Assembly (NCBI GenBank): GCA_003282225.1
Contig: QBZO01000002.1
Coordinates: 1-64,000 of the forward strand
Reading direction: 5' to 3'
Length of the DNA: 64,000 bases
Origin: Prochlorococcus sp. AG-335-I21
GTDB taxonomy: Bacteria > Cyanobacteriota > Cyanobacteriia > PCC-6307 > Cyanobiaceae
In this document: piece after piece, positions 1 to 64,000 of the stretch
Position numbering within the stretch: position 1 is the stretch's first letter
Layout: the number at the start of each line of letters is the position of its first letter
Notes under the pieces: model-generated
The model's input: only the letters and a program-made list of their open reading frames with translations
What the model was told of the DNA's origin: nothing
Database searches by the model: none
Made by a program: the position numbers and the translations under genes

Positions 1-911
1 ATCATCAAATATCAGATGATCGCTCCCAAACAGGAACATTTTTAATTGGCCCCTTAGAAAGAGGACAAGCTACAACCCTCGGTAATTCTTTAAGAAGAGT
101 TCTTATGGGAGGACTTGAAGGAAGTGCTGTTACTGCTGTAAGAATTGCAGGAATTAATCATGAATATGCCACTATACCAGGAGTTAGAGAAGACGTTCTA
201 GATATTCTTTTAAATTGTAAGCAACTCTCTATTAATAGTTCCAACCCAGAGACTGAGATTGGGAGATTAGTAGTAAATGGCCCAATGGAAGTAAAGGCAA
301 ATGACATACAATTTTCTTCTCAAGTTGAAATAGTTGATGGTGAAAAACCTATCGCAACTATTCAAGAGGGACATAATCTAGAACTAGAAATTCATGTAGA
401 AAGAGGGGTTGGTTATAGACCTGTAGATCGAAGAAATCAAGAAACTACAGCTATAGACTTGCTTCAGATTGATGCTGTTTTTATGCCTGTAAAAAGAGTT
501 AATTTCACAATAGATGAAACTGCTGTTGCAGAGGGAGCAACAGGTAGAGAAAGATTAACAATGGAAGTTGTTACAGATGGGTCAACAAGCCCTGATGATG
601 CAATTGCTGAAGCTGCAAACCAGTTAATTGAACTCTTTCAGCCCCTGGCAACCGTTACAATGGTTGAAGAAATACCTGAAGAACCAGAACCTTCTCCTGA
701 AGCTCAAATTCCATTAGAAGAACTAAACTTGTCCGTTAGAGCGTATAATTGCTTGAAAAGAGCACAAGTCAATTCTGTTTCAGATTTAATGGGATTCAGT
801 TACGAAGATCTTTTAGAAATTAAGAACTTTGGCTCGAAATCTGCAGATGAGGTTATTGAAGCTCTTGAGCGAATAGGAATTTCAATTCCACAAAGCAGGA
901 CATCTGTTTAA
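1..911 (+). CDS. rpoA: DNA-directed RNA polymerase subunit alpha (5' end cut by window)
   Basis: This encodes the alpha subunit that scaffolds RNA polymerase assembly and contacts promoters and activators. The track starts it at an internal Met at 105, but the frame is open from base 3 and reads the conserved [19 protein letters not shown], so the gene runs in from outside the window. The dimerisation/insert part is followed by an acidic linker ([14 protein letters not shown]) and a complete C-terminal domain ([16 protein letters not shown], then [14 protein letters not shown]), the DNA- and factor-binding module. rplQ follows 15 bp downstream, the usual bacterial order. Only the N-terminal end is missing. 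The segment appears inverted relative to the S10 operon because of the join near 2030. Confidence 0.97.
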
Positions 912-926
912 CAAACTATTGAGATT

Positions 927-1277
927 ATGAGACATCAACTTAGAGTTCCTCTTTTAAGTAAACCAGCTGATCAAAGAAAAGCTCTTCTTAGAGCTTTAAC
1001 TACGCAACTTATTCGAGAAGGTAGAATAACTACCACCAGAGCAAGAGCTAAAGCTTTAAGAAATGAGGCGGAGAGAATGATCTCCTTAGCAAAGGAGGGT
1101 ACTTTATCTGCTAGAAGAAGAGCTCTTGGTTATATTTATGATAAAAAGTTAGTTCACTCACTATTTGAAAAAGCTCAAGAAAGATATGGAGAGAGAAACG
1201 GTGGTTACACCCGAATTGTTAGAACTGTTGCTAGAAAAGGTGATAATGCCCAAATGGCTATCATTGAACTAGTTTGA
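927..1277 (+). CDS. rplQ: 50S ribosomal protein L17
   Basis: A 116-residue basic protein of the large ribosomal subunit with the family's opening [24 protein letters not shown] and the later [24 protein letters not shown]. The length is normal for bacterial L17. It lies directly behind rpoA and ahead of truA, the standard cyanobacterial order, and is probably cotranscribed with rpoA. Nothing unusual is seen in it. Confidence 0.98.
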
Positions 1278-1315
1278 AGATAGAAAAGTAAAACTTGAAA
1301 ATATAATAATATCTT

Positions 1316-2038
1316 TTGAAAAGAGTAGCTTTAATTATCCAATACGATGGATCCTATTATTCAGGTTGGCAAAGACAGAAAAATGCAATAAGTGTTCAAG
1401 AGACGATAGAAAATTGCCTATTTAAAATATCAAATCAAATTATAAAAACATTTGCTTCAGGAAGAACAGATGCTGGAGTCCATGCTTCTGGTCAAGTAAT
1501 TCATTTTGATATTGATTTCGTAATATCAATTGATCGTTATGCAGATGTACTAAATAGTAGATTACCTCATACAATTAGAATTTTAGAATCAGTTGAAGTA
1601 AAAAGTAGCTGGCATGCTTGCTATTCTGCAGTTTATAGACATTATCGATACGTAATTAATAATAGTAAGATGCCTAATTTGTTCTTAAATAAGTGGTCAT
1701 GGCATAGATATCAGAAATACCTTGATGAGTGTTCAATGTCACTTGCCTTAGATGGAATGATTGGAGAGCATGATTTTTTTGCTTTTCAAAAGAGTGGAAG
1801 TAATAGATCAACTTCAGTGACAACAATAAAATATATAAAATTAGAAAGGACTGAGGATTTGATATTGATAGATATAAAAGCTACAGGGTTTCTTTATGGA
1901 ATGGTCCGTTCAATAGTAGGTCAACTTGTTTTAGTAGGAGAAAAGAAAATAACACCAGATATTTTTAAAGATAGATGGGTTACTAAAAAGAAAGATGATG
2001 TTCGAGAATCAGCGCCAGCCAATGGGTTATGTTTTGTC
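1316..2038 (+). pseudogene. truA: tRNA pseudouridine synthase A, 3' end lost at a join
   Basis: TruA makes pseudouridine 38-40 in the tRNA anticodon arm. The N-terminal IQYDGSYYSGWQRQ and the catalytic-Asp segment FASGRTDAGVHASGQV are intact, as is [14 protein letters not shown]. The start is a TTG (MKRVALIIQYDG) with no better ATG. The C-terminal family motif reaches [10 protein letters not shown] at 2038. The remaining 57 track residues are simply antisense rplX (codons of the L24 KOW domain read backwards), so the native C-terminus is absent. The gene is broken at the same bases where rplX is broken. In intact genomes truA is followed by rplM and rpsI on its own strand, so I infer an artificial or rearranged junction rather than true gene decay. 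Confidence 0.9.
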
Positions 2039-2205
2039 CTAAGATTTACTCCCTTCACCACTACTCTATTTTCTAGGGGGATAGTTTTTAATACTTCACC
2101 AGTCTTACCCTTTTCTTTACCGTTAATAACTTTGACTAAGTCTCCGGTTTTTATTCTCATTTTTATACGTTTGAAGTTTTTCTTTTGTTTAAGTGAGTCC
2201 AACAT
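2029..2205 (-). pseudogene. rplX: 50S ribosomal protein L24, C-terminal half lost at a join
   Basis: L24 is an assembly-initiator protein of the large subunit. Residues 1-59 are authentic, with the KOW motif ([20 protein letters not shown]) and ending [12 protein letters not shown]. After His59 the track peptide [14 protein letters not shown] is antisense truA, not L24, whose family continues with a lysine-rich second half (about 115-120 residues in picocyanobacteria). The start abuts the rplN stop with no gap. L24 is essential or nearly so, and the downstream operon genes (rplE onward) are also gone, so the truncation most likely reflects a chimeric assembly. Confidence 0.9.
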
Positions 2206-2571
2206 TTAAATAACCTCCGGAGCTAAAGAAACTATCTTTGTAAAATTCTTATCTCGTAATTCCCTTGCTACTGGACCAAAGACTCTTGTACCTTTTGGAT
2301 TTTTATCTTCATTAATCAAAACGGCTGCATTATCATCGAAACGAATGGAGTTACCTGTATTTCTTCTTAAAGTATGCTTTGTCCTAACAATAACTGCTTT
2401 AACGACATCTGATTTTTTAACCCCCATATTTGGCAAAGCGTCTTTTACTGATGCAACTACAACATCTCCCACATGTGCATATCTTCTATTTGAACCTAGA
2501 ACTCTTATACATTGAAGTCTTTTAGCTCCACTGTTATCAGCAACAGTTAAATAAGTTTCTTGTTGAATCAT
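2206..2571 (-). CDS. rplN: 50S ribosomal protein L14
   Basis: A 121-residue large-subunit protein at the subunit interface, with the family opening [26 protein letters not shown] and the ending [25 protein letters not shown]. The length is canonical. The start overlaps the rpsQ stop by 4 bp (ATGA), which points to translational coupling within the S10 operon. It is downstream of rpsQ and upstream of rplX as in all cyanobacteria. Confidence 0.98.
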
Positions 2572-2834
2572 TTTTTATCCTCCTTAATCGTTATTGTTTT
2601 ATTTAGAATTTCCTCTATTGCCCATCTTTTATGAGCACTTAGTGGTCTTGTTTCTTTAATTTTTACTCGATCTCCCAAAACACATGTGTTTTCTGGATCA
2701 TGTGCCTTGTAGCGAGTAGTTTTACTTACAATCTTTTTATAAGTTGGATGTGGGTATCTATTGATTACGGCAACAACAACTGTTTTGTCCATTTTGTCGC
2801 TTACAACAGTACCAATTCTTTCTTTAAGTGCCAT
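2568..2834 (-). CDS. rpsQ: 30S ribosomal protein S17
   Basis: An 88-residue small-subunit protein binding the 5' domain of 16S rRNA. The OB-fold sequence is clear: [19 protein letters not shown], then [30 protein letters not shown]. It overlaps rplN by 4 bp and follows rpmC by 8 bp in the S10 operon. Nothing odd is seen. Confidence 0.97.
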
Positions 2835-2842
2835 AGCAATGA

Positions 2843-3061
2843 TTAATCAGCGGGTTTTTGAGAAGTGGATTGACTTTTACTAAGAGTAAGTAATTGTGCA
2901 ACTTGTTTCTTGATGATTTTAAATTGATGAGTTTCATTAAGCTGTCTTGTTGCCTGTTTGAATCTCAAGTCGAAGAGATCTTTTCTAAGTTGATCAATTT
3001 TTTCAGTAATTTGAGAAGAATTTAACTTTTTAAATTCTTTTATAGATTCTGAATTTTTCAT
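2843..3061 (-). CDS. rpmC: 50S ribosomal protein L29
   Basis: A 72-residue two-helix protein near the peptide exit tunnel of the large subunit. It shows the L29 core [26 protein letters not shown]. The start overlaps the rplP stop by 4 bp. It is slightly longer than the E. coli protein through a Ser/Gln-rich C-terminal tail ([14 protein letters not shown]). Confidence 0.95.
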
Positions 3062-3540
3062 TTTTTAACCTCCTCTTTTGAATCTTTCCCTGTCTTAGCT
3101 TCTACTGAAGAATCACTACTTAGATTTATATCACTAGAAATAAATTTTGTTTTTACTGGTAGTTTATATTGGGCTAAACGCATAGCTTCTTTTGCAATTT
3201 CTTCTGTAATTTCTTCACCCCCCATTTCAAATAATATTCTTCCGGGTTTTACAACAGCTACCCAAAACTCTGGATTACCTTTTCCGGATCCCATCCTAGT
3301 TTCAGCTGGTCTCATAGTGACTGGTTTGTCTGGGAAAATACGAATCCATATTTTTCCACCGCGTTTAACATATCTTGTCATTGCTCTTCTACTTGCTTCA
3401 ATCTGTCGAGCAGTTACCCAACCACAATCTTGAGCTTGGAGTGCAAACTGACCAAATGCAATGGTATTGCCCTTTGAGGCAATACCTTTCATTCTACCTC
3501 TATGCTGTTTTCGGAATTTAGTACGTTTTGGACTAAGCAT
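3058..3540 (-). CDS. rplP: 50S ribosomal protein L16 with charged C-terminal extension
   Basis: L16 helps position tRNA in the A site of the large subunit. The core is standard ([19 protein letters not shown], then [27 protein letters not shown]). At 160 residues it is about 24 longer than typical 136-residue bacterial L16. The extra residues form a Ser/Asp/Glu/Lys-rich tail ([20 protein letters not shown]) that looks disordered. The extension lies inside an intact frame and its stop overlaps the rpmC start, so it is real rather than a read-through. Confidence 0.96.
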
Positions 3541-3551
3541 TGTTATACCTC

Positions 3552-4283
3552 CTATGAATTCTCATTTGAACGATCCTCAAATTGCTGACGTTTCCGACTA
3601 CCTTTCCTTCTTGGAATAGCGCCAACAGGAATAGTTTGTTCTTCTTTGGGAAGAACCTCCCCTTTAAAAACCCAAACTTTAATTCCTAATACACCATAAG
3701 TTGTATTTGCTTCGCGCAGTGCATAATCAACCTCAGCTCTTAAAGTATGAAGAGGAACCCTACCTTCTCTAGTCCACTCTGTTCTAGCTATTTCTGCACC
3801 ATTTAGTCTTCCTCCTACTTGTACTTTCAAGCCTAGGACACCCGCCCTTTGTGCTCTTTGCAAAGCCATCCTTATAGTTCTTCTAAAGGCAACTCTTTTT
3901 TCTAATTGTTGCGCTATGTATTCAGCAAGTAAATATGCATCCGCATCAACTCTCTCAACTTCAACTACATTAATTCGAACTTGCCTTGTTCTATCTCCTA
4001 TAGTTTTTTGTATACCTGACCTCAATTCTTCAATACCACTTCCTTGCCTTCCTACAATCACTCCAGGTCTAGCTGTTTTCAATTCAAGTTCTAACTGGTC
4101 GGCTTTTCTAGCAATTAGTACATCACTGATTCCAGCTGAACTATATTTCTTTTGGATAAAAGTACGAATTTTATCATCTTCTTGAAGAAGAATTGGATAA
4201 GTTTTAGAATTAGCGAACCATTTTGAACGATGTTCTTGTGTGACGCCTAATCTAAAACCTGTTGGATTAATTTTATTACCCAT
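3552..4283 (-). CDS. rpsC: 30S ribosomal protein S3
   Basis: A 243-residue protein at the mRNA entry site of the small subunit, contributing to helicase activity. It has the N-terminal [24 protein letters not shown], the KH domain [15 protein letters not shown], and the C-terminal S3 domain [29 protein letters not shown]. The C-terminal tail is Arg/Lys-rich. The start overlaps the rplV stop by one base, within the S10 operon. Confidence 0.98.
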
Positions 4284-4669
4284 TAGTCTTGTGCCTCCGT
4301 ATTAATTTGATTAGGAGCAGATTCAACAGAAATACTTATATGGCAAGTCTGTTTTTTAATAGAGAAAGCTCTACCTTGAGCTCTTGGTCTGAACCTTTTC
4401 ATCACCGGACCGTTATCAGCCGAAGCTGAAGATATTACTAGAGACGAGGGTTCCATACCCAAGTTATGTTCTGCATTAGCTACTGCAGACCTTAAAACCT
4501 TAGTAATAGGATCAGTAGATCTATATGGCATAAATTCCAAAATAATGAGTGCCTCTCTATAAGATTTACCTCTAATTTGATCGAGAACTCTTCTTACTTT
4601 TGATGCAGAACCACGAATGTACTTACCGTGAGCAATAGCAGTTTTTGTCATTTCAGGTGTTTTTGTCAT
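4283..4669 (-). CDS. rplV: 50S ribosomal protein L22
   Basis: A 128-residue protein lining the nascent-peptide exit tunnel. Family features are [22 protein letters not shown] near the N-terminus and the C-terminal loop [22 protein letters not shown]. It is directly adjacent to rpsS upstream and overlaps rpsC downstream by one base. Confidence 0.97.
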
Positions 4670-4945
4670 TTATCTTGCCCCCTTCTTATCTCTTAAGTGA
4701 CCACGATATGTTCTTGTGGGAGCAAATTCACCTAATTTATGGCCAATCATTTGTTCAGTTATAAATACTGGTATGTGGGCCTTACCATTGTGAACAGCAA
4801 TTGTATGGCCAATCATAACAGGAAGGATAGTCGAAGATCTAGACCATGTTTTGATGACTGATTTATCATTTTCAGTATTTTGTTTTTCTACCTTTTTAAG
4901 CAAACTATCTGCTATAAAAGGTCCTTTTTTTAATGAACGTCCCAT
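4670..4945 (-). CDS. rpsS: 30S ribosomal protein S19
   Basis: A 91-residue small-subunit head protein that with S13 contacts the A- and P-site tRNAs. It starts with the diagnostic [20 protein letters not shown] and contains [24 protein letters not shown]. Upstream is a 38-bp gap to rplB containing a short purine-rich stretch of repeated GAAATA on the plus strand (about 4957-4978). Confidence 0.98.
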
Positions 4946-4983
4946 AATTTATAAAATAGAAATAGAAATAGAAATAGTAGTAA

Positions 4984-5847
4984 TCAAGAATCTCTTCCTC
5001 CTCTACTTCTCTTAGAAACACGACGACGTCTTCGAACAACTAATTTGTTACTTGGCTTGTTTTTCTTACGTGTCTTTAATCCAAGTGCTGGCTTACCCCA
5101 AGGAGTTACAGGGCCTGCTCTACCAATCGGAGCTTTCCCCTCTCCTCCTCCATGTGGATGATCACATGGGTTCATAACACTACCTCTTACTTGAGGTCTT
5201 CTACCTAACCATCTTCTTCTGCCTGCTTTTCCTAAGCTAGTATTACGTATTTCAGAATTACCAACTTCACCTAAAGTTGCATAACATTCCTTGCGAACCA
5301 GTCTAACCTCAGTAGATGGGAGTTTTAAAGCGACATACTCTCCTTCTTTCGCCATTAGTTGTGCACTAGCTCCTGCAGATCTGACCATTTGAGCACCTCT
5401 ACCAGCATATAGTTCTACACAATGAACACTTGATCCTAATGGTATGGACGATAGGGGCATTGCATTCCCTTCTTCAATTGGAACACCTTCACCAGAAATT
5501 ACATTTTGACCTACTTTTACTCCCGCTGGGGCGACTATATATCTTTTTTCTCCGTCTTCATAAAATAAAAGTGCAAGTCTCGCATTTCTATGGGGATCAT
5601 AATGAATAGCTGCAACCTTTGCATTAATATTTTTTTTGTCTCTTTTAAAATCTACTAATCTGTATTGTCTTTTGTGTCCGCCTCCTCTGTGACGACAGGT
5701 TATCACTCCTCTATTATTTCTACCTTTATTCCTATGCTTAGAAACTATTAATGATCTTTCTGGTTTTGAACCTGTAATCTCACTAAAGTCTGTAACAACT
5801 CTTTGTCTAGTCCCAGGTGTATAGGGTTTGAATTTACGAATAGCCAT
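4984..5847 (-). CDS. rplB: 50S ribosomal protein L2
   Basis: A 287-residue protein needed for subunit association and close to the peptidyl transferase centre. It has the OB-fold region ([37 protein letters not shown]), the SH3-like region, and the conserved functional loop [18 protein letters not shown]. The length is normal. It lies between rplW and rpsS, with 12 bp to rplW. Confidence 0.99.
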
Positions 5848-5859
5848 AATAAATACTTC

Positions 5860-6162
5860 TTAAGATTCTGGGAATAGTTGAATTTTGTCTCCTTCAGCAA
5901 GACGGACAATTGCCTTTTTAATTTGAGAACGTTTCCCGGAGAATTTACCGACTCTTCTTGTTCTCCTTGGAGGATTCATAGTGTTTATTCCTATAACTTT
6001 AACACTAAACAAGACCTCAATTGCTGCCTTTATCTGAGGCTTTGCAGCCCTATGGTCTACCTCAAAAGTATATTGGTTAAGATCTAGCGCATTCGTCGCT
6101 TTTTCTGTAATTACAGGTTTGCGAATTATATCTGCCAAACGAGAATCAAATAATCTACTCAT
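5860..6162 (-). CDS. rplW: 50S ribosomal protein L23
   Basis: A 100-residue exit-site protein that docks trigger factor and SRP. It has the family pattern [23 protein letters not shown] and [22 protein letters not shown]. The start overlaps the rplD stop by 4 bp, consistent with coupled translation. Confidence 0.97.
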
Positions 6163-6791
6163 GATCCATAAACCTCCTGAATTTTATTGATTGCTGATTG
6201 ACCAATAACTAACTTATTAGCATTGAGAATATCAAAAACATTTAATTGATCAGCAGCAATTAATTTTACCTTTTCAATGTTGTTAATAGATTTTTTAATG
6301 AGATCAGAGGGATCATCAAGAATCACTAAAACCTTTTCTGTTTTATCTATTCCTAATCTAATAAGACCACTAATTATCTCACTAGTTTTTGGTTGGTTTA
6401 ATGTTGAACCAAAATCTTCAACAGTTTTGAAATCAGCAATCCTAGACATTAAGGCTGTTCTAAGTGCTAATCTTCTTTCTTTTCTGTTCATATCTAAATT
6501 ATACGAACGTGGTTTAGGGCCAAAAATTACCCCTCCTCCTGGTCTTAATGGTGTCCTAATTGATCCTTGACGAGCTCTACCCGTACCCTTTTGCTTATAT
6601 GGCTTCCTACCACCTCCACGAACTTCAGATCTTGTCAAAGTTGATGCAGTTCCCTGTCTTTTGTTAGCTAATTGTCTAAGAACAGCTCTATGGATTAAAT
6701 CGGCAGAAGAAGTCTCTTTGGCAACTTTTAAATCAATTGAGACCTTGCCAGCTTTTTTGCCATCCCATTTTAAAGTTTCTAAGGTTGTCAT
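6159..6791 (-). CDS. rplD: 50S ribosomal protein L4
   Basis: A 210-residue protein whose extended loop reaches the exit tunnel. The loop is clear: [22 protein letters not shown], then [13 protein letters not shown]. In enterobacteria L4 also represses the S10 operon; whether it does so here is unknown, but see the structured leader upstream of rplC. It overlaps rplC by 4 bp and rplW by 4 bp. Confidence 0.98.
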
Positions 6792-7441
6792 GATTTTGCT
6801 CCTCCCTTGTTACCTACAACATTATTAGGCTTTATATTTACTATCGAGCCTGGTTTGCCTGGTACAGAACCTTTTACTACAAGTAAATTTTTTTGATCAT
6901 CAATTTTGACCACTAGTAAACCCTTTGTCGTGATTTTTTTACCTCCATATCTTCCTGCCATCCTTTTACCAGGATAAATTCTCCCTGGAGTTGTGCCAGC
7001 ACCTGTTGATCCTGGAGCTCTATGATTTTTGGAACCATGACTCATAGGTCCTCTACTAAAACCATGTCTTTTTTGATATCCAGAGAAACCTCTACCCATT
7101 GATTTCCCGCTAATATCAACTTTCTGACCAACCTCAAAATTTGTAACATTTATTTCATTTCCAATCTCATAAGAAGAAGTCTCTTCGACTCTGTATTCCT
7201 TTAGGTGTTTTAAAAGTATTTCACCCGATTTAAGTACATGTCCTTTCTCAGGCTTACTTAAATGCTTATCCTTTGATATTCCATAACCTATTTGAATAGC
7301 TGTATAACCATCCAAAGGTTGAGTTTTTAATTGGGTGACCCGACAAGGGCCAGCCTCTATAAGAGTAACCGGTACTGCATTCCCATCCTCATCGAATAAT
7401 TGAGACATGCCCAATTTTTTTCCTAAAATTCCTATAGACAT
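6788..7441 (-). CDS. rplC: 50S ribosomal protein L3
   Basis: The first gene of the S10 operon in this lineage, 217 residues. L3 is a primary 23S rRNA binder with an extension reaching the peptidyl transferase centre: [21 protein letters not shown] and [21 protein letters not shown]. The N-terminal [20 protein letters not shown] sets the start. It is transcribed divergently from ndhN across a 299-bp intergenic region with several inverted repeats. Confidence 0.98.
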
Positions 7442-7740
7442 AAGACTTGAGTAGGCTAGCTCGTAAATAATTTTTGGTTAATTGTCAAATCTCTTAAAAA
7501 ATTTCAACAACGTTATCAATCAAAAATTTAATTAATTGTTAGGAGTGAGACTTTTCTAAAATTAGAAAGTTTCCCATCGGGTTCAATTCAACCCATCCCA
7601 AATTTCTTTAACGAAACGCTAAAAAATGTGAATATCCCAGAGGCTCGGCTAGCTTGCGAGCATAAAAAAATTCACCGAATATAAATTGTACATCATCAAG
7701 TACCATAAAATGAAATAATATATAGTTAAAGAGAATATTT
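7442..7740. promoter_or_regulatory. Divergent rplC/ndhN promoter region with structured rplC leader
   Basis: This 299-bp gap separates the S10 operon from ndhN and contains no convincing ORF. It holds three inverted repeats: TTTCTAA-AA-TTAGAAA (7553-7568), GGGTT-N6-AACCC (7579-7594), and a nested pair GTGAAT...GCTCG...CGAGC...ATTCAC (7628-7675). Read on the minus strand, the last one is followed by a T-run (ATTTTTT), which resembles an attenuator. The ndhN side has an AT-rich TAATATATAG about 20 bp before the ATG. No experimental start site can be inferred. Confidence 0.55.
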
Positions 7741-8211
7741 ATGCCATTACTTCTAACAGGAAAAAAGTTTCATAATGATTTAAATAAAAATAAATGCTTA
7801 GCTATGTTTGCACCTCTTGAGGGGGGGTATGAAACTCGTCTTTTAAGAAGAATGCGAGCTAAAGGTTTTAAAACTTACATTACCTCTGCTAGAGGATTAG
7901 GAGATCCTGAAGTATTTTTACTAAAATTACACGGTATAAGGCCACCTCATCTCGGTCATCAAAGTATTGGCAGAAATGGTGCTCTTGGAGAAGTTCAGCA
8001 AGTAATCCCTCAAGCTTCTGAACTATTTAATGAGGATGATAAGGATAAATTATTATGGCTATTGGAAGGTCAAGTCTTATCGCAATCTGAGCTAGAAAGC
8101 TTAATTAAAATCTGTACTACAGATAATAAATTAAAAATTGTTGTTGAAATGGGTGGTTCTAGAAAACTTGAATGGAAATCTTTAAATGATTACATATTGA
8201 ATGAATTCTGA
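7741..8211 (+). CDS. ndhN: NAD(P)H-quinone oxidoreductase subunit N
   Basis: A 156-residue peripheral subunit specific to the cyanobacterial/chloroplast NDH-1 complex, which carries cyclic electron flow and respiration in thylakoids. Recognised from [38 protein letters not shown] and [24 protein letters not shown]. The 3' end overlaps ldpA by 11 bp, so the two are probably cotranscribed. ndhS, another subunit, is encoded elsewhere in this window. Confidence 0.95.
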
Positions 8212-9211
8212 AATTGAGTTGTTTAAAAAAAATAAAAAGGGATCAGATAAATGGGTTAAATTAATTTGCGGGGCGAGCAATGAAGATATTGTTGCCATAG
8301 AAGATTTAAGTGCTATTTATTCCGCTGCTGGAGTTGACTATATTGATGTTGCTGCTGACGAATCTATAGTTGAAGCAGCGAGAAATGGTATTAAATGGGC
8401 CAAGAAACTCTATGGTGCCTCTCCAGGATTGATGATAAGCATTAGTGATGGCAAGGATATACATTTTCGCAAAGCTAAATTTGATCCAATGAAATGCCCC
8501 TCTAATTGTACTAGGCCATGCGAAAGGATTTGCCCCACCTTTGCAATTGATTACTCCGGGGTAAAAGAAAATAAATGTTATGGATGTGGTAGATGTATAA
8601 ATAGTTGTCCCCTAAATTTAATTTCTGAATATGAATATAAATTGTCAAATAATGACTTACCACAAACTCTACAAGCAATAAAACCTGATGCAGTAGAAAT
8701 TCATACGGAAATCGATCGACTAGAGTCTTTCATACAAGTTGCAAATATTCTCAAAACTTCAGGGATAGAATTAAAAAAAATATCTGTAAGTTGTGGATTA
8801 AATCAATCCCAAAAAGGTCCAAAAGATCTTTTAAAAGCTCTCTGGGAAAGATATGAAATTCTTGTCAAACATAATGTGCCGCTTATTTGGCAACTAGATG
8901 GAAGACCTATGTCTGGGGATCTAGCTCCAGCGACAGGTAAGGATACAGTTAAATTATGGAATAATATAGGATCTCATCTTCCCCCAGGTTTAATTCAACT
9001 AGCAGGAGGAACAAATGGGAAAACTCATGAATTTTTGAAAATAAATAATTTTCCAGATGGAATTGCCTTTGGGAGTTCTGCTAGAAAAATAATGCAACCA
9101 CTTATTGAAGATGCCAACAAAAATAATAAAAAATTATATGAATATCCAGAAAAAATGGATTTAGCAATAAAAAAAGCACAAAAATTGCTTAACCCATGGA
9201 AAATCAGCTAA
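8201..9211 (+). CDS. ldpA: LdpA-like iron-sulfur protein (light-dependent period)
   Basis: A 336-residue protein with two ferredoxin-like 4Fe-4S motifs around residues 100-140: [14 protein letters not shown] and [12 protein letters not shown]. In Synechococcus elongatus LdpA senses redox state and tunes the circadian period. Prochlorococcus lacks KaiA and has a damped clock, so the role here may be a redox function. The C-terminal part ([20 protein letters not shown]) matches the conserved LdpA C-terminal domain. It overlaps ndhN by 11 bp, which fits redox-linked expression. Confidence 0.88.
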
Positions 9212-9315
9212 TCCCCCTATTTAAGTAAATTAAAAAATAATTTCAGAAAATCTAGAATAAAAATTTATATTTTTGATAGAAAAAAATCTAGTAATGTATT
9301 AAAATAAAATTTCAT

Positions 9316-9387
9316 TGGGCCGTCGCCAAGTGGTAAGGCATCGGGTTTTGGTCTCGACATTCCTAGGTTCGAATCCTAGCGGCCCAG
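9316..9387 (+). tRNA. tRNA-Gln (UUG)
   Basis: The acceptor stem TGGGCCG pairs with CGGCCCA and G is the discriminator base. The anticodon arm TCGGG-TTTTGGT-CTCGA gives anticodon TTG (Gln). The T arm is CTAGG-TTCGAAT-CCTAG. No CCA is encoded. The ORF track runs a frame straight through it into the HAD gene, which is not real coding. Confidence 0.95.
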
Positions 9388-9404
9388 TTCTAAAACTCAG
9401 TTCA

Positions 9405-10181
9405 GTGAGCTCTCATAAACTATTTCTATTTGATTTTGATGGGGTTATTGTTGATGGAATGAATGAATACTGGCAAAGTTCATTATTAGCTTTTGAAAAA
9501 TTTATAAATTCTCCAAAAATCTTAATTGATCAAAATCTTTACAAACAAGTTTCAAATACTTTCATAGAAATGAGACCCTGGGTTAAATATGGATGGGAGA
9601 TGTTAATTATTGTCCACCAAATCATCAAAAGTGAAGATCCACTAAACAATCAAAACAAAATCAATTTCCTAAATAAATATCATCAAAATTGTCAGAAAGT
9701 TTTATTAGAAAATTCTTGGGTGGCTGAAGATTTACAAAAATGCCTTGATAAAGCAAGAGGATATCAAATAGATAATGATTTTGACAATTGGATAAGATTA
9801 CATCGCCCATTTTATGAAGTTATAGTTTTTATAGAAAAATTAAAGAAAGAAAAAATCAAGACGGGAATCATAACAACGAAAGGAAAAATATTTGCAGGCA
9901 AAATTCTTGAAAAATTAAATATTTTCCCAGAGTTAATTTTTGGCTATGAATCGGGAACAAAAGTTGAGATTATTTCAGAACTCTTGAGAGAATATGAAAT
10001 CATGGGATTTATCGAAGATAGGAGAAATACACTTCTTGATATAAAGCAAAACCCCGTGACAAGTAACATTCCTTGCTACTTAGCTGATTGGGGCTATTTA
10101 AAAAATAGAGATAGACTTAATTTGCCGCTTGAAATTAAATTATTAAAGTTGAAAAGTTTAGAAGATTTGCTTGCAATTTAG
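9405..10181 (+). CDS. HAD-superfamily hydrolase
   Basis: About 258 residues from a GTG at 9405. The longer track start at 9315 lies in the tRNA and is rejected. HAD motif I is LFDFDGVIVDG with the nucleophilic Asp, motif II is around TGIITTKG, and motif IV is GFIEDRRNT. The cap region between residues about 20 and 140 is helical and lineage-specific. The substrate is unknown; phosphoglycolate-phosphatase-like small-molecule phosphatases share this layout. It sits between tRNA-Gln and the LexA box of recA, with only 14 bp to that box, and has no visible link to DNA repair. Confidence 0.8.
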   Translation: MSSHKLFLFDFDGVIVDGMNEYWQSSLLAFEKFINSPKILIDQNLYKQVSNTFIEMRPWVKYGWEMLIIVHQIIKSEDPLNNQNKINFLNKYHQNCQKVLLENSWVAEDLQKCLDKARGYQIDNDFDNWIRLHRPFYEVIVFIEKLKKEKIKTGIITTKGKIFAGKILEKLNIFPELIFGYESGTKVEIISELLREYEIMGFIEDRRNTLLDIKQNPVTSNIPCYLADWGYLKNRDRLNLPLEIKLLKLKSLEDLLAI

Positions 10182-10195
10182 TTATCTTCGGCTAA

Positions 10196-10209
10196 AGTAC
10201 ACATGTACT
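10196..10209. promoter_or_regulatory. LexA-type SOS box upstream of recA
   Basis: The palindrome AGTACACATGTACT (AGTAC-N4-GTACT) lies 82 bp before the recA ATG and matches the form known for cyanobacterial and Gram-positive LexA operators. It is the only such site noticed in the window. It implies that recA here is under LexA repression, assuming a lexA gene elsewhere. Confidence 0.75.
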
Positions 10210-10290
10210 ATGAATTGTAATTATTAATTTTAGATTTATTTAAAAATTATAGATTTAAAAATAATTATGAGAACTTATCAATAAATTAAA

Positions 10291-11403
10291 ATGAGTTTAG
10301 ATGAAAGAAGAAAAAAGGATTCAAAAGAATCCTCATCTGAAGAGAAAAACAAAGCATTAAATCTAGTCTTAGGACAAATAGAAAGAAACTTTGGTAGAGG
10401 ATCAATAATGAGACTTGGAGATGCCTCCAGAATGAAAGTGGAAACAATATCTACAGGAGCTCTTACATTGGACTTAGCATTAGGAGGAGGATATCCAAAG
10501 GGAAGAGTGGTTGAAGTTTACGGACCGGAAAGTTCAGGAAAAACAACCCTAACTCTTCATGCAATAGCAGAAGTACAGAAAAATGGAGGTATAGCAGCAT
10601 TTGTTGATGCTGAACATGCTTTAGATCCAGTCTATGCCGCTTCTCTAGGAGTGGATGTCGAAAATTTACTAGTTTCGCAGCCAGATACAGGTGAAATGGC
10701 TTTAGAAATAGTTGATCAACTCATAAGATCAACTGCCGTAGACCTTGTTGTTGTTGATTCAGTGGCAGCCTTAACTCCTAGAGCAGAAATAGAAGGAGAA
10801 ATGGGAGATCACGTTATAGGAAGCCAAGCAAGACTAATGAGTCAGGCAATGAGAAAAATAACTGGAAATATTGGTAAATCAGGATGTACAGTGATATTCC
10901 TCAATCAATTACGCTTAAAAATCGGAGTTACATATGGAAATCCAGAGACAACTACAGGAGGTAATGCATTAAAGTTTTATGCTTCAGTAAGACTTGACAT
11001 TAGGAGGATTCAGACTCTTAAAAGAGGTACAGAAGAATATGGAATAAGAGCAAAAGTAAAAGTAGCAAAAAATAAAGTAGCCCCTCCATTTAGAATTGCA
11101 GAGTTTGATATACTATTCGGCAAAGGGATAAGTACGACAGGATGTTTATTAGATTTAGCAGAGGAGACTAATATAATAATTAGGAGAGGTGCTTGGTATA
11201 GTTACGAAGGAGAAAACATTGGACAAGGAAGAGATAACACAATTATTTGGTTGGATCAGAACTTAGAAATAAAAAATAAAGTAGAATCTATTGTCAAAAC
11301 GAAACTAACAGAAGGTACTGAAGTAAGTTCTAATTCGATGAAAGCATTAAATAATAATCCAGAAAATGCTGTGATTGCTAATAACATCAAGAAAATAGCT
11401 TAG
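10291..11403 (+). CDS. recA: Recombinase RecA
   Basis: A 370-residue strand-exchange ATPase and SOS co-protease. It has Walker [22 protein letters not shown], Walker [12 protein letters not shown], the FLNQLR segment and the L2 loop region [22 protein letters not shown]. The C-terminal tail (from about residue 335) is Asn-rich and lineage-specific. Expression is likely SOS-controlled through the AGTAC-N4-GTACT box upstream. It is convergent with the DUF2839 gene. Confidence 0.99.
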
Positions 11404-11405
11404 AT

Positions 11406-11651
11406 TCATAATGAATCAGCTGGAGTCCACCAACCTGCAGCTGGTCCAATAAATCTAACAATTACCCACAAGATAACTAAACCTCCAATTCCATACCAAC
11501 TAGCTTTTATACTTAATTTCATTAAACTGTCTCTCTGATTAATAGTAAGAGGCAGCCAATCAAATATTCTAGATGATTCGTCTGATTTAGATTTAGTTTT
11601 GTTTTGTTTAGGTGGAAGACCTAATGATTTTCTCCTTTTTGCTTCTCCCAT
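11406..11651 (-). CDS. DUF2839 small membrane protein
   Basis: An 81-residue cyanobacterial protein of unknown function. It begins MGEAKRRKSLGLPPKQ (a basic N-terminus), then a polar stretch, and ends with one hydrophobic segment ASWYGIGGLVILWVIVRFIGPAAGW. The family is conserved across cyanobacteria. It is 27 bp downstream of the helicase-like gene on the same strand and convergent with recA, with a 2-bp gap. Confidence 0.8.
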   Translation of the reverse strand: MGEAKRRKSLGLPPKQNKTKSKSDESSRIFDWLPLTINQRDSLMKLSIKASWYGIGGLVILWVIVRFIGPAAGWWTPADSL

Positions 11652-11678
11652 ATTTAAAGATATTTCCTAAATAATAAC

Positions 11679-13127
11679 CTAATCGTAAGGAAGCATATAA
11701 TTTATTTTTATTGAAGGTTGAATACTTTTTAAAATTAATCTACCCCATTTTCTTTTATGTGCTCTTCCATCAAGAATTATTAATTTACCAGCGTTTTTTC
11801 TTAAAGGCGAAATAGACCTTTCTAATTTTTGTATTGCCTCAGGAAGTAAAAATTCTCGGAACCAATCTTTAGAAAGATTTCTGTTATGAGAAACAGTCAA
11901 CGCATTGATAGGCTCTTCAATGCTTGGGATTGGTAGTAAAGGAATAATTATTTGTTCTGGACTTTTTATACAATAAGAATTATTGATCCACCAGGTATAG
12001 CTAGCACATAGAATTTCATTATTAAACAATGGAATATTCTCTAGCAAAACTCGCTTTCCATAGATAGAGGCTAATTCTGTAGCAAATTTAAGCTTCAAAT
12101 CAAAGTCATCAGATAAAAATAAAGTCAGACCTTTTGAGAAAATTATTAATTTTTTAGACTTATCTAAAATATTTTTTGTAAACATTGGATTATTTGGAAG
12201 CATTTGTCTAGGCGGAACATATACTAAAATTTTGTTTTCAATAAAATTACTCCTAAAGTTCATAACCAAATCAATGTTTAAACTTTCTTTCTTGAGATAC
12301 TTTTGAAAAAAATTATCTTCTCTTAATGCTGACAAAAAAATAAATTTATTATTAATTAGTAAATGTTTTATCTGAGAGAGTTCATCTATAGGTTCTAAAT
12401 AAAAATTCCACTCAAAATTTATATCATCTAAAGTTACCCAGCATGCCCAACCTGCAGAAAGAGCATTACTTACCCTCAAAAATTGATCAGAATATGAAGA
12501 GTTTTCAAAAAAGAAATTAGAAAGAAAATTTATTTCTTCTTTATCTAAAAAAATACTCCTACTATCTAAAACTTTTCTCAAGAAAAACTTCTTTTTAAGT
12601 CGGTTGTAAGTACTAATTATCTTTTGACTTTTAGATGATGATTGTTCAAATTTATGAAACCAATTTTTTTTCAAAAATGAAATCCTAAAATAGTTTTTTA
12701 AATCTTCTTTTATATTTTCAATCCCAGAAAAAATAATGCGATGATTTTTAGCATTAAAAATATTTGCATCATCTAGCAGTTTTTGCAGAGAGATAAAACA
12801 AACTCGATGTTTTGAAAAAATTATTTGATCATTTTCTAAAATAAAATTTAACCCAAGACTTTTTAATTCTCCTAAGTAATTATTTTTTAAAAATTCTATT
12901 TTGTCTTGAGATAAAACAAAAGTCGAATTTTCTTCGAATAAAAATATTGAAATCAAAAGAGCGGGTAGCCAAATATTAGTAGAAAAAATTTCTGAGTTAA
13001 TCAAATAAGTTTCATTTGTTTGAAGACACTTTGAAATTATTCTCCCGAAAGAATAAATATGATCCCAATCTATATCATGGGATCTAATAAATCTTTTTAA
13101 GTACTGATGACTTAAAATTTCAAGCAT
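11679..13127 (-). CDS. Degenerate DinG/XPD-type helicase-like protein
   Basis: A 482-residue protein I place with cyanobacterial helicase-like proteins. The C-terminal end LLPEAIQKLERSISPLRKNAG followed by GKLIILDGRAHKRKWGR resembles the terminal motifs V/VI region of DinG helicases (QxxGRxxR, then LDxR). I see no Walker A (GxGKT) or DEAH box in the N-terminal half, which is instead rich in Phe, Leu and Asn. It may therefore be an inactive or structural relative. It is divergent from tyrA. Confidence in the family is moderate and in activity low. Confidence 0.55.
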   Translation of the reverse strand: MLEILSHQYLKRFIRSHDIDWDHIYSFGRIISKCLQTNETYLINSEIFSTNIWLPALLISIFLFEENSTFVLSQDKIEFLKNNYLGELKSLGLNFILENDQIIFSKHRVCFISLQKLLDDANIFNAKNHRIIFSGIENIKEDLKNYFRISFLKKNWFHKFEQSSSKSQKIISTYNRLKKKFFLRKVLDSRSIFLDKEEINFLSNFFFENSSYSDQFLRVSNALSAGWACWVTLDDINFEWNFYLEPIDELSQIKHLLINNKFIFLSALREDNFFQKYLKKESLNIDLVMNFRSNFIENKILVYVPPRQMLPNNPMFTKNILDKSKKLIIFSKGLTLFLSDDFDLKLKFATELASIYGKRVLLENIPLFNNEILCASYTWWINNSYCIKSPEQIIIPLLPIPSIEEPINALTVSHNRNLSKDWFREFLLPEAIQKLERSISPLRKNAGKLIILDGRAHKRKWGRLILKSIQPSIKINYMLPYD

Positions 13128-13220
13128 TATATAATTTTAGTAATATCAAATTGAAAAAAACATGATCTTAATATACAAAAAATTGGTATCAATATAAAAA
13201 AGCCTCAAATAAATAAATCA

Positions 13221-14060
13221 ATGAATATTGGAATTGTAGGTCTAGGCCTTATTGGTGGTTCAATAGGATTAAAACTCCAAAAATTAAAACACACTATTTA
13301 CGGAGTCACGAACAATAACCTTAATAAAAAAAAGGCAATAGAGAGAAATCTTGCAAACGTTGTTAGCTGCGATTTAGGCATCCTAAAAGAATGTTCCCTA
13401 ATTATATTGGCATTACCGATTAAAGATCTAATCCACCCCTCTAACGATCTAATAAATGCGATCCCAAAAGATTCGATAGTAACCGATGTCGGTTCTATAA
13501 AAGAACCAATAATTAACACATGGGGGGAAATACATCCATTATTTATTGGTTCACATCCCATGGCAGGCACAGAAGATAAAGGAGTTGAATCAGGTTTCGA
13601 AAGTTTATTAGAAAATGCAAAATGGATTATCACTCCTACTACGAAAACCGACTCACATTCAATAAAAACACTAAGTAAATTAATAACTTCTATGCAATGT
13701 AAGATTTATAAAGCATCACCAAAAGAGCATGATGAAGCAGTTTCTTTAATATCTCATTTACCGATATTTGTTGCTTCTTCATTAATAAAAACTGCCAATG
13801 CAGAGAAAAACGAATCGCTATTGGCTCTAACTCAAAGACTTGCTGCTACAGGATATGCGGATACAACAAGAGTAGGAGGTGGAAACCCAAATTTAGGTTT
13901 GGATTTGGCTATAAATAATCAGACAAATATCTTAAAAGCAATTAAAGAATTTAAAAAAAATATCAATGAAATCGAATCTCTAATCAAAAACAATAAGTGG
14001 GAATTGTTATCTGAAAAACTTACAAAATCGATAGAAATAAGATCAAGTTTTACAAATTAA
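13221..14060 (+). CDS. tyrA: Prephenate/arogenate dehydrogenase
   Basis: A 279-residue NAD(P)-dependent enzyme of tyrosine synthesis. The Rossmann motif is GIVGLGLIGGSIGLKL at the N-terminus. The substrate-site segment is VTDVGSIKEPI and GSHPMAGTEDKGVESG, and HDEAVSLISHLPIF carries the conserved His. Cyanobacterial members usually prefer arogenate. There is no fused chorismate mutase or ACT domain. Confidence 0.93.
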   Translation: MNIGIVGLGLIGGSIGLKLQKLKHTIYGVTNNNLNKKKAIERNLANVVSCDLGILKECSLIILALPIKDLIHPSNDLINAIPKDSIVTDVGSIKEPIINTWGEIHPLFIGSHPMAGTEDKGVESGFESLLENAKWIITPTTKTDSHSIKTLSKLITSMQCKIYKASPKEHDEAVSLISHLPIFVASSLIKTANAEKNESLLALTQRLAATGYADTTRVGGGNPNLGLDLAINNQTNILKAIKEFKKNINEIESLIKNNKWELLSEKLTKSIEIRSSFTN

Positions 14061-14066
14061 AATATT

Positions 14067-15572
14067 TTATAAATAAAAATCATTAATTCCTTTAGAAGCT
14101 AAAAGTTGCCTTGAAACCATTACTGCTGACTGACTAACACCCGCTGTCCCTTCTCCAGGATAAATAGAATCACCACATAACCATAAACCTTTAAAAGGAG
14201 TTCTACTTGATAACCCAAATAATCCAAAAATATCAGGATTTTGACCTAAACCACCTACTATCCCATTTGGCCTATTAGTCCACCTTTCGAATCCTAATGG
14301 AGTAGCCAATTCCTTATGAAGCCAATTTTCAGCAGAAATATCAAATTGTTTTTCAAGTACCATTGATATTTTTTGTAAATACTCCTTTTTTTTCTTTATG
14401 TAGTCATATTTATCTAAACTAAACCAGTCGTTCGTTTTTGTAAAAAGACTAGCTATCAAGGTAATCTCCCCTTTTGGAGCTCTTCCATCTCCCTCCTCAC
14501 TTATGGATACAAAAAGTGATCCTAATTCATTTGAAACAAACTGATAATGATTGGAAGAAATTACTTTAATATGTTCTTTTTTTAAAGCTGAATAAAAGAC
14601 CAACGCACCGCTTGGATCAGGAAGACTTTGTATTCTTTTTTTATAATTGTGATTATTATCTAGAGGATTTTCTAGATGTTTCAAAAGAGATTGTGGAGGA
14701 GGTGTATAAATTACATCATCTGCGAAGTAAACCATCTTCTCTAGCTTAGATTTTGCACAAACTTTCCAACTCTTTTTTACATCATCAAAATTAATGGAAT
14801 TTACTTTTTGCCCGAAAACAATATTAACTCCCCTTTTTTTTAATGAATCTTCTAAAGCATCACTTAAAGCCTGCATTGATTTTTTTAAATGCCATAAACC
14901 ATGTGGTTTTTGACACATTTGCAACACTGTAGAACCATATAGAGCTGCCGTGTTATATACATCTTCTTGTGAATAAAGTTTTAATTGCAAATTAAGAAAC
15001 TTAATTAATCTTTTATCATTAGATAATCCACAAAAGCGTAAAAGATCAAAGATAGAAGATTTAAGCAATATTCCTGTAACTAAATTCGTTGGAACTAATG
15101 CTTTAAGAAGTTGCGAAAAATCCCAAAAATTCTTGACGGGTAATACAGGGTTATTATTAGCAAAAGTCCAATTACTCTGATGAATTAAATTACATAGTTG
15201 CCAAAATTGACGACTACCTGGAAACTGCCTCTCCCTCTCCTTAATCCATTCATTTTTGTCATACCAAATAGGTATTGGCTTGCTGCCATCTTTTAAATCA
15301 ACAATGCAAGCTGGATTTAAGATTGATGCTTCAGGAAGAGGAATATCTAAAAATTTAAAAATCTTAGAATGTATTCCCCCTTCTTCCAAACCGGCGACTT
15401 GAGTTGCTCCAACATCAAAGATATATCTTTTTCTTTTAAAGGTTCCTGCACAACCTCCCGATTGAGTATGCGACTCAATCAAAGTCACTGAAAGCCCTAA
15501 TTTTGATAAAATTGCTGCGGAAGTTAGCCCTGCTATACCAGCACCAACAACAACAATTTCAGTCTTTGACAT
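14067..15572 (-). CDS. crtD: FAD-dependent carotenoid desaturase/isomerase family protein (CrtD-like)
   Basis: A 501-residue flavoprotein with the N-terminal FAD motif VVVGAGIAGLTSAAILSKLG, ESHTQSGGCAGTF, and the C-terminal FAD segment GLWLCGDSIYPGEGTAGVSQSAV. The overall layout matches the phytoene-desaturase superfamily, closest in feel to cyanobacterial C-3',4' desaturase CrtD and the isomerase CrtH. The exact substrate cannot be assigned by eye. It converges with tyrA (6-bp gap) and diverges from the fructosamine kinase gene with only 4 bp between starts, so promoters must lie inside the opposing genes. Confidence 0.75.
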   Translation of the reverse strand: MSKTEIVVVGAGIAGLTSAAILSKLGLSVTLIESHTQSGGCAGTFKRKRYIFDVGATQVAGLEEGGIHSKIFKFLDIPLPEASILNPACIVDLKDGSKPIPIWYDKNEWIKERERQFPGSRQFWQLCNLIHQSNWTFANNNPVLPVKNFWDFSQLLKALVPTNLVTGILLKSSIFDLLRFCGLSNDKRLIKFLNLQLKLYSQEDVYNTAALYGSTVLQMCQKPHGLWHLKKSMQALSDALEDSLKKRGVNIVFGQKVNSINFDDVKKSWKVCAKSKLEKMVYFADDVIYTPPPQSLLKHLENPLDNNHNYKKRIQSLPDPSGALVFYSALKKEHIKVISSNHYQFVSNELGSLFVSISEEGDGRAPKGEITLIASLFTKTNDWFSLDKYDYIKKKKEYLQKISMVLEKQFDISAENWLHKELATPLGFERWTNRPNGIVGGLGQNPDIFGLFGLSSRTPFKGLWLCGDSIYPGEGTAGVSQSAVMVSRQLLASKGINDFYL

Positions 15573-15576
15573 TAAA

Positions 15577-16455
15577 ATGCAAAAAATACCACATATCGAA
15601 CTTAACGAAATTTGTTATCAATTAGGTGAAGGATCGCCAAAAAGTATAAAACAAGTTTTTGGGGGAGATATTCATGAATCGTGGCAAATAGAATTTAAAA
15701 ATGCTAAATTCTTTCTAAAAAGAAATGCAAGAGAAGGAAGATTTCTAGAATTTGAAAAATCTTGCCTTGAGAATCTACAAAAATATATTAATTATGAAAA
15801 CTTAATCGTTCCTAAAATCATTTCCTACTTAGAGGTTAATAATGTAGAACTTTTATTATTGGAATGGATAGATATGAAGAATAGTGATCAAGAAAAATTA
15901 GGACGAGGTTTAGGAGAAATGCACATTGAATCAAATAAATTTAATCAACCAAGTTTTGGATATCCGATTCATGGTTATATTGGAACCACAAATCAAATAA
16001 AAGGATGGGAAAAGAATTGGATTACATGTTTTATTAATTTAAGAATTGAACCTCAATTAGCAATCTTAGAAAAAGATTTTTTAGAAATTGATATTAAAAA
16101 TAAAATAAAGTCAAAAATTGAATCCGTACTACTTGACCATGAACCAATGAAATCACTTGTTCATGGTGATTTATGGGCGGGAAATGTTGGTGTAAATATT
16201 ATGAATAAAGGTGTAATATTTGACCCTGCATCTTGGTGGGCAGATTGCGAAGTAGATATTGCTATGACAAGATTATTTGGTAATTTTCGAAATGAATTTT
16301 ACGAAAATTATCATAAAATTATCCCAATAAAAAAAGGTTATGAAAAAAGAATTATTATTTATAATTTTTACCACATACTAAACCATGCCAATATGTTTGG
16401 TGGTTCATATTGTCATCAAGTTCAAAGCTACATCAGGAATATATTAAATATGTAA
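15577..16455 (+). CDS. Fructosamine kinase family protein
   Basis: A 292-residue kinase of the FN3K family, which phosphorylates ketoamine (glycated) lysines or small amines so that they decompose. The kinase-like motifs are SLVHGDLWAGNVGV (catalytic loop) and VIFDPASWWADCEVDIAM (Mg-binding DP segment), with an N-terminal nucleotide-binding region (KQVFGGDIHESWQIEF, FFLKRNA). It starts 4 bp from the divergent CrtD-like gene. A role in repairing glycation under high photosynthetic sugar flux is inference. Confidence 0.88.
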   Translation: MQKIPHIELNEICYQLGEGSPKSIKQVFGGDIHESWQIEFKNAKFFLKRNAREGRFLEFEKSCLENLQKYINYENLIVPKIISYLEVNNVELLLLEWIDMKNSDQEKLGRGLGEMHIESNKFNQPSFGYPIHGYIGTTNQIKGWEKNWITCFINLRIEPQLAILEKDFLEIDIKNKIKSKIESVLLDHEPMKSLVHGDLWAGNVGVNIMNKGVIFDPASWWADCEVDIAMTRLFGNFRNEFYENYHKIIPIKKGYEKRIIIYNFYHILNHANMFGGSYCHQVQSYIRNILNM

Positions 16456-16462
16456 ACTAACT

Positions 16463-16828
16463 TTATCCTAAATATGTTTTTTTGAGATTTTGAACCTTTT
16501 CTAGAACAGCTTCACGATTTTCACTTGTACGTAGATTTTGCCAACTCCATTGACCTACAACCACTACACCTAGTAATTCTAAAAGGCCAGGTAGAATTGG
16601 GAAAAAATTAATCGTGTCAATAATAACTTTAATTATTATTTGAGCGATAACTACAACAGCAATTATGCCTGCTGCTTTACCATATTTTCCCATTTGGGTC
16701 CAATCAATAGTTCCAAGCGTTTCATTGATTTTTCCCATTACATCAGAATACTTCTCTGAAAAGCTTTTACTTTCTGAGTTTGTTTCGGAGCCGGAGTCTT
16801 GATTTGACTCAGGAGTGTTATCACTCAT
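16463..16828 (-). CDS. CAAD/CURT1-domain thylakoid membrane protein
   Basis: About 121 residues from the ATG at 16828 (MSDNTPESNQ). The track's TTG start 12 bases upstream is less likely. An acidic, Ser-rich N-terminus leads into an amphipathic helix (SEKYSDVMGKINETLGTIDW), then two membrane helices (AAGIIAVVVIAQIIIKVIID and LPGLLELLGVVVVGQW), then a helix ending VQNLKKTYLG. This is the CAAD layout, related to the CURT1 thylakoid-curvature proteins. It probably shapes or anchors to thylakoid membranes. An inverted repeat sits directly upstream of the ATG. Confidence 0.85.
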   Translation of the reverse strand: MSDNTPESNQDSGSETNSESKSFSEKYSDVMGKINETLGTIDWTQMGKYGKAAGIIAVVVIAQIIIKVIIDTINFFPILPGLLELLGVVVVGQWSWQNLRTSENREAVLEKVQNLKKTYLG

Positions 16829-16834
16829 GAATTC

Positions 16835-16885
16835 AGTCAACTTAATATATGAACCAGACAGTATCGGAAAAATTGTCTGTTGACT
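16835..16885 (-). promoter_or_regulatory. Nested inverted repeat in the 5' leader of the CAAD gene
   Basis: AGTCAAC (16835-16841) pairs with GTTGACT (16879-16885), and inside it CAGACA (16855-16860) pairs with TGTCTG (16874-16879). The structure ends 6 bases before the ATG on the minus strand, where a ribosome would load, and no Shine-Dalgarno sequence is visible. It could be a translational control hairpin or a bidirectional protein site. The rest of the 16841-17114 gap is AT-rich, with no gene I can support. Confidence 0.4.
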
Positions 16886-17114
16886 ACCTTTTTGTTATGC
16901 ATAATTCCGAACCGAAACATTTTGTATTCTGCGATATATATTGATAATAGTAAAGTTTTAAGATATTTCGCCCAAAATTTTATTTATAAAAACTTCACAA
17001 TATCATCTTGTTCTAACAAAAAACACTTAAAACTTCATCAACATAAAACAATAAAAAGACTAAGATTATTATTTAAATTATTATATTTTAATAGATTATT
17101 CTTTGTAATAAATA

Positions 17115-18263
17115 ATGACAATATCAGCTGATCTAAATTCTGATTTCTTATCTTTAGATGAAAAAGAAAGATACAAAAAGCATTTAACATTAAAAGAAAT
17201 AGGATTAAAAGGACAATTAAAACTAAAAAATAGTTCAGTAGTATGTATTGGAGCAGGCGGACTGGGCTCTTCAGTCTTACTTTATCTTGCCGCTGCAGGA
17301 ATAGGAAGAATTGGAATAGTTGATAATGATCAAGTTGAGAAGTCGAATCTTCAGAGACAAATAATTCATGAAACAAATACGGTTGGAAATTTAAAAATTA
17401 ATTCTGCCCAAGAAAGAATTAAAAGATTTAATCCTAATATTGAAGTATTAACATTTAGTCAAAGAATAAACTCCGAAAATGTTATCGAAATCATTAAAGA
17501 CTTTGATATCATTTGTGATTGTTCAGATAACTTTGGTACTCGATATTTAATAAACGATGCCTGTTTAATTCTTAATAAGGCTTTAGTTTTTGGAAGTGTT
17601 CAGGGTTTTGAGGGCCAAATAAGTGTCTTTAATCTAAATAAAAAGAGTCCTAATTTAAGAGACTTACTACCAGAATCCCCCGTGAAAAATAATATCCCAA
17701 GCTGTGAAGAGTTTGGGGTTGTGGGAGTTTCAACTGGTCTTATAGGGATTTTACAAGTCAATGAGATAATAAAAATTATTCTAAAGAAAGGGGAGATTCT
17801 TGACGGCAAGATTATGATTTTTGATCTGCTAAATATGAATATAAAAACTTTAAATTTAAAATCTGACAAGTTAAATAAAAATATTAAAAATCTTTCTCAA
17901 TTTAGAGATTTTTACAAAGATATAGAATGCCAAGATAATATTAAAATAAAGAAAATTAACGCTAAAGAATTTAATACTCTATACAAAACAAAATTAAATA
18001 AAATGCTTATAATTGATGTTAGAGAAAAAGAAGAGTTTAATAAATTCTCTATAAAAGGTTCGATATCTATACCCATCAATAATCTCGATCAAAAGTCTCA
18101 CCTAGAATTTATTAAACAAGAAAGTTTAGTTAAAGAAATTTTTACATTGTGCCAATTAGGAAAACGTTCAGAAAAAGCATCAAAGATTTTGATGAAATTG
18201 AGAATTCCCTCAAAATCTATAGAAGGGGGAATAAAAAAAATCAATCAAATACTAATAAGATAA
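17115..18263 (+). CDS. moeB: MoeB/ThiF-type adenylyltransferase with rhodanese domain
   Basis: A 382-residue E1-like protein that adenylates the C-terminal glycine of a sulfur-carrier (MoaD/ThiS type) and delivers sulfur. The nucleotide fold is CIGAGGLGSSVLLYLAAAG with NLQRQIIHE and ICDCSDNFGTRYLINDAC; PSCEEFGVVGV keeps the Cys of this region. The C-terminal rhodanese domain (about residue 275 on) has LIIDVREKEEFN and the active loop LCQLGKRS. The two CxxC zinc pairs typical of MoeB are not visible: the position of CYRC reads SPNLRDLL. The start is the ATG at 17115. Confidence 0.88.
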   Translation: MTISADLNSDFLSLDEKERYKKHLTLKEIGLKGQLKLKNSSVVCIGAGGLGSSVLLYLAAAGIGRIGIVDNDQVEKSNLQRQIIHETNTVGNLKINSAQERIKRFNPNIEVLTFSQRINSENVIEIIKDFDIICDCSDNFGTRYLINDACLILNKALVFGSVQGFEGQISVFNLNKKSPNLRDLLPESPVKNNIPSCEEFGVVGVSTGLIGILQVNEIIKIILKKGEILDGKIMIFDLLNMNIKTLNLKSDKLNKNIKNLSQFRDFYKDIECQDNIKIKKINAKEFNTLYKTKLNKMLIIDVREKEEFNKFSIKGSISIPINNLDQKSHLEFIKQESLVKEIFTLCQLGKRSEKASKILMKLRIPSKSIEGGIKKINQILIR

Positions 18264-18278
18264 TTATTTAAAGAAAAT

Positions 18279-19439
18279 TTAATAATCCACCCCTCTCTTT
18301 AAATCAACTCCGACATTTGCGTAATGCTTATGACAAACCATTTCAGAATATACATCCGCTAGTTGAAAGTATGATGGTTCATTTTTACATCTCCCAGTAA
18401 TAACAACTTCTGTATCTGCAGGTTTTTTTATGAGAGTTTGATATATAGATTCAACAGGTAAAAGTTCTAAATCAACAGTTGGATTTAATTCATCCAAAAT
18501 AATAGTTTTATATAAACCACTCAAAATAGCCGCTTTTGCAATTTCCCAGGCTCGTTCAGCTTCAACATAATCAATTGGCTGTTGTTGCCCCCTCCATACT
18601 ATGGCATCTCTCCCAGAACGTAGGTGGTCGACTAAATGTGGATAACTCTCTCTCAAAGCTTCTATTGCAGCATCTTCGGTATAACCTTTACCACCTTTTA
18701 GCCATTGTAATATTAAAACTCTATGACTTTTATCTTGAGATATTCCTTTACCAATAGCTTGCAAAGCTTTACCCAATGCACTTGTGGATTTACCTTTACC
18801 CTCACCAGTATAAACTTCAATACCACCAGAATTATTCATTTTTCTATGAGATTTATTTAAATCCCCTCTTAAGCGTGATCTCATTTCTGAATGAAGTTGA
18901 GATATGCGTATCAATGAAGAGGGTGCTGCTCTTCCTGTAATAATTATTTCCAAATCTTCAGGTCGATTTTGCAGTGAATTAACCACTTCCTCAATATTAA
19001 GCATCCCTAAATCTAAAACAGGATTCAATTCATCAAGAACTACTACTGAATAAAGGGAACTAGCAATTGCTCCTTTAGCAATATTCCAACCTCTCTCAGC
19101 TTCAGTAATATCAGATTTTGTTACTTGATCAGCATTAAAAAATTCAGATCTCCCAGTCCTTACATGATCTATTAAATGAGGGAAACCTCTTTGTAATGCT
19201 TCTATTGCAGAATCTTCATCATATGACCTCTCAGGGCCTTTTAAGAATCTAAGCAATAAAACTCTAGACTGTTTCTTTTCGCATATCCCTAAACCTATTG
19301 TTCTAAGTACCACTCCCAAGGCAGCCTGACTTTTTCCTTTTCCTTCCCCATCGTAAATATGTAATTGACCTTTGGATCTTTCTTGACTGTCACTTGCGGT
19401 AACAATACCAATACCTCTATTTCTACCAGTGTTTGCCAA
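18279..19439 (-). CDS. cobO: Tandem CobO-type P-loop protein (corrinoid adenosyltransferase family)
   Basis: A 386-residue protein with two CobO-like P-loop domains in tandem. Repeat 1 has Walker A DGEGKGKSQAALGVVLRTIG and repeat 2 TGEGKGKSTSALGKALQAIG. Each continues with EAERxWxIAKxAI, VVLDELNPVLDL or IILDELNPTVDL, and a late ITGR. The single-domain family adenosylates cob(I)yrinic acid a,c-diamide in vitamin B12 synthesis, which Prochlorococcus performs as pseudocobalamin. The doubled form presumably packs as an internal pseudo-dimer. It is divergent from larE. Confidence 0.82.
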   Translation of the reverse strand: MANTGRNRGIGIVTASDSQERSKGQLHIYDGEGKGKSQAALGVVLRTIGLGICEKKQSRVLLLRFLKGPERSYDEDSAIEALQRGFPHLIDHVRTGRSEFFNADQVTKSDITEAERGWNIAKGAIASSLYSVVVLDELNPVLDLGMLNIEEVVNSLQNRPEDLEIIITGRAAPSSLIRISQLHSEMRSRLRGDLNKSHRKMNNSGGIEVYTGEGKGKSTSALGKALQAIGKGISQDKSHRVLILQWLKGGKGYTEDAAIEALRESYPHLVDHLRSGRDAIVWRGQQQPIDYVEAERAWEIAKAAILSGLYKTIILDELNPTVDLELLPVESIYQTLIKKPADTEVVITGRCKNEPSYFQLADVYSEMVCHKHYANVGVDLKRGVDY

Positions 19440-19547
19440 TTGAGAAAAGTGAGAAAATTTAATCTAGGATATAGTAATAATATTATTAAAACTTTAATAA
19501 TAAATTCATCCTATTCATATCTTAATTTAAATTTTAATAACAGTCAT

Positions 19548-20372
19548 ATGTTCTATCAACTTGAAAACCTCTCTGATGAACAAAATGAAAAACTCAAGGA
19601 AATTAGAAATTTTATTAAAAATCTCCCTAGCGTTTGCGTGGCTTATTCAGGCGGAGTGGATAGTACATTGGTAGCCTCTTTGGCATTTGAACAATTAGGA
19701 AGCAAAGCGATTGCAATTACAGGAGTTTCACCCGCATTAGCTAAAACATTACTTGAAGAGGCAAAAACTCAAGCAAGATGGATTGGAATCCAACATTTGG
19801 AAATTGAGACTTCAGAATTAGATCAAACTAGTTATAGTGAAAATCCTAAAAATAGATGTTTTGCTTGCAAAAAAGAGCTTCACAAACACACTACATTTTT
19901 ATCTAAAAAACTTAATTACAAAATTGTCTGTGACGGAGTTAATCTTGACGATCTTGACGATTACAGGCCTGGGATTCAAGCAGCTAAAGAAGCAGGAGTT
20001 TTATCTCCCTTAGCATTATTTAAGTTTACAAAAAAAGATATAAGGGATATATCAAGAGCATTGGGTTTCCCTTGGTGGGAGAAACCTGCGCAACCTTGTT
20101 TATCATCAAGATTTCCCTATGGAAACTACATTACAAATGAAAGACTAAACATGGTAGAAAAAGCTGAAGAATATATTAAGAAAGGGAGCATATCAGAAGT
20201 CAGAGTTAGATGTCATGGTTCAACAGCAAGAATTGAGATTCCCAAAAATGAATTACAAATATTTTGTAAAGAATATGATTTTAATGAATTAGTTAACTAT
20301 TTCTCTAATCTAGGATTTAATTGCACAAGCTTGGATCTTGAGGGTTTAATAAGCGGCAAGCTAAATAGATAA
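19548..20372 (+). CDS. larE: LarE-type sacrificial sulfur transferase (PP-loop)
   Basis: About 274 residues from the ATG at 19548 (MFYQLENL). The track's earlier start lies inside cobO on the opposite strand and is rejected. It has the PP-loop VCVAYSGGVDSTL, the CxxC-like NRCFACKKELH, and QPCLSSRFPYG, where the family's sacrificial Cys sits. LarE supplies sulfur for the nickel-pincer nucleotide of lactate racemase in lactobacilli. No larA, larB or larC is seen here, so the true substrate in this organism is open. Confidence 0.82.
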   Translation: MFYQLENLSDEQNEKLKEIRNFIKNLPSVCVAYSGGVDSTLVASLAFEQLGSKAIAITGVSPALAKTLLEEAKTQARWIGIQHLEIETSELDQTSYSENPKNRCFACKKELHKHTTFLSKKLNYKIVCDGVNLDDLDDYRPGIQAAKEAGVLSPLALFKFTKKDIRDISRALGFPWWEKPAQPCLSSRFPYGNYITNERLNMVEKAEEYIKKGSISEVRVRCHGSTARIEIPKNELQIFCKEYDFNELVNYFSNLGFNCTSLDLEGLISGKLNR

Positions 20373-20387
20373 GTTTCAAAATTTAAT

Positions 20388-20816
20388 TTATTTTTTTATT
20401 TGACTATAGACTTCTGAAGGTAAATTTCTGTCAAGTATACGCAAGAGATGTTCTTTAGCCATTAAAGCTTGAATTAAGTATTTACACGATATTTCTGGCT
20501 TCATATTTTGACCACATGTAAAAATATCAACTGCAGAATAATGGGCTTCAGGCCATGTATGTATTGACATATGAGATTCAGCTAGTAGAGCAATTGCTGT
20601 AACACCCTGAGGTTCAAATTTATTACTGATTAGATTCAAAACTGTTGCATTAGCTAATTTGGCAGCATTATTTAACGTACAACGCAAAAAAGATTCGTCA
20701 TTTAATTTTTCGTAATCACATCTATAAAGTTCTAACAAAAAATGCTTACTATTATTAACTAATTTCTTCTCATCATTTAATGCTTTGAAAGTTTGATTTT
20801 TTTTGGGAACTTCCAT
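20388..20816 (-). CDS. speD: S-adenosylmethionine decarboxylase proenzyme
   Basis: A 142-residue pyruvoyl enzyme of polyamine synthesis. The self-cleavage site is in LLAESHMSIHTWPE, with Ser becoming the pyruvoyl group, and DIFTCGQNM carries the conserved catalytic Cys. The length fits the short prokaryotic class with an N-terminal extension of about 20 residues (MEVPKKNQTFKALNDEKK). It is followed on the same strand by nothing close and converges with larE. Confidence 0.93.
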   Translation of the reverse strand: MEVPKKNQTFKALNDEKKLVNNSKHFLLELYRCDYEKLNDESFLRCTLNNAAKLANATVLNLISNKFEPQGVTAIALLAESHMSIHTWPEAHYSAVDIFTCGQNMKPEISCKYLIQALMAKEHLLRILDRNLPSEVYSQIKK

Positions 20817-20868
20817 TAAATAATTGTATTGTAATTTATAGATTAACTAAAACTTATAAAATTTTTAA

Positions 20869-21963
20869 CTATAAGTATATCATTTGCGAAGAGTTTAAAA
20901 AAGATTTATTGAATTTATCCAAATGCGTTGCACTTATCAAACATTGACTGTCTTTTCCTACCGAATTCAGCAATAAATTTTGTCTATTGATATCAAGCTC
21001 AGCCAAAACGTCATCCAATATAAGAAGAGGAGGTAAATTAATCATATTACGTAATAAATCCAGTTCGGCCATTTTTAAAGCCAAAATAAAAGTCCTTTGT
21101 TGACCAGATGAGCCATACTTTCTTATAGAGATATTATTAATCAGAAACTCTATATCATCACGATGAGGACCAAAATTACATTTTCCAGTCAACGCCTCTA
21201 ACGGCCTCTGCTTTTGTAGTTGTTCCAATATTCTCTTACTTATAACTTCTTCTTCTTCTTGATTGATATTTTCTAAACCAGAGAGATAATTTATACCAAT
21301 TTGCTCTTTGGATTTACTTAAATGATTATGCCAATATTCAACATATGGTTTAATTTTTGATAGAGCTCTCCTTCTACGTCTAAAAATTCTTGTACTAATT
21401 AATGACATTTGAATATCAAAACTTTCAATAACTTCTGAAGATTTATCTTTTTGAAAGCTTTCTGAACGCCAAAAATGACTTCTTTGCTTTAAAAGTCTAT
21501 TAAATCTATGAATAAGCTCTACGTATACTGGTTCAAGCTGAGATACAACTTTATCAATCCAAGATCTTCTGAAACCAGGTTCACTTTTGACAATATAAAT
21601 ATCATTAGAACAGAAACATACACTCCTAATATAATTTTGTATTTCAGTCTGTTTTTTCAATAAAGAATCATTTACATAAATCTTTTTAGCACCTTTCCTA
21701 AATAAATTCACTTTCAAATTATCAGTGAAATCAATTTGACCAAAAATAGCGGCCATGTCGCTATCGTTTTCTATTAAGTCTTTATCACTTAATGCTCTAT
21801 TAGATTTTAATTGACTAAGAACTTCGACAGATTCCAGTAAATTTGACTTACCAACACCATTACAACCAAGAACGATCGCTCTTTTCTCATTAAGGTCGAT
21901 CTCAAAACTTTTATGATTTCGAAAATTATAAATTTTTAAGTTATTTAAAAAAATTTTTTTAAT
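20869..21963 (-). CDS. recF: DNA replication and repair protein RecF (probable ATT start)
   Basis: The track starts recF at an internal Met (21756), but the same frame is open upstream and encodes the essential N-terminus, KIYNFRNHKSFEI and the Walker A LGCNGVGKSNLLES. The full gene is about 364 residues, the family's normal length. RecF loads RecA at gaps via RecOR and belongs to the SMC/ABC-ATPase fold; the signature YGSSGQQRTFILALKMAE and Walker B LLILDDVLAELD are present. No ATG, GTG or TTG lies at the expected start. The best fit is ATT at 21963 (IKKIFLNNL) with AAGGA 4 bases before it. Confidence 0.9.
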   Translation of the reverse strand: MKKIFLNNLKIYNFRNHKSFEIDLNEKRAIVLGCNGVGKSNLLESVEVLSQLKSNRALSDKDLIENDSDMAAIFGQIDFTDNLKVNLFRKGAKKIYVNDSLLKKQTEIQNYIRSVCFCSNDIYIVKSEPGFRRSWIDKVVSQLEPVYVELIHRFNRLLKQRSHFWRSESFQKDKSSEVIESFDIQMSLISTRIFRRRRRALSKIKPYVEYWHNHLSKSKEQIGINYLSGLENINQEEEEVISKRILEQLQKQRPLEALTGKCNFGPHRDDIEFLINNISIRKYGSSGQQRTFILALKMAELDLLRNMINLPPLLILDDVLAELDINRQNLLLNSVGKDSQCLISATHLDKFNKSFLNSSQMIYL

Positions 21964-22030
21964 GCATTCCTTAGTTAAATTAGCTAAATTTAAATTATTT
22001 AGAATTTCTTTAAAGAAATTGAAAAATTTA

Positions 22031-22104
22031 GAGCATGTAGCTCAGTTGGATAGAGCATCAGATTCCGGTTCTGAGAGTCGGGGGTTCGACTCCCTCCATG
22101 CTCG
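22031..22104 (+). tRNA. tRNA-Arg (CCG)
   Basis: The acceptor GAGCATG pairs with CATGCTC and G is the discriminator. The anticodon arm TCAGA-TTCCGGT-TCTGA gives anticodon CCG (Arg). The T arm is GGGGG-TTCGACT-CCCTC, the last base pair being G-C by register. It lies between divergent recF and the GNAT gene, 11 bp from the latter's 3' end. Confidence 0.95.
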
Positions 22105-22115
22105 TAATAAAAGAT

Positions 22116-22562
22116 TTAAAGTTTAAAGCTCATTACTCTAATTCCATTCGGATCTAGTATAAATCCACTTTCCTCTAAACTTTTAAATGAAGTTACTGGC
22201 GCTTGAACAGAAATGCTACATCCTGGCATTTCCCTATTTATTTTTTCAAGGGTAACTTGAAGTAATATTAAGTAAAAAAGATTTTGATTATTGCCTTTTT
22301 CAGCGCATAGATTCCATAAGTTAGCGTTGAGTCCTCTATCTGATGTGACCCTTACAAAACCATAAAGCTTATTTTTAAATTCGTTTTGAATCGTGAAGAA
22401 AAAATTACTATTTTTAATAGCAAGAGATATCTTTTGTGTTGGGAATGACTCACAACCACTATTTACCAAAAGTCTATTTAAATCCTTAGCAGTTGGAACT
22501 TGTGAAGAATTGATAAAATAACCCTCTGGAAGAATTAGTTTTTTTGGGGAAAAATATTGCAA
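22116..22562 (-). CDS. GNAT-family N-acetyltransferase
   Basis: A 148-residue protein with the GNAT flow: substrate-side N-terminus, then KLYGFVRVTSDRGLNANLWNLCAE (the beta4 region) and a C-terminal SVQAPVTSFKSLEESGFILDP. The classical acetyl-CoA loop Q/RxxGxG/A is not clear, so activity is not certain. The substrate is unknown. It starts 3 bp after ppc ends and is probably in the same transcript. Confidence 0.65.
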   Translation of the reverse strand: MQYFSPKKLILPEGYFINSSQVPTAKDLNRLLVNSGCESFPTQKISLAIKNSNFFFTIQNEFKNKLYGFVRVTSDRGLNANLWNLCAEKGNNQNLFYLILLQVTLEKINREMPGCSISVQAPVTSFKSLEESGFILDPNGIRVMSFKL

Positions 22563-22565
22563 TGA

Positions 22566-25535
22566 TTATCCTGTATTTCTCATCCCTGCCGCAATTCCAT
22601 TAATTGTTAAAAGTGCTCCTCTTAATAATTCACTACGACTATAAGCTCTTTTAGACTCAATCCTATCCTCAATAAACTCACTAATTGGAGGTTGTCTTGT
22701 TTGATCTCGAAGTCTTCTTAAAAGTGAGACTTGCAAAAATCCCAAAGGAATTATAGTTTTATTCCTTAAGTTAACGGATGATCTTAAATCTCTATCAGAT
22801 TCTAGAAGCTTATTTTTACCAGTTATTTCAAGCACTAAGGATTTAGTGAGATTATATTCTTTAGAGATAACATCAAAAATCTCCTCAAACGACTTTGAAT
22901 TTTCTTTACTCCCAAGTGTGTCAACGTAATATTTCGCTACTTCTAAATCAACTTTAGATAATGTCATTTCTACCTTAGATATGAGCATTCTAAAAAAGGG
23001 CCATCTTTGATGAAGTACTCTAAGTAATTCAATTTGCTCAGGATCTGATTTTAATTCCACAGATAAAGCCGTACCTACTCCAAACCAGCTTGGCAAAAGA
23101 AATCTACTCTGTGTCCAGCCAAATACCCAGGGGATTGCTCTTAAACTTGATAAATCCTTTGCGCCTTTTTTCCTTCTTGCGGGTCTACTTGATATTTGTA
23201 ATTTACTAATTTCCTCGATTGGAGTGACCTCTTGAAAAAAAGTTAGCAAATTTGGATTCTCATGTACTAATTTTCTATATTGGATTCTAGATGTTTCTGC
23301 CAACCTAGTCATTAAGTCATTCCATTCTGGGGTAGCATCAAGTCTGTTGTTAACCAAGCTATTCTGAATAACCGCTGTTGTGACAGTCTCCAAATTATAT
23401 AATGCCAATTCAGGAAGACTATACTTAGAAGCTAAAACCTCTCCTTGTTCTGTAATTTTTATTCTGCCTTTGAGCGTCCCACTTGGTTGAGCCAATATTG
23501 CTTGATAAGCAGGACCTCCGCCTCTTCCTACGGAACCTCCTCTACCGTGAAAAAGTCTTAAAAGTATATTATTTTTGCTTGAAAGATTTTGAAGAGCAAT
23601 TTGTGCTCTATGAATTTCCCAGTTACTAGATAAGAATCCTGAATCTTTATTGCTATCTGAATAACCTAACATTAACTCCTGGAGAGGTTTAAAACTTTCT
23701 CCAACTTTTGGTAATAATGACTTATAAAAATCTAATTTAAATAATTGCTCCATTACATCAGGAGCTCTTTGCAGATCTTCAACAGTTTCAAAAAGAGGGA
23801 CGACCAACAATGTCGATTTTTGTGAACCTTGATCAATTAGTCCCATCTCTTTTGCTAAAAGAAGGACTTCAAGCAAATCAGATGCACTGTGACTCATTGA
23901 AATGACATATGAATTACAAATACGACTTCCAAATTCTTCTTGCAATCTTTTCACCATTTTAAACACTGAAAAAGTTTCTTCAGTACTTTTATTCCAGTTA
24001 ACTTCAGAGGGAATCAAGGGTCTTTTTGTATTTAATTCCTCATTAAGCCATTGTATTCTCTCTTTTTCAGACATTTGATCGTATTGTTTTGGCAACTCAA
24101 GGTAATTAGTTAATTCTTGTATTGCATCACTATGCCTAGTACTCTCTTGACGTATATCCAAACTTGCTAAAGAAAAGCCGAAAATATGTACCTGAGTTAA
24201 TAATTTATTTACGGCCTCACAAGTTAAATCTGTACTATTAAGACTATTTTTTATTAATTCCAGATCATAAGTAAATTCATCAACAGACTTGTAATGTAAT
24301 TTTTCAACTAGCTCTAAATTTTTGTTATCAGATTCCCTTTCTAAAGATAACTTCCATCCGCCTTCAGCTAGTAAATTATTTCGTTCATGGGTCAATCTTA
24401 ATTTTTCTAAAATATAACTCAATTTCAATCTATAAGGCTCTGATCTATATCTTGTTGCCCTTGCTTCATAAATTTCAGGAAACTTAACCCTATCGGTTTC
24501 TAGTGATTCCAAAAGAGATGAGCCTACTTGGCTCCATTGCATTGAGACGCTTAGTTGATCTCTAAGATTAGAGGTCGCTTTGATATACCTCTCTAACATT
24601 AATTGTCTTTGGTAACAGGCAGTCCTCCAAGTAATTTCAGGAGTAACTGATGGATTCCCATCTCTATCAGAGCCTACCCAAGATCCAAATGTACAAAAAG
24701 ATTCAGTTGGCATCTGAACGTCTGGATAATTTTCAGTAAGGGCTGAAGAAATTCTCCCTCTTAACTGAGGCATCGCATCAAAAAGCACTTGTTGAAAATA
24801 ATGTAGTGCATAATCAACTTCATCTATTACTGATGGTTTGAATTGATGTAACTCATCTGTTCTCCACCAAAGTCTTATCTCTTCTTTTAATTGTATTTTG
24901 AGAGATTTAGTATCTTCAATTGTTAAAAATTTTTCAACTTGTATTTTTTGCAGCAGATTAGCTACTCTTGTTTGCTTATGCCTAATTGTATGTCTAACTA
25001 TCTCCGTAGGATGTGCAGTAAAAACTAAGCGGATATCCATTTCTTGTAATAATTCCTCTAGTTTTCCTGGAGGAACATTTAATCTTCTAAGCCTAAAAAA
25101 TAATTCTTTAAATGTTACAGGAGCATTTTGCCTTGCTAAAGCAGGAGCAAATGGGTCTAGATTATCTTGTGATTTTTTAACATTCTGATTAGTAAAGCTC
25201 TGAATATATCTATCTTCCTCCACTCTTTGTTCTAAAATATTAACTAGCTGAAAATATAATGAAAAAGCTCTGGCTGCAGAAATTGATTCAGCTAAATCCA
25301 TAGAATTAACAATATCAACTATTTCAGTTTTAAAATTTTTGGGACTATATTCTTCAACTTGATTTGAATAACTTAATTCCTTCAGCTGTATTAAACGATT
25401 TGCTTGATCATCTGGACATTCTTCCCTCAATACAGATTCCCACAAATCTTCTATCAATGCGCGATTTTTATCCAACGGATCATTGTTGCTTATAAGATCC
25501 ACATTATTATTTTTAAACTGTTTCATAGATTCCAT
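22566..25535 (-). CDS. ppc: Phosphoenolpyruvate carboxylase
   Basis: A 989-residue anaplerotic enzyme that carboxylates PEP to oxaloacetate, feeding the incomplete TCA route and amino acid synthesis. The catalytic His is in [13 protein letters not shown]. Further motifs are [21 protein letters not shown] and [14 protein letters not shown], and the protein ends with the canonical NTG. The start is at MESMKQ; MKQ three codons in is an alternative. It is upstream of the GNAT gene. Confidence 0.98.
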
Positions 25536-25588
25536 ATAATTATTATGTCATAAGTAAATATATTGGGATCAAATATTTGTTTATATTA

Positions 25589-26707
25589 TTAAATACTTTC
25601 TTCTTCACTTTGAACCATGTTCTGAGCAGTATATTTCATAATATCCTCAATAGACAATCCTTCCTTATATTGTTTTATCCATTTCATAGATTGATTTCCT
25701 TCCTCAAGAACTTTATATAAAGGTTTCAAAAGATGAGTCATGTTTAACTTTTCTGCAGTTAAAGATAAATCAGCTAATACATTTTTTATCCATTCTCTAC
25801 AAATCATTTTCTTGCCATCTCTCCAATGAGTCAATTCAGCGTCTAGACTCATTTGTGCAGCTTTAATTTCGTTTTGATCACATATTTTTGTTAATTGATC
25901 CATAGAAAACTTACTAGTATTTAAGGGATCTAAAGTCTTCAGATTTTCGAATAAATAAATGACTCTAAGTTCAAGTAAAGCTGTTATTGCCAACAATAAA
26001 TCAATATCAGAGATGTAATCGCAAATTCTTAATTCCAGACGATCTAAAACATGAGGCCTTTGAGGTCCATTTGGCCGAATAGAAGACCAAAAATGTCTGA
26101 TATTGTACATATTTCCATTCTTAATATTGTTTTCAATCCATTTTATATAGTCATCATGATTGAAAAAAAAAGGAACCTTATTTGGTGTCTTAGGGAATTG
26201 AATCCATCTCTGTGAATGATTATTAGTAAGTTTATTATTTAAAAAAGGAGAGCTTGCACTTATTGATAAATACAAAGAAGCCTCACACCTTACAAGTCGG
26301 ATAGCTGCAAAAAGTTCATCTAAGTTATCAATACCTAAATTTATATGAACACTGGAAGTGGCGATTGATATACCGTAGTTATCTTGAATAAATTGATGAT
26401 AAACATTATTTTTATCAGAACGTTGAAACTGATTATTATGTTTAAAACATAATGTAGATGAAGGGATTATTGTTAAATCTCTTTTTTTTAACCATTTCCT
26501 TAAACTTATTCTAGGTTCTAATAAATTCTTATAACTGACTTTATAGTCTTTTTCTGGATTCGTAATATACTCAACATTTCTGTTATCCGGCTCTTTGACA
26601 AAATTCGAAAACGTTTTTTCTATATCATCAGAAACTCCAACATGATTATTTTGAGAACCAGTAAAGAGTTCTACTTCAAAGCCTTTATATAAATTATCAT
26701 TATTCAT
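25589..26707 (-). CDS. gshA: Glutamate-cysteine ligase, cyanobacterial type
   Basis: A 372-residue enzyme catalysing the first step of glutathione synthesis. It resembles the cyanobacterial family: KGFEVELFTG at the N-terminus, SVHINLGIDNLDELFAAIRLVRCEASLYLSISASSP in the middle, and PHVLDRLELRICD. The stop of trpE-side gene and this start are adjacent (26707/26708), so trpE and gshA are likely cotranscribed. Glutathione demand from photo-oxidative stress makes the placement near photosynthesis genes unsurprising. Confidence 0.85.
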   Translation of the reverse strand: MNNDNLYKGFEVELFTGSQNNHVGVSDDIEKTFSNFVKEPDNRNVEYITNPEKDYKVSYKNLLEPRISLRKWLKKRDLTIIPSSTLCFKHNNQFQRSDKNNVYHQFIQDNYGISIATSSVHINLGIDNLDELFAAIRLVRCEASLYLSISASSPFLNNKLTNNHSQRWIQFPKTPNKVPFFFNHDDYIKWIENNIKNGNMYNIRHFWSSIRPNGPQRPHVLDRLELRICDYISDIDLLLAITALLELRVIYLFENLKTLDPLNTSKFSMDQLTKICDQNEIKAAQMSLDAELTHWRDGKKMICREWIKNVLADLSLTAEKLNMTHLLKPLYKVLEEGNQSMKWIKQYKEGLSIEDIMKYTAQNMVQSEEESI

Positions 26708-28228
26708 CTATCTATCCAAACAAGCCAATGCCATTAATATGCCTTTGGCTTTATTAATAGTCTCTTGATATTCATTCGCAGGAGAGGAATCTGCAACTAT
26801 CCCAGCACCAGCCTGAACAGAAACTATATATTCCCCATCATTTGAAGGTTGAACTATCATTGTTCGTATTGTTATCGCAGTATTTAGTGCACCATTTATA
26901 TCTATAGACCCATAAACTCCAGCATACGGCCCTCTAGCATCTTTCTCAAAGTCCTTAATTAATTGCATGGCTCTAATTTTTGGAGCCCCAGTTACTGTAC
27001 CAGCAGGAAAACATGCTTTGAGTAAATCCCATACCCCAGTATTACTTTTTAAGATACCCTCAACTTCACTAACTATGTGCATTACGTGTGAATATTTTTC
27101 AATTATCATCAAATCTTTAACCTCTACTGTTCCTGTTTCACATACTCTTCCTAAATCATTTCTTCCTAAATCAATAAGCATTACATGTTCTGATATCTCT
27201 TTAGGATCTTTTAATAAATCTTTCTCAAATTTTAAATCTTGTTCAGCATCTTTACCTCTTGGCCTTGTGCCAGCTATCGGTCTTAAGCTTGCAACAATTT
27301 GATTAGTTTTATTCTTCTCTGCTTTGACCATTACTTCAGGACTAGAACCTATTAAGTACCATGATCCAAAATCAAAGAAAGCCATATATGGTGAAGGATT
27401 AACAATCCTTAAGCTTCTATATAGATTAAAGGGATCACTTTTAACTTTCGATTGAAATTTTTGGCTAATAACAATTTGAAAAATATCTCCTTTTCTTATA
27501 TATTCCTTTGCAGAAACAACAGCTTCTTCAAACTCTTTTCTTTCCCAATTACTTGAAATTGCAATATTCAAATCTTTTTTTTCATCCCAGTTAAGATCAT
27601 GTCTTTCATTTATTGGAGCACTCATTAAATCTTTGATTCTATTAATTCTTGAAATCGAATGTTGATAAATTTCTTGAATATGAGTTTCTGATGTACTGGA
27701 AGTGTCAGCATATACAACTACAGTGATACATCTTTTCATTTGATCAAATATTACTAATTGATCAAAAAACATCCAAGATCCATAGGGTATATCATTATCT
27801 TCTAGAGGATTAATAGGCACATTAGGCTCTATGCGATTGATTAATTCATAACCCCAAGAACCATATAACTGACCAACATAAGGTAAATTATCGATATTAT
27901 ATGACTTATATTCTTCGGTCCAAGTTCTTAATAAATCAAAAGGATCGCCTTTATATTTTTCACTGCTTCCATTATTCCAAGTCTTAATAGTTTCTTCTCC
28001 ACGACAAACTGCTTCCCAAAGAGGATTAGTAGCAACAATACTCCATCTACCTAAATTTTCCCCACCTTCGACGGATTCAAAAAAGACGCCATGTGAATCT
28101 TTATTTGATAATTTAAGCCATGTAGATAGTGGGGTCTCTAAATCAGCAGGCCAAGTTTTGAAAATAGGTATAAAATTTTTACCTTCTTTATAAGCCTTTA
28201 AAAAACTATCTTTTTGAGAACTGATCAT
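26708..28228 (-). CDS. trpE: Anthranilate synthase component I
   Basis: A 506-residue chorismate-utilising subunit that starts tryptophan synthesis and works with a separate glutaminase (trpG, not in this window). The N-terminal domain contains the feedback-type segment GVFFESVEGGENLGRWSIVAT. The catalytic domain has RPIAGTRPRGKDAEQD, HVMLIDLGRNDLGRV, FPAGTVTGAPKIRAMQLI and VQAGAGIVADSSPANEY. The gene directly upstream on the same strand is psaD's neighbour region, with its own 59-bp gap. Confidence 0.96.
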   Translation of the reverse strand: MISSQKDSFLKAYKEGKNFIPIFKTWPADLETPLSTWLKLSNKDSHGVFFESVEGGENLGRWSIVATNPLWEAVCRGEETIKTWNNGSSEKYKGDPFDLLRTWTEEYKSYNIDNLPYVGQLYGSWGYELINRIEPNVPINPLEDNDIPYGSWMFFDQLVIFDQMKRCITVVVYADTSSTSETHIQEIYQHSISRINRIKDLMSAPINERHDLNWDEKKDLNIAISSNWERKEFEEAVVSAKEYIRKGDIFQIVISQKFQSKVKSDPFNLYRSLRIVNPSPYMAFFDFGSWYLIGSSPEVMVKAEKNKTNQIVASLRPIAGTRPRGKDAEQDLKFEKDLLKDPKEISEHVMLIDLGRNDLGRVCETGTVEVKDLMIIEKYSHVMHIVSEVEGILKSNTGVWDLLKACFPAGTVTGAPKIRAMQLIKDFEKDARGPYAGVYGSIDINGALNTAITIRTMIVQPSNDGEYIVSVQAGAGIVADSSPANEYQETINKAKGILMALACLDR

Positions 28229-28287
28229 GCTAATTAATTCAGTCCAAATTATAATTATATATGTTTCTTATACCAACTTTTGATAAT

Positions 28288-28710
28288 TTATTCAAAAGTT
28301 TCTTTAGTAGTAAATTTTAAACCTGCAGGATTAGGATTCTCTCCTATTCTTCTTGGATTATGACCAACTTTTTCTCTACCTTCGTTAACTTTCTCGGAGA
28401 ATACTCCATCCTTAGGATGTAAGAATTCAATATCTCCCCCAGGGAATATTCTATAAATTTTAAAATTTTCAATCCTAGGTTTAAAACCCCTCAATTGTGT
28501 CCCAAGAGCAAGACATTGTTCTTTTCTTGCAAAGTACATTAAATTATCTCCCTCGTGCATAATAGCGGCTCCACCAGTTGGCAATTCAAATGCTTGTTCC
28601 TTGGAGCTATTCCATGAAATCGCATATTTTTCTTCAGTTTCTGCAGAGTTTAATAAACCACCAGTACTGCCTATATGCTTTGGAAATTGACCAACTAAAG
28701 TTTCAGTCAT
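28288..28710 (-). CDS. psaD: Photosystem I reaction centre subunit II
   Basis: A 140-residue stromal-side subunit that docks ferredoxin on photosystem I. Recognised from [29 protein letters not shown] and [40 protein letters not shown]. The length and sequence are typical. It has a 112-bp upstream gap after the histidine kinase gene, enough for its own promoter. Confidence 0.98.
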
Positions 28711-28822
28711 CCTAAATTTTGAAGTTATTTCTTATAAGAAACTAGCATTCATGTTTTACAAATTTCTTAATTATTTAAAAAGTTTCTACATTATTTAATA
28801 AATGTAAAAAAGAAATATGCAT

Positions 28823-30193
28823 TTAAATATGATCTATATCTGCAATTGGGAAAAATACTGTCAAGCCAGTATCCCTTCTTTGTGTAACGTGACCTCCTAA
28901 ACTCGCTAATAATTTTTCAGTTGCAACTTGACTTAATTGTAAACTTCCCGTTTGAGGATTCCAATTTAATACTGGGCCAATATCAGACCCATTTTCTGTA
29001 TTAAAAATTTCGTTTTTACCCGTATCAAATTTTTTTACTTTTAATTGAAGTTTTAATTTTTGTCCCGCGGGCCGTAACTCTAAGATTAAACTACTACCTT
29101 CTCTTAATCCTCTAGTATTTTTATCGATTAGCCCTCTTAACATTAATTCTAGTTTTTCTGAATCACTCAAAATTTCGGGAAGTTGTTTGGGTATATCAAT
29201 TTTTATCGAAATTCCACGTCGCTTTAATTGTTTACTCCAAATAGGTGATAATTTATATAAAATTTCCCCTAAATTTATTCTTGCCAACTGATTGGGGGGC
29301 GAAATATCGTTATTTACAAGTTCCGCAGCATTAAAAATAAGACCAAATCTATCTATTTGCTCATTACACTCATTATCAATTTGAATCAAACGGTTTCTCA
29401 TTGATTCGTCCATATTATATTTCCTAAGAGTAGAGCTTATTAAAGTCCTTATAGTTGCTAAAGGAGTTCTGACTTCATGAGAAATTGCTTGTAATAACTT
29501 TGCCTCCGTTAATTGATCATTCTTATCATCATGTTTAACCGCATTCTGAACACTTAATTTAGGGATTAAATTTGCCAACTTAGTTGATAAACTAGGCCAA
29601 AAACTGTTTTCAAATTGATTATTGATATTAAGATCTCCTAAATTTTTAATTGCATTACGAAAATTAATTGCCTCTTCGTAATTTTCTTGATTCAATTTTG
29701 CATCAATCAATTCAATTGCAGTTTTTAGGCTGTTTTCATCGCATCTCATAAGTAAAGTTCTCTTGTCTTTTTCTCCTGCGATTGTTAAAAGACATTGAAA
29801 ATTAGTAGTAATAATTATTAAAAAAGGTTCATAACCATCTTTAGTATTTAAATTTAGGACTTTGTAATTCCTAACAAAATTACTATCTTCTTTAATTTTT
29901 ATAGAATGATCTCCTGGTAGGAAACCAGCATTATCCATCTGAAAATATGGAAAACCTTCTGGAGACCATAACCAACCTTTCATTTTTGTTAGACATTTTT
30001 TATCTGTGAGAGCAGGCAAAGGAGAAGCCACCCAAACTCCTCCTTCTTGAGAAGAATGGGAAAGGAACTCTTTTTGAACAACTTCTAAAGAAGCCCACCA
30101 CATTCGTCTAGAAGTTTCATCATCAACATATGAAGTGTTTAATCCTTGCAGAAGTAAATCTTGAATATTTTTTATAGTTATCAGAGAGTTCAT
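28823..30193 (-). CDS. Sensor histidine kinase, divergent ATP-binding domain
   Basis: 456 residues from the ATG at 30193, whose A is shared with the rodA stop (TAATG), indicating coupled translation. The track's upstream start lies inside rodA. The N-terminal 200 residues form an unassigned sensor region (QEGGVWVASPLPALTDKKCL, WLWSPEGFPYFQMDNAGFLPGDHSI). The H box is LLQAISHEVRTPLATIRTLIS at about residue 240. The catalytic ATP-binding part (GLIDKNTRGLREGSS onward) shows no obvious G1 DxGxG box, so kinase activity is doubtful. No membrane segment is seen, so it is probably cytosolic. Confidence 0.75.
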   Translation of the reverse strand: MNSLITIKNIQDLLLQGLNTSYVDDETSRRMWWASLEVVQKEFLSHSSQEGGVWVASPLPALTDKKCLTKMKGWLWSPEGFPYFQMDNAGFLPGDHSIKIKEDSNFVRNYKVLNLNTKDGYEPFLIIITTNFQCLLTIAGEKDKRTLLMRCDENSLKTAIELIDAKLNQENYEEAINFRNAIKNLGDLNINNQFENSFWPSLSTKLANLIPKLSVQNAVKHDDKNDQLTEAKLLQAISHEVRTPLATIRTLISSTLRKYNMDESMRNRLIQIDNECNEQIDRFGLIFNAAELVNNDISPPNQLARINLGEILYKLSPIWSKQLKRRGISIKIDIPKQLPEILSDSEKLELMLRGLIDKNTRGLREGSSLILELRPAGQKLKLQLKVKKFDTGKNEIFNTENGSDIGPVLNWNPQTGSLQLSQVATEKLLASLGGHVTQRRDTGLTVFFPIADIDHI

Positions 30194-31461
30194 TAATTTT
30201 TTAACGATCTTGAGCGATTTAAAGTAGATAATGCCAGACCAATGCATATAAAGTTAATCAATAAAGAAGTCCTCCCATAACTCATAAAAGGTAGCGGGAT
30301 TCCAGTTACGGGACCTAATCCAATAGTCATGAATAGGTTTATAATGATCTGAAATAAGAATGTTGAAGCTATTCCAATTATTATTAATGACTCAAAATGA
30401 GTTCTGGCATTTTTTGATACCTTTACAAGACTACTAATTAACACAAAAAACAAAAAAAGAACCAGAATACATCCTAAAAAACCTAATTCCTCCCCAAGCG
30501 CACTAAATATGAAATCTGTATGTTGCTCAGGTATAAATTGTAAATTCGTAAGTTTACCATTTAATAAACCTGTACCAAAAAAGCCTCCAGAACCTATTGC
30601 TATTTTACTTTGCAATAAATGATATCCTCCACCTAATGGATCCCTACTGGGATCAAGGAACAAAATTAATCTATCTTTTTGATAATCTTTTAAGCCAAAT
30701 TCCCAAATAAAAGGTGCCAACTTTATAACTAATGAATGAAGAGCTAATGTCAACATCGAGAAGATAATTTTTTTTTGCGAGGATCTATAAGCTAAATACA
30801 CCACAAAAGGAAGCCAAAAAATAAGCAATTTTGGAGAAACTAGATAAAAAATTGATGTAAAAATAAAGCAGCCTAAAATGAGAATCCATTCTATCGGCAT
30901 TTGGGACCAATAAAGCATTACAAAAGTTAATGCAATTAAAACTAGAGAAGTTCCTAAATCAGGTTGAAAAAATATTAATAACCAAGGAACAATGACAATA
31001 AAAAAAGGTGATAGTAAATCTTTTATCGAAGAAATAGATTTTCTTTCTAATACTAAAGCAAGAGTTAATATAGTACTCAATTTTGCGACTTCAGAAGGTT
31101 GAAAAGAAAAAATCCCTAAGCTCAACCATCTTTGAGCACCATAAATTGAAATCCCAAAAAAATAGACAAAAAGTAATGAAAGTAAAGAACAAAAATAAAA
31201 AAGAGTCAAATATTTTTTAAATCTTTCTATTGGTATATATGAAATAAAAATAGCTAAAAAATAACCTAATAAGCCTGTAAAAAGATGATTTAAAAAATCT
31301 GATTGTAAAAATTCTCTTTGTACACTTTTTATTAAAATACTTGAAATAAAAACTAACGCTAAAGGGATAACAAGTAAAGGTGAAAAAATAATTTTTCGAT
31401 TAATTTTATGTTTTTTTTCAAAAAATCTCTTTTTCTTTTTTAGAGAAATTTCCTTAAACAT
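30193..31461 (-). CDS. rodA: RodA/FtsW-family peptidoglycan glycosyltransferase
   Basis: A 422-residue SEDS-family membrane protein with about ten hydrophobic helices. SEDS landmarks are GAQRWLSLGIFSFQPSEVAKLS, FQPDLGTSLVLIALTFVMLYW, HTDFIFSALGEELGFLG and GIPLPFMSYGRTSLL. It polymerises lipid II into glycan strands during elongation (RodA) or division (FtsW); context and length favour RodA. It is followed without gap by the histidine kinase and preceded by mrp (5 bp). Confidence 0.93.
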   Translation of the reverse strand: MFKEISLKKKKRFFEKKHKINRKIIFSPLLVIPLALVFISSILIKSVQREFLQSDFLNHLFTGLLGYFLAIFISYIPIERFKKYLTLFYFCSLLSLLFVYFFGISIYGAQRWLSLGIFSFQPSEVAKLSTILTLALVLERKSISSIKDLLSPFFIVIVPWLLIFFQPDLGTSLVLIALTFVMLYWSQMPIEWILILGCFIFTSIFYLVSPKLLIFWLPFVVYLAYRSSQKKIIFSMLTLALHSLVIKLAPFIWEFGLKDYQKDRLILFLDPSRDPLGGGYHLLQSKIAIGSGGFFGTGLLNGKLTNLQFIPEQHTDFIFSALGEELGFLGCILVLFLFFVLISSLVKVSKNARTHFESLIIIGIASTFLFQIIINLFMTIGLGPVTGIPLPFMSYGRTSLLINFICIGLALSTLNRSRSLKN

Positions 31462-31466
31462 TAATA

Positions 31467-32537
31467 CTAATTAACAAATTGTTTTTTAATCAATTGAGCT
31501 AACTCTTTAAATCTAATTGAACTTTCTTTATCTGGTTCACTTATTGAAATTGGAACACCCTTATTACTATCATTAACAAGTTTTATTTCAATAGGAATTT
31601 GAGCAAGTAATGGTAAATTATTTTCCCCAGCTAAGATTTTTCCACCACCTTTACCAAAAATTTCATATTTTTTATTAGGCATATCTGGTGGAATAAACAC
31701 TGACATATTTTCTACAACACCCAATAATGGAACACCCAGTTGCTTAAACATTGCTAACCCTCTTCTTGCATCTTGCAAAGATACCTTTTGAGGTGTCGTT
31801 ACAACAATTGCACCAGAAATAGGAACAGATTGAGATAAAGATATTTGCGCATCACCTGTACCAGGAGGTAAATCAATAACTAAGAAGTCAAGATTATTCC
31901 ATTCAACTTGATAAAGAAATTGCTTTATTATGCTATTTAACATTGGTCCTCTCCAGATTACTGGTTGGCCTTCTTCTATCAAAAAACCCATTGAGACTAA
32001 TGAGATACCATATTTATTAATTGGAATTAATCTTTGATCAATACCGCTACCATCAGTTACTTTTGGATTTTCTTCGGTAACTCCCAGCATTGAAGGAGTA
32101 TTAGGCCCATAAATATCAGCATCTAATAAACCAGTTTTTAAACCTAATTTAGCTAACGAGCATGCGATATTAACTGCAATTGTACTTTTACCGACGCCTC
32201 CCTTACCACTACTTATAGCGATAATATGTTTTATACCTTTAATGTTCTTCAACTCAGGTATATTATTTTCGCTTGTAGAATTAGATTGAGATACGTTATT
32301 ATCGATTTCTATTTGTACATCATTAACATCCTCAAATTTAAGGAGTATATATTTAACCTCTTTTACTATTCGCTCTCTCTGAGAATTTGCAAATGAAGGT
32401 AAGGATAGTGTGATTATTATTCTAGGTAAAATTACTCTGACATTCTTAATCCAGGCAAGTTCAATAAGATTTTTCTTTGATCCAGAATCTAGAATCTTTG
32501 ATAATGAATAATTCGCATCTTCGACTGTAGTCATCAA
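31467..32537 (-). CDS. mrp: Mrp/ApbC-type iron-sulfur carrier P-loop ATPase
   Basis: A 356-residue protein with an N-terminal MIP18/DUF59-type domain (residues about 10-95) and a P-loop ATPase: AISSGKGGVGKSTIAVNIACSLAKLG, LDADIYGPNTPSMLG, DFLVIDLPPGTGDAQISLSQ. The family carries and transfers Fe-S clusters. The C-terminal CxxC used by some members is not visible; ENMSVFIPPDMPNKKYEIFGKGGG occupies that zone, as in other cyanobacterial Mrp proteins. It is transcribed divergently from hemF. Confidence 0.93.
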   Translation of the reverse strand: MMTTVEDANYSLSKILDSGSKKNLIELAWIKNVRVILPRIIITLSLPSFANSQRERIVKEVKYILLKFEDVNDVQIEIDNNVSQSNSTSENNIPELKNIKGIKHIIAISSGKGGVGKSTIAVNIACSLAKLGLKTGLLDADIYGPNTPSMLGVTEENPKVTDGSGIDQRLIPINKYGISLVSMGFLIEEGQPVIWRGPMLNSIIKQFLYQVEWNNLDFLVIDLPPGTGDAQISLSQSVPISGAIVVTTPQKVSLQDARRGLAMFKQLGVPLLGVVENMSVFIPPDMPNKKYEIFGKGGGKILAGENNLPLLAQIPIEIKLVNDSNKGVPISISEPDKESSIRFKELAQLIKKQFVN

Positions 32538-32694
32538 AATTTTTAAATGTTTTTGTAGGTTAGTCGACTCTTTAAAAGATTAAGAACTATGTCGAACTAT
32601 CGAATAATAAGAAATTACCACCCCTTAAACGAAATTATAAAGGGAAACTACTAATTAACCAAAAATTTTATTCTTCAAATATCAAGTTAAATAA

Positions 32695-33723
32695 ATGTCT
32701 AAAGAACCACCTAAGAATTCAAGAGAGAAAACGAAGAATCTCTTACTCAAGTTACAAGATAATATTTGCAAAGGCCTAGAAAATATTGATGGAAAAGCTA
32801 AATTTACTGAAGAATCTTGGCTTAGAGAAGAAGGTGGAGGGGGAAGGTCAAGAGTTTTAAAAAACGGCTCAATTTTTGAGCAAGCTGGAGTGAATTTCTC
32901 AGAAGTACATGGGAAAGAACTACCTCAATCGATAATCTCACAAAGACCAGAAGCTAAAGGCCATGAATGGTTTGCTACGGGCACTTCTATGGTCTTACAC
33001 CCTAAAAATCCCTTCATACCTACAGTACATCTTAATTATCGTTATTTTGAAGCAGGACCAGTTTGGTGGTTTGGTGGAGGTGCCGACCTAACGCCATATT
33101 ATCCATATTTAACTGACGTCAGAAATTTTCATAAAGAACATTGTAATGCCTGTGAAAAAGTGAATAAAAATCTCTACAAGGTATTTAAGCCATGGTGTGA
33201 TGAATATTTCTTTTTAAAACATAGAAATGAATCTAGAGGTATTGGAGGCATCTTTTATGATTATCAAGATAGTTCTGGCACAATTTATAAAGGAGACAAC
33301 AAAGAGAGTAAGGCCTATAAAGAATCTATTAATATTGGAGAATTAAACTTAAATTGGAATAATTTATTTTCATTAGCAGAAAATTGCGGTGTAGCATTCC
33401 TAGATTCGTATCAGCCAATAATTGAAAAAAGAGTATATAAAAACTACACAAAAGAGGAGAGAGAATTTCAACTATATAGACGAGGAAGATACGTTGAATT
33501 CAATTTAGTTTGGGACAGAGGAACAATTTTTGGATTACAAACAAATGGGAGAACTGAATCTATATTAATGTCTTTACCTCCATTAGCTAGATGGGAATAT
33601 GGATATAAAGCCAAAAAAGGCTCTAGAGAAGATTACCTCACAACAATTTTCACAAAACCTCAGGACTGGCAAAATGATAAAAATTTAGAAGAATTTTGTA
33701 TAGAAAATAATATTTTTGATTAA
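32695..33723 (+). CDS. hemF: Oxygen-dependent coproporphyrinogen III oxidase
   Basis: A 342-residue enzyme that makes protoporphyrinogen IX for heme and chlorophyll using oxygen. The family signature is [16 protein letters not shown], with [18 protein letters not shown] before it and [35 protein letters not shown] after it. The length fits. It shares a 157-bp divergent region with mrp. It supplies the heme used by ho1 elsewhere in the window. Confidence 0.97.
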
Positions 33724-33752
33724 ATTATTTGAAACTTGTTAAGAAAATCACA

Positions 33753-34313
33753 TTAGATAGGTGTCTTGAACAAAGAACCATCACTTTTTAATTCGAGCCT
33801 ATCGCTTAATTCATTTTCTAAAGATATTAATTCATCTCTATGAGCTCTTAATCTAATTAACGTCATTTCTTCATTATCTTCATTACTTATCAATCTCAAT
33901 TCAAATTTTTCTTCCCTAGCTGACTTCTTAAAATAAATCATTCCTGATAAAGGACCTCCAATTAGACCTAAAAGAATAGGCCACCATCCTAAAGTTGGAT
34001 AAATTTGAATAATAACTAACCCTAAAGCACAGGATCCAAACCCACCAAGCAAACCTAAAAAAATTGCTAACAATTTGCTAGATACAACTTGGCCTTTAAA
34101 TATTAAAATTCTTTGATCAAAATCTCCACCTGTCTGGTTCCAACCTCTTAAATCAAGCCATTCGTACATAACTTTTAAAACTTCTATAGGTTTTTGAGAA
34201 GAAGTTATTTCAACTATTGTTGTTCTATCCTTACTTGAAGCTCTTAGAAAAAAAAATAAACCTATTGCAAGAAGAATTGTAAGTAATAATGTTGAATTAA
34301 GAGAATAAGTCAT
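33753..34313 (-). CDS. CCB1-like (cofactor assembly of complex C) membrane protein
   Basis: A 186-residue membrane protein: one N-terminal helix (STLLLTILLAIGLFFFLRA), a soluble stretch with YEWLDLRGWNQTGGDFDQRILIFKGQV, two further helices (LLAIFLGLLGGFGSCALGLVII and GWWPILLGLIGGPLSGMIYF), and a soluble C-terminus. The layout matches the cyanobacterial/plastid DUF3529 (CCB1) proteins needed to attach heme ci to cytochrome b6. The call rests on layout and partial recognition, so the alternative of another thylakoid biogenesis protein remains. It converges with hemF. Confidence 0.5.
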   Translation of the reverse strand: MTYSLNSTLLLTILLAIGLFFFLRASSKDRTTIVEITSSQKPIEVLKVMYEWLDLRGWNQTGGDFDQRILIFKGQVVSSKLLAIFLGLLGGFGSCALGLVIIQIYPTLGWWPILLGLIGGPLSGMIYFKKSAREEKFELRLISNEDNEEMTLIRLRAHRDELISLENELSDRLELKSDGSLFKTPI

Positions 34314-34481
34314 TTATATACATCTAATATAATTAACTATTTTGTCTAAATAGAGATTTATCATAATATAAATTTAAATTTTTTATGATTAAAAATATAC
34401 TTTTAATCCTTAGAAAAACTTTAATCACAAACTTAGAAAATAATGTAAAGTAAAAATTGAAATAAATTATCGTTAATACTT

Positions 34482-35123
34482 ATGAATAAGGTTGAAAAAA
34501 ATAAAAAAATAATTTTTTCCCATAATGATATAAATATTGATATTTATAATCTTTATAAAGACTCATCTTATTTAGCTGTAGATACTGAGGCAATGGGATT
34601 GATACATGGAAGAGATAGGCTTTGTTTAATACAAATATGTAATGAATTAAATTTGACTACATGCATAAAAATAGAACTTAACAACTCAGAGTCACCCAAT
34701 ATAAAAAAATTATTTGAAAATAAAAGCATAATGAAAATATTTCATTATGCCAGATTTGATGTCGCAGCTCTAAGATGTAATCTTGAAATTAATACAAGAA
34801 ATATTTTCTGTACAAAAATAGCCAGTAAATTAGCAAGAACATACACAAATAAACATGGCTTAAAAGATTTAATCAATGAATTACTAGAGGTAGAATTAGA
34901 TAAAAGTTCGCAAAGTAGTGATTGGGGAAGCTCTGAAGATTTATCTAATAAGCAAATTGATTATGCTGCCAATGACGTTAGATATTTAATTGAGGCAATG
35001 CACAAATTAAAGGTGATTCTTGAAAGAGAAGGAAGATATGAATTAGCTCAAAAATGTTTTAAGACTATTCCAGTATATTCTGAATTGGATATATTAAAAT
35101 TTTCGAATATATTTGAACATTAA
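34482..35123 (+). CDS. RNase D-like 3'-5' exonuclease
   Basis: A 213-residue DEDDy exonuclease domain. Exo I is YLAVDTEAMGL, Exo II lies around IFHYARFDVAALR, and Exo III is QIDYAANDVRYLIEAM with the catalytic Tyr and Asp. There is no HRDC domain, unlike E. coli RNase D, which is usual in cyanobacteria. It probably trims RNA 3' ends. It ends one base before the convergent 88-residue gene. Confidence 0.88.
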   Translation: MNKVEKNKKIIFSHNDINIDIYNLYKDSSYLAVDTEAMGLIHGRDRLCLIQICNELNLTTCIKIELNNSESPNIKKLFENKSIMKIFHYARFDVAALRCNLEINTRNIFCTKIASKLARTYTNKHGLKDLINELLEVELDKSSQSSDWGSSEDLSNKQIDYAANDVRYLIEAMHKLKVILEREGRYELAQKCFKTIPVYSELDILKFSNIFEH

Positions 35124-35390
35124 TTAATCTTCAGTTATAAAATTATCTTCATTTTCTAGAGTCGACATAAGTTCATCTAGTATTTTAGATGAACTTAATT
35201 TGTTTTCATTATCATTTTCATATGTTTTCAAAAGATCTTGTGCAACTTGTCTTTTTTCTTCAATAGTTTTAGAACCTTTTTTTGCAATTTGAATTTCTAC
35301 TTTTTTTTTTGCTGAGGACAAACTTACACTGAGTAACTTAGCTATCTCAGAGCATGTTGCTATATATTGACGATCATTAATAGGATACAT
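35124..35390 (-). CDS. Conserved hypothetical protein (88 aa)
   Basis: I do not recognise this protein. It is 88 residues, soluble and charged, with a helical middle (CSEIAKLLSVSLSSAKKKVEIQIAKKG) that could resemble a helix-turn-helix, and an acidic C-terminus ending ENEDNFITED. It converges with the exonuclease gene, leaving no gap, and lies 35 bp downstream of the LpxB-like gene on the same strand. Codon use looks like its neighbours, so it is probably a genuine lineage gene. Confidence 0.6.
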   Translation of the reverse strand: MYPINDRQYIATCSEIAKLLSVSLSSAKKKVEIQIAKKGSKTIEEKRQVAQDLLKTYENDNENKLSSSKILDELMSTLENEDNFITED

Positions 35391-35425
35391 AAAAAATCTA
35401 TAAAACCTTTTTAAATATTACTTGA

Positions 35426-36688
35426 TCAAGTTAACAAATTTAAATTTATATGATCCACAATTCTTTTACTAGCCCCCCTTTTACCCATTCTTTTCATTCC
35501 AATTTTTACTTGTTTTAATCTATGATCTTTTTTATTTAGTAAAACCTCTAAATTAGCAATAAGAGTTTTTTTATTATCACAAACTAATACACTTCCTCCT
35601 AATAATCTAGACTGTCTTTTTGCAAATGATTTTGTAAATTGAGGGCCAGCACCGGGAAAAGAAATAGAAGGTACACCAAGACCAGTTATTTGTTCTGTAG
35701 CAGTGCCTGCATTTGACAATCCAACACAGGCCATATTAGCCCACTGATTAAAAGTACTTTTGCCTAACAAAATATATTTATCTTTATTTTTCCAAACTGA
35801 ATCTTCACCAACCAAAAAATTCACATTATTTTCTTCCAAATAACCATTATTAGATAGATGACGCTTAATTGTAAAAACATTTGCATTAATACTTAGAGGC
35901 AAAAGAATAATCAAATCATTTGATATTTTTAAATCTTCTAAACATTTTAAAAAATTATCAAGATTATTTAGAGCTTCAGGGAATCGACTTCCTATTATTA
36001 AAATTAACCTGTTAAACATAATAATATTAGAAATTTTTTCATTTTTTGTATCTACAAAATCCATCATTGGGTTCCCAAAATATTTAGCATTAATCTTTTT
36101 TTTATTTAAATTATTTGCTGTAATTTCATCTCTCATTATTAAACTTTTACATCTAGCAGACCTCATTAGAAGAATTTCCCAAGGGTCCCATTCAGAGCCT
36201 TTAAATTTATGATAAAAATCACTCACTGCCCATCCAGGTCCGTTACTCCATGTATGGTCACTTTTAGGCATGCCGACAAAACTAAATTCGCATTTTGAAA
36301 TCCACGCAAAAAACAAAGGCAACAAATCACCCACGGCAATAATTTTATAATTATCTTTTGACTTGCCTTTTACAATTAAAAAGTTTTTAAAAGTATCTAC
36401 CCAAAACCCTGCAAAAAAATCAAGGAGAAAGCCTTTTAAGCTTTGATTACTGAAACCTCCGCTTGGTAATTCCTTAAGATAACCAATTTTGCTAAAATTC
36501 TTGGATTTTATGCAGTCAAAAACTTTACCATTTCCAACCAATGGCATAACTTCAATTCTTTTAATTTTTATTTTTTTTAAGAATCTTTTTATTATTTCTA
36601 ATGCGATAACATCTTCCCCATGTCCATTGCATATAATTAATAGAGAATGAGACCCGTTACTGGTAGGATCATTATGTGATTCAATCAT
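35426..36688 (-). CDS. Lipid-A-disaccharide synthase-related glycosyltransferase
   Basis: 420 residues from the ATG at 36688 (MIESHNDPTSNG). The track start is rejected because it reads antisense through tRNA-Cys. The N-terminal SLLIICNGHGEDVIALEII and the later NQWANMACVGLSNAGTATEQITGLGVPSISFPGAGPQFT match the LpxB-like GT-B family found across cyanobacteria, distinct from true LpxB. The acceptor is unknown; marine cyanobacteria make unusual lipid A or lack it, so a glycolipid role is inference. The gene starts 9 bp from the divergent tRNA-Cys. Confidence 0.75.
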   Translation of the reverse strand: MIESHNDPTSNGSHSLLIICNGHGEDVIALEIIKRFLKKIKIKRIEVMPLVGNGKVFDCIKSKNFSKIGYLKELPSGGFSNQSLKGFLLDFFAGFWVDTFKNFLIVKGKSKDNYKIIAVGDLLPLFFAWISKCEFSFVGMPKSDHTWSNGPGWAVSDFYHKFKGSEWDPWEILLMRSARCKSLIMRDEITANNLNKKKINAKYFGNPMMDFVDTKNEKISNIIMFNRLILIIGSRFPEALNNLDNFLKCLEDLKISNDLIILLPLSINANVFTIKRHLSNNGYLEENNVNFLVGEDSVWKNKDKYILLGKSTFNQWANMACVGLSNAGTATEQITGLGVPSISFPGAGPQFTKSFAKRQSRLLGGSVLVCDNKKTLIANLEVLLNKKDHRLKQVKIGMKRMGKRGASKRIVDHINLNLLT

Positions 36689-36697
36689 ATCTCTATC

Positions 36698-36768
36698 GGC
36701 GGCATGGCCAAGTGGTAAGGCAGAGGATTGCAAATCCTTTATCCCCAGTTCGAATCTGGGTGCCGCCT
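36698..36768 (+). tRNA. tRNA-Cys (GCA), attachment site of an adjacent element
   Basis: The acceptor GGCGGCA pairs with TGCCGCC and T is the discriminator. The anticodon arm GAGGA-TTGCAAA-TCCTT gives GCA (Cys). The T arm is CCCAG-TTCGAAT-CTGGG. A 22-bp exact copy of its 3' end recurs at 37561-37582, the hallmark of a recombinase attachment site. Confidence 0.96.
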
Positions 36769-36769
36769 T
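36748..36769 (+). repeat. Direct repeat (left, in tRNA-Cys 3' end)
   Basis: GTTCGAATCTGGGTGCCGCC plus TT is identical to 37561-37582. It covers the T loop, the 3' half of the T stem and the acceptor 3' strand of tRNA-Cys. Because it lies inside the working tRNA, this is the copy that preserves tRNA function after integration. Confidence 0.9.
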
Positions 36770-36856
36770 TTTCAACACAACCACACCTTTATCTATAATC
36801 CATTGCAGGAACAAGAGTTTAGAATATCGGTTGTAGTATTTCAAGTGATTTCTTCT

Positions 36857-36876
36857 GGTAGGAAAGTGGTAGGAAA
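36857..36876 (+). repeat. Left pair of GGTAGGAAA sites, 11-bp period
   Basis: Two copies of GGTAGGAAA start 11 bp apart (36857 and 36868), about one helical turn, 88 bp past the tRNA end. The same pair with the same spacing occurs near the right end of the element. This is the form expected for arm-type recombinase binding sites. Confidence 0.6.
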
Positions 36877-36999
36877 GTGGTAATTTAATTAAATCTTTTA
36901 TTTTCTACATAATATCTCATTAGTTAAATTACAAATTTAAATTTGAATTTTAGAAATACTCAAAAATAACTTTTCTACGTCCATAAACAATAAATAATT

Positions 37000-37028
37000 T
37001 TGACATTTTCTTAAGAATGAAATATCTT
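37000..37028 (+). promoter_or_regulatory. Near-consensus sigma-70 promoter for the repeat protein
   Basis: TTGACA (37000-37005), a 17-bp spacer, and TATCTT (37023-37028), placing transcription start near 37035 and giving about a 30-base leader before the ATG at 37065. Good -35 boxes stand out in this AT-rich genome, so the gene is probably expressed. Confidence 0.65.
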
Positions 37029-37064
37029 TTAAACAATTAAAAAATTATAAGAAAATCAAAGAAA

Positions 37065-37373
37065 ATGAAGATAAAAATTCTAACCATCCTAACCTTATTT
37101 TCAACTATTGGTGTTCCAGTATATTCTGGTTATGACGATTATTCCACTCCTAACATTAATGAAGGGGCAATTGGGAGTTATGACGATTATTCCACTCCTA
37201 ACATTAATGAAGGGGCAATAGGGAGTTATGACGATTATTCCACTCCTAACATTAATGAAGGGGCAATAGGGAGTTATGACGATTATTCCACTCCTAACAT
37301 TAATGAAGGGGCAATAGGGAGTTATGATGATTATTCCACTCCTAACATTAATGAGGGTTCTTGGTCATGGTAA
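37065..37373 (+). CDS. Secreted tandem-repeat protein, 16-residue repeats
   Basis: A 102-residue protein with a probable signal peptide (MKIKILTILTLFSTIGVPVYS, cleavage near Ser21-Gly22), then five units of YDDYSTPNINEGAIGS; the last ends SWSW. The units are 48 bp and almost identical in DNA, so the array expanded recently by slippage or recombination. There is no Cys, no membrane helix after the signal, and only weak charge (Asp, Glu). I do not recognise a family. Being exported, it may act in the periplasm or at the surface. It is the only gene in the tRNA-Cys element. Confidence 0.8.
   Translation: MKIKILTILTLFSTIGVPVYSGYDDYSTPNINEGAIGSYDDYSTPNINEGAIGSYDDYSTPNINEGAIGSYDDYSTPNINEGAIGSYDDYSTPNINEGSWSW
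37131..37370 (+). repeat. 48-bp tandem repeat array, 5 units
   Basis: Units start at 37131, 37179, 37227, 37275 and 37323. Units 2-4 are identical. Unit 1 differs by one base (ATTGGG versus ATAGGG). Unit 5 has one silent change early and diverges in its last third. The period is a multiple of three, so copy-number change keeps the frame. Confidence 0.95.
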
Positions 37374-37479
37374 GAAATAATCTTTTGAGTAATTCATAAT
37401 TAATTATGGTTAAGAATCTTTTTTATTTCCTACCTTCCATTTCAAGCAATAGATTTTGTAAAAATAATAAATTATTTGA

Positions 37480-37499
37480 GGTAGGAAACTGGTAGGAAA
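37480..37499 (+). repeat. Right pair of GGTAGGAAA sites, 11-bp period
   Basis: GGTAGGAAA at 37480 and 37491, the same 11-bp spacing as the left pair, 61 bp before the partial tRNA. A single inverted copy (TTTCCTACC) is at 37426-37434. Confidence 0.6.
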
Positions 37500-37560
37500 A
37501 TGACTATATCAATACCTCTAAAAATCAATTTATAACAATAATTTTCTAAACCTATACCCC

Positions 37561-37582
37561 GTTCGAATCTGGGTGCCGCCTT
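37561..37582 (+). repeat. Partial tRNA-Cys 3' end, right boundary repeat
   Basis: An exact 22-bp copy of the tRNA-Cys 3' end (36748-36769). Upstream of it the tRNA sequence is not continued, so it cannot form a tRNA. This is the element's distal attachment site. Confidence 0.9.
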
Positions 37583-37764
37583 CTTAATTTGGGTTACAAG
37601 ATTCGCTATAAAGCATTCTAAGAAATGAAGTTTTTCGTAGCGATTTTCGTATTTCAAGTCTTTCAGACTGAACAGTAAATGTAAGGTGAGTTACCTGATA
37701 AATTATAAGGTTTGATCAACCTATTATTATTATCCCATTAATAGCTCATTGGGAAAGTTTTCAA

Positions 37765-38066
37765 GTGATAAAGAAATATCGCCGGAAAATACTAAGAAAT
37801 AGAAGTATCGTGTTGTTTTCCCTTCAGAGAAGAATTAAAAAATTAAAACAACTAAAAAAAGAGCCAATTTTAGTATTTTTTGCTTATGGATAAAGATTAA
37901 TTCTTCAGATAAACAAGTAAAAATTTATAAATGGAGATTACGAAAACCAGAAATTAATCAGCCAAAGATCTCATATTTTCAGGAGAGGTCAGAGAATAAT
38001 ACAGAATGGTTATATAAAATGATCAATATTGAAGATATCAAAAACAAAATACCTAAACTTATATAA
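37765..38066 (+). pseudogene. Possible frameshifted small gene
   Basis: Frame A runs from a GTG at 37765 to 37893 and is basic (IKKYRRKILRNRSIVLFSLQ...). Frame B, overlapping its end, is open from about 37840 to the stop at 38066 and reads KINSSDKQVKIYKWRLRKP, then ERSENNTEWLYKMINIEDI. Both look coding-like and could be one protein of about 90-100 residues broken by a frameshift near 37880. No family is recognised. The start codon is uncertain. Confidence 0.35.
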
Positions 38067-38070
38067 ACAA

Positions 38071-38095
38071 AATAGGGGGATTGTTTATCCCTATT
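38071..38095. terminator. Hairpin, possible terminator
   Basis: AATAGGG and CCCTATT form a perfect 7-bp stem with an 11-base loop just after the stop at 38066. On the minus strand it is followed by TTGTTTATAT, so a T-rich tail exists only in that direction. Its function on the plus strand is uncertain. Confidence 0.35.
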
Positions 38096-38274
38096 GACTC
38101 TTCAACCAATTATGTAAAAATTCATTGAATACTTTTTTTGATTCAAATAATACTTATACTTTTGGCGATAAGATAAATATCGTACTAAAACGATAAAGAA
38201 ATTCTAATAGGGAAAAATACTCTATGAATTTTAAATTTATTGAAGAAAAATGAAATGTGGATCAAGGAGGTTTT

Positions 38275-38489
38275 ATGAAACTATTCAATCAATTCAATGT
38301 CCTTCCAAAATAATTATCAGAATTTAACTATGCGGGGTTAAATCTGAACGAAACTCCAAAAGAACTTACCAATACACTCTAGAGTTTCAAAACTTCTGGC
38401 ATAAAGAATGTAGAGAAAATCCAACTAATCAGAATTGTTTAATCTTTTGCGATCGAACACTATTTCTTTTTTCAAACAGGGAGATTTAG
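38275..38489 (+). pseudogene. Frameshifted small Cys-motif protein behind a strong Shine-Dalgarno
   Basis: AAGGAGG (38264-38270) lies 4 bases before ATG 38275, which opens MKLFNQFNVLPK and stops at 38313. A second frame from ATG 38297 reads MSFQNNYQNLTMR, and removing one G from the GGGG run at 38334-38337 would continue it as VKSERNSKRTYQYTLEFQ, then FWHKECRENPTNQNCLIFCD, to 38489. The ending C-x8-C with NP before the second Cys recalls the C-terminal loop of CP12-like small proteins, though that is only a resemblance. Either this is a decayed gene with two frame changes or the G run is a sequencing error. Confidence 0.45.
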
Positions 38490-38515
38490 TAATCATTTTT
38501 TTTAAGTTAATCTTT

Positions 38516-38677
38516 CTAATAGTCATTATCAGCAACACATATACCTAAACAACGTATCCCATTCGAAGCAGTTCTTTTACAGTGATTACACAAAATCTTT
38601 TCTTTATCTAGAGAAACTCGAGATTCTTTTTTGGTTTTATCATTTATCAAATTATGGTTAAGCTCATAAGCTTCCAT
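38516..38677 (-). CDS. Small Cys-rich lineage protein (53 aa)
   Basis: I do not recognise the family. I start it at ATG 38677 (MEAYELNHNLIND) because the track's start is a TTG inside the upstream gene. The C-terminal half holds four cysteines, ILCNHCKRTASNGIRCLGICVADNDY, arranged C-x2-C-x9-C-x3-C, which could bind zinc. It lies 16 bp after the 204-residue gene on the same strand and may share its transcript. Confidence 0.6.
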   Translation of the reverse strand: MEAYELNHNLINDKTKKESRVSLDKEKILCNHCKRTASNGIRCLGICVADNDY

Positions 38678-38693
38678 TATCTTATTTTTGGTT

Positions 38694-39308
38694 TTAATCG
38701 ATATTAACAACAAAAGAAGGATTAGCGTTAGAAGAGGGTATATCCATTATCTTTACAGATTCTTTGTGTTGATCAATAACTTCGCTTTCCTTAGGATTGT
38801 CATCTACCGCACAAGCCTCAAGGGCTTCTCTAAGAAGGGAATCAAAAGTTGCCCCAGGTAATCTATGTCTTGCAACCTCAAGAAAAGTTCTTGGTAATGA
38901 TTCAGAAGCAGCATCTCTTAAAGCAGGATTATTCTTTCTATGATCTTGTTCTTCTTCTATTGATTTGATAAATCTAAGTGTTACATCTCTTTTAGTAGAC
39001 GCTTTTATCAAAGTATCATTTTCAGAATTTGTTAAATTTGATTCATTCTCAAGATCACTTAGCCTTTTCTCAAGACTATTTAAAACCTCATTAGCTTCTT
39101 TACTTATATGAGCTAATTGTCCGTCAGATAAATTTGGTAAATCAGCAACAAAAACCTTTCCATGATCCCTTAAAGTTAAAAAAGTAGGACGGGGGCCTTG
39201 ATTTTGACGCCCGTTAAATTCTGAATTATTACCTATTGGTCTTTTAGGAGGTGTAGGTCCAGCTGAGCTACGTCTACGTGTAATTCTTTGATTATTTTCA
39301 AAGGGCAT
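38694..39308 (-). CDS. Conserved picocyanobacterial hypothetical protein (204 aa)
   Basis: I recognise no catalytic motif. The N-terminus is basic and Pro-rich (MPFENNQRITRRRSSAGPTPPKRP), then HGKVFVADLPNLSDGQLAHISKEANEVLNSLEKRL suggests a folded segment followed by a probable coiled coil (residues about 70-110). A second helical region, TFLEVARHRLPGATFDSLLREALEAC, precedes an acidic tail. The basic start could bind nucleic acid; that is a guess. It marks the return to core genome after the tRNA-Cys region. The 134-bp gap to purM contains a TACACA/TGTGTA inverted repeat. Confidence 0.65.
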   Translation of the reverse strand: MPFENNQRITRRRSSAGPTPPKRPIGNNSEFNGRQNQGPRPTFLTLRDHGKVFVADLPNLSDGQLAHISKEANEVLNSLEKRLSDLENESNLTNSENDTLIKASTKRDVTLRFIKSIEEEQDHRKNNPALRDAASESLPRTFLEVARHRLPGATFDSLLREALEACAVDDNPKESEVIDQHKESVKIMDIPSSNANPSFVVNID

Positions 39309-39442
39309 TGAATTAAGGTTAAATCTACTTACTTAAATCTCCGATATAACTCGGCGGTGTTTTTATTATATTACACATAACTTTTTCATTTGTGTAGATA
39401 AATTAAATTTGTAATTTCTCAATAAAATTCTATTCAAACGAT

Positions 39443-40486
39443 TTAAATTATTATTTCAGGCAAAAAATTATTCTTTTTTGAATTATCTTTCTTAAGAACC
39501 TTCCCTAAGACCCAACTCGAGATATCAAAAGAATCACAAATATTTAAAATCTCATCCTTATATTTCTTATCAATTATTAAACAAAATCCAACCCCAAGAT
39601 TAAAAGTATTCCAGAAATCTTTTTCAGGAATGTGACCGACGTCCTTTAAAAATTCAAATAAAACAGGAATCTTCCAAGATTTCGTATCTACATAAGGAAT
39701 AAAATCAGAAGACATACACCTAGGTAAATTTTCAGGAATTCCTCCTCCTGTGATATGAGACATTCCCTTTATTTGAATATTCTGAGATAAAATTTGATTT
39801 ACAATTTTAAAATAAATTTTTGTGGGTTTTAATAATTGATCATAAAAATCTAAGTTATATTTTTTTTCAAATTGCTTATCAATTTGATTATTATTTTCAA
39901 TTATTTTTCTAACTAAACTAAATCCATTACTATGGATTCCATTACTTTGTAATGCAATTATCAAATCATTTTCACATATTTTTTTGCCATTAATTAATTT
40001 TTCTTCGTCAACGATTCCAACACAAAATCCTGCCAAATCATACTTATTCTTTGAGTAAAATCCTGGCATCTCTGCAGTTTCTCCCCCAAGTATAGAGCAG
40101 TTATTTTCTTGACAACTATGCGCAATACCTTTAACAACTTCTAATAATTGATTTTTGTCAAGCTTGCCTGTAGCAATATAATCAAGAAAAAATAGCGGTT
40201 TTGCCCCAGTTGTAATAATGTCGTTCATACACATTGCTACTAAATCAATCCCAACTTCAAAATGAAAGTTTTTGATTTGCGCTAATTCCAATTTTGTACC
40301 AACACCATCAGTCCCCGATACTAAGACTGGTTTTTTTAGACCCTCAAGAGGGATTTTAAACAAACCCCCAAATCCTCCAATCCCCTCCATTACATTAGAT
40401 GAATATGTTGATTCGACAGCTTGCTTTATTTCTGAGACAAATTCTCTTCCAGCTTTTATATCAACTCCTGATGTTTTGTAATCCAT
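39443..40486 (-). CDS. purM: Phosphoribosylformylglycinamidine cyclo-ligase (AIR synthetase)
   Basis: A 347-residue enzyme of purine synthesis that closes the imidazole ring using ATP. The opening MDYKTSGVDIKAGREFV, SGTDGVGTKLELAQ, and the signature DLVAMCMNDIITTGAKPLFFLDYIATGKL are all clear, with HITGGGIPENLPRC in the C-terminal domain. It is divergent from panC-cmk across a 97-bp gap. Confidence 0.98.
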   Translation of the reverse strand: MDYKTSGVDIKAGREFVSEIKQAVESTYSSNVMEGIGGFGGLFKIPLEGLKKPVLVSGTDGVGTKLELAQIKNFHFEVGIDLVAMCMNDIITTGAKPLFFLDYIATGKLDKNQLLEVVKGIAHSCQENNCSILGGETAEMPGFYSKNKYDLAGFCVGIVDEEKLINGKKICENDLIIALQSNGIHSNGFSLVRKIIENNNQIDKQFEKKYNLDFYDQLLKPTKIYFKIVNQILSQNIQIKGMSHITGGGIPENLPRCMSSDFIPYVDTKSWKIPVLFEFLKDVGHIPEKDFWNTFNLGVGFCLIIDKKYKDEILNICDSFDISSWVLGKVLKKDNSKKNNFLPEIII

Positions 40487-40583
40487 AAAATAAAAATGAT
40501 AGACTTCCCCTATATAGATATTCCTCCGAAGATTGCTTTTGTCCAGTAATTATTTATTAAATAGATTTATTTTTTAAAACAAA

Positions 40584-42116
40584 GTGAACAAAATAATAAT
40601 AAGAAAAACAGAAGAACTTAAAAAATGGAGACGAAATCTCAAAAGTGATATTAACTTTATCCCAACTATGGGTAATCTTCATGATGGCCATCAAAAATTA
40701 ATATCAACTGCAAAAAGTTCAAATTTCAATACAAACTTATTAAGTATTTTTGTTAATCCACTTCAATTTGATAGCAAAGAAGACCTTAAACACTACCCCA
40801 AAACTGTTGACAAAGATATTGAAATTGCTTTTTCTAATGGGGCAGATGCGATTTTTATTCCAAATATAATTGATATCTATCCTAAAAATAATAAAGGCAT
40901 AAGTTATTTGAAAGCCCCTAAAGAATTATCTTCAGCTTTATGTGGGATTACAAGAGTGGGACATTTTGATGGTGTTTGCACTGTTGTTTATAGATTACTG
41001 AAACTTATACAACCCGAAAATCTTTTTTTAGGAGAAAAAGACTGGCAACAACTATTAATCATTAAAAACCTTATAGAAGAAAAAAAATTTAACATAAAAA
41101 TTATCTCTGTTCCTACTCAAAGAGATTCTGATGGGGTCCCATTTAGTTCGCGTAATAAGCATTTATCACAAAATGAAAGGAAAACTCTACAATTATTCTC
41201 AAATGAACTAAAAAATGCAAAAATAATTTTTAAAAAGGATAAAAAGATTGACTTAAAACAACTAACAAAAAAACTCAAATCAAAAAATATTTTAATTGAA
41301 TATTTAGAACATTTACATCCCTACAGCTTGAAAAAGGTTCAAGCAAACGATAATATTTCAATTTTAGCAGGTGCGATAAAATGTGGAAAAACAAGATTAA
41401 TTGATCACGTTTTTCTTATGAAAAGAAAGCCAATTATTGCAATTGATGGGCCAGCTGGTTCAGGGAAAAGTACCATAACAAAGTTAATTGCCAAGGAGTT
41501 AAATCTTTTATATCTAGATACTGGAGCAATGTATAGAGCAATAAGTTGGCTCTTCAAAAAAGAAAATATTAATTATGCTAAAGAGTCAGAATTAAAAAAA
41601 ATTCTTAATAATATTTCTATTATTTTTAAGTCAAATTCTATTTCTCAGCAAGATGTATTTATAAATAATTTTTGTGTAACTGAAGAAATTCGTTCACAAG
41701 AAATAAGTTCTATTGTTTCTAAGATTTCATCAATAAAAAAAGTGAGAGAATTTTTGGTTAATGAGCAAAGAAAAATTGGCCAATCTGGAGGCTTGGTGGC
41801 TGAAGGAAGAGACATAGGAACAACAGTTTTTCCAGATTCAGAACTTAAAATATTCCTAACAGCTAGTATTGACGAAAGAGCTAAAAGAAGAAAGTCAGAA
41901 TTAGAATTAAGAGGGAGCAAAGAAATAGACTTCAATCAATTAAGAGAACTTATTAGAAAAAGAGATTTTGAAGATTCAACAAGAAAAATTTCTCCTCTCA
42001 AAAAAGCAAACGATGCTATAGAACTTCTTACTGATGGATATTCAATTAATGAAGTAGTAGAAAAAATTGTTAACATCTACAATTTAAACATTCCTAAAGA
42101 GATTCAACTCGAATAA
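40584..42116 (+). CDS. panC/cmk: Bifunctional pantothenate synthetase / cytidylate kinase
   Basis: A 510-residue fusion typical of cyanobacteria. Residues about 1-275 are PanC, joining pantoate and beta-alanine: FIPTMGNLHDGHQKLI, LFLGEKDWQQLLIIKNL, VPTQRDSDGVPFSSRNKHLS. Residues about 280-510 are Cmk: IIAIDGPAGSGKSTITKLIAKEL, YLDTGAMYRAISW and VAEGRDIGTTVFPDSELKIFLTAS. The start codon at 40584 is GTG. The fusion links CoA supply and CMP recycling in one polypeptide, without known functional coupling. Confidence 0.97.
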   Translation: MNKIIIRKTEELKKWRRNLKSDINFIPTMGNLHDGHQKLISTAKSSNFNTNLLSIFVNPLQFDSKEDLKHYPKTVDKDIEIAFSNGADAIFIPNIIDIYPKNNKGISYLKAPKELSSALCGITRVGHFDGVCTVVYRLLKLIQPENLFLGEKDWQQLLIIKNLIEEKKFNIKIISVPTQRDSDGVPFSSRNKHLSQNERKTLQLFSNELKNAKIIFKKDKKIDLKQLTKKLKSKNILIEYLEHLHPYSLKKVQANDNISILAGAIKCGKTRLIDHVFLMKRKPIIAIDGPAGSGKSTITKLIAKELNLLYLDTGAMYRAISWLFKKENINYAKESELKKILNNISIIFKSNSISQQDVFINNFCVTEEIRSQEISSIVSKISSIKKVREFLVNEQRKIGQSGGLVAEGRDIGTTVFPDSELKIFLTASIDERAKRRKSELELRGSKEIDFNQLRELIRKRDFEDSTRKISPLKKANDAIELLTDGYSINEVVEKIVNIYNLNIPKEIQLE

Positions 42117-42117
42117 A

Positions 42118-42591
42118 TTAACAAATAGTATCTAGAAAACCACTGACAGAGTCTTCTAAAATATCAAGGACATTATCAAATCCCTCATCTCCTCCAAAGT
42201 AAGGATCGGGGACTTCTATCTCTTGAAAAATTGATCTGAAATTTTGAATCTTTTTTATTAATGCAAAATCAGATAATGATTTTCGAGATTTCATATCAAT
42301 AATATTTTCATAATTTGAATCATCCATAGCAACTATATAGTGAAATTTTTCAAAATCATTAGAATTTATTTGTCTAGCTCTACTAAAGATTTCTACACCC
42401 CTTTTTCGTGACGCTATTCTCATTCTAGTATCGGCCTTCTTCCCTATGTGCCAACTACCAGTCCCTGCAGAATCAACAATAAAACTATCATTTAATCCTT
42501 TTTTATTAATTAAATCTAGAAATATAGCTTCGGCAGCAGGAGATCTACAAATATTTCCTAAACATACAAAAAGAACTGATTGTTTTTTCAT
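42118..42591 (-). CDS. Low-molecular-weight protein tyrosine phosphatase
   Basis: A 157-residue phosphatase with the P-loop VCLGNICRSPAAEAIF (C-x5-R) at residues 9-16 and the general-acid loop VPDPYFGGDEGFDNV. It could dephosphorylate tyrosine kinases linked to exopolysaccharide, but no such genes are nearby. It converges with panC-cmk (1-bp gap) and lies just downstream of pebB. Confidence 0.93.
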   Translation of the reverse strand: MKKQSVLFVCLGNICRSPAAEAIFLDLINKKGLNDSFIVDSAGTGSWHIGKKADTRMRIASRKRGVEIFSRARQINSNDFEKFHYIVAMDDSNYENIIDMKSRKSLSDFALIKKIQNFRSIFQEIEVPDPYFGGDEGFDNVLDILEDSVSGFLDTIC

Positions 42592-42611
42592 CTAATCTAA
42601 AATATCCAAAA

Positions 42612-43385
42612 TTATAAAACTTTATTAGTAGAAAATAGTACTTTATTAATTAAGGATTCTGTAAAATCCTTACCAAATAAACTAGATAACATTGGCCTTG
42701 CTGGGTCTTTATCCCTTCTATAGTTCAAATAATTATTTTGACCATTAATTAACTCTTGTTGTAAACCTTGCTCAACTTCCTCACTTTCAAAAAGAGTTTT
42801 TAGATACAAATTCAAATATTCTTTGAATGAATCATAAAGCTGATTTTCTATCAAATTATCACTATCTTGTTGCTTTGGTAATCTAGACCAAATCAATCCA
42901 GGCGAAAAAAATTTTGCTACATCCTCAGACATTTTTTCAGCCATAGGTAGAGATGAATGACATGATTTTTTAAGTTTTATTAGTTGTTCTATTAATTCAG
43001 AATTAAACTGATTTTCGACTTTTAAAGATGGCTGAAAATCTAAAACTAATAAATGACTTTTGGGTAAAGAAACAAAATCTACACCAAGGAATGGAATGTT
43101 ATAAAAAGTATTTGGGATAATTAAAAAATTCAAAACAGAATAATTTGGACTATTAATACATACAGCTCTCGCGAAGTTAATTCTTCTCTCGTGAGTTGCT
43201 CCCCACGTGAAAAGATTTATATTATTTTTTGATTTTTTTGAGCCATAGGTTGACTCTTTATAAGAAAAATCAGTTGGTATTTTATATTCTACGCAATGAT
43301 ATTTGGCTAACTGAGAAATTAAGAATTTTATAAATTTAGCCCATCGCCATTCTTGACTATAAAAAATAGTATTTTGAATTAACAT
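42612..43385 (-). CDS. pebB: Phycoerythrobilin:ferredoxin oxidoreductase
   Basis: A 257-residue ferredoxin-dependent bilin reductase converting 15,16-dihydrobiliverdin to phycoerythrobilin. FDBR features are [21 protein letters not shown], with [29 protein letters not shown] and the ending [27 protein letters not shown]. It directly follows pebA with no gap. Prochlorococcus has lost phycobilisomes but keeps bilin synthesis for residual phycoerythrin or signalling. Confidence 0.93.
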
Positions 43386-44812
<1,427 letters not shown>

Positions 44813-44869
44813 TTATTTATTTTCAGAATTGTACATATATTTAATCTACAAGGAAAATATATAAAACAG

Positions 44870-45334
44870 CTAATTTTTGTTACCAGTGGATGTTGTAGAG
44901 AATAAATTGTAAAGTTCTTTACAAACTAAAAAAAGATTATCCTTTTGTTCCTTCTGAGGTAAATGAGTCCCTGTCATCTCCCACTCCCCAATAGTAGCTA
45001 CTCTCCATCTTTCAGCAGGAATTATCATTCCGCGCATTATTATTCCCAACAACTTGGGTACTCCATTTTCACAATTATTTTCAATTCTCAACTGTAGTAG
45101 AACTGCTCTACATTCTATACTTGGACTCCAACCTGGAAAATGGAAAGAAAAATCAATCGTATCAAACCAATCTCTATCATTTACATTATCCCAAGGACTA
45201 AAATTAACACTCGCATCTGGGAAATATTTACGAAATAATGCCGCGGTAGTAGCTACCTTATTAGCTATTTCAGGATTTCTAACATTTGAACTTGCATTCA
45301 TAAGCGGTAATAAACCTTTGATTGAAGTTGACAT
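44870..45334 (-). CDS. Conserved cyanobacterial hypothetical protein (154 aa)
   Basis: I know no function for it. It is soluble, with FRKYFPDASVNFSPWDNVNDRDWFDTIDFSFHFPGWSPSIECRAVLLQLRI as its most striking part, and RWRVATIGEWEMTGTHLP later. The aromatic-rich middle looks well folded and conserved. It lies upstream of ho1 on the same strand, so a link to bilin metabolism is possible but only by position. It is divergent from icd. Confidence 0.6.
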   Translation of the reverse strand: MSTSIKGLLPLMNASSNVRNPEIANKVATTAALFRKYFPDASVNFSPWDNVNDRDWFDTIDFSFHFPGWSPSIECRAVLLQLRIENNCENGVPKLLGIIMRGMIIPAERWRVATIGEWEMTGTHLPQKEQKDNLFLVCKELYNLFSTTSTGNKN

Positions 45335-45519
45335 AATTTCTTCAACCTTGCTTATTAAATTCTTTTTCTTTTAACAAAGATGTTGAAATGCTGATTAACA
45401 AACTATTATCTATTCACATTTGAATAATTAATTTCTAGTTTTTAAAGAATATCCTTAATTTCAATTTAAGATACAAAAATATTATATTAATTGACTTTTT
45501 TACTATTCAATCAAGTGCT

Positions 45520-46944
45520 ATGCCTAAATTTGAAAAATTAAATTTACCCACAGAAGGAGAGTTAATTACTTTTAATCAAGGTAAGCCTAATGTTCCTAAT
45601 AATCCTATTGTCCCTTATATAAGAGGTGACGGTACAGGGGTAGATATTTGGCCAGCTACTCAACTTGTTCTTGATGAAGCAATAAAAAAAAGTTATGGAT
45701 ATGAAAGGAAAATAAATTGGTTCAAAGTCTATGCTGGCGACGAAGCTTGTGAAATATACGGAACTTACAACTATTTACCGCAGGATACTATTGAAGCCAT
45801 AAGACACTTTGGAGTTGCAATTAAAGGCCCATTAACAACTCCTATAGGAGGGGGAATTAGATCTTTAAATGTCGCATTAAGACAAATTTTTGACTTATAC
45901 AGTTGTGTTAGACCTTGTAAATACTATTCAGGAACTCCTAGTCCTCATAAAAATCCACAAAATTTAGACGTAATTGTTTACAGAGAAAATACAGAAGATA
46001 TTTATATGGGTATTGAATGGGAAGCTGATGATCATACATGCATTGATTTAATTAATCATCTAAATAATGTCGTTATTCCAAATAGTAAAAATTTAAAAAA
46101 TAGATCAATACCGGACGGTTCAGGTATTGGGATAAAACCCGTAAGTAAGTTAGGAAGTCAAAGACATATAAGAAAGGCCATAGAACATGCAAAAAGATTA
46201 ACAGGGAATAAAAAGCATGTAACTTTAGTTCATAAAGGCAATATCATGAAATATACCGAAGGTGCCTTTAGAGATTGGGGATATGAATTAGCCGTAAATG
46301 AATTCAGAGCAGACTGCATTACGGAAAGAGAAAGCTGGATTTTAGACAATATTCACAAAAATCCAGAAATTACAATCGAAAATAATGCCAGAAAGATAGA
46401 GCCAGGCTATGACAAGCTAACAAGTAACAAAAAAGCATTTATTTGTGAAGAAATTAAAGAAGTAATAGCCTCAATATCAAATTCTCATGGAAATAACAAA
46501 TGGAAAGAACTCATTATGGTTGATGATCGAATAGCAGACAGTATTTTCCAACAAATTCAAACAAGGCCTCAAGAATATTCTATTCTTGCGACCTTGAACC
46601 TAAACGGAGATTATGTTTCTGATGCCGCTGCCGCAATTGTGGGAGGCTTAGGTATGGCTCCAGGAGCTAATATTGGAGATCATTCCGCAATTTTTGAAGC
46701 AACACATGGAACAGCTCCAAAACATGCAGGATTAAACAAAATTAATCCGGGTTCGGTAATTCTTAGTGGAGTAATGATGCTTGAATATTTTGGTTGGAAT
46801 GAAGCAGCGAAGCTAGTGACTTCTGGAATTAGTAAAGCTATTGAAGAAAAAAAAGTCACCTATGATCTAGCACGCTTAATGGAACCAAATGTAGCGCCAC
46901 TATCCTGTAGTGGTTTTGCTGAAGCAATAATCTCAAATTTTTAA
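45520..46944 (+). CDS. icd: NADP-dependent isocitrate dehydrogenase
   Basis: A 474-residue enzyme producing 2-oxoglutarate, the carbon skeleton for ammonium assimilation and the nitrogen-status signal. Motifs are YIRGDGTGVDIWPATQ, TTPIGGGIRSLNVALRQIFDLYSCVRPCKYY, VYRENTEDIYMGIEW, VHKGNIMKYTEGAFRDWGYELA and ATHGTAPKHAG. It is about 50 residues longer than the E. coli enzyme, as in other cyanobacteria. I looked for an NtcA box (GTA-N8-TAC) in the 185-bp upstream gap and saw none. Confidence 0.97.
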   Translation: MPKFEKLNLPTEGELITFNQGKPNVPNNPIVPYIRGDGTGVDIWPATQLVLDEAIKKSYGYERKINWFKVYAGDEACEIYGTYNYLPQDTIEAIRHFGVAIKGPLTTPIGGGIRSLNVALRQIFDLYSCVRPCKYYSGTPSPHKNPQNLDVIVYRENTEDIYMGIEWEADDHTCIDLINHLNNVVIPNSKNLKNRSIPDGSGIGIKPVSKLGSQRHIRKAIEHAKRLTGNKKHVTLVHKGNIMKYTEGAFRDWGYELAVNEFRADCITERESWILDNIHKNPEITIENNARKIEPGYDKLTSNKKAFICEEIKEVIASISNSHGNNKWKELIMVDDRIADSIFQQIQTRPQEYSILATLNLNGDYVSDAAAAIVGGLGMAPGANIGDHSAIFEATHGTAPKHAGLNKINPGSVILSGVMMLEYFGWNEAAKLVTSGISKAIEEKKVTYDLARLMEPNVAPLSCSGFAEAIISNF

Positions 46945-48299
46945 TTGGAAGAATTGTTTTTATTTTCTAAAATTCTCCATACTTTTACCAATGAATCTTG
47001 GTTACCAATATTTCCAGGAAATGTCACGATTGGAAGATTCTCATCATTTTCAAGTTTGAAAGTAACTAAAGAAACCCCAGTAATTATTTGTCCTTGCAAA
47101 TAAACATAATTTGCTTTAAATCCATTACTGAGAATTACATTTGATGTGATTCCCCCTTTAGATACTAAATACCCTATTTCATTTTTCAAACCTGAAACTA
47201 ATTCAGAAATAAAATGAGCAAGAGAATTATAAAAATTCACTTGCTCATCGTTGTTACCTAGAGAAACTTCTTTTCTTGAGGTAAATAAAACGGGAGTATT
47301 TTCTTGTTTTAATATGGACCTGATTTGAGCTAACAATTTGTTTTTAAACAAAACCAATTGATCCTGATTACTTTTTAATTTAGAAATTCTGAGAAATTCA
47401 AAAACATCCAATTCTATCGGTATACAGTCACTTATTTCTAAAAATTCCTTTAGTTGCATTGTTGAAAGCTCTACATAAGATCCAATTACTAAAAATCCTG
47501 GAAGTAATTTTTTTTCACGATTTTTTCTTCTAATAAGGGAGTAAAAAAATGGTTCTTTAGGATTATCTTTTATAGCAGAAATTGAACTTATAAAACTTGC
47601 AGCGGTCCTAAAGAGAAATTTCTTTTGTTTAATTAATTTTTTTATTGATAATGAAAACTTTTTAAGTTGTGAATAATTCTCAATATCAACAATTACATGA
47701 GAATTTTCTTTTAAATTTCTGATCTTATTAAAAACAATATTATTTTCTTTACTTTCAAGAACTTTTAATTCGGATATTTTTAAATTTTGAATATCATTAA
47801 ATTTAATTTGAGATTTACATTTCTGAAATAATAATTGTTTGACATTACTTGTTTTGTATCCAAAAATTTTATCTTTGGCAAAAATCGTTTGACTTACAGG
47901 AACATTATCAACAAAGTGATCTCCATCAATTGTCATTCTTTTACCTTCAATAAATGCTGGAATATGGAAAGTAGCGTCAAAAGGTCCTAAGCAATCATTC
48001 ATAATTTTAGGCTCTAAAAAATTATGGCCACGAAGAGTGGAATCACCTCTACTTACAAAAATAAATTCCTCTTTGTATGATTCCTTTGAGATAACTTTTT
48101 TAAGAGCATTACAAATTTCTACTAATCTTAATTTTGCGTCATCTTCTGATAAAGACCTAGTATTGGACAAAATGAAAAATAAATTAGATTTGCTTTTAAA
48201 TCCTTTGATTAAAGTCGAATAATCCCATTTCAGAAGCAATAAACAATTATTTACTGTTTGAGAACCTGTTGGATCATCATCGATCACTATAACTTTCAT
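46941..48299 (-). CDS. Four-carbon acid sugar kinase family protein (DUF1537)
   Basis: A 452-residue protein with the N-terminal substrate-domain opening VIDDDPTGSQTVNNCLLLLKWD, FVSRGDSTLRGHNFLEP and ATFHIPAFIEGKRMTIDGDHFVDN, and the C-terminal nucleotide-binding segment LVSKGGITSNVIL with IVTFPGNIGN. Characterised relatives phosphorylate D-erythronate, threonate or denbinobin-like sugar acids. No partner catabolic genes are seen here, so the substrate is unknown. It overlaps icd's end by 4 bp in convergent orientation. Confidence 0.82.
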   Translation of the reverse strand: MKVIVIDDDPTGSQTVNNCLLLLKWDYSTLIKGFKSKSNLFFILSNTRSLSEDDAKLRLVEICNALKKVISKESYKEEFIFVSRGDSTLRGHNFLEPKIMNDCLGPFDATFHIPAFIEGKRMTIDGDHFVDNVPVSQTIFAKDKIFGYKTSNVKQLLFQKCKSQIKFNDIQNLKISELKVLESKENNIVFNKIRNLKENSHVIVDIENYSQLKKFSLSIKKLIKQKKFLFRTAASFISSISAIKDNPKEPFFYSLIRRKNREKKLLPGFLVIGSYVELSTMQLKEFLEISDCIPIELDVFEFLRISKLKSNQDQLVLFKNKLLAQIRSILKQENTPVLFTSRKEVSLGNNDEQVNFYNSLAHFISELVSGLKNEIGYLVSKGGITSNVILSNGFKANYVYLQGQIITGVSLVTFKLENDENLPIVTFPGNIGNQDSLVKVWRILENKNNSSN

Positions 48300-48311
48300 A
48301 ATTATCAGTAG

Positions 48312-49166
48312 TTACTTCAAAGTATTTATTAGTATTGAGGCATCTAATATTTGGGAGGAATTTGGAGGAATCGAAATTTTCCTTAATCCATTAACTAAAG
48401 AATTACGTGGACTAGTCCATGGCTCAAGACATACCATTTTCCTAGGAGGATCACTCCAAATCACACCCAAATTAAAAGGCGAAGGATGCAATAAAGTAAT
48501 TTGTCTTTTAAAAAAATTATCTCGGAAAGAAATTCTTCCTGAGGTATACATAAGTAAATCAATTCCATTATTAATATTTTTTAACTCGTCAAAAGTATTT
48601 CTCAAGCAATTATTTTTTTGATCCTGACAATTTAGCGGGTTATCTATAAAATTTAAGTTTTTAAAATCTGAAATATTAAGATAAGGATGTAATCCAAAAT
48701 TTATTGGCATCTCAATATTAGTTTTGTTCTCAATGTTAATAATAAATTTTAAGCAATTAATTTTTAAAGAAACCTCAATTTTGAGCTCAAAATTAAATGG
48801 ATAAAAAGTTTTTGTTTTTTCAGTATCCTGTAAAATTAAAAAAAGAGAATTTTTTTTCTTATTTAGACAGTATTGCCATTGCAAATCCCTTGCAAAACCA
48901 TGTTGCATAAATGGCATATAATTTTTTCCAAATAAAGAATTGGGGATATCAAGATTTCCACAAATTGGAAATAGAATTGGGATTCCTCCCCTGATACTTT
49001 TTGTTTTATCAATAAATCTTTTTTCATCAAAATATAATATTTCTCTCCCTTCAGAAACCCAGTTGGTTATAAGCCCACCCCTCTTAGGACAAAATTTAAT
49101 ATAATTTTTTTCGTCTAATTGAAAAAGATAAATACCTTTTTTATTATCAACGGAATTAACTTTCAC
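48312..49166 (-). CDS. Aldose 1-epimerase-like (galactose mutarotase superfamily) protein
   Basis: About 284 residues from a GTG at 49166 (VKVNSVDNKKGIY). The track's start at 49199 overlaps the upstream hydrolase gene by 23 bp and is less likely. Family features are SIRGGIPILFPICGN, QHGFARDLQWQY, NFGLHPYLNIS and ending VCLEPWTSPRNSLVNG. This resembles glucose-6-phosphate 1-epimerase-like YeaD proteins. It probably acts on phosphorylated or free hexoses. It is the middle member of a minus-strand row with the hydrolase and the DUF1537 kinase. Confidence 0.75.
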   Translation of the reverse strand: MKVNSVDNKKGIYLFQLDEKNYIKFCPKRGGLITNWVSEGREILYFDEKRFIDKTKSIRGGIPILFPICGNLDIPNSLFGKNYMPFMQHGFARDLQWQYCLNKKKNSLFLILQDTEKTKTFYPFNFELKIEVSLKINCLKFIINIENKTNIEMPINFGLHPYLNISDFKNLNFIDNPLNCQDQKNNCLRNTFDELKNINNGIDLLMYTSGRISFRDNFFKRQITLLHPSPFNLGVIWSDPPRKMVCLEPWTSPRNSLVNGLRKISIPPNSSQILDASILINTLK

Positions 49167-49176
49167 AAAAATCTCT

Positions 49177-50082
49177 CTACAAAGAATCAATCCAATCAAG
49201 TATTTGTTGATTAACTAATTCGGGGACTTCATCATGAGGACAATGACCAGCATCAAGAATCACTTCTTTAGTATTTTCAGGAGCATATTTTTTATAAAGA
49301 AGTCTTTTGCTTGCTGTGTTCATCCAAGGATCTTTACCTCCCCATAGGAGTAAAAGTGGAGATTTCAACTTTTTGAACAATTTATCAAATGGTTCTCCTT
49401 GGACACCTGCAGGATTGAAAACACTTTTAAAAACGTTGAAGGCTCCTGGATCAAGCGAAGGTTTTCTAATTGAATCAATAAGATAATCATCAACATTAGT
49501 TTGGTTTTTATAAACATTGTTTAATGCTTTTTTTATATTGACTCTGCGTCTCATGCTTTCAAATATAGTTCTTTGAAGAAAAATATTACCTCGCAAAAAT
49601 GTTTCAAAGAAAGTTTTTAAAGATCTTTGTAAAAGGCTGTTATTTGATACTTTTTCTTCACTAAACATTCCAGCAGCATTAAGTAGCACTACTCCAGCAG
49701 ATAATTCTTTTAGTTCTGCACTTGCTGCTAGAGATGCATACCCACCTAAAGAATTACCAACAATAAATGTTGGTTTTTTAATTACTTCTTTCACATATGT
49801 TGCAACTTGATCTTTCCAAAGATGACTTGAATACTGGACATCTGTTGGCTTGGGACTTTTTCCAAACCCCAAAAGATCTATTGCATGAACTTCATATTTA
49901 TCACTCAAAACAGGGATATTAAAACGCCAATGATCAGTGGAAGCTCCAAAACCATGTATCAACAAAATTGCACATGATTTTGCACTTTCTTCTTTAGGTT
50001 TTGCAGTAATAGTGTGTATTGGATAATTCAAAAAATTCCATGCATAATTTACCTCATCACTTATAAGCGCTGGTTTTTCCAT
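49177..50082 (-). CDS. Alpha/beta-fold hydrolase
   Basis: A 301-residue hydrolase with oxyanion-side motif LLIHGFGASTDHW, nucleophile elbow FIVGNSLGGYAS, acid segment LLWGGKDPWM and catalytic His DAGHCPHDEVPELV. Plant and cyanobacterial homologues include chlorophyll/pheophytin-related esterases, but the substrate cannot be told from the sequence. It follows the antiporter gene by 42 bp on the same strand. Confidence 0.88.
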   Translation of the reverse strand: MEKPALISDEVNYAWNFLNYPIHTITAKPKEESAKSCAILLIHGFGASTDHWRFNIPVLSDKYEVHAIDLLGFGKSPKPTDVQYSSHLWKDQVATYVKEVIKKPTFIVGNSLGGYASLAASAELKELSAGVVLLNAAGMFSEEKVSNNSLLQRSLKTFFETFLRGNIFLQRTIFESMRRRVNIKKALNNVYKNQTNVDDYLIDSIRKPSLDPGAFNVFKSVFNPAGVQGEPFDKLFKKLKSPLLLLWGGKDPWMNTASKRLLYKKYAPENTKEVILDAGHCPHDEVPELVNQQILDWIDSL

Positions 50083-50124
50083 TTAATAAATAATTATATT
50101 TGTTGATTCTAATAAAATTATTCG

Positions 50125-51492
50125 TTAAAGAAGACCTACTGGATCAGCAGCAACATCATCTGAAATTTTATTATCACCACCGGGGGGCTTATCTTTCAAA
50201 ACAATTCTTAAAAGAACAGGAGCTAGGAATGTCGTTCCAATGACCATTAATAAAATTGCCGCCTCAAGGGATGGAGTTAAAAGCTTAGCGCTTGTTCCTA
50301 ATCCAAGAAAAATTAATCCCACTTCTCCTCTAGGCATCATTCCTAAACCTACAACTAATCTGTTTGTAGGCTTATCACTTGAGAAAACCCATCCAGCAGC
50401 AATTTTTCCAATAATTGCAACGACTAATAAAAATCCTGCTACTACAAGAGCAGACCTACTTGCTGGGTCAAGTGGATTAATAACTGATAAATCCATACCA
50501 GCACCTACCAATACGAAAAAGATGGTGGCGAATAATGAAACCAATGGCAAAACTGATTGCTGGATAGCATGGTTATTTTTGGAACTACTAAGAATTAAAC
50601 CAGCAGCAAAAGCTCCTAAAGCTGCTTCAAGACCTATCGCTGTAGCTACAAAACAACATAAAACAAGTATTACAAAAGAGGCTACAACTACTGCTCCAGG
50701 TGCTTTCAATCTATCAAGAAGCCAATCAAATCCAGGAGCTGCTGTACGACTTAATGCAATAGCAGCAATTACAAATACGACAGCTGCTGCAACTAATTTA
50801 ACTATTGGAGCTATTTCTAAGGAACCTCCAGCAGCAAGAGCTACAACCACAGCTAGAATGACAATGCCTAAAATATCGTCTAGAACTGCTGCTCCAATAA
50901 CGATTTGACCTTCCCTAGTTTTTAAATACCCTAATTCGCCAAAAACACTTGCTGTAATACCAATACTCGTAGCCGTCATTGATGCTCCTGCAAATACTGC
51001 TGGAATAAGATCTACCTGGAAAATAAACATTAATCCAAAAGTACCAAAAGCAAAAGGCAAAATTACACCTGCCATAGCAACTGTAAAAGCTTGCGCACCA
51101 ACTGCAACTAATTCTTCTAATTCACTTTCTAATCCTGTTAAGAAAAGAAGCGCATATAATCCAAGTGTCGCAACAGCTTGAAGAGAAGGAAAACTTTCAA
51201 AATAGACATCAGGAACAACTTCTGGAGGTATTGATGCCAAAGAACTTATTACGTTTACCAATCCTTGATTTAATTCTGTATGAGCAGAGGGTGGTATTAA
51301 TAAATGGAAACCAGATGCTCCAATAACAACCCCTGCTAAAAGCTCTCCAACAATAGTAGGTAAACTTAGTCTTACTAATACTTCCGCTAATGCTCTGGCA
51401 GCTAAAAATATCAATAGAAATCTAATTACTCCGATGAGCGTCTCAGCAACTTCTAAATCATGTGCACTTAATTCAGCAAGTAAAGGATACAT
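50125..51492 (-). CDS. Cation:proton antiporter (CPA2/NapA type)
   Basis: A 455-residue membrane protein with about 12 helices. Landmarks are PTIVGELLAGVVIGASGFHLL, LYALLFLTGLESELEEL, GASMTATSIGITASVFGELG, IVIGAAVLDDILGIVILAVV (the Asp-Asp pair of the ion site), LEAALGAFAAGLILSSS and GLGMMPRGEVGLIFLGLG. It probably exchanges Na+ or K+ for H+ across the plasma or thylakoid membrane, important in seawater. There is no TrkA-N domain. It is divergent from glgP. Confidence 0.9.
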   Translation of the reverse strand: MYPLLAELSAHDLEVAETLIGVIRFLLIFLAARALAEVLVRLSLPTIVGELLAGVVIGASGFHLLIPPSAHTELNQGLVNVISSLASIPPEVVPDVYFESFPSLQAVATLGLYALLFLTGLESELEELVAVGAQAFTVAMAGVILPFAFGTFGLMFIFQVDLIPAVFAGASMTATSIGITASVFGELGYLKTREGQIVIGAAVLDDILGIVILAVVVALAAGGSLEIAPIVKLVAAAVVFVIAAIALSRTAAPGFDWLLDRLKAPGAVVVASFVILVLCCFVATAIGLEAALGAFAAGLILSSSKNNHAIQQSVLPLVSLFATIFFVLVGAGMDLSVINPLDPASRSALVVAGFLLVVAIIGKIAAGWVFSSDKPTNRLVVGLGMMPRGEVGLIFLGLGTSAKLLTPSLEAAILLMVIGTTFLAPVLLRIVLKDKPPGGDNKISDDVAADPVGLL

Positions 51493-51645
51493 TTTAAATG
51501 CGAGAAAATTTAAACTATCTAATTGGAAGATAGTTTATGGAGGGCCCACTTTACCAAGTATGTAAAAAAAAGCAAAAATACTCAACAAGTGTGGATCTGA
51601 AGGTACAACAAAGAATTTATATAAAAACTGGCTAATGTCATATAT

Positions 51646-54192
51646 ATGTCAAATCTAATGAACTCCAACGAACCCTTTGATCTACGCTTGCCTACTCCAG
51701 GCTGCTATCTAGATCCTGAGAAAGCTGGCATGGATTCTGATGCGCTCTTTAAAGGAATGACAGAGCACTTATTCTTTAGTCTTGGCAAATTAGCAACTTC
51801 CGCTAGTCCTCATGACTTATATATGGCGCTGAGTTACGCTGTTAAGGATAGATTAATGACAAGATATTTAGCTAGTCAAGAAGTAATAAGAAAAAAGCCC
51901 CAAAAAACAGTTGCTTACTTATCTGCGGAATTTTTAATCGGCCCACAATTAAGTAATAATTTATTAAATCTTGGGATAACACAAGAAGCAGAAGATGCCT
52001 TAAAAAGGTTTGGAGTAGAATCACTACCAACAATTCTTGAAGTAGAAGAAGAGCCTGGCCTAGGTAATGGTGGCCTTGGAAGACTTGCAGCATGTTATAT
52101 GGAGTCTTTAGCTTCGTTACAGGTACCTGCTGTTGGTTATGGTATTAGATATGAATTCGGTATATTTAACCAGTTAATACGAGATGGTTGGCAAGTTGAG
52201 GTGACTGATAAATGGCTTAAAGGTGGTTGGCCATGGGAATTACCACAACCTGATGAATCATGTTTTGTTGGTTTTGGGGGACGAACTGAAAGTTATAGAG
52301 ACGATAAAGGTAAATATCGATCAAGATGGGTTCCCTCAGAACATGCAATTGGTGTTCCTCATGATGTTCCAGTATTAGGCTACAGAGTAAATACCTGCGA
52401 CAGATTAAGATTATGGAGAGCTGATGCAACAGAGAGTTTTGACTTTTATGCTTTTAATATTGGTGATTACTATGGTGCGGTAGAAGAAAAAGTTGCCTCT
52501 GAAACTCTATCTAAAGTTCTTTATCCAAATGATGGAACTGATGAAGGAAGAAGACTAAGGCTCAAACAACAACACTTCTTTGTCAGTTGTTCTCTCCAAG
52601 ATATGTTGAGAAGTCTTGAAAAAAGATCTATCCCCATAACAGAATTTGCCAAACATTGGACCGTTCAATTGAATGATACACATCCAGCAATTGCAGTTGC
52701 TGAGTTAATGCGTCTACTAATTGATCAGTATCATATAGGTTGGGAAAAAGCATGGAATATAACTACTTCATCAGTAGCATATACAAACCATACATTGCTT
52801 CCTGAAGCATTGGAGAAATGGGATTTAAGTCTATTTAGTGATTTACTTCCCCGTCATTTAGAAATTATTTACGAAATAAATTGGAGGTTTTTACAACAAT
52901 TAAGGCTTCGTTACCCAGGTGATGACAAGATTCTACAAAAACTTTCTATTATTGATGAAGAAGGTTCCAAGTCAGTGAGAATGGCTCATTTAGCTACTAT
53001 CGGAGCTCATCATATTAATGGTGTTGCTGCACTTCACTCTGACCTAATCAAAAGACAGCTTCTCCCAGAGTTTGCAGAGCTATGGCCTGAAAAATTTACT
53101 AATGTAACTAATGGAGTAACTCCTAGAAGATGGGTTGCATTAGCAAATCCATCTTTATCTAATTTGTTAGAAAAAGAAGTTGGTCCAGATTGGATTACTA
53201 ATATGGAACTACTTAAAAAATTAGAAAAGAAAAAAGATGATGCAAATTTCCTTCAGGAATTTGAGGAAACTAAATTGCTTGGAAAACGAAAGTTGGCAAG
53301 TTTTATTCATACAAAAACAGGAATTCTTGTTGACCCATCAAGTCTTTTTGACGTCCAAGTTAAAAGGATCCATCAATATAAAAGACAACATTTAAACGCT
53401 CTGCAAATTATTGCTCAGTATTTAAGAATCAAAAATGGTGTAAGTAACTATAAAGCTCCGAGAACAGTTATTTTTGGAGGGAAGGCTGCTCCAGGTTACT
53501 TTATGGCTAAATTAATTATCAGATTTATTAACGGCATCGCTGATGTAGTTAATTCGGATCCTGATATGGAAGGTCTTTTAAGAGTAGTTTTCTTACCAGA
53601 CTATAATGTCAAACTTGGGGAAATAGTTTATCCAGCAACAGACCTTTCTGAGCAAATTTCAACTGCTGGTAAAGAAGCATCAGGCACAGGAAATATGAAA
53701 TTTGCAATGAACGGAGCTTTAACTATAGGAACTCTTGACGGAGCAAATGTAGAGTTAAGAGATCTTGTAAAAAAAGAAAATTTCTTTCTTTTCGGAAAGA
53801 CTGAAAGTGAAATAATGAATTTAAAAAATAATAGTTATTCTCCCAAGACTTTCATTGAGAAATGTCCTGAATTAAAAGAAGTGATTCGTTTAATCGAAAT
53901 TGGCCATTTTAGCAATGGAGATAAAGAATTATTCAAACCTTTATTAAATAGTTTGACTGGAAATGATCCATTTTTTGTAATGGCTGATTTCGAAGACTAT
54001 TTAAACAAACAAGATGAAGTTAGTAACTTCTGGAATAATAAAAAAGCGTGGAATAAAATGGCTCTATTAAATACTGCAAGATCAGGATATTTTTCTTCAG
54101 ACAGATCTATAAGAGAATATTGCGAATCAATTTGGAAAGTTTCACCTATGCCAGTTGAAATTACATGTGATATTGAAGAAGTAACTACTTAA
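51646..54192 (+). CDS. glgP: Glycogen phosphorylase
   Basis: An 848-residue enzyme releasing glucose-1-phosphate from glycogen, the night-time carbon store. It has VEEEPGLGNGGLGRLAACYMES, QLNDTHPAIAVAELMRLL, DVQVKRIHQYKRQHLNAL and the PLP-lysine segment EASGTGNMKFAMNGALTIGTLDGANVE. The length is typical. A second ATG five codons in is a possible alternative start. The 153-bp upstream region is shared divergently with the antiporter. Confidence 0.97.
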   Translation: MSNLMNSNEPFDLRLPTPGCYLDPEKAGMDSDALFKGMTEHLFFSLGKLATSASPHDLYMALSYAVKDRLMTRYLASQEVIRKKPQKTVAYLSAEFLIGPQLSNNLLNLGITQEAEDALKRFGVESLPTILEVEEEPGLGNGGLGRLAACYMESLASLQVPAVGYGIRYEFGIFNQLIRDGWQVEVTDKWLKGGWPWELPQPDESCFVGFGGRTESYRDDKGKYRSRWVPSEHAIGVPHDVPVLGYRVNTCDRLRLWRADATESFDFYAFNIGDYYGAVEEKVASETLSKVLYPNDGTDEGRRLRLKQQHFFVSCSLQDMLRSLEKRSIPITEFAKHWTVQLNDTHPAIAVAELMRLLIDQYHIGWEKAWNITTSSVAYTNHTLLPEALEKWDLSLFSDLLPRHLEIIYEINWRFLQQLRLRYPGDDKILQKLSIIDEEGSKSVRMAHLATIGAHHINGVAALHSDLIKRQLLPEFAELWPEKFTNVTNGVTPRRWVALANPSLSNLLEKEVGPDWITNMELLKKLEKKKDDANFLQEFEETKLLGKRKLASFIHTKTGILVDPSSLFDVQVKRIHQYKRQHLNALQIIAQYLRIKNGVSNYKAPRTVIFGGKAAPGYFMAKLIIRFINGIADVVNSDPDMEGLLRVVFLPDYNVKLGEIVYPATDLSEQISTAGKEASGTGNMKFAMNGALTIGTLDGANVELRDLVKKENFFLFGKTESEIMNLKNNSYSPKTFIEKCPELKEVIRLIEIGHFSNGDKELFKPLLNSLTGNDPFFVMADFEDYLNKQDEVSNFWNNKKAWNKMALLNTARSGYFSSDRSIREYCESIWKVSPMPVEITCDIEEVTT

Positions 54193-54294
54193 AGTTATTC
54201 TTATCGGGTAAATCTGGTGTTTGATGCAATAATCTATTTAATATTAATCTATTAAAATTAAGTAGATCAGGAGCTAACTTTTTAGAAATTTTTT

Positions 54295-54532
54295 TTATTC
54301 AACTTCTACATTTTTATCAACTTTAATATCCAAAATCCTCTCCATAAAAGCTTAAATAGAGTATAAATAAGCATTTACATTTTCAAGTCCTTCTATTGCA
54401 TCTGTAATTTATATCAGAAATATGTTTATTATTTTCAACAGATTTATTTTTAATATCTTTATCAGATAATTGATTATGTCGTTCTTCTGTAACTTTGCTG
54501 AAAAAAATTCCAAAAGATTGGATGGAAGCCTA
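54295..54532 (-). pseudogene. Decayed gene remnant
   Basis: On the minus strand one frame reads SIQSFGIFFSKVTEERHNQL, then SDKDIKNKSVENNKHISDI. A shifted frame continues TDAIEGLENVNAYLYSI, meets an in-frame TAA, and goes on AFMERILDIKVDKNVEVE to a final stop at 54295. This amounts to one frameshift and one premature stop across an otherwise protein-like stretch of about 75 residues. I do not recognise the parent family. Confidence 0.4.
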
Positions 54533-54538
54533 GTTTAA

Positions 54539-54661
54539 TTACTGTTGGTGTTTGAAAGTAGGAAATTCTCGAATAAAAAGATCATGCTCTTTATAAAATT
54601 TCTGACAATCAAAACATTGACATGGTTCTTCTTTCAAAAGAATAAATAACTCTGATTCATA
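54539..54661 (-). CDS. Possible small Cys-motif protein, unclear start
   Basis: An open frame just after the 110-residue gene reads ESELFILLKEEPCQCFDCQK, then FYKEHDLFIREFPTFKHQQ and stop. It has no ATG or GTG; a TTG (giving about 32 residues) is the only usual alternative. C-x-C-x2-C resembles a metal-binding knuckle. It may be a real small gene, or the tail of a decayed one together with the remnant next to it. Confidence 0.35.
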   Translation of the reverse strand, partial: YESELFILLKEEPCQCFDCQKFYKEHDLFIREFPTFKHQQ

Positions 54662-54669
54662 TCATTACA

Positions 54670-55002
54670 TTATTTAGGCACAATTTTAGGACCATCAAAT
54701 AATTCGTCATTTTCATCGAGAGAGTCTGGACTATCAGGCAAAGGAATTTCAATACTAGTCACCAAATTAATAACATCTCTTAATCTCATTGAGTCTGCAA
54801 ACCATCCCATTGCTTGTTCAGCATCTCCTCTCTTTTCTGCATCATTTGCTTGGTCTTCATGAGCTTCTGCTAATAAAGTAAGCCAACAAAGGCATCTTGC
54901 TTGAACTATAGACAGATCTAGATCATTAGGTTGAGATTTAGAAATACGTTCATGCTCTTGCTGAATTAAGAGTTTTAAACGCATATCGTGCAGCTTAGCC
55001 AT
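54670..55002 (-). CDS. Conserved cyanobacterial hypothetical protein (110 aa)
   Basis: No known function. It is mostly helical: MAKLHDMRLKLLIQQEHERI, then DLSIVQARCLCWLTLLAEAHEDQANDAEKRGDAEQAMGWFADSMRLRDVINLV, then an acidic Pro-rich tail. The middle resembles a TPR-like helical pair but is too short to call. It lies 79 bp downstream of tRNA-Arg(CCT) on the same strand. Confidence 0.65.
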   Translation of the reverse strand: MAKLHDMRLKLLIQQEHERISKSQPNDLDLSIVQARCLCWLTLLAEAHEDQANDAEKRGDAEQAMGWFADSMRLRDVINLVTSIEIPLPDSPDSLDENDELFDGPKIVPK

Positions 55003-55081
55003 AAAAGCTTAATTACTAATTACACGCTAGCTAGAGAGTTGAAAATATGCACGCATACTACATATAGTTTATCAACTGAAA

Positions 55082-55155
<74 letters not shown>

Positions 55156-55191
55156 AAGAGATGTTTTTTGGGTTAATAAGCATTATGCTAA

Positions 55192-55569
55192 GTGAAAGCA
55201 GGAGAGGCAATCGCAAAAATGTTTTATTTTGTTTTGAAAATAAATCTTTTTGAGGAAAGTCCGGGCTCCCATATGGTCAGGCTTGCTGGGTAATTCCCAG
55301 TGCGGGTAACCGTGAGGATAGTGCCACAGAAACATACCGCCTAATACTTTATGTATGGCAAGGGTGCAAGGGTGCGGTAAGAGCGCACCAGCAACATTGA
55401 GAAGTGTTGGCTAGGTAAACCCCGGCTGGGTGCAAGGCTAAGTAGATTTATGACCATTAAAAAATCTACTTTTAAGCGCCGCTTGAGGCTGTGAAGTAAT
55501 TCCAGTCCTAGATAGATGATTGCCCATCTTATTAAGATGAACAGAACCCGGCTTATGACCTGCTTTCTA
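55192..55569 (+). ncRNA. rnpB: RNase P RNA
   Basis: The catalytic RNA that matures tRNA 5' ends. Conserved blocks in order are GAGGAAAGTCCGGGCTCCC, CCACAGAAACATACCGCC, GGTAAACCCCGGCTGGGTGC, TAGATAGATGATTGCC and ACAGAACCCGGCTTATGACC. The terminal P1 stem pairs GAAAGCAGG with CCTGCTTTC, which sets the ends to within a few bases. It is divergent from tRNA-Arg(CCT) and sits just upstream of rnc, so two RNA-processing genes are neighbours. The minus-strand ORF at 55341-55583 is spurious. Confidence 0.95.
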
Positions 55570-55592
55570 CTTAATGAAAACACTTAATTTAT

Positions 55593-56342
55593 ATGGTTAA
55601 CTTAATTGATGACAAAAGACTTGAAGAGATTATTAAGTTTTTAAATTCGCTTGACATAAACTCAAAAAGATTTAGCAAAATTATCAACCAAAAAGATAAA
55701 TTAATACTTCATACTTTCAATGAAGCATTAACACATTCCTCCGCAAACAAGATAGTTAATTATGAAAAATTGGAATTCTTTGGGGATGCTGTTCTCAGAT
55801 TATCAGCATCAGATTTTATAGAAAGGACATATAATGAGATGAGTGTAGGTACAAGATCAGAACTAAGATCTCAAATAGTAAGTGATGAATGGTTAACCGA
55901 ATTAGGTAAAAAAATATTTATAGAAAAAGTAATAATAAAAGGTCCAAAAGCAATGGGTGATGAGAATTCAAAAGATACAATAATAGCTGAAACTAGTGAA
56001 GCATTAATTGGCGCAATATATAAGTGTTTTAATTCAATATGTGAAGTCAATATATGGTTAGATAATTTTTGGAAAAAAGATGCCGAATTATATTTAAAAG
56101 CACCACATAAATACAATTCCAAGTCAGCTTTACAAGAATGGTGTCAAAGCCAAGGATTTGATTTACCTATTTATAAAATATATGAATTATCACAAAATCA
56201 CGGAGATCCAAAAAGATTCTCTTGTGAAATATACATAAATGGATCTAAAAAAGCTTTCAGCTTTGGGCATTCTCATAAAAAAGCCGAAAAAAATGCTGCA
56301 AGTATTCTGATACAAAAGATTTTCCAGAGAAAGAAAAATTAA
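55593..56342 (+). CDS. rnc: Ribonuclease III
   Basis: A 249-residue double-strand-specific endonuclease for rRNA and mRNA processing. The catalytic signature is NYEKLEFFGDAVLRLSASDFI with the upstream EALTHSSANK, and IIAETSEALIGAIY carries further metal ligands. The C-terminal dsRNA-binding domain runs from YNSKSALQEWCQSQGFDLP to SHKKAEKNAASILIQKI. It follows rnpB by about 24 bp and converges with ndhS (0-bp gap). Confidence 0.95.
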   Translation: MVNLIDDKRLEEIIKFLNSLDINSKRFSKIINQKDKLILHTFNEALTHSSANKIVNYEKLEFFGDAVLRLSASDFIERTYNEMSVGTRSELRSQIVSDEWLTELGKKIFIEKVIIKGPKAMGDENSKDTIIAETSEALIGAIYKCFNSICEVNIWLDNFWKKDAELYLKAPHKYNSKSALQEWCQSQGFDLPIYKIYELSQNHGDPKRFSCEIYINGSKKAFSFGHSHKKAEKNAASILIQKIFQRKKN

Positions 56343-56531
56343 TTATTCAAACAAGTCTAAATTATTTAATTGAAATGTTACTAACTTATCCCAATTGCCT
56401 CCCTCAAAAAGAACAGCTGCAGTTTTATTAGTTACTCTTTGTACAAATCCTTTATAACCTCTATAAATAGAATTAACGTCTTTAACAACTACTATAGAAC
56501 CGGGGAGTATTGGTTTATTCGAAAATTCCAT
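56343..56531 (-). CDS. ndhS: NAD(P)H-quinone oxidoreductase subunit S
   Basis: A 62-residue SH3-like subunit that forms the ferredoxin-binding site of NDH-1. Recognised from [50 protein letters not shown], whose [12 protein letters not shown] is diagnostic. It lies between rnc (convergent) and rimM (divergent, 21 bp between starts). It belongs to the same complex as ndhN. Confidence 0.87.
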
Positions 56532-56552
56532 GGAAATAATTTACATATAACT

Positions 56553-57092
56553 ATGATAAATCATAATGAGTGGTTAATTGTTGGCTTAATAACATCTCCT
56601 CAAGGCATTAATGGAAAAATCAAGGTTAAGTCTCTAAGTGATTTTGAAGAAAGATTTATAGACCCTGGCAAAAGATGGATACAAAAAGATAACGAGACTC
56701 CTAGAGAATTCGAGCTTACGCATGGTTTTAAAAAACCAGGTAAAGAATCATTCATTATTACATTTAAAGGGATAAATAATAGGACTCAAGCAGAAAACTT
56801 AAAGGGACAAAAAATCCTCGTGAAAGTTGATTCAATTCCAAAATTGAGTCATGGAGAATATCACTTAACTGAACTATTGAATTTAAATGTCAAAATTCTA
56901 GAAAATAACCAATCACAAATAATTGGAAAAGTTATTAACTTATCTAACGAGAAAAATAATTTACTTGTAATTCAACTTTTGAAAAATAATAAAGAGGTTC
57001 TCATACCATTTGTTAAAGAAATTGTTCCAGTTGTTGATATTAAAAAAAATTTTATAATACTTACTCCTCCTTCGGGTCTATTAGAGTTGTAA
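56553..57092 (+). CDS. rimM: 16S rRNA processing protein RimM
   Basis: 179 residues from ATG 56553 ([28 protein letters not shown]). The track's longer start reads through the opposite ndhS gene. It has the RimM N-terminal beta-barrel and the PRC-barrel C-terminal half ([44 protein letters not shown]). It assists maturation of the 30S head with S19. It converges with glmS across an 18-bp gap. Confidence 0.94.
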
Positions 57093-57110
57093 GTCGTCTT
57101 TTTAAAATGT

Positions 57111-59006
57111 TTACTCTACTGTTACGCTTTTAGCTAGATTTCTTGGTTGATCAACATCAAGTCCTCTATGAGCAGCAATGTGATAACTCAATAATTGAAG
57201 AGGAATAATGGTAAGCAGAGGTGTAATCAATTCATTTGTTGAAGGTATGGTCATTAAATAATCAAATATTTCAGTCCCATTACATTGAGGGGCAACACCA
57301 ATTAAATAAGCATCTCTAGCTTTTGCTTCTTGAGCATTACTAATTACCTTATCAAAGACTTGCCCTGGAGTAGCTATTGAAATTACAGGTACTTTTTTGT
57401 CTAGTAAAGCTATTGGCCCATGCTTCATTTCCCCAGCAGGATAACCTGCAGCATGTATATAACTAATTTCCTTCAACTTCAGAGCCCCCTCAAGAGCAAT
57501 AGGATAATTTATTCCTCTTCCTAAAAAAATAACGTCTTTAATATTAAAAAAATCATGTGCAAGTTTTTCAGAAGATTCATTATGTTTTTCTAAAAGTTCT
57601 TCAACTAATGCCGGTAATTTAGTTAATTCTGAAACTAATTCATTAATATTTTCATTACTTTGACTTCCTTTAATTTGAGCAAATTTTATAGCTAATCCAT
57701 AAAAAGAAAGAAGTTGCGCAAAGAAAGTTTTTGTAGCAGCAACACCAATTTCAATTCCAGCACTAATATTAATAATATTTGGTATTTGTCTACCTATTGA
57801 GCTTTCAACTCTATTCGTAATAGCAATTAAATTTGGTTTAAAGTTATTATCCCCTACTGAAGATCTCCTCTCAATTTCCATATTTATAGCCGCAATAGTA
57901 TCGGCAGTTTCTCCTGACTGAGTCACTCCAATTGTTAAGGTATTAGGAAGTAATGGTGGTGGGGAGTATCTAAACTCACTCGCAAAAAAAACATTTGTTG
58001 GTAAACCTGAAAATTGTTCTAATAAAAATTTACCCACCATTGCAGAATGCTTACTCGTACCACAAGCAACAATATCTATTCTTTCAATTGAGTTAAAAAA
58101 ATCTGTATCAAAGGAGTAATTAATTTGTAATTGATCAGTCTTTAAATCTTTAATTAAATATTTTTCTAACCAATATTTAGCAATATCAGGCTGATCATAG
58201 ATTTCCTTTAACATATAGTGTTTAAATTTTTTTTTATCACTTAACTGGTCTGCAGTTTGTAAAGAAATTGGATTTCGATATTGTCTCTCGTTATTGGAAT
58301 CATAAATTTCTATTCCTAAAGGAGTTAAAAGAGCTATTTCCTCATCCTCCAAAGGTAAAATAATTTTTGTAAAGTTTGCTATTGCTGGCGTATCACTTGC
58401 ACAAATAAATTCTCCTTCCCCTAATCCAATTATTAAAGGTGCCTGCTTCCTAGCAACAACTAATGCTTCAGGAGCACCAGACCATAATACTGCTAATGCG
58501 TATGATCCTTCTAAATCGGAGATTACGTTTCTGACTGCTACTAATAAAGTTGAACCGTTACTTTCAAGCTTTAATTGACTTAAAGCAAATAATTCTTTTT
58601 GTATTAAGTGTGGTATGACTTCTGTATCAGTATCAGAATTAAAAACAATTCCATCTTTTTGTAATTTAATTTTTAATTCCTGATAATTTTCAATAATCCC
58701 ATTTTGGACAACTGCAACCTCCCCTAAACTATCAATGTGTGGATGTGCATTTTTAACCCCTGGTTTTCCATGAGTGGCCCAACGTGTATGACCTATTCCT
58801 ACAGTTCCAGGTATTTCGATATTTTTTAAGTTATTTTTTAAATTTTTCAGTTTTCCTTCTGCTTTATTACAAGATATATTCTTGGTTTCAGAGTTAATTA
58901 TTGCAATACCTGCGGAATCATACCCTCTATATTCAAGTTTTTCCAATCCATTTATAAGTAATGGCAATGCTTTTTTATAACCGGTAACAGCAACAATTCC
59001 GCACAT
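57111..59006 (-). CDS. glmS: Glucosamine-fructose-6-phosphate aminotransferase
   Basis: 631 residues from the ATG at 59006, chosen because the mature enzyme needs Cys at position 2 (MCGIVAVTGYKKALP); the track starts six codons earlier. The N-terminal glutaminase domain has LEYRGYDSAGIA and GIGHTRWATHGKP. Two SIS domains follow (VACGTSKHSAMVGKF, GVTQSGETADTIAA, LGRGINYPIALEGALKLKEISYIHAAGYPAGEMKHGPIAL). It ends DQPRNLAKSVTVE. The product feeds peptidoglycan. I saw no glmS ribozyme, which is expected outside Gram-positives. Confidence 0.97.
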   Translation of the reverse strand: MCGIVAVTGYKKALPLLINGLEKLEYRGYDSAGIAIINSETKNISCNKAEGKLKNLKNNLKNIEIPGTVGIGHTRWATHGKPGVKNAHPHIDSLGEVAVVQNGIIENYQELKIKLQKDGIVFNSDTDTEVIPHLIQKELFALSQLKLESNGSTLLVAVRNVISDLEGSYALAVLWSGAPEALVVARKQAPLIIGLGEGEFICASDTPAIANFTKIILPLEDEEIALLTPLGIEIYDSNNERQYRNPISLQTADQLSDKKKFKHYMLKEIYDQPDIAKYWLEKYLIKDLKTDQLQINYSFDTDFFNSIERIDIVACGTSKHSAMVGKFLLEQFSGLPTNVFFASEFRYSPPPLLPNTLTIGVTQSGETADTIAAINMEIERRSSVGDNNFKPNLIAITNRVESSIGRQIPNIINISAGIEIGVAATKTFFAQLLSFYGLAIKFAQIKGSQSNENINELVSELTKLPALVEELLEKHNESSEKLAHDFFNIKDVIFLGRGINYPIALEGALKLKEISYIHAAGYPAGEMKHGPIALLDKKVPVISIATPGQVFDKVISNAQEAKARDAYLIGVAPQCNGTEIFDYLMTIPSTNELITPLLTIIPLQLLSYHIAAHRGLDVDQPRNLAKSVTVE

Positions 59007-59087
59007 GTAAATAATTTTCTTCAATTATATTGAATAAAATTAAGTATTTAATAAGACATGGACTCTCTTCCAACTGCACTATAAAAA

Positions 59088-59354
<267 letters not shown>

Positions 59355-59466
59355 TCACAATATAATACTATTGTCTTACAAAGAAATTAAAAAAATTAAG
59401 ATATGCTTCACTCTTGTTAACTCTAGGGCATAAAATCAAGTAGATAATTAGTAAATTCCATAAACT

Positions 59467-59709
59467 ATGTCACAAGAAGAAATCCTTCAAAAAGTTTGCT
59501 CTATTGTTTCTGAGCAACTAAGTGTTGAATCAGCCGAAGTAAAATCTGATTCAAACTTTCAAAATGATTTAGGTGCAGACTCCCTTGACACCGTTGAGCT
59601 AGTAATGGCACTGGAAGAAGCATTTGATATCGAGATACCTGATGAAGCAGCTGAAGGCATCGCAACAGTAGGAGATGCTGTTAAATTCATCGAAGAAAAA
59701 AAAGGTTAA
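59467..59709 (+). CDS. acpP: Acyl carrier protein
   Basis: An 80-residue acidic carrier of fatty acyl chains. The phosphopantetheine Ser is in [19 protein letters not shown]. It is followed by fabF after 6 bp, the classical pair, so the two are one transcript. Confidence 0.98.
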
Positions 59710-59715
59710 TTTAGG

Positions 59716-60960
59716 ATGCCAAATTTCCATCGAGTAGTTATTACCGGTATAGGAGCAGTGACTCCAATTGGTAACAACATTGATGAATATTTACTCGGCC
59801 TACAAAAAGGGTCAAATGGAGTTTCAGATATTACTCTCTTTAATCCTGAACAACATCCCTGCAAGTTTGCGGCAGAAGTTAAAAATCTTCAAACCGAAAA
59901 TTTTATTGAACCTAAAGAATCTAAAAGATGGGATCGATTTTCACAATTTGGAGTAATAGCTGCAAAGCAAGCTTTCAATGATTCTGGAATTGAAATAACT
60001 GAAGCCAATGAATCAAGAATTGGAGTAATCATTGGCTCTGGTGTTGGAGGCTTACTTACAATGGAAAGTCAAGCTCAAATATTAAGTCATAAAGGTCCAA
60101 AAAGAGTGAGCCCATTTACAGTTCCAATGATGATCCCAAATATGGCGACAGGACTTGCTGCTATTGCGTTAGGAGCAAAAGGTCCTAGCTCTGCCGTATC
60201 CACCGCTTGCGCTGCTGGATCAAATGCTATTGGAGACTCTTACAGATTATTACAGCTGGGGAAAGCAGATGCAATGATTTGCGGAGGAGCAGAAGCAAGT
60301 ATAACTCCTCTTGGAGTAGCAGGTTTTGCGAGCGCCAAAGCACTCTCTTTTAGAAATGAAAGTCCTAAAACTGCAAGTAGACCTTTTGATGCTGAGAGGG
60401 ATGGATTTGTTATTGGAGAAGGATCTGGGATTCTTGTTCTAGAAACTCTTGAAAGTGCAAAAAAAAGAGGCGCAAAAATTTACGCTGAAATTATTGGTTA
60501 TGGGTCAACTTGTGATGCTCATCACATTACTTCGCCTTCTCCTGGTGGAACTGGAGGGGCAGCAGCAATAAAGCTTGCCATTGATGATAGTTCAATTAAC
60601 CCTGATCAGGTTGATTACATAAATGCTCATGGCACTAGCACCGCAGCAAACGACAAAAATGAAACTTCTGCAATTAAATCCATATTTAAAGACAGATCTT
60701 ACCTCATTCCTGTAAGCTCTACTAAGTCGATGACTGGGCATCTCTTAGGGGGTTCAGGAGGTATAGAAGCTGTAGCTTGTATTCTTTCTTTGACACATAA
60801 TTTTGTCCCTCCTACAATAAATTACGTAAATCCTGATCCAGATTGTGATCTTGATTATGTACCAAATAATGCCAGAGATGCTCAAATAAGAGTTGCTCTT
60901 TCTAATTCATTCGGCTTTGGTGGTCACAACGTTTGTCTAGCATTTAGCAAACTTGATTGA
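59716..60960 (+). CDS. fabF: 3-oxoacyl-[acyl-carrier-protein] synthase II
   Basis: A 414-residue condensing enzyme that elongates fatty acids and controls unsaturation. The catalytic Cys is in AVSTACAAGSNAIGDS, and the two His are in NAHGTSTAANDKNE and STKSMTGHLLGGSGGIEAV. The length is normal. It is coupled to acpP upstream and followed after 42 bp by tkt. Confidence 0.98.
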   Translation: MPNFHRVVITGIGAVTPIGNNIDEYLLGLQKGSNGVSDITLFNPEQHPCKFAAEVKNLQTENFIEPKESKRWDRFSQFGVIAAKQAFNDSGIEITEANESRIGVIIGSGVGGLLTMESQAQILSHKGPKRVSPFTVPMMIPNMATGLAAIALGAKGPSSAVSTACAAGSNAIGDSYRLLQLGKADAMICGGAEASITPLGVAGFASAKALSFRNESPKTASRPFDAERDGFVIGEGSGILVLETLESAKKRGAKIYAEIIGYGSTCDAHHITSPSPGGTGGAAAIKLAIDDSSINPDQVDYINAHGTSTAANDKNETSAIKSIFKDRSYLIPVSSTKSMTGHLLGGSGGIEAVACILSLTHNFVPPTINYVNPDPDCDLDYVPNNARDAQIRVALSNSFGFGGHNVCLAFSKLD

Positions 60961-61002
60961 TGAAAACCAACTCTGTACTCCAAAATTACCTTACTTAAAA
61001 CA

Positions 61003-63009
61003 ATGGTCGCTGCATCTGTTTCATTAGAATCACTATGTGTAAATAGTATAAGAATGCTGGCTGTAGATGCAGTAAATAAATCTAATAGCGGGCATCCTGG
61101 CTTACCTATGGGTTGCGCACCTATGGGTTATGCATTATGGCACAATATTCTCAATCACAATCCCAATAATCCAAAGTGGTTTAATAGAGATCGCTTTGTA
61201 TTATCAGCTGGTCATGGGTGTATGTTGTTATATTCTCTTCTGCATCTGACTGGATATAAATCAGTTTCCATTGAAGATATTAAAGAATTTAGACAATGGG
61301 GATCCAAGACACCTGGGCATCCAGAAACGTTTGAGACTGAAGGTGTTGAGGTAACGGCAGGGCCATTAGGAGCAGGGATTTCTAACGCTGTTGGTTTAGC
61401 AATTGCAGAAGCACACTTGGCAGCTAAATTCAATAAAAAAGATTGCGAAATTGTTGATCACTATACCTATGTAATAATGGGAGACGGTTGTAATCAAGAA
61501 GGGATTGCCTCTGAAGCATGTTCACTTGCTGGACATCTTAAGCTTGGAAAATTAATAGCTCTATATGATGATAATCAAATCACAATTGATGGACGTACAG
61601 ATGTTTCATTTACAGAAGATGTTTTAAAAAGATATGAAGCTTATGGATGGCATGTGCAACATGTTGAAGATGGTAATCATGATGTAAAAGGTATTACCAA
61701 AGCTATTGAGAGTGCGAAATCTGTAAAAGATAAACCTTCTCTAATCAAAATTTCTACGATAATAGGTTACGGTTCACCAAACAAGTCAGATACTGCAGGA
61801 ATTCATGGAGCTGCAGTAGGAGAAGAAGAAGCTTCCTTAACCAGAGAGTTTTTAGATTGGGAATATCCGCCTTTTGAAATACCCCAGGAAGTATATTCGC
61901 AATTTAGACAAGCTATTACTAGAGGTGAAGACTCTGAAAAAGAATGGAATTTAAAATTTCAAGGCTACCAAAACACATATCCTTCTGAAGGAGCAGAACT
62001 AAAAAGAATGATTCAAGGTGAATTGCCAGAAAACTGGGATTCAGACCTACCTTCATATACGGTAGATGATAAGGGTCTAGCAACAAGAAAACATTCTCAA
62101 ATATGCTTAGGAGCTCTTGGGCCTAATCTTCCTGAATTAATTGGAGGATCTGCAGATTTAACTCACTCTAATTACACAGATATAAAAGGAGAAACAGGAT
62201 CATTTCAGGCACATTCACCAGAAAAGAGATATTTGCATTTTGGTGTAAGAGAGCATGCAATGGCAGCAATATTAAATGGAATTGCTTATCACGACAGTGG
62301 ATTAGTACCCTATGGAGGAACTTTTCTTGTTTTTGCAGACTATATGAGAGGTTCAATGAGACTATCTGCCCTCAGTGAGCTGGGAGTTATTTATGTACTT
62401 ACTCATGATTCAATTGGAGTGGGCGAAGATGGTCCAACACATCAACCTGTCGAAACGATCCCCTCACTTAGAGCAATGCCAAATATGCTAGTCTTTAGAC
62501 CTGGAGATGGTAATGAAACAAGTGGTGCTTATAAGCTTGCAATTAAAAATAGAAAAAGACCTTCTGCTCTTTGTCTAAGTAGGCAGGCTATGCCAAATCA
62601 AGAGAATACCTCTATCGAAAAAGTTGCACTAGGTGGATATATAGTTTCTGATTGCGAGGGAACTCCTGATGTAATATATATCGGAACTGGAAGTGAACTA
62701 AACCTTTGCATTGAAGCAAGTAAAGAAATCTCAAAATTAGGAAAAAAGACTAGAGTTATTTCTATGCCTTGTGTAGAGCTATTTGAAGAACAAGAAGCTT
62801 CTTATAAAGAAAGTATTTTGCCTAGTAGTATCAAAAAAAGAGTTGTAGTTGAAGCTGCACATTCATTCGGATGGCACAAATATACTGGGCTTGATGGAAT
62901 TTGTATTACTATGGATAGATTTGGCGCATCAGCTCCTGGTGGAAAGTGTATGACCAATTTTGGATTTACAGTTGAAAATGTTGTAAATAAAACCAAAGAG
63001 ATTTTATAA
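61003..63009 (+). CDS. tkt: Transketolase
   Basis: A 668-residue thiamine-diphosphate enzyme of the Calvin cycle and pentose phosphate pathway. It has [19 protein letters not shown], the TPP motif [35 protein letters not shown], and [28 protein letters not shown]. It converges with thiC, which supplies the pyrimidine half of its cofactor; the 7-bp gap is probably coincidence. Confidence 0.98.
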
Positions 63010-63016
63010 ACTTAAA

Positions 63017-64000
<984 letters not shown>

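Follow-up and report, generated by a model that had tools for sequence, protein, structure and literature searches.

Tycheposons are tRNA-associated, tyrosine-recombinase-driven cargo elements of Prochlorococcus (Hackl et al. 2023, as presented in PMC10872708 and PMC10187409), described as spanning 4-200 kb and carrying a recombinase of their own (PMC10872708). In addition, an integrase family (cluster158946) is reported in PMC10187409 to lie near tRNA-Cys or tRNA-Phe, frequently with a small serine recombinase close by; that paper sets the tRNA-Cys integrases apart from those of tycheposons and states that the mechanism by which their elements are mobilized or integrated is not yet known. Here we describe an 813-bp insert at tRNA-Cys, found in a 64,000-nucleotide stretch of Prochlorococcus DNA (hereafter, the window), which resembles tycheposons, as these papers outline them, in being a tRNA-associated cargo element, but differs from them in its length of 813 bp and in carrying no recombinase. 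A plain tycheposon label was weighed for the insert and then dropped in favor of the tRNA-Cys integrase class.

The insert is bounded on its left by an intact tRNA-Cys gene, whose 3' end is duplicated downstream (33 nt, 91%, spacing 813 bp), and the repeat ORF is the only plausible gene between the two copies. Its features, all on the plus strand, are as follows:

36698 to 36768, plus strand: intact tRNA-Cys (GCA), left boundary of the insert (ARAGORN; Rfam tRNA, 67 bits)
36740 to 36772, plus strand: left copy of the 33-nt tRNA 3'-end core (direct repeat D3)
36857 to 36876, plus strand: left word pair GGTAGGAAAGTGGTAGGAAA, 88 nt past the tRNA core
37065 to 37373, plus strand: ORF of the putatively exported repeat protein, ATG to TAA, 102 aa
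37065 to 37127, plus strand: signal peptide, 21 codons, judged by eye to be cut after VYS and before GYDD
37131 to 37370, plus strand: five 48-bp units, starting at 37131, 37179, 37227, 37275 and 37323
37480 to 37499, plus strand: right word pair GGTAGGAAACTGGTAGGAAA, 61 nt ahead of the tRNA copy
37553 to 37585, plus strand: right copy of the tRNA-Cys 3'-end core (direct repeat), beyond which the chromosomal flank resumes

The open reading frame list contains no integrase or recombinase ORF within 36740-37585. Positions 37553-37700 match at 82% the tRNA-Cys flank of another genome, G015, which is free of an insert there; at this and about nine other insert-free sites, tRNA-Cys is directly followed by the conserved flank, which holds small conserved genes and purM. 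Since the right copy and its flank match the unoccupied G015 site, we concluded that the window carries an 813-bp insertion, a setting that was absent from the initial annotation of the repeat gene. From the right tRNA copy to the next conserved gene there are about 930 bp in the window (37586-38515), compared with about 230 bp at unoccupied sites; this stretch, which includes a broken segment resembling a small ORF, MSGDYETLEINQPKISYYQKK, of two other loci (L024 and L059), is probably an older insert in decay. In other genomes the tRNA-Cys site holds other small inserts. Several of these are independent, 0.7-1.2 kb long and flanked by matched ends, and they differ in cargo; as labeled by eye, the cargo found at this site includes polysaccharide-export (SLBB-like), TPR, acetyltransferase-like, methyltransferase-like and unknown genes.

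The gene within the insert had initially been annotated as an exported ORF of five near-identical 16-residue units, and this description proved exact in its coordinates, period (48) and unit identity (98% match). Tandem Repeats Finder reported 4.7 copies with a score of 438, whereas the second-best tandem array in the 64-kb window scored 65, placing this array far beyond chance. By eye, the protein begins with a Sec-type signal sequence, MKIKILTILTLFSTIGVPVYS, followed by G and then by four units of YDDYSTPNINEGAIGS and one of YDDYSTPNINEGSWSW, each of 16 residues, the last being a distinct, Trp-ending cap with a changed tail that terminates in GSWSW. At the DNA level, units 2-4 are identical and unit 1 is one synonymous base away from them, while unit 5 differs from units 2-4 at 13 bases, 10 of them non-synonymous, and those 10 lie in the altered tail. 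The near identity of units 1-4 makes a recent in-frame growth in the copy number of this 48-bp array plausible. Export is likely, judging from the signal peptide, which is conserved in the relatives described below. AlphaFold modeling of the repeat protein gave a mean pLDDT of 38, too low for a usable model but, with only six sequences in the family, not proof of disorder. Promoter-like sites showed no excess (5 observed, 4.5 in shuffles), and a 27-29-nt match to many genomes 5' of the ORF was rejected as an AT-rich chance match within a conserved gene that neighbors shell-protein-like genes.

The statement that no family could be recognized held for the databases, as no Pfam or NCBIfam family exceeded its cut-off (the best weak matches were DUF7938 in Pfam, with 18.8 bits against a cut-off of 27, and PHROG 15033, with an E value of 5e-5 across 20 residues), but it did not hold beyond them, as a small uncatalogued family of 2-5 units exists, with relatives in three other genus genomes, one sister genus and one Sulfuricurvum metagenome-assembled genome (MAG). 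Among 266 genomes of the window's genus, searched with a profile, three held further members (G891, G851 and G793), each with a signal peptide and three units of YDDPWTDGINEGAIGK, the last ending in ISW; the 400 genomes searched from the taxonomic family added G342, of another genus, whose two-unit copy is disabled by a stop codon within the signal peptide. When 85,462 species, each represented by one genome, were scanned with a sequence pattern, an approach that reaches close relatives only, one relative emerged, in the Sulfuricurvum MAG: a protein of 85 aa in which four units of 17 aa follow a signal peptide. The six aligned proteins, the window's among them, share a signal peptide, a G and tandem 16-17-aa units of the form YDD..T...NE.A(I/V)G, and the relatives carry PVYA or PVFA ahead of GYDD; unit numbers per member are 2, 3, 3, 3, 4 and 5, across differing loci or lineages. 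No further members were found in 386 genomes of the phylum or in 298 genomes of the Sulfuricurvum phylum, and a weak candidate, G833 (E 0.009), was rejected as it has no repeat units. A translated search of phage and plasmid records and viral contigs gave no match to the repeat protein or its relatives, and the unit peptides were not found in print in the literature searched. In the Sulfuricurvum MAG (L002 753-1696), the repeat gene lies directly 3' of a TraX-family gene, with an ArdC-domain gene on the same contig, an arrangement suggestive of mobile surroundings in this MAG as well; its relation to the window gene, drawn from one short repetitive match, could reflect transfer or, less likely, convergence.

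Comparison of the three genus relatives (G891, G793 and G851) revealed how their units evolve. Over the 48 codons of the repeats, the pairwise comparisons showed 9, 5 and 8 synonymous differences and no non-synonymous ones, though only about 20% of random single changes in these codons would be silent, while in the signal peptide two of the three pairs showed 4 non-synonymous changes. As the differences in the repeats are silent only, the unit sequence is under selection, and on this codon pattern the repeat ORF is a selected gene. Moreover, all 4 changes that separate units 1 and 2 of G793 are synonymous, indicating that selection holds the sequence and that unit identity does not reflect recency alone. 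Thus, the initial reading of the array as a recent in-frame copy change remains plausible for the window copy, but the identity of units is in part also kept by selection.

We then turn to the ends of the insert, at both of which (36857 and 37480) lies GGTAGGAAANTGGTAGGAAA, a pair of words with an 11-bp period. For the window's word, the left pair lies 87-88 nt from the tRNA core, a spacing common to about ten other tRNA-Cys inserts, and the right pair lies 59 nt ahead of the tRNA copy in other inserts and 61 nt ahead of it in the window. Allowing up to two mismatches, the GGTAGGAAANTGGTAGGAAA pattern occurred in 15 of 265 genus genomes, with the best matches at tRNA-Cys; around the matches in G855, G868, G051 and G907, the stretch examined held no tRNA-Cys copy, and the exact window word pair was absent from viral contigs. 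In a word-free search, in which any 9-bp word repeated at period 11 was scored as matches of 9, most occupied sites scored 8-9 and two scored 7, while unoccupied sites, from which the word pairs are absent, scored 4-7; among random window segments, 0.6% scored at least 8. The words themselves vary by insert (GGTAGGAAA, GGTCGGCAA, GACAGCAAG, GGAAGGGGA, GGGCGGTA and GGTAGGTG), and the left and right pairs of one insert match each other better than shuffled partners do (permutation 1/20,000, twelve two-ended inserts), a result that is cleanest for L024-L029, found by their tRNA flank, and G342, because several of the others were found via the GGTAGGAAA pattern. Two of the twelve, L026 and L029, have poorly matching ends, and the right end of G794 has only half a pair.

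Some of these loci are of more complex structure. Tandem inserts occupy tRNA-Cys in L099 (G938:C37, 753-3734), where a GGTAGGTG right end is followed by an insert with the GGTAGGAAA word, and three successive tRNA 3' copies lie at 397, 1182 and 1818 in L102 (G794:C1). SLBB polysaccharide-export-like genes recur as cargo (L026, L027, L028 and L029), with the GACAGCAAG word family at the left end in three of these four, and L029 combines a GACAGCAAG-family right end with a GGTAGGAAA left end, as if composite.

The attachment sites of lambda-type tyrosine integrases combine a core, located at the point of recombination, with short arm words that are repeated at a fixed distance on the element side. 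The insert likewise has a tRNA core and short repeated words at a fixed distance, but its putative sites are direct pairs with an 11-bp period at both ends, with words specific to the element. Whether tiny tRNA-Cys inserts (0.7-3 kb, often of one gene), free of recombinases, are sorted by a matched, element-specific end word that acts as an address, such that different integrases mobilize different cargo in trans, we regard as an evenly balanced proposition.

A candidate for such a mover was found in G342, in which a 10-kb element at tRNA-Cys encodes a 465-aa ORF. Though lacking a sequence match in Pfam, NCBIfam, PHROGs or PDB, this ORF contains, by eye, an HxxR...H...Y stretch as in tyrosine recombinases, and a serine resolvase lies inside the same element, with tRNA-Cys downstream. 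AlphaFold modeling of the candidate from its single sequence gave a mean pLDDT of 34.7, likewise too low for a usable model. The ORF had no homologue in the other insert loci compared, and no integrase associated with the GGTAGGAAA word was found in the loci compared. By its context, the candidate fits the integrase family of PMC10187409, beside which it is set by that paper's description only. The disabled repeat gene of G342 is not part of the 10-kb element but sits immediately beyond it, preceded by a tRNA copy of its own and by a GGTATGAAAATGGTAGGAAA pair at 87 nt, and thus looks like what is left of another insert that bore the window's word.

We consider it quite probable that the exported repeat protein is the only plausible cargo of an 813-bp non-autonomous tRNA-Cys element that is moved in trans. 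The element integrated by site-specific recombination inside the tRNA-Cys 3' end: the copy that it brought along made the tRNA whole again, and the original 3' end was displaced to the far side, as the direct repeat and the unoccupied sites in relatives show. Since the insert has no recombinase, its mover would have been a tyrosine integrase acting in trans and belonging to the picocyanobacterial tRNA-Cys element class; given the fixed spacing and matched ends, this integrase is predicted to bind, at each end of the insert, the tRNA core together with the word pair. The protein, led by its signal peptide, would be released as an acidic repeat chain, and its array may have grown recently by in-frame 48-bp duplication while selection maintains the unit sequence. 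Alternatively, a larger autonomous tRNA-Cys element could have lost its integrase and most of its cargo by internal deletion, leaving an immobile remnant. The lack of a recombinase in the 813 bp, the stop codon in the G342 signal peptide and the old remains 3' of the right copy (37586-38515, compared with about 230 bp at unoccupied sites) are all consistent with such decay, but both ends are intact and matched with exact spacing, and the existence in other genomes of several independent inserts, 0.7-1.2 kb long, differing in cargo and also matched at their ends, favors a recurring small form, making a decay product unlikely.

As to the role of the protein, we rank first, weakly, a multivalent peptide ligand outside the cytoplasm (extracellular or periplasmic). 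Ranked second, and rather improbable, is a multi-copy precursor cut outside the cytoplasm to release identical peptides of 16 residues with a signal or ligand function, the protease perhaps being a neighboring TPR-CHAT protein in some relatives. The units are strict in sequence and register and show only silent changes, which agrees with a precursor, as does the presence of a TPR-CHAT ORF, encoding an exported protein, 60 bp from the repeat gene in G891 and G851 and about 2.7 kb from it in G793. However, this adjacency occurs at two independent loci only, no CHAT gene was seen in the window genome (59% complete) and no cleavage motif is defined. CHAT itself occurs in only 14 of 123 genus genomes, and because 14 other CHAT neighborhoods are without the repeat gene, CHAT was rejected as a general partner and the link, based on gene order, is suggestive only. 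Very long exported proteins of several genus genomes (L090-L094) seem to fuse a filamentous-haemagglutinin-type N terminus with a CHAT domain. The initial annotation had proposed a surface role in phage or grazer interaction, and a phase-variable surface protein whose unit number tunes such contact would be in line with the signal peptide and the near-identical 48-bp units, but no anchor, lipobox or adhesin domain was seen in this very short and rare protein, and the 266 genus genomes held no second allele of the window locus, of different length or otherwise, rendering this role very improbable.

Returning to the favored view of a minimal insert moved in trans, the tRNA core and word pairs, with their fixed distances and matched ends, constitute a concrete candidate attachment site for tRNA-Cys integrase elements, which matters as the mechanism is stated as not yet known for these elements in PMC10187409. 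Single genes would be transportable in well under 1 kb, and paired end words offer a means of locating such inserts even where no integrase gene is present; the analysis also adds a selected, putatively exported repeat-protein family listed in none of the databases searched. The larger finding is the minimal insert with its paired end words, which is new provided that the original tycheposon paper (Hackl et al. 2023) is without them; the account of the integrase elements in PMC10187409, in the parts that bear on them, describes neither word pairs nor integrase-less forms. Compared with the tRNA-Cys/tRNA-Phe integrase elements as outlined there, the G342 element shares a serine resolvase and an integrase-sized ORF without a known family, and the window insert shares hosts that are alike by gene content, the tRNA-Cys site and a location in a variable-cargo island. 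It differs from them in comprising 813 bp and one gene, with no novel tyrosine integrase encoded, and since the integrase ORF is absent, we place it not as a full member but as a non-autonomous relative of the tRNA-Cys/tRNA-Phe elements.
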